Of a stretch of DNA of 34,508 nt, positions 1 through 34,508 are shown piece after piece. The position numbers and the translations under genes were made by a program. This DNA comes from Gemmatimonadota bacterium. Its GTDB lineage: Bacteria; Gemmatimonadota; Gemmatimonadetes; Gemmatimonadales; GWC2-71-9. Where the stretch lies: the NCBI GenBank assembly GCA_016794805.1, contig JAEUJI010000318.1, positions 1-34,508 on the forward strand, written 5' to 3'. The stretch's first letter is position 1, and every line of letters starts with the position of its first letter. Under the pieces are notes generated by a model that was not told the origin of the DNA, made no database searches, and saw only the letters and a list, made by a program, of their open reading frames with translations.

Positions 1-23
1 AAGGTAGCGATAGCGACGGTACG

Positions 24-74
24 GACGGTAGCGACGGTACCGTCCCTACCGTCGCTACCGTCGCTACCGTCGTT
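24..74. repeat. Perfect inverted repeat plus 9-nt tandem repeats at the 3' side of the first gene
   Basis: The arms 24-39 and 47-62 are perfectly complementary (16 bp) around a 7-nt loop. The right arm runs into three copies of the 9-mer ACCGTCGCT (48-56, 57-65 and 66-74, the last with one change). Related words lie further left. The element abuts the stop codon of the leftward gene ending at 73, so it could act as a transcription terminator hairpin, although no T-run follows. It resembles the GACGG-rich palindrome at 9464-9500. Function is inferred from position only. Confidence 0.7.
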
Positions 75-1452
75 ACCTCCCCAGCACATGCCTGAGCGCC
101 GGTCCCAGCTCCGCGTGGCGGAATGTGTATCCCGATTCCCGCAGCCGCTCGGGGATCACCCGGAGGCTCGCGAGCAGCAACTCGTCGGCCATCTCGCCGA
201 CCGCGAGCCGGAGCGCCGCCGCCGGGACCGCGAAGATCGTCGGGCGGCCCAGCACCTGGCCCAGCACCCGGGTGAACTCGGCATTGGTCACCGGCATCGG
301 CGCGGTGAAGTTCACCGGGCCGCCGAGCGCCGGGGTGCCGAGGGCGTGATGGATGGCGCCCACGACATCGTCGATTCCGATCCAGCTCATGTACTGCCGC
401 CCGTTCCCCAGCCGCCCGCCGACCCCGGCCTGGAAGGGACGGAGCATCTGCTCCATTCCCCCGCCGGCCGGCGTGAGCACCAGCCCGATCCGGGCATGCA
501 CGGTGCGGATTCCGGCCTGTTCCGCGGCGGCGGTCGCGCCCTCCCACGCCTGTCCGACCTGCTCCACGAACATCAGGTCGGGGCCGGTGTGGAGCGGCGT
601 GGTCTCCAGCAGCGCCGTGTCCCCGCGGTTGCCATAGACCCCGACGGCGCTGGCGGAGACCAGCACCCGTGGCCGGTCGGGCAGCGCCGCGAGGCGTTCG
701 GCGAGGAGCGCGGTGCCCTGGACCCGGCTCTCGAGGATGCGGCGCCGTTGTGCCGGGGACCAGCGGGCCCCGGCAATGGACTCCCCCGCCAGGTGCACCA
801 CCGCGTCCACCCCGGCGAGCGCGGCCGGGTCCAGCTCGCCCTGCGCGGGATCCCAGCGGAAGGCGTCCGGCCCCGGCGTGCCGCGACCCAGCCGGCGCAC
901 CCGGTGGCCGCCGGTAGACAGGAAGGCGGTGAGCGCCTGGCCCAGGAGGCCGGAGGCCCCGGTCACCAGGACGGTGAGCGGCCCCATGGCCTGCAGCCGC
1001 CGGTGGCTGGCGAGGTCGGCGGCGATGGTCGCATGGCGGTAGCGGAAGCTCCGTGTCAGGCGCCGCTCGACGCTCCCGGCCGCCATCTCGCCGGCGGCGC
1101 CGAAGGGGAGCTCGTACTCGACCTGGTCCACGTAGCGGCAGCGGTCCGGCCCCACCGGCTCGAAGCGATGGGTGTGCATCCACCGGGTGAACGGCCCCTC
1201 CACCTGCTGGTCCACGAAGTACACCCCCTCCTCGCCCCCGAGGTGCCGGGCCACCCAGCGCTGCCGGGTCGGGCCGATGGGAATCTCGAGGACCACGGTC
1301 CCGCGGGTGAGGTCGCCGCGCCGCTCCAGGATCCGCACCGGCTCCCACGGCGGGGTGAGCCGCTCCAGCGCGCCCGGGCGGGTGTGCCATTCCCAGAGCA
1401 CGCCGGCGGGGAAGGGGAGTTCGGTGGCCAGCTCGAATCGGTGGGTCGCCAT
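73..1452 (-). CDS. SRPBCC cyclase/dehydrase domain fused to TIGR01777-type NAD(P)-dependent epimerase
   Basis: A two-domain protein of 459 aa. Residues 1 to about 155 look like a START/SRPBCC ligand-binding cup (opening MATHRFELATELPFP). From about 160 an SDR epimerase of the TIGR01777 (YfcH-like) type follows, with the nucleotide-binding motif GASGLLG at 165-171, the conserved MSWIGIDDVVGAI stretch, and a C-terminal DUF1731-like tail ending in a GYTFRH motif. Fusions of these two domains are known in the family; the substrate is not. The reading frame continues upstream, but ATG 1452 is preferred because it begins exactly at the SRPBCC fold and the upstream residues are low-complexity. A -10-like TATCTT lies about 30 bp upstream. 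It appears to be a single-gene unit. Confidence 0.88.
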   Translation of the reverse strand: MATHRFELATELPFPAGVLWEWHTRPGALERLTPPWEPVRILERRGDLTRGTVVLEIPIGPTRQRWVARHLGGEEGVYFVDQQVEGPFTRWMHTHRFEPVGPDRCRYVDQVEYELPFGAAGEMAAGSVERRLTRSFRYRHATIAADLASHRRLQAMGPLTVLVTGASGLLGQALTAFLSTGGHRVRRLGRGTPGPDAFRWDPAQGELDPAALAGVDAVVHLAGESIAGARWSPAQRRRILESRVQGTALLAERLAALPDRPRVLVSASAVGVYGNRGDTALLETTPLHTGPDLMFVEQVGQAWEGATAAAEQAGIRTVHARIGLVLTPAGGGMEQMLRPFQAGVGGRLGNGRQYMSWIGIDDVVGAIHHALGTPALGGPVNFTAPMPVTNAEFTRVLGQVLGRPTIFAVPAAALRLAVGEMADELLLASLRVIPERLRESGYTFRHAELGPALRHVLGR

Positions 1453-1482
1453 CGGCGCTCCGTGCGGTGGACGTACGGGCGC

Positions 1483-1488
1483 AAGATA
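1483..1488 (-). promoter_or_regulatory. Putative -10 element of the epimerase gene
   Basis: On the minus strand the string CTATCTTGCGCCCG begins about 36 nt upstream of the ATG. It closely resembles the region before citrate synthase (CTATCTTTGCGGCCCG, around 17947-17955). TATCTT fits both a sigma70 -10 and the TAnnTTTG form reported for Bacteroidetes. No convincing -35 was seen. Confidence 0.4.
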
Positions 1489-1565
1489 GGCGGACGGGCG
1501 GGCGGGCGAACAGGCGCTCGAGTTTGCCCAACGTTTGCGCCGATGCGTTTCAGTGGCATACTTCA

Positions 1566-1624
1566 ACCACGAAGATCACGAAGGGGCACGGCATTTCCTT
1601 CGTGCTCTTCGTGTGCTTCGTGGT
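1566..1624. repeat. Dispersed inverted repeat (ACCACGAAG...CTTCGTGGT type)
   Basis: The left arm 1566-1583 and right arm 1607-1624 pair at 16 of 18 positions. The centre carries additional CTTCGTG words (1600-1606). Repeats of this ACCACGAAGANCACGAAG form are a recurrent intergenic element in many environmental bacterial genomes, where both strands give spurious peptides such as TTKITKG and HEAHEEHEG. Here it lies between divergent genes, just upstream of the M1 peptidase, and could fold as a hairpin in its leader. Family membership is from recollection of the motif, not from a search. Confidence 0.7.
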
Positions 1625-1653
1625 CGATTGTTCCCCCTCTGCCCTGAGAACCC

Positions 1654-3564
1654 GTGCGCCGCCGCCAACTGCTCCAGTTCCTCGGCCTGATCATTGCCGC
1701 CCCCCTCGCCGCCCAGCAGGGGGACGACAGCTCGCCCTTCCGCCCCCTGCCGCTCCCCGCGCCGAACGCCGTGCGCACCGGTGCCGGCCGGCCCGGCCCC
1801 GGCTACTGGCAGCAGCGGGTGGACTACCGCATCCAGGCGACCCTCGATCCCGCCCGGCACCAGCTCCGCGGCCGGGCGGCGATTCACTACGTGAATCACT
1901 CCCCCGATCCGCTGCCGTACCTCTGGCTGCACGTGGAGCAGAACATCTGCGCCCCGGGCAGCGTGGCCAACGTCCTGGACCAGCCGCCGCTCATGTTCCT
2001 GGGGACGGCGTTCGACTTTTCCTGCAAGGGATTCGACGGCGGGCTCACCCTCGAGTCGCTCACCGCGGTGGGGCGGCCGCTCCGCCACACCGTGTACGGC
2101 ACCACCATGCGGGTGGACCTCCCGCGACCGATTCCCCCCGGCGGGATCTTCGACTTCGACGTCGCCTGGCGCTTCACCGTGCCCCCCTACGGCGCCGGCC
2201 GGATGGGGCGGGATGGCTCGCTCTATGAAATCGCGCAGTGGTACCCGCGGCTCGCGGTCTACGACGACGTGAAGGGGTGGAACCACGAGCCCTACATCGG
2301 GGCGGGGGAGTTCTACCTGGAGTACGGCCGCTACGACGTGGCGCTCACCGTCCCCGCGGGCTTCATCGTGGCCGCCACCGGCACGCTGGACAATCCGCTG
2401 GAGGTGCTCACCGCCACCCAGCGCGCCCGGCTGCTCCGCGCCCGGACCTCCGACAGTACCGTCGCGATCATCGGCCGGGAGGAGGCGGGCCAGCCGCGCC
2501 GCACCCGGCCCCGGACCGCCGGCACCCTCACGTGGCGTTTCCACGCCGACAGCGTCCGGGACTTCGGCTTCGCCGCCTCCCCCGACTTCCGCTGGGACGC
2601 GAGCGGCTGGCGCGGCATCCTGGTGCACACCTACTACCGGCCCTCCGCCAGCCTCTGGCTCGAGGCCAACCGGATGGTGCGCGCCGCGCTCCGCTACTTC
2701 AGCGAGCAGTGGCACCACTATCCCTACCCGCAGATCTCGAGCGTCGAGGGACCCATCGAGGGGATGGAGTACCCGATGCTCACCTTCGACCCTGCCGGCC
2801 CGACGCGCGAGGACCTGCAGTGGGTGCTGGCCCATGAGCTGGGCCACCAGTGGATGCCGATGCTGGTCGGCTCCAACGAGCGGCTCTACCCCTGGATGGA
2901 CGAGGGCTTCAACACCTGGATGGACCTCGGGAACGCCGCCGAGTACTTCACCGGCACCCCCTACGGGGATTCGATCGAGGCCCACCCGCTGCATCTTCAC
3001 CGGGAGCACGCCCTCCCGGGGCTGGAGCAGCCGCTCATCGCGCGCCCGGTGGAGGTGAAGAACCTCTTCTGGACCGGCTACCAGAAGCCGGCGCTGATGC
3101 TCGGTCTCCTCCGGGACGAGGTGCTCGGCCGCGAGCGCTTCGATCCCGCGTTCCGGGAGTACCTCCGCACCTGGGCTTACAAGCACCCCACCCCCGCCGA
3201 CTTCTTCCGCCTGATGCGGGACCAGTCGGGGCAGGAACTCGACTGGTTCTGGCGCGGCTGGGTATATGGCACCGGCCGGCTGGACCAGGCGGTGGACTCG
3301 GTCCGGGCCCGCGGGGATTCGCTGACCGAGATCTACCTCTCCAGCCGCGGCGAGCTGGTCATGCCGGTCACCCTGGCCCTGGTGCTCGACTCCGGCGACG
3401 GCGCGCCGGTCACCCGCTACGTCCGGCTCCCGGTGGAGATGTGGAATCTGGGGAACCGGTTCACCTACCGGCATCGCGGTGGTGAAGCGGTGCGGAGCGT
3501 GGTGGTGGATCCGGAACGCACCCTCCCCGACGTGGAGCGGGGTAACAACCAGGCGGTGCCGTGA
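1654..3564 (+). CDS. Secreted M1-family (gluzincin) metallopeptidase
   Basis: Protein of 636 aa from a GTG start. Residues 1-21 form a signal peptide (basic MRRR, hydrophobic LLQFLGLIIAAPLA, Ala-Gln cleavage region). The zinc site is H394-E395-L-G-H398 with the third ligand E417 in WMDEGF, the exact HExxH-x18-E spacing of M1 peptidases. G370-M371-E372-Y373 corresponds to the exopeptidase GxMEN motif with the final Asn replaced by Tyr. The N-terminal half is the beta-saddle domain typical of M1 enzymes. It probably acts outside the cytoplasm as an aminopeptidase; substrate unknown. Its stop overlaps the next start (GTGA), so it is probably translationally coupled to the toxin-like gene. Confidence 0.92.
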   Translation: MRRRQLLQFLGLIIAAPLAAQQGDDSSPFRPLPLPAPNAVRTGAGRPGPGYWQQRVDYRIQATLDPARHQLRGRAAIHYVNHSPDPLPYLWLHVEQNICAPGSVANVLDQPPLMFLGTAFDFSCKGFDGGLTLESLTAVGRPLRHTVYGTTMRVDLPRPIPPGGIFDFDVAWRFTVPPYGAGRMGRDGSLYEIAQWYPRLAVYDDVKGWNHEPYIGAGEFYLEYGRYDVALTVPAGFIVAATGTLDNPLEVLTATQRARLLRARTSDSTVAIIGREEAGQPRRTRPRTAGTLTWRFHADSVRDFGFAASPDFRWDASGWRGILVHTYYRPSASLWLEANRMVRAALRYFSEQWHHYPYPQISSVEGPIEGMEYPMLTFDPAGPTREDLQWVLAHELGHQWMPMLVGSNERLYPWMDEGFNTWMDLGNAAEYFTGTPYGDSIEAHPLHLHREHALPGLEQPLIARPVEVKNLFWTGYQKPALMLGLLRDEVLGRERFDPAFREYLRTWAYKHPTPADFFRLMRDQSGQELDWFWRGWVYGTGRLDQAVDSVRARGDSLTEIYLSSRGELVMPVTLALVLDSGDGAPVTRYVRLPVEMWNLGNRFTYRHRGGEAVRSVVVDPERTLPDVERGNNQAVP

Positions 3565-4010
3565 GCCCGCAGCGGATGGCCCGGCTGGCGCTGGCCCTGC
3601 TGGTCGCGCTCGGCGTCTGGTTCTACAACCACGGGCGCAGGGGGTCCCCCGCGCCCGCGGAACCGGCGGCGCCACCGGTCGTGGTCGAGGCGCCGCCCGC
3701 GCCGGGCCATCCCGAGATCGGCTTTCGGAGCCGGACCGCCCTGACCGAACACTTCGCGAAGCACGGCGCGGAGTTCGGGCAGATCACCGAGGGGGAGTAC
3801 CTGCGCCGGGCCCAGGCGCTCCGGGACCGGCCGGCCGGGGGGGAGATCCTGGAGGCCCGACGGAGCGACAGGGTGGTGACGCGTTTCGATCGGGGTACCG
3901 GGGATTTCCTGGCCTTTGATCCGGACTACACGATCCGCACCTATTTCCGTCCGAACGACGGTGAGGCATACTTCAGGCGGCAGGCCAGGCGCCTGCCGGA
4001 CACCCCATGA
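3561..4010 (+). CDS. Membrane-anchored protein with a BECR-like (barnase/EndoU/colicin/RelE) nuclease toxin domain
   Basis: 149 aa with a GTG start overlapping the previous stop by 4 nt. Residues 7-22 form one hydrophobic segment (ARLALALLVALGVWFY), followed by a Pro/Ala-rich linker (29-50) and a compact domain of about 95 aa. That domain has HFAKHGAEFG (64-73), an EYLRRAQ helix and a strand series RFDRGTGDFLAFDPDY ending in IRTYFRPNDGEAYF. The pattern 'KHG..FG ... rfD..tg.F...ppd..I.TyFrP' is what I associate with the RNase-type C-terminal domains of contact-dependent and polymorphic toxins; assignment is by motif memory only. The conserved H64, H68, R108, T127 and R130 would be active-site candidates. 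The gene that follows may encode its neutralising partner. Confidence 0.5.
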   Translation: MSPQRMARLALALLVALGVWFYNHGRRGSPAPAEPAAPPVVVEAPPAPGHPEIGFRSRTALTEHFAKHGAEFGQITEGEYLRRAQALRDRPAGGEILEARRSDRVVTRFDRGTGDFLAFDPDYTIRTYFRPNDGEAYFRRQARRLPDTP

Positions 4011-4429
4011 CCCAGCGCACTTCCGGGCCCAACAACGATCCCGTCCGCGAGTACCTCCGGCGGAGCGGCGCCCCCTATTCGGTGGTGACCCAGGGGCTTC
4101 GCGGCCTGGTGGAGAACTGGGAGCGGGTGGTGGAGCAGGTCATCGCGGGCTACAACCTCGGCCTGGACGACTACCTCAACGACATGGACGCCCGCCAGCT
4201 CCTGGCCAACGCGCTGGAGCTGGCCCCGGACGAGTTCCGCGAGGCCTTCCGCCCCCGCGTCCATGACGCCGACATGCGCATCCGCCTTGAACTGGTCCCC
4301 GCCGGCCGCTGCCTCTGGGGCGGCATCGTGGCGGGGGAGGAAGGCTGGAACGAGGAGCGGAACTGGTGGTACTTCGAGCGTCCCCGGAACCCCGGACCGG
4401 CCCTGCGCCGGGAACTGGAAGAGACGTGA
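4007..4429 (+). CDS. Acidic protein, candidate immunity/antitoxin partner of the upstream toxin-like protein
   Basis: 140 aa, starting in an ATGA overlap with the upstream gene. There is no signal peptide or membrane segment, so it is predicted cytosolic. It is acidic overall (for example LGLDDYLNDMD and AGEEGWNEE), with helical N-terminal two thirds and a C-terminal WWYFERPRNPGP motif (W120-W121-Y122-F123). I know the 'WWYFR.P..PGP.L..eL' ending from small proteins encoded beside toxin-like ORFs, but I cannot name a Pfam family with certainty. Immunity/antitoxin is an inference from pairing, size and charge. A topology problem is that the upstream domain would face the periplasm if its anchor is N-in. 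It overlaps the next start by 4 nt (GTGA). Confidence 0.5.
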   Translation: MTQRTSGPNNDPVREYLRRSGAPYSVVTQGLRGLVENWERVVEQVIAGYNLGLDDYLNDMDARQLLANALELAPDEFREAFRPRVHDADMRIRLELVPAGRCLWGGIVAGEEGWNEERNWWYFERPRNPGPALRRELEET

Positions 4430-5337
4430 CGGACCGGCTGGCCCTCTTCAATGGCCTCGTGGTGATCCCGCTGGACGGGCGCCCGGTGGCCATCGGCCGC
4501 CTCCCCGAGTGTGATGTCATGCTCGAGGGGTGGGAGGTCTCGCGCCGGCACGCGCGGATCGTGCCCACCACCGCCGGCCCGCTGCTGGTGGACCGGAGCC
4601 GCTTCGGGACGTTCGTGAACCAGGCCCAGGTGGTGAGCCCGGTGCTGCTGGCCGCGGGAGACGTCATCCGCATCGGCCGCTACGAGGTGAAGGTGGACCT
4701 GGCGCCCGCCGGCCTGACCCTCCGCGGCGAACTCTCCACCCGGGGGCGCGTCGCGGGGTGGCTGGGCCGCTTCGGGCCCTCGGAACTGATGGGCGCAGCC
4801 GCCGCCGTGGCCGGCGCCTGGCTGGCCCAGGGCTTCGGCGGCGGGCGGATCACCATGGTCATCGCCGCGGTCGCGGCGGAGACCATCTGCTACTACGCGG
4901 CGCTGCTGCTGCGGGACCTGCGCTACGAGGCCCGGGAACGGCGCAACGCCGGACTCGGCTTCGGCCGTCGCGGCGTCGAGGATGTGGTGCAGAATCTCAT
5001 CCGCGAGTTCGGCGTGGCGGAGGCGGTGGACAGCCTGCTGCTCCGGCCCCTCGCCATCTATCTCGGCCTGAGCCTGCTGACGCTCCCCTGGGGCGTGCTC
5101 GCCGGCAAGGTGATCGCCGACTTCATCTTCTATGGGCCGGTCCTGGGGCGGCTGCACTGGCGCCTGGGCTCCCGCGGCGCCCCGCTCCGTGAGGTGGCGA
5201 GTCTTCGGAGCACCCAGGCGGTGCCGATCACCACGCTGGGGGATCTCCGCCTGCTCGACGACCCCCGCGAGGCTCGTCCCCTCCCCTCCGGCCCCGAGAG
5301 CGGCGGTACCTCCCGCTCCTCCGTCTCCGACGGCTGA
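4426..5337 (+). CDS. FHA-domain multi-pass membrane protein
   Basis: 303 aa from GTG 4426, overlapping the previous stop as GTGA; a farther in-frame start exists but lies inside the previous gene. Residues 5-90 form a forkhead-associated domain with the phosphothreonine-site signature G24-R25, S39..H42 and N65 (GR-[CDVMLEGWE]-S-RRH ... GTFVN). Four hydrophobic stretches follow (about 119-138, 142-162, 203-224 and 226-241) separated by a basic loop (RDLRYEARERR), then a disordered Ser/Gly/Pro tail. It should bind phospho-Thr peptides on the cytosolic face of the membrane. No Ser/Thr kinase or phosphatase gene is in the window. Partner unknown. Confidence 0.8.
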   Translation: MTDRLALFNGLVVIPLDGRPVAIGRLPECDVMLEGWEVSRRHARIVPTTAGPLLVDRSRFGTFVNQAQVVSPVLLAAGDVIRIGRYEVKVDLAPAGLTLRGELSTRGRVAGWLGRFGPSELMGAAAAVAGAWLAQGFGGGRITMVIAAVAAETICYYAALLLRDLRYEARERRNAGLGFGRRGVEDVVQNLIREFGVAEAVDSLLLRPLAIYLGLSLLTLPWGVLAGKVIADFIFYGPVLGRLHWRLGSRGAPLREVASLRSTQAVPITTLGDLRLLDDPREARPLPSGPESGGTSRSSVSDG

Positions 5338-5359
5338 ATCGGCCTTCCTCCGGGCTTCC

Positions 5360-6223
5360 ATGTCACGACTCTACGGCGCGCAGTCCATGGTGGCGCCGCT
5401 GCGGCGGGTGCTGGTACGCACCCCCGACACCGCCTTCGGCTCCGCCGATCCCGCCCGCTGGCACTACACCGCCACGCCGGACCCGGATCGCGCCCGGGCC
5501 GAGCATGCCGCCTTCGTGGCCCTGCTCGAACGTGCCGGCGCCGAGATCATCCGCCACGATGCCCCCCTCGCCGACCGCGCCGACGCCATTTTCGTGCACG
5601 ATCCGGTGCTGGTCACCGACCGCGGTGCAATCCTGCTCCGCATGGGGAAGCCGCTCCGGCGCGGGGAGGAGGAAGCGGTCGGTGCGGCGCTCGAGGCGGC
5701 GGGGGTGCCGGTGCTGGCGCGGCTCTCCGGTGCCGCCCTCGCCGAAGGTGGTGACTGTCTCTGGCTGGACGAGCGCACCCTCGCGGTGGGGCTCGGCTTC
5801 CGGACCAACACCGAGGGGTTGCGGCAGATCCAGGCCGCACTGGGCGCGGCGGTGGAGGTGGTGCCGGTCCAGCTCCCCTACGACCAGGGGCCGGTGGCCT
5901 GCCTGCACCTGATGTCGCTGATCAGCCTGGTGGCGGAGGACCTGGCGGTGGTCCACAGCCCGCTGCTGCCGGTGCCGTTCTGGGAGCTGCTCCGGGCCCG
6001 CGGCATCCGGATGGTGGAGGTGCCGCCCGGCGAATACGCCGCGATGGGCACCAACGTGCTGGCGCTGGCGCCGCGGCGCTGCCTGATGCTCGAGGGGTGC
6101 CCGGTGACCCGCGCCCGGCTGGAGGCCGCGGGGTGTGAGGTGCTGACCTATCGGGGGGAGGAGATCTCACGCAAGGCCGAGGGGGGCCCGACCTGCCTCA
6201 CTCGGCCGGTGCTGCGGGGGTAG
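5360..6223 (+). CDS. Dimethylarginine dimethylaminohydrolase / arginine deiminase-like amidinotransferase-fold enzyme
   Basis: 287 aa from ATG 5360, 22 nt after the FHA gene; no clear Shine-Dalgarno. The protein shows the guanidino-group-modifying enzyme pattern: VHDPVLV near residue 75, an EGGD motif (AEGGDCLWLD), H183 in CLHLMSL and the C-terminal nucleophile C279 in GGPTCLTRP. These enzymes hydrolyse methylarginine, arginine or related guanidino substrates through a covalent thiouronium intermediate. The size fits DDAH more than classic arginine deiminase (about 410 aa), but the substrate cannot be fixed here. An arginine decarboxylase gene lies about 1.3 kb downstream, so arginine metabolism is a plausible theme. 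Confidence 0.82.
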   Translation: MSRLYGAQSMVAPLRRVLVRTPDTAFGSADPARWHYTATPDPDRARAEHAAFVALLERAGAEIIRHDAPLADRADAIFVHDPVLVTDRGAILLRMGKPLRRGEEEAVGAALEAAGVPVLARLSGAALAEGGDCLWLDERTLAVGLGFRTNTEGLRQIQAALGAAVEVVPVQLPYDQGPVACLHLMSLISLVAEDLAVVHSPLLPVPFWELLRARGIRMVEVPPGEYAAMGTNVLALAPRRCLMLEGCPVTRARLEAAGCEVLTYRGEEISRKAEGGPTCLTRPVLRG

Positions 6224-6225
6224 CT

Positions 6226-6265
6226 CAATCGCCCAATCGCCCACCCGCCCAATCGCTGAACCGCC
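6226..6265. repeat. Degenerate 8-nt tandem repeat filling a convergent intergenic gap
   Basis: Five consecutive 8-mers with consensus CAATCGCC start at 6226: CAATCGCC, CAATCGCC, CACCCGCC, CAATCGCT, GAACCGCC. The array occupies essentially the whole gap between the stop codons of two convergent genes (6223 and 6266). There is no inverted repeat or T-run, so it does not look like a terminator. Confidence 0.75.
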
Positions 6266-7393
6266 CTACCCCCGTGCCACCGCCTGCCGGACCAGGATCA
6301 GGTCGGTGATGTTGTCCAGCGTGAGCAGCCCGACCACCCGGCCGGTGCTGTCGAGCACCGCGAGCGCCGGGAGATTGCTGGCCCGGAGCCGGTTGAGCGC
6401 CTCCTCGAACGGCAGCCCGAGCGGCAGGGTGGGGGCTCCCGTCGTCATCGCCGCGGAGACTGCCGAGTCGGGGCCACGGTGTGCCAGTCCCTTGATGAGG
6501 TTGTCCCGGGTGAGGAGCCCGGCGACCGCGCCGCCGCCGTCCACCACCGGAAACTCCCGCTGCTCGCCGTCGAGCAGGAGGTCCACCGCCTGCCGCAGCG
6601 TGGCGTAGACCGGGATGGTGTCGAACTTGGTGATCATCATCTGGTCCACGATGATCCCCTTGCCGGCGGCACGAGTCTCCACCGCCTGCGCCTCCGCCCC
6701 CGCCCCGAGGTACACGAAGACCGCGAGCAGGACCAGCATGAAGTCCTGGTTCACCAGCCCGAACACCCCGGCGCTCATCGCGAGGACCTGGCCCACCTTG
6801 GCGGCCACCCGCGTCGCCCGCACGTTCCCCATCCGGACCGACAGCACCGCCCGGAGGACCCGCCCGCCGTCCATCGGGTAGGCGGGGATCAGGTTGAACC
6901 CCATCAGGAAGAGGTTGATGGCCAGCAGGAAGAACCAGTAGCTCGAGAGCAGGAGGGAGATGCCCGTTGCGTCGCCGGTGAGCAGCGCCGGCACGGTGGT
7001 ACGGATCACGCCCAGCGGCTCCACGCCCCGGGACGCCAGGACCACGCAGATCAGGCCGGCGAGGGCCAGGTTCACCGCCGGCCCCGCGATCGCGATCAGG
7101 AACTCCTCCCGGGGCCGCTCCGGCAGCCGCTCCAGCCGGGCCACACCCCCGATCGGGAGCAGGACCACGTCCTTGGTCTGGATGCCGAACTGCCGGGCGG
7201 TGAGGATGTGGCCGTACTCGTGGAGCACCACGCAGGCGAAGACCGCCAGGGTGAACCCGATCACCTGTTGCGCCCCGGCGAGTCCGTCGGTGGAGAAGGC
7301 CTGCATGCCCTGGAGCACGAGGAGCAGGACGAACGTGAAGTGCACCTTCACGTCCACCCCGAAGAGCCGGACCAGCTTGAATGACCATGCCAT
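6266..7393 (-). CDS. M50B site-2 protease family intramembrane zinc protease with two CBS domains (Rip3/SpoIVFB-like)
   Basis: 375 aa. The N-terminal two thirds is polytopic membrane protein with the zinc motif H58-E59-Y-G-H62 inside a transmembrane helix (CVVLHEYGHILTARQFG) and the second conserved element NLIPAYPMDGGRVLRA, corresponding to the NPDG motif of the family. The C-terminal part (about 240-370) is a tandem CBS pair (TLRQAVDLLLDGEQREFPVVD...; LPALAVLDSTGRVVGLLTLDNI), which in relatives binds adenine nucleotides and may gate activity. It likely cleaves a membrane-bound regulator; no obvious substrate gene is adjacent. The ATG is preceded by CCCCCC and a -10-like TAGCTT with no ribosome binding site, so the mRNA may be leaderless. 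Confidence 0.92.
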   Translation of the reverse strand: MAWSFKLVRLFGVDVKVHFTFVLLLVLQGMQAFSTDGLAGAQQVIGFTLAVFACVVLHEYGHILTARQFGIQTKDVVLLPIGGVARLERLPERPREEFLIAIAGPAVNLALAGLICVVLASRGVEPLGVIRTTVPALLTGDATGISLLLSSYWFFLLAINLFLMGFNLIPAYPMDGGRVLRAVLSVRMGNVRATRVAAKVGQVLAMSAGVFGLVNQDFMLVLLAVFVYLGAGAEAQAVETRAAGKGIIVDQMMITKFDTIPVYATLRQAVDLLLDGEQREFPVVDGGGAVAGLLTRDNLIKGLAHRGPDSAVSAAMTTGAPTLPLGLPFEEALNRLRASNLPALAVLDSTGRVVGLLTLDNITDLILVRQAVARG

Positions 7394-7406
7394 GGGGGGA
7401 AAGCTA
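7394..7406 (-). promoter_or_regulatory. Putative -10 element directly abutting the M50 protease start (leaderless)
   Basis: Minus strand reads TAGCTT (7406 to 7401), T, CCCCCC, then ATG at 7393. With 7 nt between hexamer and ATG, transcription would begin at or beside the start codon. The same layout (TAGATT, TTCCCCCG, ATG) precedes the gene at 18042. Confidence 0.5.
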
Positions 7407-7493
7407 AACAGGTGCCCCGTTCGCGGGATTCCCGCCGCCCCCCGGGCGGGACCCGGCCCGGGGCGGGCACTTTCTCTGGCCCTTCCGTCCCGC

Positions 7494-7522
7494 TAGAATT
7501 TTCCCCCTCCCGACGCCCGGAG
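7494..7522 (+). promoter_or_regulatory. Putative speA -10 element and Shine-Dalgarno site
   Basis: TAGAAT at 7494-7499 is followed by TTTTCCCCC, resembling the promoter regions at 18028 and (minus strand) 7406. TTTCTC at 7471-7476 is a weak -35 candidate at 17-bp spacing. GGAG at 7519-7522 lies 7 nt before ATC 7530, a good Shine-Dalgarno distance for that codon and far from the first ATG at 7578. Confidence 0.45.
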
Positions 7523-7529
7523 CACCGCG

Positions 7530-9452
7530 ATCGCCGCCACCCCCTGGTCCACCAAGGACTCCGAGAAGCTGTACAACATGCCCGGCTGGGGCCTCGGCTT
7601 CTTCCGGGTGAACCCGGAGGGCCGGGTCACCGTGCATCCGGACGGCAACCCCAAGCGGGGGCTCGACCTCTTCCAGCTGGCGATGGACCTGAATGCCCAG
7701 GGCGTCGGGCTGCCGCTGCTGCTCCGCTTCTCCGACATCCTGCGGATGCGGATCCAGACCCTGGCCACCCAGTTCCAGAACGCCATCGCCGAGAACGGCT
7801 ACGAGGGGACCTATACCACCGTCTACCCGATCAAGGTGAACCAGCAGCGGCACGTGATCGAGGAGATCGTGGAATTCGGCGCGGCGCACGGGGTGGGGCT
7901 CGAGTGCGGCTCCAAGCCCGAACTGCAGGCGGTGCTCGGCATCAGCGACAGCACCGACACGATCATCGTCTGCAACGGGTACAAGGACGAGGAGTACATG
8001 CGGCTGGCCCTGATGGGCCAGAAGCTGGGCCACCGCGTCTTCGTCGTCATCGAGCAGCTCTCGGAGGTGGACACCTACCTCAAGGTGGCGGACGAACTCG
8101 GGGTCCAGCCCACCATGGGCGTCCGGATCAAGCTCGCCACCGAGGGCGCCGGCCGCTGGGCCAAGAGCGGGGGGGAGAAGTCCAAGTTCGGGCTCTCCGC
8201 CATGGAGTTGATGAAGGTGCTGGACCGGCTGGAGGCGCTGGGCCGGAAGGACACCCTGCGGCTGGTGCACTTCCACCTCGGCAGCCAGATCACCGACATC
8301 AAGTACATCAAGGCGGGGCTGGAGGAGATCGGCCGGTTCTACGTGGAGCTGCGCAACATGGGCTTCGGGCTCACCCACGTGGACGTGGGCGGCGGCCTCG
8401 GGGTGGACTACGACGGCTCCCGCTCCACCCGGCCGGCCAGCATGAACTACTCCATGCGGGAGTACGCCAGCGACGTCGTGTACACCCTGGGGAGCATGTG
8501 CAAGGCGGAGGGGGTCCCCGCGCCGCACTTGATCTCGGAATCGGGCCGCGCCATCACCGCGCACCATTCACTGCTGCTGGTGAACGTGACCGACGTCGAG
8601 TCGCAGACCGAGCCTACCATTCCTGACCTGGGGCCCGAACCGCACCCGCTGCTGGTGGACATGAAGGAGAACCTCGAGTCCATCTCCGCCGACCGGCTGG
8701 CGGAGGCGCACCACGATGCCGCCTTCGGCAAGGAGCGGGCGCAGGAGATGTTTTCCAGCGGGGTCCTGACGCTCAAGGACCGGGCCAACGCCGAACAGCT
8801 CTACCTCGCCACCATGACCCGGCTGGCCCGGCTGGTGGAGAGCGAAAAGGGGGAGCATCCCGAGATCTGGTCCGACATCGAAGCGACGCTGGTCGACCGG
8901 TACTTCTGCAACTTCTCGGTGTTCCAGTCGCTGCCTGATAACTGGGCCATCGACCAGCTGTTCCCCATCATGCCCATCCACCGGCTGGACGAGCAGCCCA
9001 CCCGCCGGGGCACGCTGCAGGACATCACCTGCGATTCCGACGGGGTGATCGACCGCTTCGTGGGCGGCCGGAAGGGGAAGCCCTCCCTGGAGCTGCACCC
9101 CATCAAGGACGACGAGCCCTACCTGCTCGGCATCTTCCTCACCGGCGCCTACCAGGAGATCCTCGGCGACCTGCACAACCTCTTCGGCGACACCAACGCG
9201 GTGCACGTGCGCCTGACCGAGGCGGGGTATGACATCACCGACCTGGTCCACGGCGACACCGTCACCGAGGTGCTGCGCTACGTCCAGTTCCAGCCGGCAG
9301 ACCTGCTCACCACCTTCCGCCGCAAGGTGACCAACGCCCGGGACCTGTCGCGGCAGGACGCCAATCAGTTCATCGCCGACTACGTGGCGGGGCTGGAGGG
9401 ATACACCTACCTGGAAGGTGAGGAACTGCCGGGGCCCGACGGGGCGGCGTAG
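7530..9452 (+). CDS. Biosynthetic arginine decarboxylase SpeA
   Basis: PLP-dependent fold-III decarboxylase converting arginine to agmatine, the first step of the agmatine route to putrescine and spermidine. The PLP lysine is in VYPIKVNQ (codon 7833-7835), with a Gly-rich phosphate-binding GGGLGVDYDGS and the conserved CDSDGVIDRF cysteine/aspartate motif near the C-terminus. The first ATG is 7578 (624 aa), but the conserved family N-terminus WS..(E/D)S..LY..(G)WG is encoded upstream in frame (PWSTKDSEKLYN, then MPGWG). The only start-like codon between it and the in-frame stop at 7494 is ATC 7530, which has GGAG 7 nt before it. I therefore give 7530 (640 aa) as the probable but non-canonical start. 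The end is certain. Confidence 0.9.
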   Translation: MAATPWSTKDSEKLYNMPGWGLGFFRVNPEGRVTVHPDGNPKRGLDLFQLAMDLNAQGVGLPLLLRFSDILRMRIQTLATQFQNAIAENGYEGTYTTVYPIKVNQQRHVIEEIVEFGAAHGVGLECGSKPELQAVLGISDSTDTIIVCNGYKDEEYMRLALMGQKLGHRVFVVIEQLSEVDTYLKVADELGVQPTMGVRIKLATEGAGRWAKSGGEKSKFGLSAMELMKVLDRLEALGRKDTLRLVHFHLGSQITDIKYIKAGLEEIGRFYVELRNMGFGLTHVDVGGGLGVDYDGSRSTRPASMNYSMREYASDVVYTLGSMCKAEGVPAPHLISESGRAITAHHSLLLVNVTDVESQTEPTIPDLGPEPHPLLVDMKENLESISADRLAEAHHDAAFGKERAQEMFSSGVLTLKDRANAEQLYLATMTRLARLVESEKGEHPEIWSDIEATLVDRYFCNFSVFQSLPDNWAIDQLFPIMPIHRLDEQPTRRGTLQDITCDSDGVIDRFVGGRKGKPSLELHPIKDDEPYLLGIFLTGAYQEILGDLHNLFGDTNAVHVRLTEAGYDITDLVHGDTVTEVLRYVQFQPADLLTTFRRKVTNARDLSRQDANQFIADYVAGLEGYTYLEGEELPGPDGAA

Positions 9453-9463
9453 GGACGGCAGGG

Positions 9464-9500
9464 CGACGGGCCGACGGACCGTCGGTCCGTCGGCCCGTCG
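9464..9500. terminator. Perfect 17-bp hairpin between convergent speA and doxX
   Basis: The arms 9464-9480 and 9484-9500 are fully complementary around a 3-nt loop. They lie in the 54-bp gap between two convergent stop codons, where a bidirectional terminator is expected. No T-run follows on either side. The palindrome is built of CCGTCGG/CCGACGG words like the element at 24-74. Confidence 0.65.
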
Positions 9501-9506
9501 ACCAAT

Positions 9507-10007
9507 CTACTTCTTGCTGCTGAGCGCCCCATCCACCGAGTACCTGCCGCCCCCCTTGAGCATCAGTACCAGCGCGATCCCCATCGCCAGCAGGTGGTAC
9601 TCGTACCCCTCACCAGCCTGAGTGCCGTTCCAGTTCATGAAGAAGCCGTTGCCCCGGTGCACCACGAAGGCGGCGGTGGCCATCACCGAAAAGACGCCGA
9701 GAGCCGCGACACGGGTCAGCAGGCCGGTGATGAGGCCCAGCGCGCCGGCCGTCTCCGCCAGGATCGCCAGCAGGGCGAACAAGGCGGGGATGTGAAGCTG
9801 CTGGGTGAAGAACCCCATGGTGCCGGCGAAGCCGTAGCCGCCGAACAGGCCGAGGGTCTTCTGCAGCCCGTGCGGCAGGATGATGAGCCCGAGCACCAGG
9901 CGGAGGATGGTGGTGGCGGTGTCCGGCGTGGTGGAGAGCAGCTTGTGCACCACGGTCGTGCGCGCCTGCGGCAGTGCGGCGCCGTGGGGCAGGGTAGCGG
10001 TGGTCAT
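9507..10007 (-). CDS. DoxX-family integral membrane protein
   Basis: 166 aa with four predicted membrane helices (about 33-52, 71-91, 93-112, 139-154) and the family landmarks LRLVLGLIILPHGLQK, LAILAETAGALGLITGLLTR and GYEYHLLAMGIALVLM. DoxX proteins are linked to redox and thiol stress or respiratory-chain accessory roles, but the biochemical activity is generally unknown. The ATG follows a good ribosome binding site (AAAGGAT on the minus strand). It lies 45 nt behind the NTF2-like gene and probably shares its promoter, placing it under the adjacent MarR regulator. Confidence 0.88.
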   Translation of the reverse strand: MTTATLPHGAALPQARTTVVHKLLSTTPDTATTILRLVLGLIILPHGLQKTLGLFGGYGFAGTMGFFTQQLHIPALFALLAILAETAGALGLITGLLTRVAALGVFSVMATAAFVVHRGNGFFMNWNGTQAGEGYEYHLLAMGIALVLMLKGGGRYSVDGALSSKK

Positions 10008-10052
10008 GGCGGTGATCCTTTCGGTTTCGTGTGATGGTGGCCGGTGCGCCGC

Positions 10053-10430
10053 TCAGGCGTTCCCGGCGTTGTAGTAGAAGCGCTCGTGAGTGACCTGGCC
10101 GTTGCGCCACTGGCGCACCGCCACCTGCTCCAGCTTGACCCGGATGCCGCCCTTGAACGTCACGTCCATGAGCCACTCCGAGTAGCTCCGGTCTCCCTCG
10201 GCGGCGGCGCCGAGGATCGCGGCATGGTGGAACTGCTCGATGCTCTCGACGAACTGCCGCTCCCGCTCCCGGTTGGCGGCCTTGCCGGCCACGGGGGCGG
10301 CGGCATTCTCCTGCATGACCACGTCGTCGGCGTAGAACCGCTCGAAGGCGTCAAGGATGCGGCCCTCGAGGACCGTGGCGTTGAGTTCCCGGTCCAGCTC
10401 GGCGACGGTGGGGGCGATCGTGGTGGTCAT
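10053..10430 (-). CDS. SnoaL-like / NTF2-fold protein
   Basis: 125 aa, cytosolic. The NTF2-like alpha+beta cone pattern is visible: LEGRILDAFERFYADDVVMQENA (N-terminal helix and first strand), a helix around FVESIEQFHHAAILGA, and terminal strands VKLEQVAVRQWRNGQVTHERFYYN. Homologues are polyketide-cyclase-like or hydratase-like enzymes or simple binding proteins; no activity can be assigned. GAGGAG with 6-nt spacing precedes the ATG. It is first in a two-gene unit with doxX, and the operator-like palindrome at 10467-10476 lies just upstream. Confidence 0.82.
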   Translation of the reverse strand: MTTTIAPTVAELDRELNATVLEGRILDAFERFYADDVVMQENAAAPVAGKAANRERERQFVESIEQFHHAAILGAAAEGDRSYSEWLMDVTFKGGIRVKLEQVAVRQWRNGQVTHERFYYNAGNA

Positions 10431-10466
10431 CTGCGACTCCTCGCATGTGCGTGATCCAACAATAAC

Positions 10467-10482
10467 TGACTAGTCAACTAAT
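10467..10482 (-). promoter_or_regulatory. Probable MarR operator in front of the NTF2-doxX unit
   Basis: TGACTAGTCA (10467-10476) is a perfect palindrome. The 16-nt block ATTAGTTGACTAGTCA, read on the minus strand from 10482, is repeated exactly on the plus strand at 11014-11029 in front of marR. Two copies at the two transcription units beside a MarR gene strongly suggest its binding site. TTGAAC at 10490-10485 (minus) is a possible -35. Confidence 0.7.
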
Positions 10483-10518
10483 TGTTCAAGCTTTCGGTTC
10501 CGGCGGCCGCCCCAGGGC

Positions 10519-10995
10519 TCAGGCGTGCGCCGCCCGGATCCGGTCCAGCAGGTGTATCAACTGCTTCAGTTCGGTCCGGGTGAGGTTGCCCAGCATGCTG
10601 TCGTCCAGGGCATCCACAATCGGGTCGAGGGCGGCGAGCAGCGTGAGCCCCGGCTTCGCGATCCGGCAGGTGACCTGCCGCCGGTCGGTGGGGCAGCGCT
10701 CGCGGCTCACCAGCCCCTTGGCCTCCAGCCGGTCCAGCAGCCGGGTGATCCCCGGCGCCTGCTCGATCATCCGCTCCGCGATTTCGAGCGTCGGGAGCCC
10801 CTCCGTCCCGGCACCCCGCAGGATGCGGAGCACGTTGTACTGCTGCACCGTGACGTCCTCTGCCTCCAGCACCGCGGACATCCGGCGGCGCACCAGGTCG
10901 GTGGTGCGGAGCAGGGCGATCCCCGCTTCCTGCGCCGTGCTCCGGAAGGGGCGGGTCTGCTTGATCTCCTGCTGGATCCGGCTCGCTGTCGTCAT
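10519..10995 (-). CDS. MarR-family transcriptional regulator
   Basis: 158 aa winged-helix protein. The recognition region is TLEIAERMIEQAPGITRLLDRLEAKGLV, with the wing hairpin SRERCPTDRRQVTCRIAKPG, which contains the family's conserved DRR motif. The N- and C-terminal helices form the dimerisation part. No cysteine arrangement clearly marks a redox sensor. The ATG at 10995 lies only 6 nt after the -10 hexamer, so the mRNA is probably leaderless. It likely represses itself and the downstream NTF2-doxX unit through the shared TTGACTAGTCA site. The inducer is unknown. Confidence 0.92.
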   Translation of the reverse strand: MTTASRIQQEIKQTRPFRSTAQEAGIALLRTTDLVRRRMSAVLEAEDVTVQQYNVLRILRGAGTEGLPTLEIAERMIEQAPGITRLLDRLEAKGLVSRERCPTDRRQVTCRIAKPGLTLLAALDPIVDALDDSMLGNLTRTELKQLIHLLDRIRAAHA

Positions 10996-11001
10996 GGGTG
11001 T

Positions 11002-11030
11002 ACTTTACAAGGCATTAGTTGACTAGTCAA
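11002..11030 (-). promoter_or_regulatory. marR promoter with overlapping palindromic operator
   Basis: On the minus strand, -35 TTGACT (11030-11025) and -10 TAAAGT (11007-11002) are separated by exactly 17 nt. The perfect 12-bp palindrome TTGACTAGTCAA (11019-11030) covers the -35, a position that would block RNA polymerase. ATG follows the -10 after 6 nt. The arrangement indicates autorepression. Confidence 0.75.
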
Positions 11031-11070
11031 GTATCCGGTTTCCGCCACCCCCCGGGCGAGGGGCGGGGTC

Positions 11071-12660
11071 TCAGCGGAGCGCGCCGGCCAGCCAGTGCAC
11101 GAGGGTGTCCAGCACCTCCGCCGGAATCCGGGTCTCCCGCAGGGAGGTGTATTCCGCCGGCGAGCCGTCCGTGGCCGACGGCAGGAAGAGGTGGTTGAGG
11201 CCGGGGAACACCCGCACCTCCACCCGCCGGTTCCCCCCGGCCCGGATGGCCGCCGCCAGGGTGTCCGCCTGACCGACGGTGACCTGCCGGTCCAGCGCCC
11301 CGTGGAGGATCAGCGTCGGCTGCCGGACCAGCCGGGCGGCCTTGAGCGGGTCGTAGTGCCGGAACCAGCGCAGCCAGGGGAGCGACGGCAGGGAGTCGTC
11401 CCGCACGGCGAGCTCGGCCTCCTGCATCCGCGCCGCCCGGGTCTCCTCCGGCAGCTCGGTGGCGGTCAGGATCGGCCAGCGCACCTGGTCCACAAGGATC
11501 TCGGTCCCGTTCTTGGCGGGACCGGCCATGAGCACCAGCGCGGCGAGACTCCGCTCCTGGGCCGCGAGCAGTGGACCGATGATGCCCCCCTCACTGTGCC
11601 CGATCAGCGCCAGCCGCTTCCCGTCGATATCGCGGCGGGCGCGGAGCCAGCGGATCTGGGCCCGCGTGTCCTCCGCCAGATCCGCGGTGGTGGCGGAATC
11701 CGCCCGGCCTCCGCTCCCGCCGGCGGTGCGGTCATCACAGCGGAGCACGGCGATCCCCGCGGCGCCGAGCCGCTCCGCCACCTGGCCGAAGATCCGGTAG
11801 CCGAGCAGGAGCGGCCAGAGGTCGCTGTCCCGGGTCTGCATCCCCGATCCCGTGATCGTCACCGCGGCCGGGAAGGGGGGACGCCCCGCGCGCGGCCGGG
11901 TGAGGGTGCAGGCCAGGGAAAAGGTGTCCGGGGCCGCCCCGGCAGGCACACGCACCTCCTCTGCGGTCCAGGCCGCGCCGGCTGGCGCGCTGTAGTTGGC
12001 CGGGGGCCGGCGCAGTCCGGCGAGCGGGGGGAGGGAGTCGTGGAGCCCGGCGAGCACGGCACGGACGCGCTGCACCGGCACGGTGAGCTCGGGGAAGCCC
12101 GTGGCGCCCGGGCGGAGCAGGATCTCAAGCCCGGCGAAGCGGACCTCGCCCGAGTCATTCCGGAACCGGACCTCCGCCGGCAAGAGGGTGTCGGGCCCGG
12201 CGACGAGCAGCACCGCCGTCGTGTCTCGCCCCCCCGCCCGGCGGGCCAGCTCCACGAAGGAAAGGATCGACTGGGGCGGCAGCACCAGCACCGCCCGCCC
12301 GGCGCGGACCAGGGTTCGCTCCGTCCGGCCGAGGTGACTCGTGATGCGGAGCGAATCGCCCTCCACCGTGACGGCGTAGCTGCCGCGGGTGGTGTCGCCG
12401 GCGGCGTTGCTCACCGTCATGCTGAAGCCGGCCAGCGCCCCGCCAGGAGCAAAGGAGGTCTGGCTGGTGACCCGGAGGTTCACGACCGGCACCACCACTT
12501 CCTGCTCCAGCGTGTCCCCGTGGCGCCGGAAGCTCTCCCGGCCCAGTTCGGCGACGCCCTGGTAGATCCGGTACGTCCCGGTGGCCGGCGCCTGCGCCGG
12601 GAGGGCGGGCGGCAGGATGGCCAGCGCCAGGCCGGCGGCGAACTCAAGACTTCGGCGCAT
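11071..12660 (-). CDS. Secreted alpha/beta hydrolase (X-Pro dipeptidyl-peptidase/esterase-like)
   Basis: 529 aa with an N-terminal signal peptide (MRRSLEFAAGLALAILPPALPAQA). After a beta-rich N-terminal region of about 240 aa, an alpha/beta hydrolase core carries the nucleophile S356 in GHSEGG, acid D457 in LHGALDRQV and H490 in GLNHLFLP, a complete triad in the right order. PLLLGYRIFGQVAERLGAAGIAVLRCDDR is the conserved cap/oxyanion strand region. Ester or peptide substrates are both possible. The start overlaps the preceding zinc-ribbon gene by 17 nt and has GGAG 5 nt upstream, so it belongs to the SPFH-RHH-zinc-ribbon operon. The C-terminus is complete. Confidence 0.88.
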   Translation of the reverse strand: MRRSLEFAAGLALAILPPALPAQAPATGTYRIYQGVAELGRESFRRHGDTLEQEVVVPVVNLRVTSQTSFAPGGALAGFSMTVSNAAGDTTRGSYAVTVEGDSLRITSHLGRTERTLVRAGRAVLVLPPQSILSFVELARRAGGRDTTAVLLVAGPDTLLPAEVRFRNDSGEVRFAGLEILLRPGATGFPELTVPVQRVRAVLAGLHDSLPPLAGLRRPPANYSAPAGAAWTAEEVRVPAGAAPDTFSLACTLTRPRAGRPPFPAAVTITGSGMQTRDSDLWPLLLGYRIFGQVAERLGAAGIAVLRCDDRTAGGSGGRADSATTADLAEDTRAQIRWLRARRDIDGKRLALIGHSEGGIIGPLLAAQERSLAALVLMAGPAKNGTEILVDQVRWPILTATELPEETRAARMQEAELAVRDDSLPSLPWLRWFRHYDPLKAARLVRQPTLILHGALDRQVTVGQADTLAAAIRAGGNRRVEVRVFPGLNHLFLPSATDGSPAEYTSLRETRIPAEVLDTLVHWLAGALR

Positions 12661-12862
12661 AGGACTCCAGGAAGCCGCACTGCATGCAGCGGTGGGTGAC
12701 GATCGGGTAGCGCGCCTTGTCCTTGAGCTTGAGCCCGGTCCAGAACGACCGCTCCGGCGCGCCCTCTACCCAGGAAGCGGTGGCGCGGGTCTTGTCGGCC
12801 CGATCCAGGATGAAGCCTTCCTGAAAGCGGCCGCCGCAACGCGGACAGGTCGGGGTGGTCAT
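12644..12862 (-). CDS. Small zinc-ribbon protein (DUF6487-like)
   Basis: 72 aa starting with MTTPTCPRCGG. Two CxxC knuckles (CPRC near residues 6-9 and CMQC near 59-62) would bind one zinc. Between them lies the short pattern FQEGFILDRADKTRATASWVEG, typical of the PF20097-like ribbon family. ATG 12862 is chosen because it starts just before the first knuckle and has GGAG 8 nt upstream. Longer readings run through unrelated coding sequence. Function unknown; it is the third gene of the operon headed by the SPFH protein and overlaps the hydrolase start. Confidence 0.85.
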   Translation of the reverse strand: MTTPTCPRCGGRFQEGFILDRADKTRATASWVEGAPERSFWTGLKLKDKARYPIVTHRCMQCGFLESYAPKS

Positions 12863-12884
12863 CAGAGACTCCGTAGTACGGGTG

Positions 12885-13061
12885 TCAGCCGCCGGCCCCG
12901 CCGGACGTTCGGCCCGGCAGCCGGCCGGCGTCCTTGAGCGCCTGCCGGAGCAGGAACTCGATCTGGCCGTTGAGGGACCGGAGCTCGTCCGAGGACCAGC
13001 GCTGCAGCGCCTCGTGGAGCTCCGGGTCCATCCGCAGGAGAAACGGTTTGCGCTCCGCCAC
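12885..13061 (-). CDS. Arc-type ribbon-helix-helix DNA-binding protein, 58 aa
   Basis: A very short gene: GTG at 13061, stop at 12887-12885. The product opens MAERKPFLLRMDPELHEALQ and continues RWSSDELRSLNGQIEFLLRQ. This is a textbook ribbon-helix-helix: a beta strand KPFLLRMD for DNA base contact, helix A, a turn SLNGQ, and helix B. It matches the Arc family that often follows SPFH genes. It lies 14 nt after the SPFH stop and 22 nt before the zinc-ribbon gene. It is a good candidate to bind the 18-bp palindrome in the operon promoter (13970-13987). Confidence 0.85.
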   Translation of the reverse strand: MAERKPFLLRMDPELHEALQRWSSDELRSLNGQIEFLLRQALKDAGRLPGRTSGGAGG

Positions 13062-13075
13062 AACTCACCGGCTCA

Positions 13076-13942
13076 TCAGTAGATGCTGCCGGCGTTGACC
13101 ACCGGCTGGGTGGCCTGTTCGGAGCAGAGCACCACGAGGAGGTTGCTCACCATCGCGGCCTTCCGCTCCTCATCGAGGTGCACGATCTGCTTGGCCGAGA
13201 GCTGCTCCAGCGCCGATTCCACCATGCCCACGGCGCCGTCCACGATCTTCTGCCGCGCCGCGATGACGGCCGACGCCTGCTGCCGCCGAAGCATGACCCC
13301 CGCGATCTCCGGGGCGTAGGCCAGGTGGCTGATCCGGGCTTCCTGGACCATCACCCCCGCCTTGGCCAGCCGTTCCTGGATCTCGACCTTGAGCCGCTCG
13401 GCCACGTCCGCGGTGTTGGTCGAGAGCGACATCTTCCCTTCCTCATGGGCGTCGTACGGATACTGGTTGGCCAGGCCCCGCAGCGCCGACTCACTCTGCA
13501 CCTTCACGTAGTCCTCGAAATTGTCCACCTCGAACAGCGCCTCGGCGGCGTCGGTCACCTGCCACACCACGACGGCCCCGATCTCGATCGGGTTGGAGCT
13601 GTGGTCGTTCACCTTGAGCTTGGTGGTCTCGAAATTCCGCACCCGGAGGCTCACCGCCTTCTTGGAGAAGAAGGGATTGGCCCACCAGAGCCCGGGATGC
13701 CGCACCGAGCCGACGTAATCGCCGAACAGCTGCAGCACGCGCGACTGGTTGGGCTGCACGGTGAACAGGCCGCACCAGAGGATGATGAAGACGACCATTC
13801 CGCCCAGGCTCAGCAGGAGCACGGGGATGGCCTCGGTTCGGATCGCGCTGATGAAGCCATAGATGGTGGCGACCGTACCGAGCAGCAGGACGGTGAGCAT
13901 GAGCCCGCCAGAGGCGACCTTCCGTTCGGTTTCGCGAATCAC
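13076..13942 (-). CDS. SPFH/band-7 (prohibitin-stomatin-like) membrane protein
   Basis: 288 aa from GTG 13942 ([14 protein letters not shown]). Two adjacent membrane helices (about 13-33 and 39-59) are followed by the SPFH domain ([30 protein letters not shown]..., [21 protein letters not shown]) and a helical tail with [11 protein letters not shown] and [25 protein letters not shown]. These proteins form oligomeric microdomain scaffolds. A farther TTG at 14002 is open, but it is the -35 box of the promoter, so translation cannot start there. GAGG lies 8 nt before GTG 13942. It heads a four-gene operon. Confidence 0.9.
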
Positions 13943-13969
13943 GGACCTATCCTCGAGTGAAAGTGGAAG

Positions 13970-14002
13970 CACAATGATATCATTGTGATAGTTGATTGTC
14001 AA
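13970..14002 (-). promoter_or_regulatory. Strong sigma70-type promoter with an 18-bp palindromic operator over the -10
   Basis: Minus strand: -35 TTGACA (14002-13997, perfect consensus), 17-nt spacer, -10 TATCAT (13979-13974). The -10 is embedded in the perfect palindrome CACAATGATATCATTGTG (13970-13987). The start of the SPFH gene is 28 nt beyond. The palindrome lies between divergent genes (SPFH and GNAT) and may serve both. The ribbon-helix-helix protein of the same operon is the natural candidate ligand. Confidence 0.78.
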
Positions 14003-14066
14003 TCCGCTTGGTATTCAATTGCCTTGCAAGGAGTTAGCGACGGACACCGAGCCCCGGAAACAGCCC

Positions 14067-14531
14067 ATGCCCACCATCCGCATCGCAATCCCGGCCGACC
14101 GGGATGCCATCCTCCGGCTCACCGAGCGCCTGGGGGACTTTCCCGTGCCCCCCTGGCGGACGGCGACGGAGATCGCCCGCGCCGACCACCCGATCCTGCT
14201 CGCCGCATTGCGGGAGCCCGGCGCGGGCCACCTGTTGCTGGTGGCGGAAGCTGAAGGACGGCTGCTGGGTTTCCTCTTCGCCGCCGAGCGGGCCGACTAC
14301 TTCACGGGGGAGCGGGTGGCGCACGTGGAAGACCTCGCGCTCGACCCGGGGGCGGAAGGGAAAGGGCTGGCGCGGGGGCTGATGGAGGCGGCGGAGCGGT
14401 GGGCGCGGGAGCGCGGCTGCCGGCGGGTGACGCTCAACGTCTGGGCGCAGAATGAGCGGGCGATCGGGCTCTACCGGCGGCTGGGCTACCAGCCCGAGAC
14501 GGTGCACTACCTCAAGGAGCTGGCGCCGTGA
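14067..14531 (+). CDS. GNAT-family N-acetyltransferase
   Basis: 154 aa from ATG 14067 (MPTIRIAIPADRDAILRL). The acetyl-CoA pyrophosphate-binding motif A is visible as VEDLALDPGAEGKGLARGLMEAAERWA, with the usual Q/RxxGxA replaced by EGKGLA. Motif B follows as RVTLNVWAQNERAIGLYRRLGYQPE. This is the common RimI-like architecture; the acceptor (protein N-terminus, antibiotic or small amine) cannot be told. The reading frame extends upstream into the SPFH promoter region, but that part is not conserved-looking, and 14067 fits the usual domain start. It is convergent with the DapA-family gene with a 6-nt gap. Confidence 0.88.
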   Translation: MPTIRIAIPADRDAILRLTERLGDFPVPPWRTATEIARADHPILLAALREPGAGHLLLVAEAEGRLLGFLFAAERADYFTGERVAHVEDLALDPGAEGKGLARGLMEAAERWARERGCRRVTLNVWAQNERAIGLYRRLGYQPETVHYLKELAP

Positions 14532-14537
14532 CGGGGG

Positions 14538-15596
14538 TCAGTCGGCGAGCCACTCCGCGAGGTGCTCGGCCACGAACCGATCGTCGTTGAGCTCGGGGTG
14601 GGTGGCCAGGACCCGGTCGATCTCCTCTCGCTGACCCGGGGAGAGGCCTTCGTGCTCCTCCAGGCACCAGGTGCCGGCGAGGAGCCCCTGCCGGCGAAGC
14701 ACCTCGTGGATGCCCGGGATGCAGCCGCGGAAGCCGCCGGCGGCGTCGAACAGCGCGGCGTTGGCGTCGGTGAGCGCCGTGGCCAGCCGGAACCAGGCGG
14801 GGTCGAGCGGGGCCTCGTCCGGCAGGCGCCGGATCCGGTGGAGCATTTCCACCGCCTGCCGGGTCCAGACCGCCCACTGGCCGAGCAGTCCGCCGACAAT
14901 GCGTCGCTCCACGCCGTGTGGCGCGCGGAGGCGGGAGAGCAGGTCCACGACGATGCTGTCGTCGTTGCCGGTGTAAAGGGCGATGTCGTCCCGGCCGGCA
15001 TCCGCCACCGCCCGGATCACCTCAAGGGTCTGGTACCGGTTGAACGGCGCGATCTTGATGGCGGCCACCCGCGGGATCTCCGCGAACTGACGCCAGAACC
15101 GGTAGGAGAGGACCCTGCCCCCGACGGCGGGCTGGAGGTAGAAGCCGATGAGCGGCCGCACCTCTGCCACCGTCCGGCAGTGCGCCAGCATCGCCTCGTC
15201 GGTGGCATCGCCCCAGGCGGCGAGCGAGAGCAGCACCGCGTCGTAGCCGAGGTCGGCGGCGAGCCGTGCCTCGCGGAGGGCCTGGTCGGTCCGGCCGACG
15301 ACACCGGCGATGCGGGCGAACGGCCGTGGCCGTGCCTGCAGCTCGGCCCCGATGGTCTCGGCGGCCAGTTCCAGCACCGGCCGGAACAGGCCGTGGCGCG
15401 GATCCCGGATGGCGAATTGCGTGGTGTGCACCCCGACCGCGATCCCGCCCGCCCCGGCGGCCAGGTAGTAGCGTGTGAGGGCGCGCTGCCGCCGCGGGTC
15501 GAGCGTTCGCGCCGCGGTCAGCGCGAGCGGGTGGGCGGGAATCACCTGGCCCGCGAGCAGGTGGGTGCGCAGGTGCGCGAGGTCCTGGGGTGTCAT
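14538..15596 (-). CDS. DapA (dihydrodipicolinate synthase/N-acetylneuraminate lyase)-family aldolase
   Basis: 352 aa, longer than typical DapA (about 290 aa). The TIM-barrel features are VIPAHPLALTAARTLD at the N-terminus, GAGGIAVGVHTTQF, and the Schiff-base lysine K181 in VAAIKIAPFNRY. Downstream, DDIALYTGNDD and RIVGGLLGQWAVW match the substrate-closing region. The family condenses or cleaves pyruvate or related 2-oxo acids; the usual GxxGE motif is changed to GAGGIAVG, so this is probably not lysine biosynthesis. It lies 13 nt behind the SDR gene and forms a unit with it, suggesting a shared sugar-acid or hydroxy-acid pathway. Substrate unknown. Confidence 0.82.
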   Translation of the reverse strand: MTPQDLAHLRTHLLAGQVIPAHPLALTAARTLDPRRQRALTRYYLAAGAGGIAVGVHTTQFAIRDPRHGLFRPVLELAAETIGAELQARPRPFARIAGVVGRTDQALREARLAADLGYDAVLLSLAAWGDATDEAMLAHCRTVAEVRPLIGFYLQPAVGGRVLSYRFWRQFAEIPRVAAIKIAPFNRYQTLEVIRAVADAGRDDIALYTGNDDSIVVDLLSRLRAPHGVERRIVGGLLGQWAVWTRQAVEMLHRIRRLPDEAPLDPAWFRLATALTDANAALFDAAGGFRGCIPGIHEVLRRQGLLAGTWCLEEHEGLSPGQREEIDRVLATHPELNDDRFVAEHLAEWLAD

Positions 15597-15609
15597 CGGA
15601 TTTCCCGGT

Positions 15610-16623
15610 TCAGAACTGTCCGTCCCGCACCTCGAACCGCGTCGGCTTGTCGAGGGTCCGGCCCCCCGACTCGAGCCATTCCGCGGTCCAGCCGATCAGC
15701 GTTTCGATCTCCACGGCGGGCGGTCCGAAGCGCCGGTTCGCCTCACCGGCGTTGCTCAGCAGCGCATCGGGCGCCTCAGTGCCCTCGAATCGCGGGGTCA
15801 CGCCGAAGCGCTCGCCGAAGCGCCGCGCCAGCCAGCGGATGCTCACGGTCTCCGGGCCGGTGACGTTGAGCACCGCGGCGGGCGCGGCGGCGCACTCGAG
15901 GGCGCGGAGGGCGCGGTCGTTGGCGTCCCCCTGCCAGATCACGTTCACATGCCCCATGGCGAGGGGTACCGGCTCGCCGTTCCGCACCCGCCGGGCGGTG
16001 TCGAGCAGGACACCGTATCGCAGCTCCACGGCGTAGTTGAGCCGGAACAGCAGCACCCGCGACGCGGCGGTGGCGGCGGCGTGCTCGAAGATCCGCTCCC
16101 GCGCGAGGCAGCTCATCGCGTACTCGCCGACCGGCGCTGTCGGGCCCGCCTCCACGGCGCCGCCGGAGGCCACCGGGGTGAGGGGGTACACGTTGCCGGT
16201 GGAGAAGACCACGGTGCGCCGCCCGGCATACCGCTCCGCTACCCGCGCCGGGACGATCGCGTTCATGGCCCAGGTGCGGTGCGGGGCGTCGCGGGTGCCG
16301 AACTTCTGGCCCGCCATGAAGAGGATGTTGGGGGCGTCGGGGAGCCGGGCCAGCGCGTCGGGATCGAGCAAGTCGGCCTGGAGCACGACGACACCGTCGC
16401 GCGCGAGCGCCGCCGCGCGCCCCAGCTCCCCGAAGCGGGAGACGGCAAGGACCCGGCCGGGGAGGCCGCCGGCGTCCAGCGCCCGGCGCGCCATGCGGCA
16501 GAGCGACGGACCCATCTTGCCCCCGGCGCCCAGAACGAGAAGGTCCCCCGGCAGGCGCCGGAGGACCTCGATCGCGCCCGGGGTGGGGCGGGAGAGCCGC
16601 TCGTCGAGCTCGGCCTCGGTCAT
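15610..16623 (-). CDS. Atypical NAD-dependent epimerase/dehydratase (SDR)
   Basis: 337 aa. The Rossmann motif is GAGGKMG at 32-38, preceded by an unusual N-terminal helix (EAELDERLSRPTP). VVFSTGNVYPL is the catalytic serine/threonine strand, and Y168 (GEYAMSCLARE) sits at the active-site tyrosine position, but residue 172, where SDRs have the catalytic lysine, is Cys. HVNVIWQGDAND and LNVTGPETVS are typical extended-SDR C-terminal stretches. The start codon overlaps the citrate synthase stop by 4 nt (ATGA), so the two are translationally coupled. The DapA-family gene follows by 13 nt. The lost lysine suggests altered chemistry or a family-specific variation. Confidence 0.82.
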   Translation of the reverse strand: MTEAELDERLSRPTPGAIEVLRRLPGDLLVLGAGGKMGPSLCRMARRALDAGGLPGRVLAVSRFGELGRAAALARDGVVVLQADLLDPDALARLPDAPNILFMAGQKFGTRDAPHRTWAMNAIVPARVAERYAGRRTVVFSTGNVYPLTPVASGGAVEAGPTAPVGEYAMSCLARERIFEHAAATAASRVLLFRLNYAVELRYGVLLDTARRVRNGEPVPLAMGHVNVIWQGDANDRALRALECAAAPAAVLNVTGPETVSIRWLARRFGERFGVTPRFEGTEAPDALLSNAGEANRRFGPPAVEIETLIGWTAEWLESGGRTLDKPTRFEVRDGQF

Positions 16624-17909
16624 CCCCGCATGGCCATGGGGACGAAGTCCCGCTCGTCATGGCCGGTGTAGATCTGCCGCGGGCGGGCGATCTTCTGCTC
16701 CTTGTCCCGCAGCATCTCCTCCCACTGGCTGATCCAGCCCGGCAGCCGCCCCAGCGCGAAGAGCACCGTGAAGTACTCGGTGGGATAGCCCATCGCCTGG
16801 TAGATGAGCCCGGAGTAGAAGTCCACGTTGGGGTAGAGCTTCCGCTTCATGAAGTACTCGTCCTCCAGCGCGATCCGCTCGAGCTCCAGCGCGATCTCCA
16901 GCTTGGGATTCAGGCCGGTCTGCTCGAAGACGTCGTAGGCCACCTTCTTGATCAGCTTGGCGCGGGGATCGTACGACTTGTACACCCGGTGGCCGAAGCC
17001 CATGAGCCGCTCGCCGGCGCCGCTCTTCACCCGCGCAATGAAGGCCGGGATCTGGCTCTTGTCGCCGATCTCGTCCAGCATCCGGAGCACCGCCTCGTTG
17101 GCCCCGCCGTGCAGCGGCCCGTAGAGCGCCGCGATACCGGCGGAGACGGCGGAGAACGGATCCACCTGGGAGGACCCGACGCTCCGCACGGCGCTGGTGG
17201 AACAGTTCTGCTCGTGGTCGGCATGGAGGATGAGCAGGATCTCGAGGGCGCGCTGCAGCACCGGGTTGGGCTCGTGCTTGCCGCCGATCTCGAACGTCAT
17301 GTTCACGAAGTTGCCGATGTAGCTCAGTTCGTTCCGCGGGAAGACGTAGGGGAGGCCCCGGCTGTGGCGGAAGGCGAACGCGGCGATCGTGGGCAGCTTG
17401 GCGATCAGGCGGATCCGCTGCAGGTAGCGGTTGTGCGGGTCCTCGATATCCTTGGCGTCGGGGTAGAAGGTGGAGAGCGCTCCCACCGCGCCGAGCAGCA
17501 TGCCCATGGGGTGGGCGTCGTAGCGGAAGCCCTCCATGAACTTGATGACGTTGGTGTGGACGTAGGTGTGATACCGGACGTCGCTCTCCCACTTGTCCAG
17601 CTGGGCGCGGGTGGGGAGCTCCCCCTCGAACAGGAGGTAGGCGGTCTCCAGGAAGCTGGCCTTCTCCGCGACCTGGTCGATCGGGTATCCCCGGTACCGG
17701 AGGATGCCCTTGTCGCCATCGATGAACGTGATGGCGCTCCGGCAGGAGGCGGTATTGAGGTAGGCCGGATCGTAGGACATGAGCCCGAAGTCGTCGTCCG
17801 CCACCTTGATCTGCTTGAGGTCGGCGGCCTTGATGGTCCCATCGGCGATGGGGACTTCGTACTGCTTGCCGGTCCGGTTGTCGGTGATCGTCAGGGTGTC
17901 CTTGGCCAC
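16620..17909 (-). CDS. Type II citrate synthase
   Basis: 429 aa, the usual length for hexameric bacterial GltA. It condenses acetyl-CoA with oxaloacetate in the TCA cycle. Catalytic residues are present: H267 (GPLHGGANEAVL), H307 (GFGHRVYKSYDPRA) and D363 (NVDFYSGLIYQAMG), plus H229 and H232 in LHADHEQNCSTS. GTG 17909 is chosen because GGAG lies 6 nt upstream and the product then begins AKDTLTITDNRTGKQYEVP, as in homologues. The frame is open further upstream, past the probable promoter. It is the first gene of a unit with the SDR and DapA-family genes. Confidence 0.95.
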   Translation of the reverse strand: MAKDTLTITDNRTGKQYEVPIADGTIKAADLKQIKVADDDFGLMSYDPAYLNTASCRSAITFIDGDKGILRYRGYPIDQVAEKASFLETAYLLFEGELPTRAQLDKWESDVRYHTYVHTNVIKFMEGFRYDAHPMGMLLGAVGALSTFYPDAKDIEDPHNRYLQRIRLIAKLPTIAAFAFRHSRGLPYVFPRNELSYIGNFVNMTFEIGGKHEPNPVLQRALEILLILHADHEQNCSTSAVRSVGSSQVDPFSAVSAGIAALYGPLHGGANEAVLRMLDEIGDKSQIPAFIARVKSGAGERLMGFGHRVYKSYDPRAKLIKKVAYDVFEQTGLNPKLEIALELERIALEDEYFMKRKLYPNVDFYSGLIYQAMGYPTEYFTVLFALGRLPGWISQWEEMLRDKEQKIARPRQIYTGHDERDFVPMAMRG

Positions 17910-17946
17910 ACGTCGCTCCAGGAGGCGGTACCGGGGGGTCGGGCCG

Positions 17947-17954
17947 CAAAGATA
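17947..17954 (-). promoter_or_regulatory. Putative gltA -10 element of TAnnTTTG type
   Basis: Minus strand reads TATCTTTG followed by CGGCCCG, an exact match to the TAnnTTTG pattern described for the Bacteroidetes primary sigma factor. It is 38 nt upstream of the GTG start. A similar string precedes the gene at 1452. No clear -33 TTG was seen. Confidence 0.45.
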
Positions 17955-18027
17955 GCCCCGCCGGGGCGGCCGGCGAAATGGGGCCCGCATCCGGTCCCCG
18001 TTCATTCAGCGCTCACCCTTCCAGTAG

Positions 18028-18041
18028 TAGATTTTCCCCCG
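18028..18041 (+). promoter_or_regulatory. Putative -10 element abutting the ADP-ribosylglycohydrolase start (leaderless)
   Basis: TAGATT (18028-18033) is followed by TTCCCCCG and then ATG 18042, with no possible Shine-Dalgarno in between. The 8-nt gap puts the transcription start at the ATG. It is nearly identical in layout to the M50 protease promoter at 7394-7406. Confidence 0.5.
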
Positions 18042-18938
18042 ATGCCCGCTCCCGATCTCGCGTCCCGCGCCCGTGGCGCCCTGCTCGGTTTCGCCGCCGG
18101 AAACGTGCTCGGCGTACCCACCGAATTCCTTCATACTCCCGACCTGATCCAGGCCCGGTTTCCGGGCGGCGTCCGGGACGTGGTGCGGCAGGACACCCCC
18201 GACTCCCCCCACGATGACGACCTGGCGCTGACGCTCATCCTCGCGGAAGAACTACTCGAGCCGGAGGTGGACCTCCACCGGCTTGCCCTGCGCTGGGCCG
18301 ACTGGGCCGAGCGGGACGGGCGCGGGATCGGCAACTGGACCCGGCGCGCGCTGCAGCACATCCGGGTGCACGACGCGCCCCCGTCCTCCACCGGGGGCCA
18401 GGCGGGGAACGGCACCATTTCCCGCTGCCTCCCGCTCGCCCTCCGGACCTTCCAGCAGCCGAAGAACCTGATCAGCGGCACCTACCATACCGCGACGCTC
18501 ACCCATCCGGACGAGCGCTGCGGCTGGGGGGCGGTGGCGGTGAACGTGGCCGCGGCCTGTTTCCTGCACGGCAGGCGGGACTTCATCGGTGACGTGCTGG
18601 AGGTCCTGCGGGAGAACCAGGCGCCGGAGGAGCTCCTGGCGGCGGTGCGCCGGGTGCCGCTCGAACGGCGGGAGGAACTGCCGGTCGCCGGCCCATCCGC
18701 CGGCTACGTGGTCCACGGGGTGGAAATCGCCCTCTGGTTCGCCTATCACGAGCCCGACCTCGAGCGCGGCGTGACCTGGCTGGCGAATGCCGGGGGGGAC
18801 ACCGACACCAACGCGGCGGTGGCCGGGGGGCTGCTGGGGGCGCGGGACGGGGTGGACGCGGTGCCGGCGCGCTGGATCGCCGCGCTGCCGGATGCGGACC
18901 GGATCAACACGCTGGCCTTGCGGCTGGCCGGACTCTAG
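18042..18938 (+). CDS. ADP-ribosylglycohydrolase (DraG/ARH)-family protein
   Basis: 298 aa. The N-terminal RARGALLGFAAGNVLGVPTEF is the conserved family opening. The C-terminal metal motif GGDTDTNAAVAGGLLGARDG is intact. The first metal-binding motif, usually TDDT, reads H-D58-D59-D60 (SPHDDDLALTLILAEELL), so one aspartate pair is kept while both threonines are replaced. NGTISRCLPLAL and SAGYVVHGVEIALWFAYH match mid-family helices. Such enzymes remove ADP-ribose from proteins, nucleic acids or small molecules; the substrate is open. The gene is divergent from citrate synthase and 9 nt ahead of the PepSY gene. Confidence 0.85.
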   Translation: MPAPDLASRARGALLGFAAGNVLGVPTEFLHTPDLIQARFPGGVRDVVRQDTPDSPHDDDLALTLILAEELLEPEVDLHRLALRWADWAERDGRGIGNWTRRALQHIRVHDAPPSSTGGQAGNGTISRCLPLALRTFQQPKNLISGTYHTATLTHPDERCGWGAVAVNVAAACFLHGRRDFIGDVLEVLRENQAPEELLAAVRRVPLERREELPVAGPSAGYVVHGVEIALWFAYHEPDLERGVTWLANAGGDTDTNAAVAGGLLGARDGVDAVPARWIAALPDADRINTLALRLAGL

Positions 18939-18947
18939 GGGGAAGCC

Positions 18948-19631
18948 GTGCGCAGGCTGATCTTCAAGGTGCACAAATGGGTCGGCATCGGGATCGGGGT
19001 GATCTTCCTGATGTGGATCGTGACCGGGATCCTGATCGCGGGGGGTGATACGCCGAAGGGCCCGAGCGATGGTCCGCCGGACTTCAGCCGGGCCACGGTG
19101 GCTCCCGCCGCCGCGCTCGCGCTCGCCACCAGCGGGGACAGCGCGCTCACCGGCGTCCGCTCGGTGGAATTCGAGCAGCTGGGTCCCCATTTCATCTACC
19201 GCATCCGGGGGAAGGGGCGGACGGTCCTGGTGGACGCGGAGCGCGGGGAGCGGCTGCTCATCGACGAGGCGCTCGCCCGGCGGCTGGCGGGGGAGACCGT
19301 CCCCGGCGCCGGGATCCGGTCGGCCGAGCTCATCCGGGCCTACGATCGCGGCTACGGGAATGGCAGCCTCCCGGTGTGGCGGGTGACGCTGGACGACGAG
19401 GCCGGCACGCTGGTACACCTGAGCGTTCGGGACGGCGTGCTCGGCACCAGCACCGGTTCCAAGCGGATGCACCTCACCATGCACAACCTGCACACCTTCG
19501 CGACGCTCAAGGTGCTGGGGCTGCCCCGCGGCCCGATTCGCTGGCTGCTGGTGCTCGCCAGCGTGGTCTCCCTCGTAGCGGTGCTCACCGGGTACTACAT
19601 GTCCCTCCCCAAGCGCTGGACCCGAGGCTAG
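18948..19631 (+). CDS. PepSY-domain membrane protein
   Basis: 227 aa from GTG 18948, preceded by GGGGGAAG. The N-terminal helix (IFKVHKWVGIGIGVIFLMWIVTGILI) and C-terminal helix (GPIRWLLVLASVVSLVAVLTGYYMSL) bracket a periplasmic part with two PepSY-like repeats (RTVLVDAERGERL; VWRVTLDDEAGTLVHLSV). HLTMHNLHTF before the second helix, together with HKW in the first, resembles the histidines of PepSY-TM/iron-uptake reductase proteins. Possible roles are iron reduction or peptidase inhibition; neither is demonstrated. It lies 9 nt behind the ADP-ribosylglycohydrolase gene. A good terminator hairpin follows. Confidence 0.8.
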   Translation: MRRLIFKVHKWVGIGIGVIFLMWIVTGILIAGGDTPKGPSDGPPDFSRATVAPAAALALATSGDSALTGVRSVEFEQLGPHFIYRIRGKGRTVLVDAERGERLLIDEALARRLAGETVPGAGIRSAELIRAYDRGYGNGSLPVWRVTLDDEAGTLVHLSVRDGVLGTSTGSKRMHLTMHNLHTFATLKVLGLPRGPIRWLLVLASVVSLVAVLTGYYMSLPKRWTRG

Positions 19632-19659
19632 CGGGCCCCGGTGCAGGGGAGCAGATTCG

Positions 19660-19685
19660 GGGGCGCGTCCACCAGGGCGCGCCCC
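19660..19685 (+). terminator. Rho-independent-like terminator after the PepSY gene
   Basis: Stem GGGGCGCGTCC (19660-19670) pairs with GGGCGCGCCCC (19675-19685) around ACCA, with one G-U pair. GTTTCGTTCC follows, a modest T-run. It separates the PepSY gene from the M28 peptidase. Confidence 0.65.
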
Positions 19686-19740
19686 GTTTCGTTCCCCTAC
19701 CGGCCGTGACCCCCCGTCGCGGCGTCCCGGAGATTCCGCG

Positions 19741-21261
19741 ATGCGTCGCCTGTTCCTGTTCGCCCTGCTCCTCGCCCCCGGATCCGCGCGCGCCCAGCTG
19801 CCGGTGGACACCGCCGGCGCCGGCCGCCTCATCGAGGAGGCGCTCCAGCGCTCGGACCTGATGCCCAACCTGCAGTACCTGAGCGACAGGATCGGCCCCC
19901 GGCTCTCCGGGTCGCCGGCGATGCGCCGCGCCAACGACTGGTTCGCGGAGAAGTTCCGGGGCTACGGGCTCGCCGCGTCGCTGGAGGCGTATCCCTTTGG
20001 CGTGACCTGGGAGCGGGGGCCGATCGCGGTGCGGCTGCTGTCGCCCTTTCCGCGCGCGGTCACCGCATGGAGCTGGGCCTGGACCGAGGGCACCGGCGGG
20101 AAGGCGCTGGCCGGCCCCGTCGTGCGGGTCAATGCCGCCACGGCGGAGAGCCTGGCGGTGTACCGCGACCGCATCCGGGGGGCCTGGCTGATCATCAGCG
20201 ACACCGCGCTGGTCTGGAACCCGGATGGGCCGGCCATGACCGCGGCGGACTCCGCCGCCCGGCGGGCGGAGCAGGAGCGGCGGCAGGGGCTCGCCCGTCA
20301 GCTCAACGCCGACTCCTCCAAGGCGGCGCGGGACGCGCGGCAGCAGTTCGGGATCGACCGCCCCTACTTGCTCCGGAAGATGGGCGCGCTCGGGACCATC
20401 ACCGACGGCGGCAAGGAACACGCCCTGGTCACGATGTCCGGCTCCCCCAACCGGGTGTCGCCGCTCCCCAACCTGGTGGTGAGCCACGAGGATTTCCTGA
20501 TGTTCACCCGGCAGATCGGTGCGGGCATCGCGCCGCGGCTGGAGGCCCGGATCGAGAACCGGATCGGGAAGACGCCGGTCGAGCAGTGGAACACCATCGG
20601 CGAGATCCGGGGCAGCGAGTGGCCCGGGCAGGTCGTGATCCTCGGGGCCCACCTCGACAGCTGGGACGTGGCCCAGGGGGTGACGGACAACGGCGCCTCC
20701 TCCGTGGCGATCCTGGAGGCGGCGCGGGTCATCAGGGCCTCGGGACTCACCCCGAAGCGGACCATCCGCTTCATCCTGTTCAGCGGGGAGGAGCAGGGGC
20801 TGCTGGGCTCCCGCGCCTATGCCGCGGCGCACGCCGCCACGGCCGACAGCATCCAGGCGGTCCTGGTGCTCGACAATGGCACCGGGATGATCACCGGGCA
20901 GGCGCTGCAGGGCCGGGATGAACTGGAGCAGCTCTGGAAGGACCTGCTGGCCCCGGTCGCCGGGCTCGGCGCGGGCGCCGTGCGGCAGGGGATGAAGGGC
21001 GGGACCGATCACCTGGCCTTCGTGCCGTATGGAGTGCCGGCGTTCAACTTCGACCAGGAGACGCGGGGCTACAACCACACCCACCATTCGCAGAGCGACA
21101 CCTTCGACAAGGCCATCGGGAGTGACCTGCGCCAGGCGGCGGCGGTGATGGCGGTGACGGCGTATCAGCTGGCGAACCTCCCGGTGCTGCTCCCCCGCGG
21201 CAACCGCACCGAGGTGACGCCACCCTCGGTGGCCAGGCCGAGCCCGGGGGTGGCGCGGTAG
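19741..21261 (+). CDS. Secreted M28-family zinc aminopeptidase
   Basis: 506 aa with a signal peptide (MRRLFLFALLLAPGSARAQ). The di-zinc catalytic core is complete: H304 and D306 in GAHLDSWD, bridging D316 in TDNGAS, general base E350 and ligand E351 in SGEEQG, D378 in LDNGTG, and H449 in HHSQSDTFDK. The N-terminal half (about 20-260) includes a PA-like inserted domain. Secreted M28 enzymes of this type are usually carboxypeptidase Q- or aminopeptidase-like and trim peptides outside the cytoplasm. With the M1 peptidase at 1654 it fits a protein-degrading lifestyle. The lipoprotein gene follows by 35 nt. Confidence 0.92.
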   Translation: MRRLFLFALLLAPGSARAQLPVDTAGAGRLIEEALQRSDLMPNLQYLSDRIGPRLSGSPAMRRANDWFAEKFRGYGLAASLEAYPFGVTWERGPIAVRLLSPFPRAVTAWSWAWTEGTGGKALAGPVVRVNAATAESLAVYRDRIRGAWLIISDTALVWNPDGPAMTAADSAARRAEQERRQGLARQLNADSSKAARDARQQFGIDRPYLLRKMGALGTITDGGKEHALVTMSGSPNRVSPLPNLVVSHEDFLMFTRQIGAGIAPRLEARIENRIGKTPVEQWNTIGEIRGSEWPGQVVILGAHLDSWDVAQGVTDNGASSVAILEAARVIRASGLTPKRTIRFILFSGEEQGLLGSRAYAAAHAATADSIQAVLVLDNGTGMITGQALQGRDELEQLWKDLLAPVAGLGAGAVRQGMKGGTDHLAFVPYGVPAFNFDQETRGYNHTHHSQSDTFDKAIGSDLRQAAAVMAVTAYQLANLPVLLPRGNRTEVTPPSVARPSPGVAR

Positions 21262-21296
21262 GCGCGTCGCTCCTCCACCCTCACGCGGAGTGGTCC

Positions 21297-22013
21297 ATGC
21301 GTACCACCATCCTCCTCCTCGCGGCGCTGGTGTCCGCCGGATGCGCCTCGATGGTCACGTCGGCCATGAACCAGGCCGTGGCCGAGGCCCTCGACACGGG
21401 GGATGGCACCCTCCGGCTGAGCTGCCGGGCCGGCGATGTCGCAGAGCAGGAATCGGCAACACCTGGGCCGGGTACGGGAGTCGTGGCGCTGGCCCTCGCC
21501 CCGATCGGCGACGAGCGGCGCCAGGGGGACACGCTCACCTGGGTGCAGGAGCGGGAGGTGTTCGGCGAGGGGGACGGCGACGCCTGGGAGGAGATCGATG
21601 ACCAGACGGCGCAGGTGCTCAAGCCCGGCCTGCGCCGCGCGGCCGCGCGGGACCTTCCGGTGCTGCTGGCGCGGCGCAATATCGTCGTCGTGGATTCCGC
21701 CGGGGCGCCGGAGGGGAGCACCCTGCTCCAGGCCACGCTGATCCGGAGTGATGTGACCTACCACGCCGGCCGGCGCGACAAGCGCCGTCGAGGGCTCCGG
21801 GGCGTGGTGGTCCTGGACCTTGAGGTGGGCTCGCCCGGGTCGGCCCCGAGCTGGAGCCGGACCTTCACCGGCGATACGCTGATCGGAAAGGGCCAGTCGT
21901 CCGGGGACTTTCACTACGAGCAGGCCTTCGGCGTGGCCTGGTGCGGCGCGCTGCGGCAGGCCGCCGCAGCGATGGATTCGGCGGACTTCCGCCGCGCCGT
22001 CGAGGGCTCCTGA
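21297..22013 (+). CDS. Putative lipoprotein of unknown function
   Basis: 238 aa. MRTTILLLAALVSAGC looks like a lipoprotein signal with C16 as the modified cysteine (lipobox imperfect, VSAGC). The rest has no motif I recognise; the features RNIVVVDSAGAPEGSTLLQATLI and a basic RRDKRRRGLRG segment suggest a mixed alpha/beta periplasmic domain. GGAG lies 7 nt before the ATG. It probably shares a transcript with the M28 peptidase upstream. It converges on queF with a 9-nt gap and no visible terminator. Confidence 0.65.
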   Translation: MRTTILLLAALVSAGCASMVTSAMNQAVAEALDTGDGTLRLSCRAGDVAEQESATPGPGTGVVALALAPIGDERRQGDTLTWVQEREVFGEGDGDAWEEIDDQTAQVLKPGLRRAAARDLPVLLARRNIVVVDSAGAPEGSTLLQATLIRSDVTYHAGRRDKRRRGLRGVVVLDLEVGSPGSAPSWSRTFTGDTLIGKGQSSGDFHYEQAFGVAWCGALRQAAAAMDSADFRRAVEGS

Positions 22014-22022
22014 GGGAGGGCC

Positions 22023-22412
22023 TCAGGTCCGCGGCAGCCGCACGGTGCAGGTGGTGAGGAAGCCGCCGCGCACGTTGTACACGGTGCGGACCTCGAGCCA
22101 CTTCGGCGCCAGGCAGCGATGCAGGTCCTCGGCGATCTTCCCGGTGGCGTGCTCCTGGAAGATCCCCACGTTGCGGTAGCTGGTCACGTAGTACTTGAGG
22201 CTCTTGAGCTCGATGCACTTCCCGCCCGGGACGTACCGGATCACGAGCTTGGCGAAGTCGGGCAGCCCGCTGTAGGGGCAGACGGCGCTGAATTCGTCGG
22301 TCTCGGTGACGATCTCCTGCTCGGGCCCGTCGTAGGGAAAGGTCTCGAGCACGGCGACATCCACATGCTCCGGCCCCACGAATGGGAGGGAGCGGCCTTC
22401 GGCGATGGCCAT
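22023..22412 (-). CDS. NADPH-dependent 7-cyano-7-deazaguanine reductase QueF (type I)
   Basis: 129 aa, the length of unimodular type I QueF. It reduces preQ0 to preQ1 in queuosine tRNA biosynthesis. C45 in the FSAVCPYSGLPDFA motif forms the thioimide with substrate and D52 is the proton donor. ELKSLKYYVTSYRNVGIFQEHA is the QueF signature. AAGGAG lies upstream of the ATG at good spacing. No other queuosine genes are in the window, and I found no preQ1 riboswitch in the 220-nt divergent region upstream. Confidence 0.95.
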   Translation of the reverse strand: MAIAEGRSLPFVGPEHVDVAVLETFPYDGPEQEIVTETDEFSAVCPYSGLPDFAKLVIRYVPGGKCIELKSLKYYVTSYRNVGIFQEHATGKIAEDLHRCLAPKWLEVRTVYNVRGGFLTTCTVRLPRT

Positions 22413-22471
22413 CGGGGTGGCACTCCTTGTGCTGGCGGTCGTGCCCCGATCCCTGGGGGCGGCGTGCCGGA

Positions 22472-22477
22472 ATTCTA
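22472..22477 (-). promoter_or_regulatory. Putative queF -10 element
   Basis: Minus strand reads CACTAGAATTCC; TAGAAT is the same hexamer as before speA (7494). It leaves a leader of about 53 nt before the ATG. No clear -35. The rest of the 220-nt divergent gap to the HAF gene holds GAGAATTCCCC at about 22549, possibly the opposite promoter, and nothing else recognisable. Confidence 0.4.
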
Positions 22478-22632
22478 GTGACTTGCGCTGCCGGGCGCAG
22501 CACCGCCCGGCGCCGGATGCGGGGCGCCGCTCCCATCCCCCTCATCGGTGAGAATTCCCCTCCCCCGCACGCGTTGATCTCTGGACGGCCACGATCAACT
22601 CCAGCGGACCAGCGGGACCAGGGGGAAGACCG

Positions 22633-23784
22633 ATGAAGACGGAACGAGGCGTACTCGGGTTGGCCATGGTGGCGGGCCTGCTGTCGCTGGCCTGCGACAC
22701 GACCAGTCCGTCGGTGGAAACCGAGGCGCAGGCGGCGCTCACGCTGCCACCGATCAACCCGTACATCTTCTCCGCCGTCGTCAACCCCGGCTGCCAGGAC
22801 ACCGGCTACGGGATCAACGACTCCGGGGCCGTCGTCGGCCATTCCGCCTGCCTGGGCATCGGGGCATTCGTGAAGCGGGCCGGGGTGGTGTCCTCCCTGC
22901 CGCGACCGGCCGGGCTGGGCACCAACGGCAGCATCTTCCCCCTCGAGATCAATCTGGGTGGCCGGATCGTCGGCTACAGCGCCCCGGGCGACGGGACCTT
23001 CACCTTCCGTGCCCTGCAATGGACCCCGTCGGGTTCGGGGCACACCGTCAGCGACCTTGGCACCCTGCCGGGTGGCGCCGCCGCGGAGGCCCGGGCCATC
23101 AACGCCGCCGGCGACGTGGTGGGCTGGAGCGAGATCGCGATGGCCGGCGGCGTCATCCGCAAGCACGGCTTCCTGCGCCGCCCCAACGGCACCCGGATCG
23201 ACCTGGTGCCGGCGAACGGCTACCTGAACGCCGAGGCGAACGACATCAACGCCGCCGGGTTCGTGGTCGGCAAGAGCTACACCCCGATCCAGGGGGGCGC
23301 GCTCGCCACCCGCGCCACCATCTGGAAGCCGGCCGGGAGCGGCTCCAACACCTACCTCGCGGTCCTGCTGCCGGGCGACTACAAGGGCACCGCCGAGGCC
23401 ATCAACACCGCCGGGGCGATCGTCGGCTCCATCACGATCGCCGGGTCGCCCAGCCTGACGCACCTGTCCCGGTGGCAGGTGAACGGCACCACCGTCGAGG
23501 ATCTTTCTCCCAGTGACACGTATGCCGTGGGCTACGACGTGGGGACCGGCGGGGTCATCGTTGGGGAGCGCATCGTCGGCGGCCAGTACGTCGCCTTCGC
23601 CTACGGGACCAAATTCACCACCCTGCCGGTGCCGGCCAGCGGGCGGGCCTTCGCCACCGGGGTGAACCAGTGCGGGACCATCGTGGGCGAGGGGCGCCAG
23701 ACCCAGCCCGGGTCGACCAGCCCGGTGCAGGTCGCGGCGCAGTGGACCCAGCGGTATGTCACCTGCGCGCTGGTGTCGCCCTGA
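22633..23784 (+). CDS. Secreted HAF-repeat protein
   Basis: 383 aa. The N-terminal hydrophobic segment (GVLGLAMVAGLLSLAC) could be a lipoprotein signal with C21, though the lipobox is not ideal. The mature part has several copies of a repeat of the form 'a.aIN.aG.vVG.s': GYGINDSGAVVGHS, ARAINAAGDVVGWS, ANDINAAGFVVGKS, AEAINTAGAIVGS and a final TGVNQCGTIVGEG. This matches TIGR02913 HAF (extracellular) repeats, predicted to form a beta-propeller or solenoid. Function unknown. Cysteines near both ends might form a disulphide. GGGGGAAG precedes the ATG. Confidence 0.82.
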   Translation: MKTERGVLGLAMVAGLLSLACDTTSPSVETEAQAALTLPPINPYIFSAVVNPGCQDTGYGINDSGAVVGHSACLGIGAFVKRAGVVSSLPRPAGLGTNGSIFPLEINLGGRIVGYSAPGDGTFTFRALQWTPSGSGHTVSDLGTLPGGAAAEARAINAAGDVVGWSEIAMAGGVIRKHGFLRRPNGTRIDLVPANGYLNAEANDINAAGFVVGKSYTPIQGGALATRATIWKPAGSGSNTYLAVLLPGDYKGTAEAINTAGAIVGSITIAGSPSLTHLSRWQVNGTTVEDLSPSDTYAVGYDVGTGGVIVGERIVGGQYVAFAYGTKFTTLPVPASGRAFATGVNQCGTIVGEGRQTQPGSTSPVQVAAQWTQRYVTCALVSP

Positions 23785-23827
23785 CCGGCTGCCCCCCCGG
23801 TGGAGCCGGTCGCGGGTGCATGACGCA

Positions 23828-23859
23828 GCGCGGGGCGGGCCTCACGGCCCGCCCCGCGC
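23828..23859. terminator. 14-bp GC hairpin between convergent genes
   Basis: GCGCGGGGCGGGCC (23828-23841) pairs perfectly with 23846-23859 around TCAC, in the 94-bp gap between the convergent HAF and acyl-CoA dehydrogenase genes. It lacks a strong T-run on either strand but is well placed as a bidirectional terminator. Confidence 0.7.
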
Positions 23860-23878
23860 GTCGTTCCGGAACCGCGCC

Positions 23879-25753
23879 TCAGGCCCTCGAGTCGTCCCGG
23901 ACCATCCCCGCTTCCAGCCAGAGGAAGTGATCGTCCAGGAAGTGCCGCGCGGTCTGGTACGTGGCCACGTCGTCGTTGGCCCAGACCTCGCGGAACTTCT
24001 GCTCCACCCGGCGTCGCGCCTGGCGGCTGAAGACGTCGGCCAGTTCGCGCGGGCCGGTCTGGGTGGGGTTCTCCTTCAGCATCGCCTGCGCCCGGGAACA
24101 GGCGGCGGAGATGGCGAGCAGCTCGGCCCCGATCTCCACCAGCCGGCCGAGGACCGCCTGGCGCTTCTCGAGCTTGGGCCCGAAGCGCACCATGCAGTGG
24201 AAGAGGGTCCGGGCCAGCCGGCGGCTGGAGCGCTCCACGAAGCGGAGGTGCCGCCCCAGCGGCCCGAAGCCGCCGTAGCCGAACCACCCCTTGAACGGGA
24301 TCCAGAGCTTCGGATACCAGAGCCCGTAGAACCCGGCCGACTTGAGCAGGGCCTGGAACTTCTGGCTCCCGGTGGACTTGGGGTCGATCAGCGCGCCGGC
24401 GACCTTGAGGTGGGTATCCACCGCCTCGCGGGCGATGAACAGCCGCATGATCTCGCTCGAGCCCTCGAAGATCAGGTTGATGCGGAAGTCGCGCATCATC
24501 CGCTCGACCGGATCGGGCCGCTCGCCCCGGAGCCGCAGGCTGTCGGCCGTCTCGTAGCCGCGGCCGCCCTTGATCTGCAGGGTGTCGTCGATGATCCGCC
24601 AGCCCAGCTCGGTGTTCCACATCTTGGCGATCGCGGCCTCGAGGCGGATGTCCCGCCCGCCCTGGTCCGCCATCAGGCTGGCCAGGTCGCTCACCGCCTC
24701 CATGGCGAACGTCTCGGCCGCCATCCGGCCCAGCTTCTGGGCGATCGCGTCGTGCTTCCCGACCGCCTGGCCCCACTGCACCCGCTCGTTGGTCCAGGCC
24801 CGCACGATCTCGAGGCAGCGCTTGGCGCCCGCCACGCAGGAGGCCGGCAGGGTGAGCCGGCCGGTGTTGAGGGTGATCAGCGCGAGCTTGAGCCCCTTGC
24901 CCTCGCCCCAGATGACGTTCTCCACCGGTACCTTGACGTTGGTGAATCGGATGACGCCGTTCTCGATCCCCTTGAGCCCCATGAAGTGCAGCCGGTGCAC
25001 CACCTCCACCCCCGGCCAGTCCCGCTCCACCACGAAGGCGGTGATCTTCTTGCCGCTGGTCCGCGCCATCACCACGTACAGCTCGGCTACGGTGCCGTTG
25101 GTGCACCACAGCTTCTCGCCGTTCAGGATGTAATGGGTGCCGTCGGCGGAAAGCTCGGCGTGGGTCGCCAGACCGGCCGGGTCGGAGCCGACGTTCGCCT
25201 CGGTGAGCGCAAAGGCGGAGATGGCGCCCTTGGCCAGGCGCGGCAGGTACTTCTTCTTCTGCTCCGGCGTGCCGAAGAGCTTGAGCGGGGTGGGGACGCC
25301 GATGGACTGGGCCGCGGAGAGCAGCGCGGTCAGGCTGCCGTCCTGGCTGGTGACCAGCCCGATCGCCTTGGTGTACATCAGCTGGGAAAGGCCGAGGCCG
25401 CCGTACTCGGTCGGGATCTTGATCCCGAAGGCGCCGAGGTCCTTGAGCCCCTGGATGACGTGGGCGGGGATCTTCCGTTCCCGGTCGATCAGGTCGCTGT
25501 CCACGTTGTCGCGGAGGAAGGCCTCCAGCTTCTCCATGAACGGCCGGGCCCGCTCGACGTCGGCGGGATCGGGCTGGGGGTAGGGATGGATCAGTTCCAT
25601 CCGGAGGTTGCCCTCGAACAGCTCCCGCACGAAGCTGGGCTGTTCCCAGTGCTGCTCCCGCGCCGCCTCCGCGACCTCGCGGGCTTCCTTCTCCGTCGCG
25701 AGCGGGGTGGCCGGGCGCGCGGTGCCGGGTTCGGGACTCAGGACGTTGGTCAT
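23879..25753 (-). CDS. Acyl-CoA dehydrogenase, VLCAD/ACAD9-like with C-terminal extension
   Basis: 624 aa; the first 430 or so form the FAD-dependent dehydrogenase fold and the last 160 an extra helical domain, as in very-long-chain enzymes. Visible motifs are IPTEYGGLGLSQ, FALTEANVGSDPAG (FAD/substrate), WCTNGT, LPASCVAGAKRCLEI and the catalytic base E430 in RINLIFEGSSEIMRL. It introduces the alpha-beta double bond in fatty acyl-CoA. AGAGGAT precedes the ATG. The gene lies 78 nt downstream of a TetR gene on the same strand, so it is probably controlled by that regulator (fatty-acid response by analogy with FadR-type TetR proteins). Confidence 0.93.
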   Translation of the reverse strand: MTNVLSPEPGTARPATPLATEKEAREVAEAAREQHWEQPSFVRELFEGNLRMELIHPYPQPDPADVERARPFMEKLEAFLRDNVDSDLIDRERKIPAHVIQGLKDLGAFGIKIPTEYGGLGLSQLMYTKAIGLVTSQDGSLTALLSAAQSIGVPTPLKLFGTPEQKKKYLPRLAKGAISAFALTEANVGSDPAGLATHAELSADGTHYILNGEKLWCTNGTVAELYVVMARTSGKKITAFVVERDWPGVEVVHRLHFMGLKGIENGVIRFTNVKVPVENVIWGEGKGLKLALITLNTGRLTLPASCVAGAKRCLEIVRAWTNERVQWGQAVGKHDAIAQKLGRMAAETFAMEAVSDLASLMADQGGRDIRLEAAIAKMWNTELGWRIIDDTLQIKGGRGYETADSLRLRGERPDPVERMMRDFRINLIFEGSSEIMRLFIAREAVDTHLKVAGALIDPKSTGSQKFQALLKSAGFYGLWYPKLWIPFKGWFGYGGFGPLGRHLRFVERSSRRLARTLFHCMVRFGPKLEKRQAVLGRLVEIGAELLAISAACSRAQAMLKENPTQTGPRELADVFSRQARRRVEQKFREVWANDDVATYQTARHFLDDHFLWLEAGMVRDDSRA

Positions 25754-25796
25754 GGGGCTGATCCTCTCGGTCCAGTCAGGTATCGGACTCCGGTGC

Positions 25797-25823
25797 GGGG
25801 TGGGCGGCGCTCGCCGCCACCCC
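25797..25823. other. GC-rich hairpin between tetR and the acyl-CoA dehydrogenase gene
   Basis: GGGGTGG(G)CGGCG at 25797-25809 pairs with CGCCGCCACCCC (25812-25823) with one bulged G and a very short loop. It lies in the 78-nt spacer of a presumed operon. It could attenuate or protect the downstream message. No T-run; function unknown. Confidence 0.4.
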
Positions 25824-25831
25824 CTCGCCGG

Positions 25832-26500
25832 CTATGGCTCACGTGCCGCGGCCGTCGGCGATCCGCCGACCCGCCCGCGGAGACCCTGTACCACCAGGTT
25901 TACGACATGCCGGCGGCGTTCCGCGAGAAATGCCGGATCGGCGGCGTTCACACCCAGCGCCCGGAGCACGGTCGGCGCATGCACCACGTGGAACCAGGAG
26001 AGGGCGAGCATGCTGATGAGGAGCTGCTCCGCCTCCGCCCGCTCCGAGGGTTCGAACGCCAGCTCGGTGACGATGGCGCCGAGGGCTTCCTGGGCCGCCT
26101 GCAGGTGTGGCGGCAGGGTGGCCAGACGATGACCGCCATCCAGCGCTTCCCGCTCCAGCAGCCGCACGAACGCCGGATTGGCCAGGATGAAGTCGAAGTA
26201 CTCCCCGACCGCGCCGGCCAGCACCACCTCCGGCGGCTCGCGGCTGGCCAGCGCCCGCTCCTGGCCGCTGCGCACCGCCTGCCGCACCCGCTCGAGGCAG
26301 CGCTCCAGCACCGCGCGGTAGAGCGGTTCCTTCCCGCCGAAGAAATAGCCCGGCGTGCCCCGCGAGACCCCGGCCGCGGCTCCCACATCATTGAGGCTGG
26401 TCGCGTCGTAGCCCCGTTCGGCGAAGAGCTGCTCCGCCGCGTCCAGGATTGCCTCACGGGAGCGGCCGGCGTTTCGTTCGCGCTCCTGCGGTTGCTCCAT
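25832..26500 (-). CDS. TetR-family transcriptional regulator
   Basis: 222 aa from ATG 26500; an ATG at 26518 would add six residues and cannot be excluded. The N-terminal helix-turn-helix is AILDAAEQLFAERGYDATSLNDVGAAAGVSRGTPGYFFGGKEPLYRAV, the standard TetR_N pattern. The ligand domain (from about 70) is not diagnostic. The promoter carries a perfect two-arm palindrome over the start region, implying autorepression. Linkage to the acyl-CoA dehydrogenase suggests an acyl-CoA or fatty acid ligand, an inference from context. Confidence 0.9.
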   Translation of the reverse strand: MEQPQERERNAGRSREAILDAAEQLFAERGYDATSLNDVGAAAGVSRGTPGYFFGGKEPLYRAVLERCLERVRQAVRSGQERALASREPPEVVLAGAVGEYFDFILANPAFVRLLEREALDGGHRLATLPPHLQAAQEALGAIVTELAFEPSERAEAEQLLISMLALSWFHVVHAPTVLRALGVNAADPAFLAERRRHVVNLVVQGLRGRVGGSPTAAAREP

Positions 26501-26526
26501 AGATGGTGGGTTCCCCATGGGCCATG

Positions 26527-26575
26527 ACTTGCTTGTTGGCAAGCAAGTATAGGTAGAAGTGCGCCGGGAGGTCAA
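26527..26575 (-). promoter_or_regulatory. tetR promoter and palindromic operator
   Basis: Minus strand: -35 TTGACC (26575-26570), 18-nt spacer, -10 TATACT (26551-26546). The operator has arms ACTTGCTTG (26527-26535) and CAAGCAAGT (26540-26548), perfectly complementary around 4 nt. It covers part of the -10 and the predicted transcription start, typical of TetR autorepression. Confidence 0.78.
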
Positions 26576-26610
26576 TTGGTTCCATGAAGGAACGTGTGCG
26601 GCTGGGATTG

Positions 26611-26632
26611 AAAACCGCCAAACCATCGGCGG
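26611..26632 (-). terminator. Rho-independent terminator after gltB
   Basis: On the minus strand CCGCC (26632-26628), an 8-nt loop, GGCGG (26619-26615) and TTTT (26614-26611). The stem is short but has a T-run and lies 20-40 nt after the gltB stop, ahead of the tetR promoter. Confidence 0.6.
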
Positions 26633-26651
26633 GGGCGGTACACCAGGGGCC

Positions 26652-31292
<4,641 letters not shown>

Positions 31293-31314
31293 CAGGGACT
31301 CCTCGGGGCACACG

Positions 31315-31345
31315 AAAAAGGCCCGCTCCATTCAGGGAGCGGGCC
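31315..31345 (-). terminator. gltB leader attenuator: terminator plus competing antiterminator
   Basis: Minus strand: segment 3 GGCCCGCTCC (31345-31336), loop CTGAAT, segment 4 GGAGCGGGCC (31329-31320), then TTTTT (31319-31315), a textbook intrinsic terminator ending 22 nt before the gltB ATG. Segment 2 GGAGCGGTCC (31393-31384) can pair with segment 3 at 9 of 10 positions (antiterminator). Segment 1 (31443-31431, CCGCTCCGCCCGG) can pair with 31398-31387 (CCGGGGGAGCGG) in 12 bp with one bulged G, which sequesters segment 2. Segment 1 and the control codons lie in the leader peptide, and segment 2 lies just before its stop. Confidence 0.8.
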
Positions 31346-31365
31346 GGTCAGGGGCAGGCTCGACG

Positions 31366-31449
31366 TCAGCCCGTCACCGCGCCGGACCGCTCCCCCGGGG
31401 GGAGGGCCTTGGTAATAAGGACGGCGGCGACCGGGCGGAGCGGCAACAT
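31366..31449 (-). CDS. gltB leader peptide (27 aa)
   Basis: Starts MLPLRPVAAVLITKALPPG and continues for eight residues to a TGA at 31368-31366. Codons 7-16 (Val-Ala-Ala-Val-Leu-Ile-Thr-Lys-Ala-Leu) are the likely control region; five of these ten are branched-chain and three are Ala. The Pro-Pro-Gly after them resembles the Pro-Pro-Cys-Gly in enteric IlvL, as I recall it. A ribosome stalled in codons 7-16 would cover segment 1 and free segment 2; one reaching the stop would cover segment 2. The ATG is 7 nt after the -10 hexamer, so it is probably translated from a leaderless transcript. Which amino acid is sensed is inferred only. Confidence 0.7.
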   Translation of the reverse strand: MLPLRPVAAVLITKALPPGERSGAVTG

Positions 31450-31456
31450 ATGCATA

Positions 31457-31484
31457 AAAATACGCCCCGGTGGGACCGGGTCAA
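31457..31484 (-). promoter_or_regulatory. gltB promoter
   Basis: Minus strand: -35 TTGACC (31484-31479), 16-nt spacer, -10 TATTTT (31462-31457). An inverted repeat CCCGGT-GGG-ACCGGG (31466-31480) occupies the spacer and touches the -35, a possible operator. Transcription should begin at about 31450. Confidence 0.65.
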
Positions 31485-31521
31485 GCCCCGCCCGGGGCAC
31501 GACCCGGGATTCTCCCGCCGC

Positions 31522-31550
31522 TTGACAACCAGTGACCCGGCTCGTAAAGT
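31522..31550 (+). promoter_or_regulatory. leuA-ilvB promoter
   Basis: -35 TTGACA (31522-31527, perfect), 17-nt spacer, -10 TAAAGT (31545-31550) followed by TTG, giving TAnnnTTTG. The start at about 31557 leaves about 55 nt before the leader peptide. A second TAAAGTT at 31571-31577 has no good -35. The -35 boxes of this promoter and the gltB promoter are 37 bp apart, with an inverted repeat GCCCCG-CC-CGGGGC (31485-31498) between them. Confidence 0.8.
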
Positions 31551-31611
31551 TTGAGTTCCAGCCGGGCGCATAAAGTTACCCGGCCAGGTTTCCGTCCGAG
31601 ACAGGATTGTG

Positions 31612-31713
31612 ATGCTTCGCTCGCTGCCGCTCGTGCTCGTCCTTATTAGCCTCGTGCTCGTCCTTCTGGGACTCGAGTACGGGGACCGCGGCGCTTACGG
31701 GCAGAAGCAGTAA
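31612..31713 (+). CDS. leuA/ilv leader peptide (33 aa), branched-chain rich
   Basis: ATG 31612 (a GTG at 31609 is in frame), AGGA at 31603-31606. The product reads MLRSLPLVLVLISLVLVLLG, then LEYGDRGAYGQKQ, stop TAA at 31711. Ten Leu, four Val and one Ile make up 15 of 33 residues; codons 7-21 hold 13 branched-chain residues. Leu is mostly encoded by CTC (5) and CTT (3), with CTG only twice. The 15-nt string CTCGTGCTCGTCCTT is present twice in frame (31630-31644 and 31651-31665), doubling the Leu-Val-Leu-Val-Leu run. It is followed by a terminator 26 nt after its stop. This is the layout of an amino-acid attenuator like leuL/ilvL. Confidence 0.88.
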   Translation: MLRSLPLVLVLISLVLVLLGLEYGDRGAYGQKQ

Positions 31714-31739
31714 CGGCGAGTAGCAGGCGCCTCCCCCGG

Positions 31740-31773
31740 CCGCGGACCCCTCCAGGGTCCGCGGTTTTCGTTT
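31740..31773 (+). terminator. leuA-ilvB attenuator terminator with candidate antiterminator
   Basis: CCGCGGACCC (31740-31749), loop CTCCA, GGGTCCGCGG (31755-31764), then TTTTCGTTT: an intrinsic terminator 34 nt before the leuA start. A competing pairing is visible: GGGGACCGCGGC (31681-31692, leader codons 24-27/28) can pair with GCCGCGGACCCC (31739-31750) in 11 bp with a single A-A mismatch. Ribosome stalling at the Leu/Val codons leaves 31681-31692 free to act as antiterminator. A protector (1:2) pairing is less clear here than at gltB. Confidence 0.85.
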
Positions 31774-31807
31774 GCCACCCCCCGTGATGGGGACAGGAGA
31801 CTCCGGT

Positions 31808-33357
<1,550 letters not shown>

Positions 33358-33361
<4 letters not shown>

Positions 33362-34508
33362 GCGAGGTCCTGTCGGGCGCCCAGATCCTCTGCCGCCTGC
33401 TCGAAGAGCAGGGGGTGGACCTGCTGTTCGGGTATCCGGGCGGCGCCATCATGCCGTTCTACCATGCGCTGCCGGAGCGCCCGGGGCTGCGCCACATCCT
33501 GGTCCGCCACGAGCAGGCGGCGGCCCACGCCGCCGACGGTTACGCCCGCGCCTCCGGCCGCCCGGGCGTCTGTGTCGCGACCTCGGGCCCGGGTGCGACC
33601 AACCTCGTCACCGGGATCGCCACCGCGCAGATGGACAGCTCCCCGCTGGTCGCCATCACGGGGCAGGTGCCGCGGGCGATGATCGGGCGGGACGCCTTCC
33701 AGGAGACCGACGTGGTGGGCATCACCCTGCCGATCACCAAGCACAGCGTGGTCGTGGAGGACGTGACCGAGCTCGCCGCGAAGGTGCGGGAGGCGTTTGC
33801 GATCGCCACCGAAGGACGACCCGGCCCGGTGCTGATCGATATCCCGAAGGACGTGCAGAACCAGAAGCTGGAGTGGACCGCCGGCTCGGCCGCCCGGCGG
33901 CCCGGCGGCCCGGCGGCCCGGCCGTCGGTGGGCGAGGACGACCTGGACAGCGCGCTGGGGACCGCAGTCCAGATGCTGGCGGGCGCTCGCCGCCCGCTGC
34001 TCATGGTAGGGCACGGGGTCATCCTCTCCCGTGCCTACGACGAGGTGCGGGCCCTGGCCGAGAAGACCGGCATTCCGGTGATCACCACCCTGCTCGGCAT
34101 CAGCGCCTTTCCGGAGTCCCATCCGCTGCATCTCGGCATGCCGGGGATGCACGGGGAGGTGCACGTCAACCGGGCCATCCAGCACGCGGACGTGATCCTG
34201 GCCATTGGGCTGCGCTTCGACGACCGGGTGACCGGCAACACGGCGGGGTTCGCGCCGCAGGCCCAGATCATCCACCTCGATCTCGACCGGACCGAGATCG
34301 GGAAGAACATCCCGGTCGCGCTGGCGCTGGTCGGGGACGCGCGCGCGCTGACCGCCCGCCTGACGGAACGCCTCCGGCCCCGCGACTGTGACGCCTGGCG
34401 CGCCGAGATCGCCACCATGGCCCGGGAGCGGACTGAGGCCTACCGCGGCGACATGGCGCCGGACGTCATCCTGGCGGGTATCCGCGAGGTCAGCGGGCCG
34501 GGCACCAC
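33358..34508 (+). CDS. Acetolactate synthase large subunit IlvB (3' end beyond the window)
   Basis: At least 383 residues are present; the window ends inside the FAD-binding/central region, before the C-terminal TPP domain. Motifs: LLFGYPGGAIMPFYHAL, the catalytic E52 in VRHEQAAAHAADGYAR, TSGPGATNLVTGIATA, GQVPRAMIGRDAFQE (herbicide-site region) and GLRFDDRVTGN. It makes 2-acetolactate or 2-aceto-2-hydroxybutyrate for Val/Leu/Ile. The linker after the first domain contains an 8-nt tandem repeat (Ala/Arg/Pro/Gly-rich residues about 178-190). The start overlaps the leuA stop, indicating coupling. ilvN and ilvC are likely next, outside the window. Confidence 0.95.
33893..33924 (+). repeat. 8-nt tandem repeat inside ilvB
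   Basis: CCCGGCGG is present three times perfectly (33893-33900, 33901-33908, 33909-33916) and once with one change (33917-33924). It encodes an interdomain linker. The unit is not a multiple of three, so gain or loss of one copy would shift the frame. Confidence 0.8.

Follow-up and report, generated by a model that had tools for sequence, protein, structure and literature searches.

A short leader reading frame, an antiterminator and an intrinsic terminator precede gltB, the gene for the large subunit of glutamate synthase, in a Gemmatimonadota bacterium (assembly GCA_016794805.1, contig JAEUJI010000318.1). By far the best explanation for this arrangement is a ribosome-mediated transcription attenuator of the trp/ilv type. 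We estimate its probability from sequence comparison at about 0.82, taking the anatomy to be real, conserved and specific. The window denotes the whole analysed stretch of 34,508 nt. The earlier note on this DNA had proposed such an attenuator, and its proposal is now backed by a conserved ORF, antiterminator and terminator, by a stop codon at or just behind segment 2, and by a codon bias in the leader.

The translation, stalling and termination that we infer would proceed as follows. Transcription would begin on or directly beside the leader ATG, allowing a ribosome to load at once. With ample aminoacyl-tRNA for the control codons (Val-Leu-Ile-Thr-Lys, codons 10-14), the ribosome would reach the stop codon and cover segment 2, leaving segments 3 and 4, judging from anatomy and folding, to form the terminator before gltB. 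With scarce aminoacyl-tRNA, it would stall on the control codons and keep the upstream RNA off segment 2. The free segment 2 could pair with segment 3, and the polymerase would read into gltB. Glutamate synthase would rise in response to a shortage of amino acids whose amino group is drawn from glutamate.

Anatomy and conservation of the gltB leader

On the reverse strand, gltB occupies 26652..31292 of the window, with its ATG at 31292 (1546 aa; Pfam; NCBIfam NF008730, 1673 bits), preceded by the Shine-Dalgarno sequence GAGGAG at 31299..31304. The leader ORF, MLPLRPVAAVLITKALPPGERSGAVTG, lies upstream on the same strand (31366..31449) and reads from ATG 31449-31447 through 27 codons to TGA 31368-31366, as the earlier note had described it. 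Its T5 intrinsic terminator (31315..31345, reverse strand; scan and alignment) was likewise found, and its 3:4 pairing was correct, with 31345-31336 and 31329-31320 matching in 10/10 bp ahead of T5 at 31319-31315. This GC-rich 10-bp hairpin sits 20 nt past the leader stop codon. It cannot belong to an upstream transcript, because the next gene upstream of gltB, leuA, is divergent.

A scan predicted a sigma70-like promoter upstream of the leader ORF, with a -35 element TTGACC (31479..31484) and a -10 element TATTTT (31457..31462), both on the reverse strand, separated by a 16-nt spacer and scoring 9/12 jointly. The upstream DNA of many relatives holds a TTGAC box at the same place. Shuffled sequence would be expected to yield 0.4 terminators and 0.1 promoters in these scans, and both were found in the real sequence. 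From the promoter spacing, +1 would fall at about 31450. The leader mRNA would then be leaderless, because this start adjoins the A of the ATG at 31449, and a second in-frame ATG upstream, at 31455, would be excluded, because the predicted +1 falls after it.

The -10 element and +1 are overlapped by an AT-rich element, TGCATAAAAATAC (31451..31463, forward strand; found by eye), a possible candidate operator. Within the family, most gltB promoters carry elements that resemble it by eye, often in two copies (L004-L016), and one is retained at L012, a locus without attenuator. A genome-wide search for the exact pattern found no other copy in the bacterium's own genome, and a regulon was dropped with this single exact site. 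The recurrence of such elements, even at L012, would suit a terminator near the promoter that acts constitutively, regulation being exerted by a DNA-binding protein at this AT-rich element. Such regulation leaves segment 2, the stop position and the codon bias unexplained, and it could coexist with the attenuator as a second layer. As a full account of the locus, we find it scarcely credible.

The earlier note had suggested searching Gemmatimonadota gltB upstream regions for a leader ORF plus terminator. In the window's family (f1), of the order Gemmatimonadales, both are present at 39 of 44 loci, in 14 genera; 38 were recognized by script and one, L046, by eye. Among the other five, L039 is cut by a contig end, L012, L049 and L019 lack the arrangement, and L040 has decayed. 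At L040 (genome G069) the leader is reduced to ATG GCG CAT TCC TGA (MAHS-stop), abutting the terminator, and the attenuator has apparently been lost. Because the same arrangement recurs in 14 genera, the architecture in the window is beyond chance. Measured from the beginning of segment 2, the leader stop codon comes about 12-27 nt later in the listed family members, even though their peptides differ.

In the next family (f2), leaders with terminators occur in the genera g39, g45, g50 and perhaps g70, and their sequence is unrelated to that of f1. Reading the upstream DNA of the f2 genera g42, g62, g67 and others revealed no leader before gltB; such loci are many in f2, and we count them against the attenuator reading. 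A scan of 46 remote glutamate synthase loci in other phyla found no comparable leader. The specificity of the f1 leader was seen with a covariance model (R1) searched against 395 genomes of the phylum: at E below 1e-11 it matched only in f1, at gltB leaders already known. A potential second leader copy in the own genome (C287) was rejected as a chance match inside a coding region.

The leader peptide varies freely, with 33 synonymous versus 164 non-synonymous codon differences and no third-position excess, and a conserved arrest peptide was rejected on these counts. Because the peptide changes so freely, the case for coding comes only from its open frame, from where start and stop fall, and from the bias in codon use. 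Nascent-peptide arrest of the TnaC or Erm type, with the peptide itself as sensor of a small molecule inside the ribosomal tunnel, would gain from the partly similar C-terminal ends (GSDRAA, GATG) within groups of genera. The peptide is nevertheless unconserved between or within genera, and the common C-terminal letters are largely forced by the RNA of segment 2, which makes arrest very unlikely.

Pairing potential of the leader RNA

Pairing and covariation were counted in an alignment of 32 family leaders (A1). The terminator was 95% paired over these sequences, with compensatory changes exceeding all 500 shuffles. The antiterminator, GGGAGCG-A-CCGGG with CCCGG-CC-CGCTCCC, was 88.8% paired, versus at most 63% when slid. 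Covariation of this 2:3 pairing showed no excess over shuffles among the 32 leaders; it is uninformative in f1, because the 2:3 core is nearly invariant. In genus g39 of f2, TTCTGCGCG pairs with CGCGCAGAA in some antiterminators and CTTTGCGCG with CGCGCAAAG in another, which gives two compensated pairs as read by eye.

In the window, the 5' arm of the antiterminator is segment 2 (31382..31395, reverse strand), predicted to fold as GGGGAGCGG-U-CCGG around the nearly invariant GGGAGCG core. Segment 3 (31334..31347, reverse strand; fold and alignment) serves both as its 3' arm and as the 5' arm of the terminator, and the two structures are mutually exclusive. The predicted fold joins 31395-31387 with 31342-31334, plus CCGG 31385-31382 with 31347-31344. 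The 2:3 pairing proposed in the earlier note (31393-31384 with 31345-31336) was right in substance, but a few bases off. When folded with segment 1 covered and segment 4 not yet present, the RNA is predicted to form the antiterminator (-41.1 kcal/mol, z -2.6).

The far 1:2 pairing proposed in the earlier note (31443-31431 with 31398-31387) was not supported. It can be drawn, but folding predicts a local hairpin in its place (31385..31408, reverse strand), in which 31408-31399 pairs with 31395-31385 through 10 bp with one bulge. This hairpin was 68% paired in relatives versus 38-56% when slid, and little better than shuffled; folding weakly favours it over the far pairing.

The effect of the ribosome position was approached with a crude model, in which the RNA left free downstream of the ribosome was folded at each codon and the antiterminator compared with the terminator. 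In the window, the cost of the antiterminator relative to the terminator was lowest for a ribosome at codons 12-15 (I T K A; 6-8 kcal/mol) and highest, about 20 kcal/mol, for one at the stop. Most family members gave the same curve: antitermination did best while the ribosome was still a few codons short of segment 2 and was strongly penalized once it stood at the stop. Throughout this equilibrium folding sum, the terminator remains the stronger hairpin; attenuators depend on the antiterminator forming before the terminator. When the region upstream of segment 2 was shuffled, the real dip relative to early codons proved only about 1 kcal/mol deeper than in the controls (Wilcoxon p 0.03 over 14 genera). 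So small a difference does not establish a dedicated 1:2 pairing, and the case is carried by the 2:3/3:4 switch and the stop codon.

The sequence conservation of segments 2-4 would also fit a metabolite riboswitch or a protein-binding leader RNA acting via the terminator, with the ORF being incidental. Such an RNA would not be out of place, as glutamine riboswitches and the gltD motif, both riboswitch candidates, are known before glutamate synthase genes (PMC8632094). Rfam covariance models, including that of the glutamine riboswitch, gave no match in the window, and the consensus fold of the 32 leaders is the terminator alone, with no conserved aptamer upstream. The start, the stop and the in-frame bias also move along with segment 2. 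Control of this kind is improbable.

Control codons and the amino acid signal

The control region was defined as the codons with their first base 33-12 nt before segment 2, and its percentages are genus-weighted. It is made up mainly of codons for Leu (18%), Val (12%), Asn (11%), Ala (11%), Thr (9%), Pro (9%), Ile (8%) and Lys (7%), while Asp, Glu, Phe, Tyr, Trp and Met codons are at or near zero. With Glu codons at 0% and Gln codons at 0.9%, the region is not cognate to the gltB product. Asn, Lys, Val and Thr are mostly restricted to the reading frame: Asn reaches 11.3% in frame 0 versus 1.0/0.1% in the other frames, Lys 7.2% versus 0/0.4%, and Val 12.2% versus 1.2/1.0%. Leu, Ile and Val together account for 41.6% in frame 0, versus 22.3 ± 3.3 after shuffling.

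The choice of synonyms is also unusual. AAT, ATT and CTT, rare in these GC-rich genomes, are over-used in the control region. There AAT:AAC is 11.3:0.9, versus 11:65 in five genes of the window, and ATT:ATC is 5.1:3.6, versus 11:142; CTT makes up 5.7 of about 20 Leu codons, versus 7/346 in the same five genes. According to a modelling study, sensitive attenuators require a particular synonym choice (PMC1183508).

In the window, the folding minimum and the codon bias place the control region at codons 10-16, V L I T K A L (GTC CTT ATT ACC AAG GCC CTC; 31402..31422, reverse strand). Leu/Ile/Val codons occur throughout the family. They account for 54% of the control codons in the six genera, among them the window's, that have gltB beside leuA, versus 33% elsewhere, where Asn (AAT) is just as striking and reaches 16.5%; this contrast is a pattern and not a test, as the two sets of genera may be two branches of the tree. 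Windows defined by folding are mixed, with I T K A in the window and V T, L N L V, L T L, I V and N P A T in relatives, and no single amino acid is common to all of them.

The earlier note had named Val/Leu/Ile, or Ala/Thr, as the signal. The in-frame bias bears out Val/Leu/Ile, and Ala as a signal is not supported. From codon content, Leu/Ile/Val is the most likely signal in the window's genome, perhaps joined by Thr/Lys; for the family as a whole, a mixed signal including Asn has about the same likelihood. Asn alone, attractive given the strong enrichment of AAT, was rejected, the control region of the window and the folding-defined windows of several relatives being without Asn. Formation of Asn-tRNA by transamidation only was rejected as a family trait, since 34 of the 41 family genomes have an AsnRS over the cut-off. 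In the window's own genome (G000), gatB is present and no asparaginyl-tRNA synthetase exceeded the family cut-off, which could be an assembly gap.

The same attenuator could respond not to the product of one pathway but to a broad shortage, of branched-chain amino acids together with Asn, Lys, Thr and Ile of the aspartate family, so that glutamate synthase would be tuned to the general amino-nitrogen supply. We consider this a serious contender, at somewhat less than even odds. It would account for the lack of an amino acid present in every folding-defined control window and for the in-frame enrichment of Asn and Lys, which is as strong as that of Leu/Ile/Val. In addition, single-pathway leaders (leuA, asnB) show clean codon runs, and gltB leaders do not. 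Against it stands the share of Leu/Ile/Val in the window's genus group, and the mixed codons may partly reflect selection for an unstructured, A/T-richer RNA. Tentatively, and with slightly less confidence, we suggest that the mixed control codons tie glutamate synthase to the general amino-nitrogen supply and that the signal has shifted in evolution, being mainly Leu/Ile/Val where gltB adjoins the attenuated leuA-ilvB operon and largely Asn (rare AAT) elsewhere.

Leaders elsewhere in the phylum and known systems

A second, branched-chain, attenuator-like leader lies in the window, divergent from that of gltB. The leader, MLRSLPLVLVLISLVLVLLGLEYGDRGAYGQKQ (31612-31713, forward strand), is followed by a terminator (31738-31766, forward strand), by leuA (31808-33361) and then by ilvB. 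Leu/Val/Ile-rich leaders occupy the same position in five other genera with leuA beside gltB, and leuA leaders of the phylum consist of about 40-50% L/I/V. The string GTCCTTATTA is common to the leuA and gltB leaders. Both have a leader ORF and a terminator in the same neighbourhood; unlike the gltB leader, the leuA leader carries a classically pure Leu/Val/Ile run, cognate to its own operon.

Ten weaker matches of R1 were read, and most are other attenuator-like leaders. They precede asnB, cysH-like, pheA-like, metY-like, sulfite/nitrite reductase and phosphatase genes, named from inspection of the protein and not by family search, and several have runs of cognate codons. For example, an asparagine synthetase gene (L201, 380-477 and upstream, genome G245) has a terminator and a leader ending ...ACANRNNGNCEPSQRAGD, reading N R N N G N with four AAT codons, and this is a candidate asparagine attenuator; a literature search found no paper on one of the asnB kind. 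The cysH-like and sulfite/nitrite reductase genes (L200, L209) have leaders with TGT TGT TGT (Cys) ahead of a terminator. Prephenate dehydratase-type (pheA-like) genes at L202 and L204 have leader and terminator, with FFF in the L202 leader MMTHSSTYRVAFFFAAYLTEG. O-acetylhomoserine sulfhydrylase-like (metY-like) genes lie downstream of terminators at L203 and L205, and the L203 leader, MPHSPRTLMLMCMCRLPYMG, is Met- and Cys-rich. In three family members (L206, L207, L208), a HAD-type phosphatase gene follows a leader ORF with Cys/His/Asn and a terminator. Leader-peptide attenuation seems to be widely used in Gemmatimonadota.

Our literature search found neither leader-peptide attenuation of gltB nor a leader-peptide attenuator in Gemmatimonas or its phylum, which is weak evidence of absence, as subscription papers were thinly covered. 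Leader-peptide attenuation is known for pathways that produce the amino acid read by the leader. If our reading is true, attenuation governs a central nitrogen-assimilation enzyme via codons for other amino acids, possibly in parallel to the neighbouring branched-chain operon. With the asnB, cysH-like, pheA-like, metY-like and leuA leaders, the phylum would offer a testing ground for attenuation. As of a 2010 survey, leader-peptide systems outside Proteobacteria and Actinobacteria were still a novelty (PMC2965389).

A close comparison is with the ilv/leu attenuators, namely ilvGMEDA, ilvBN and leu of enterobacteria and ilvB of Corynebacterium and Mycobacterium (PMC1262725, PMC11857589, PMC13236596). 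In common with the gltB leader, they have a short ORF with Leu/Ile/Val codons, an antiterminator, an intrinsic terminator, and a stop codon placed so that the terminating ribosome covers an antiterminator arm. Unlike in these systems, the product of the gltB target is not the amino acid of the control codons, the codons are mixed with Asn, Lys and Thr, and the mRNA is probably leaderless in the window's lineage. The gltD motif and the glutamine riboswitch resemble the gltB leader as RNA control ahead of a glutamate synthase gene, and differ from it as aptamer-type candidates without a leader ORF.

Leaderless poly-cysteine leader ORFs have reportedly been described in mycobacteria, by Canestrari et al. 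in 2020. Like that of gltB, these ORFs apparently start at the 5' end of the transcript, and they differ in reading a single amino acid and in preceding other genes. From the classical trp/his/ilv definition, the gltB leader departs in one tested feature: its control codons are non-cognate.
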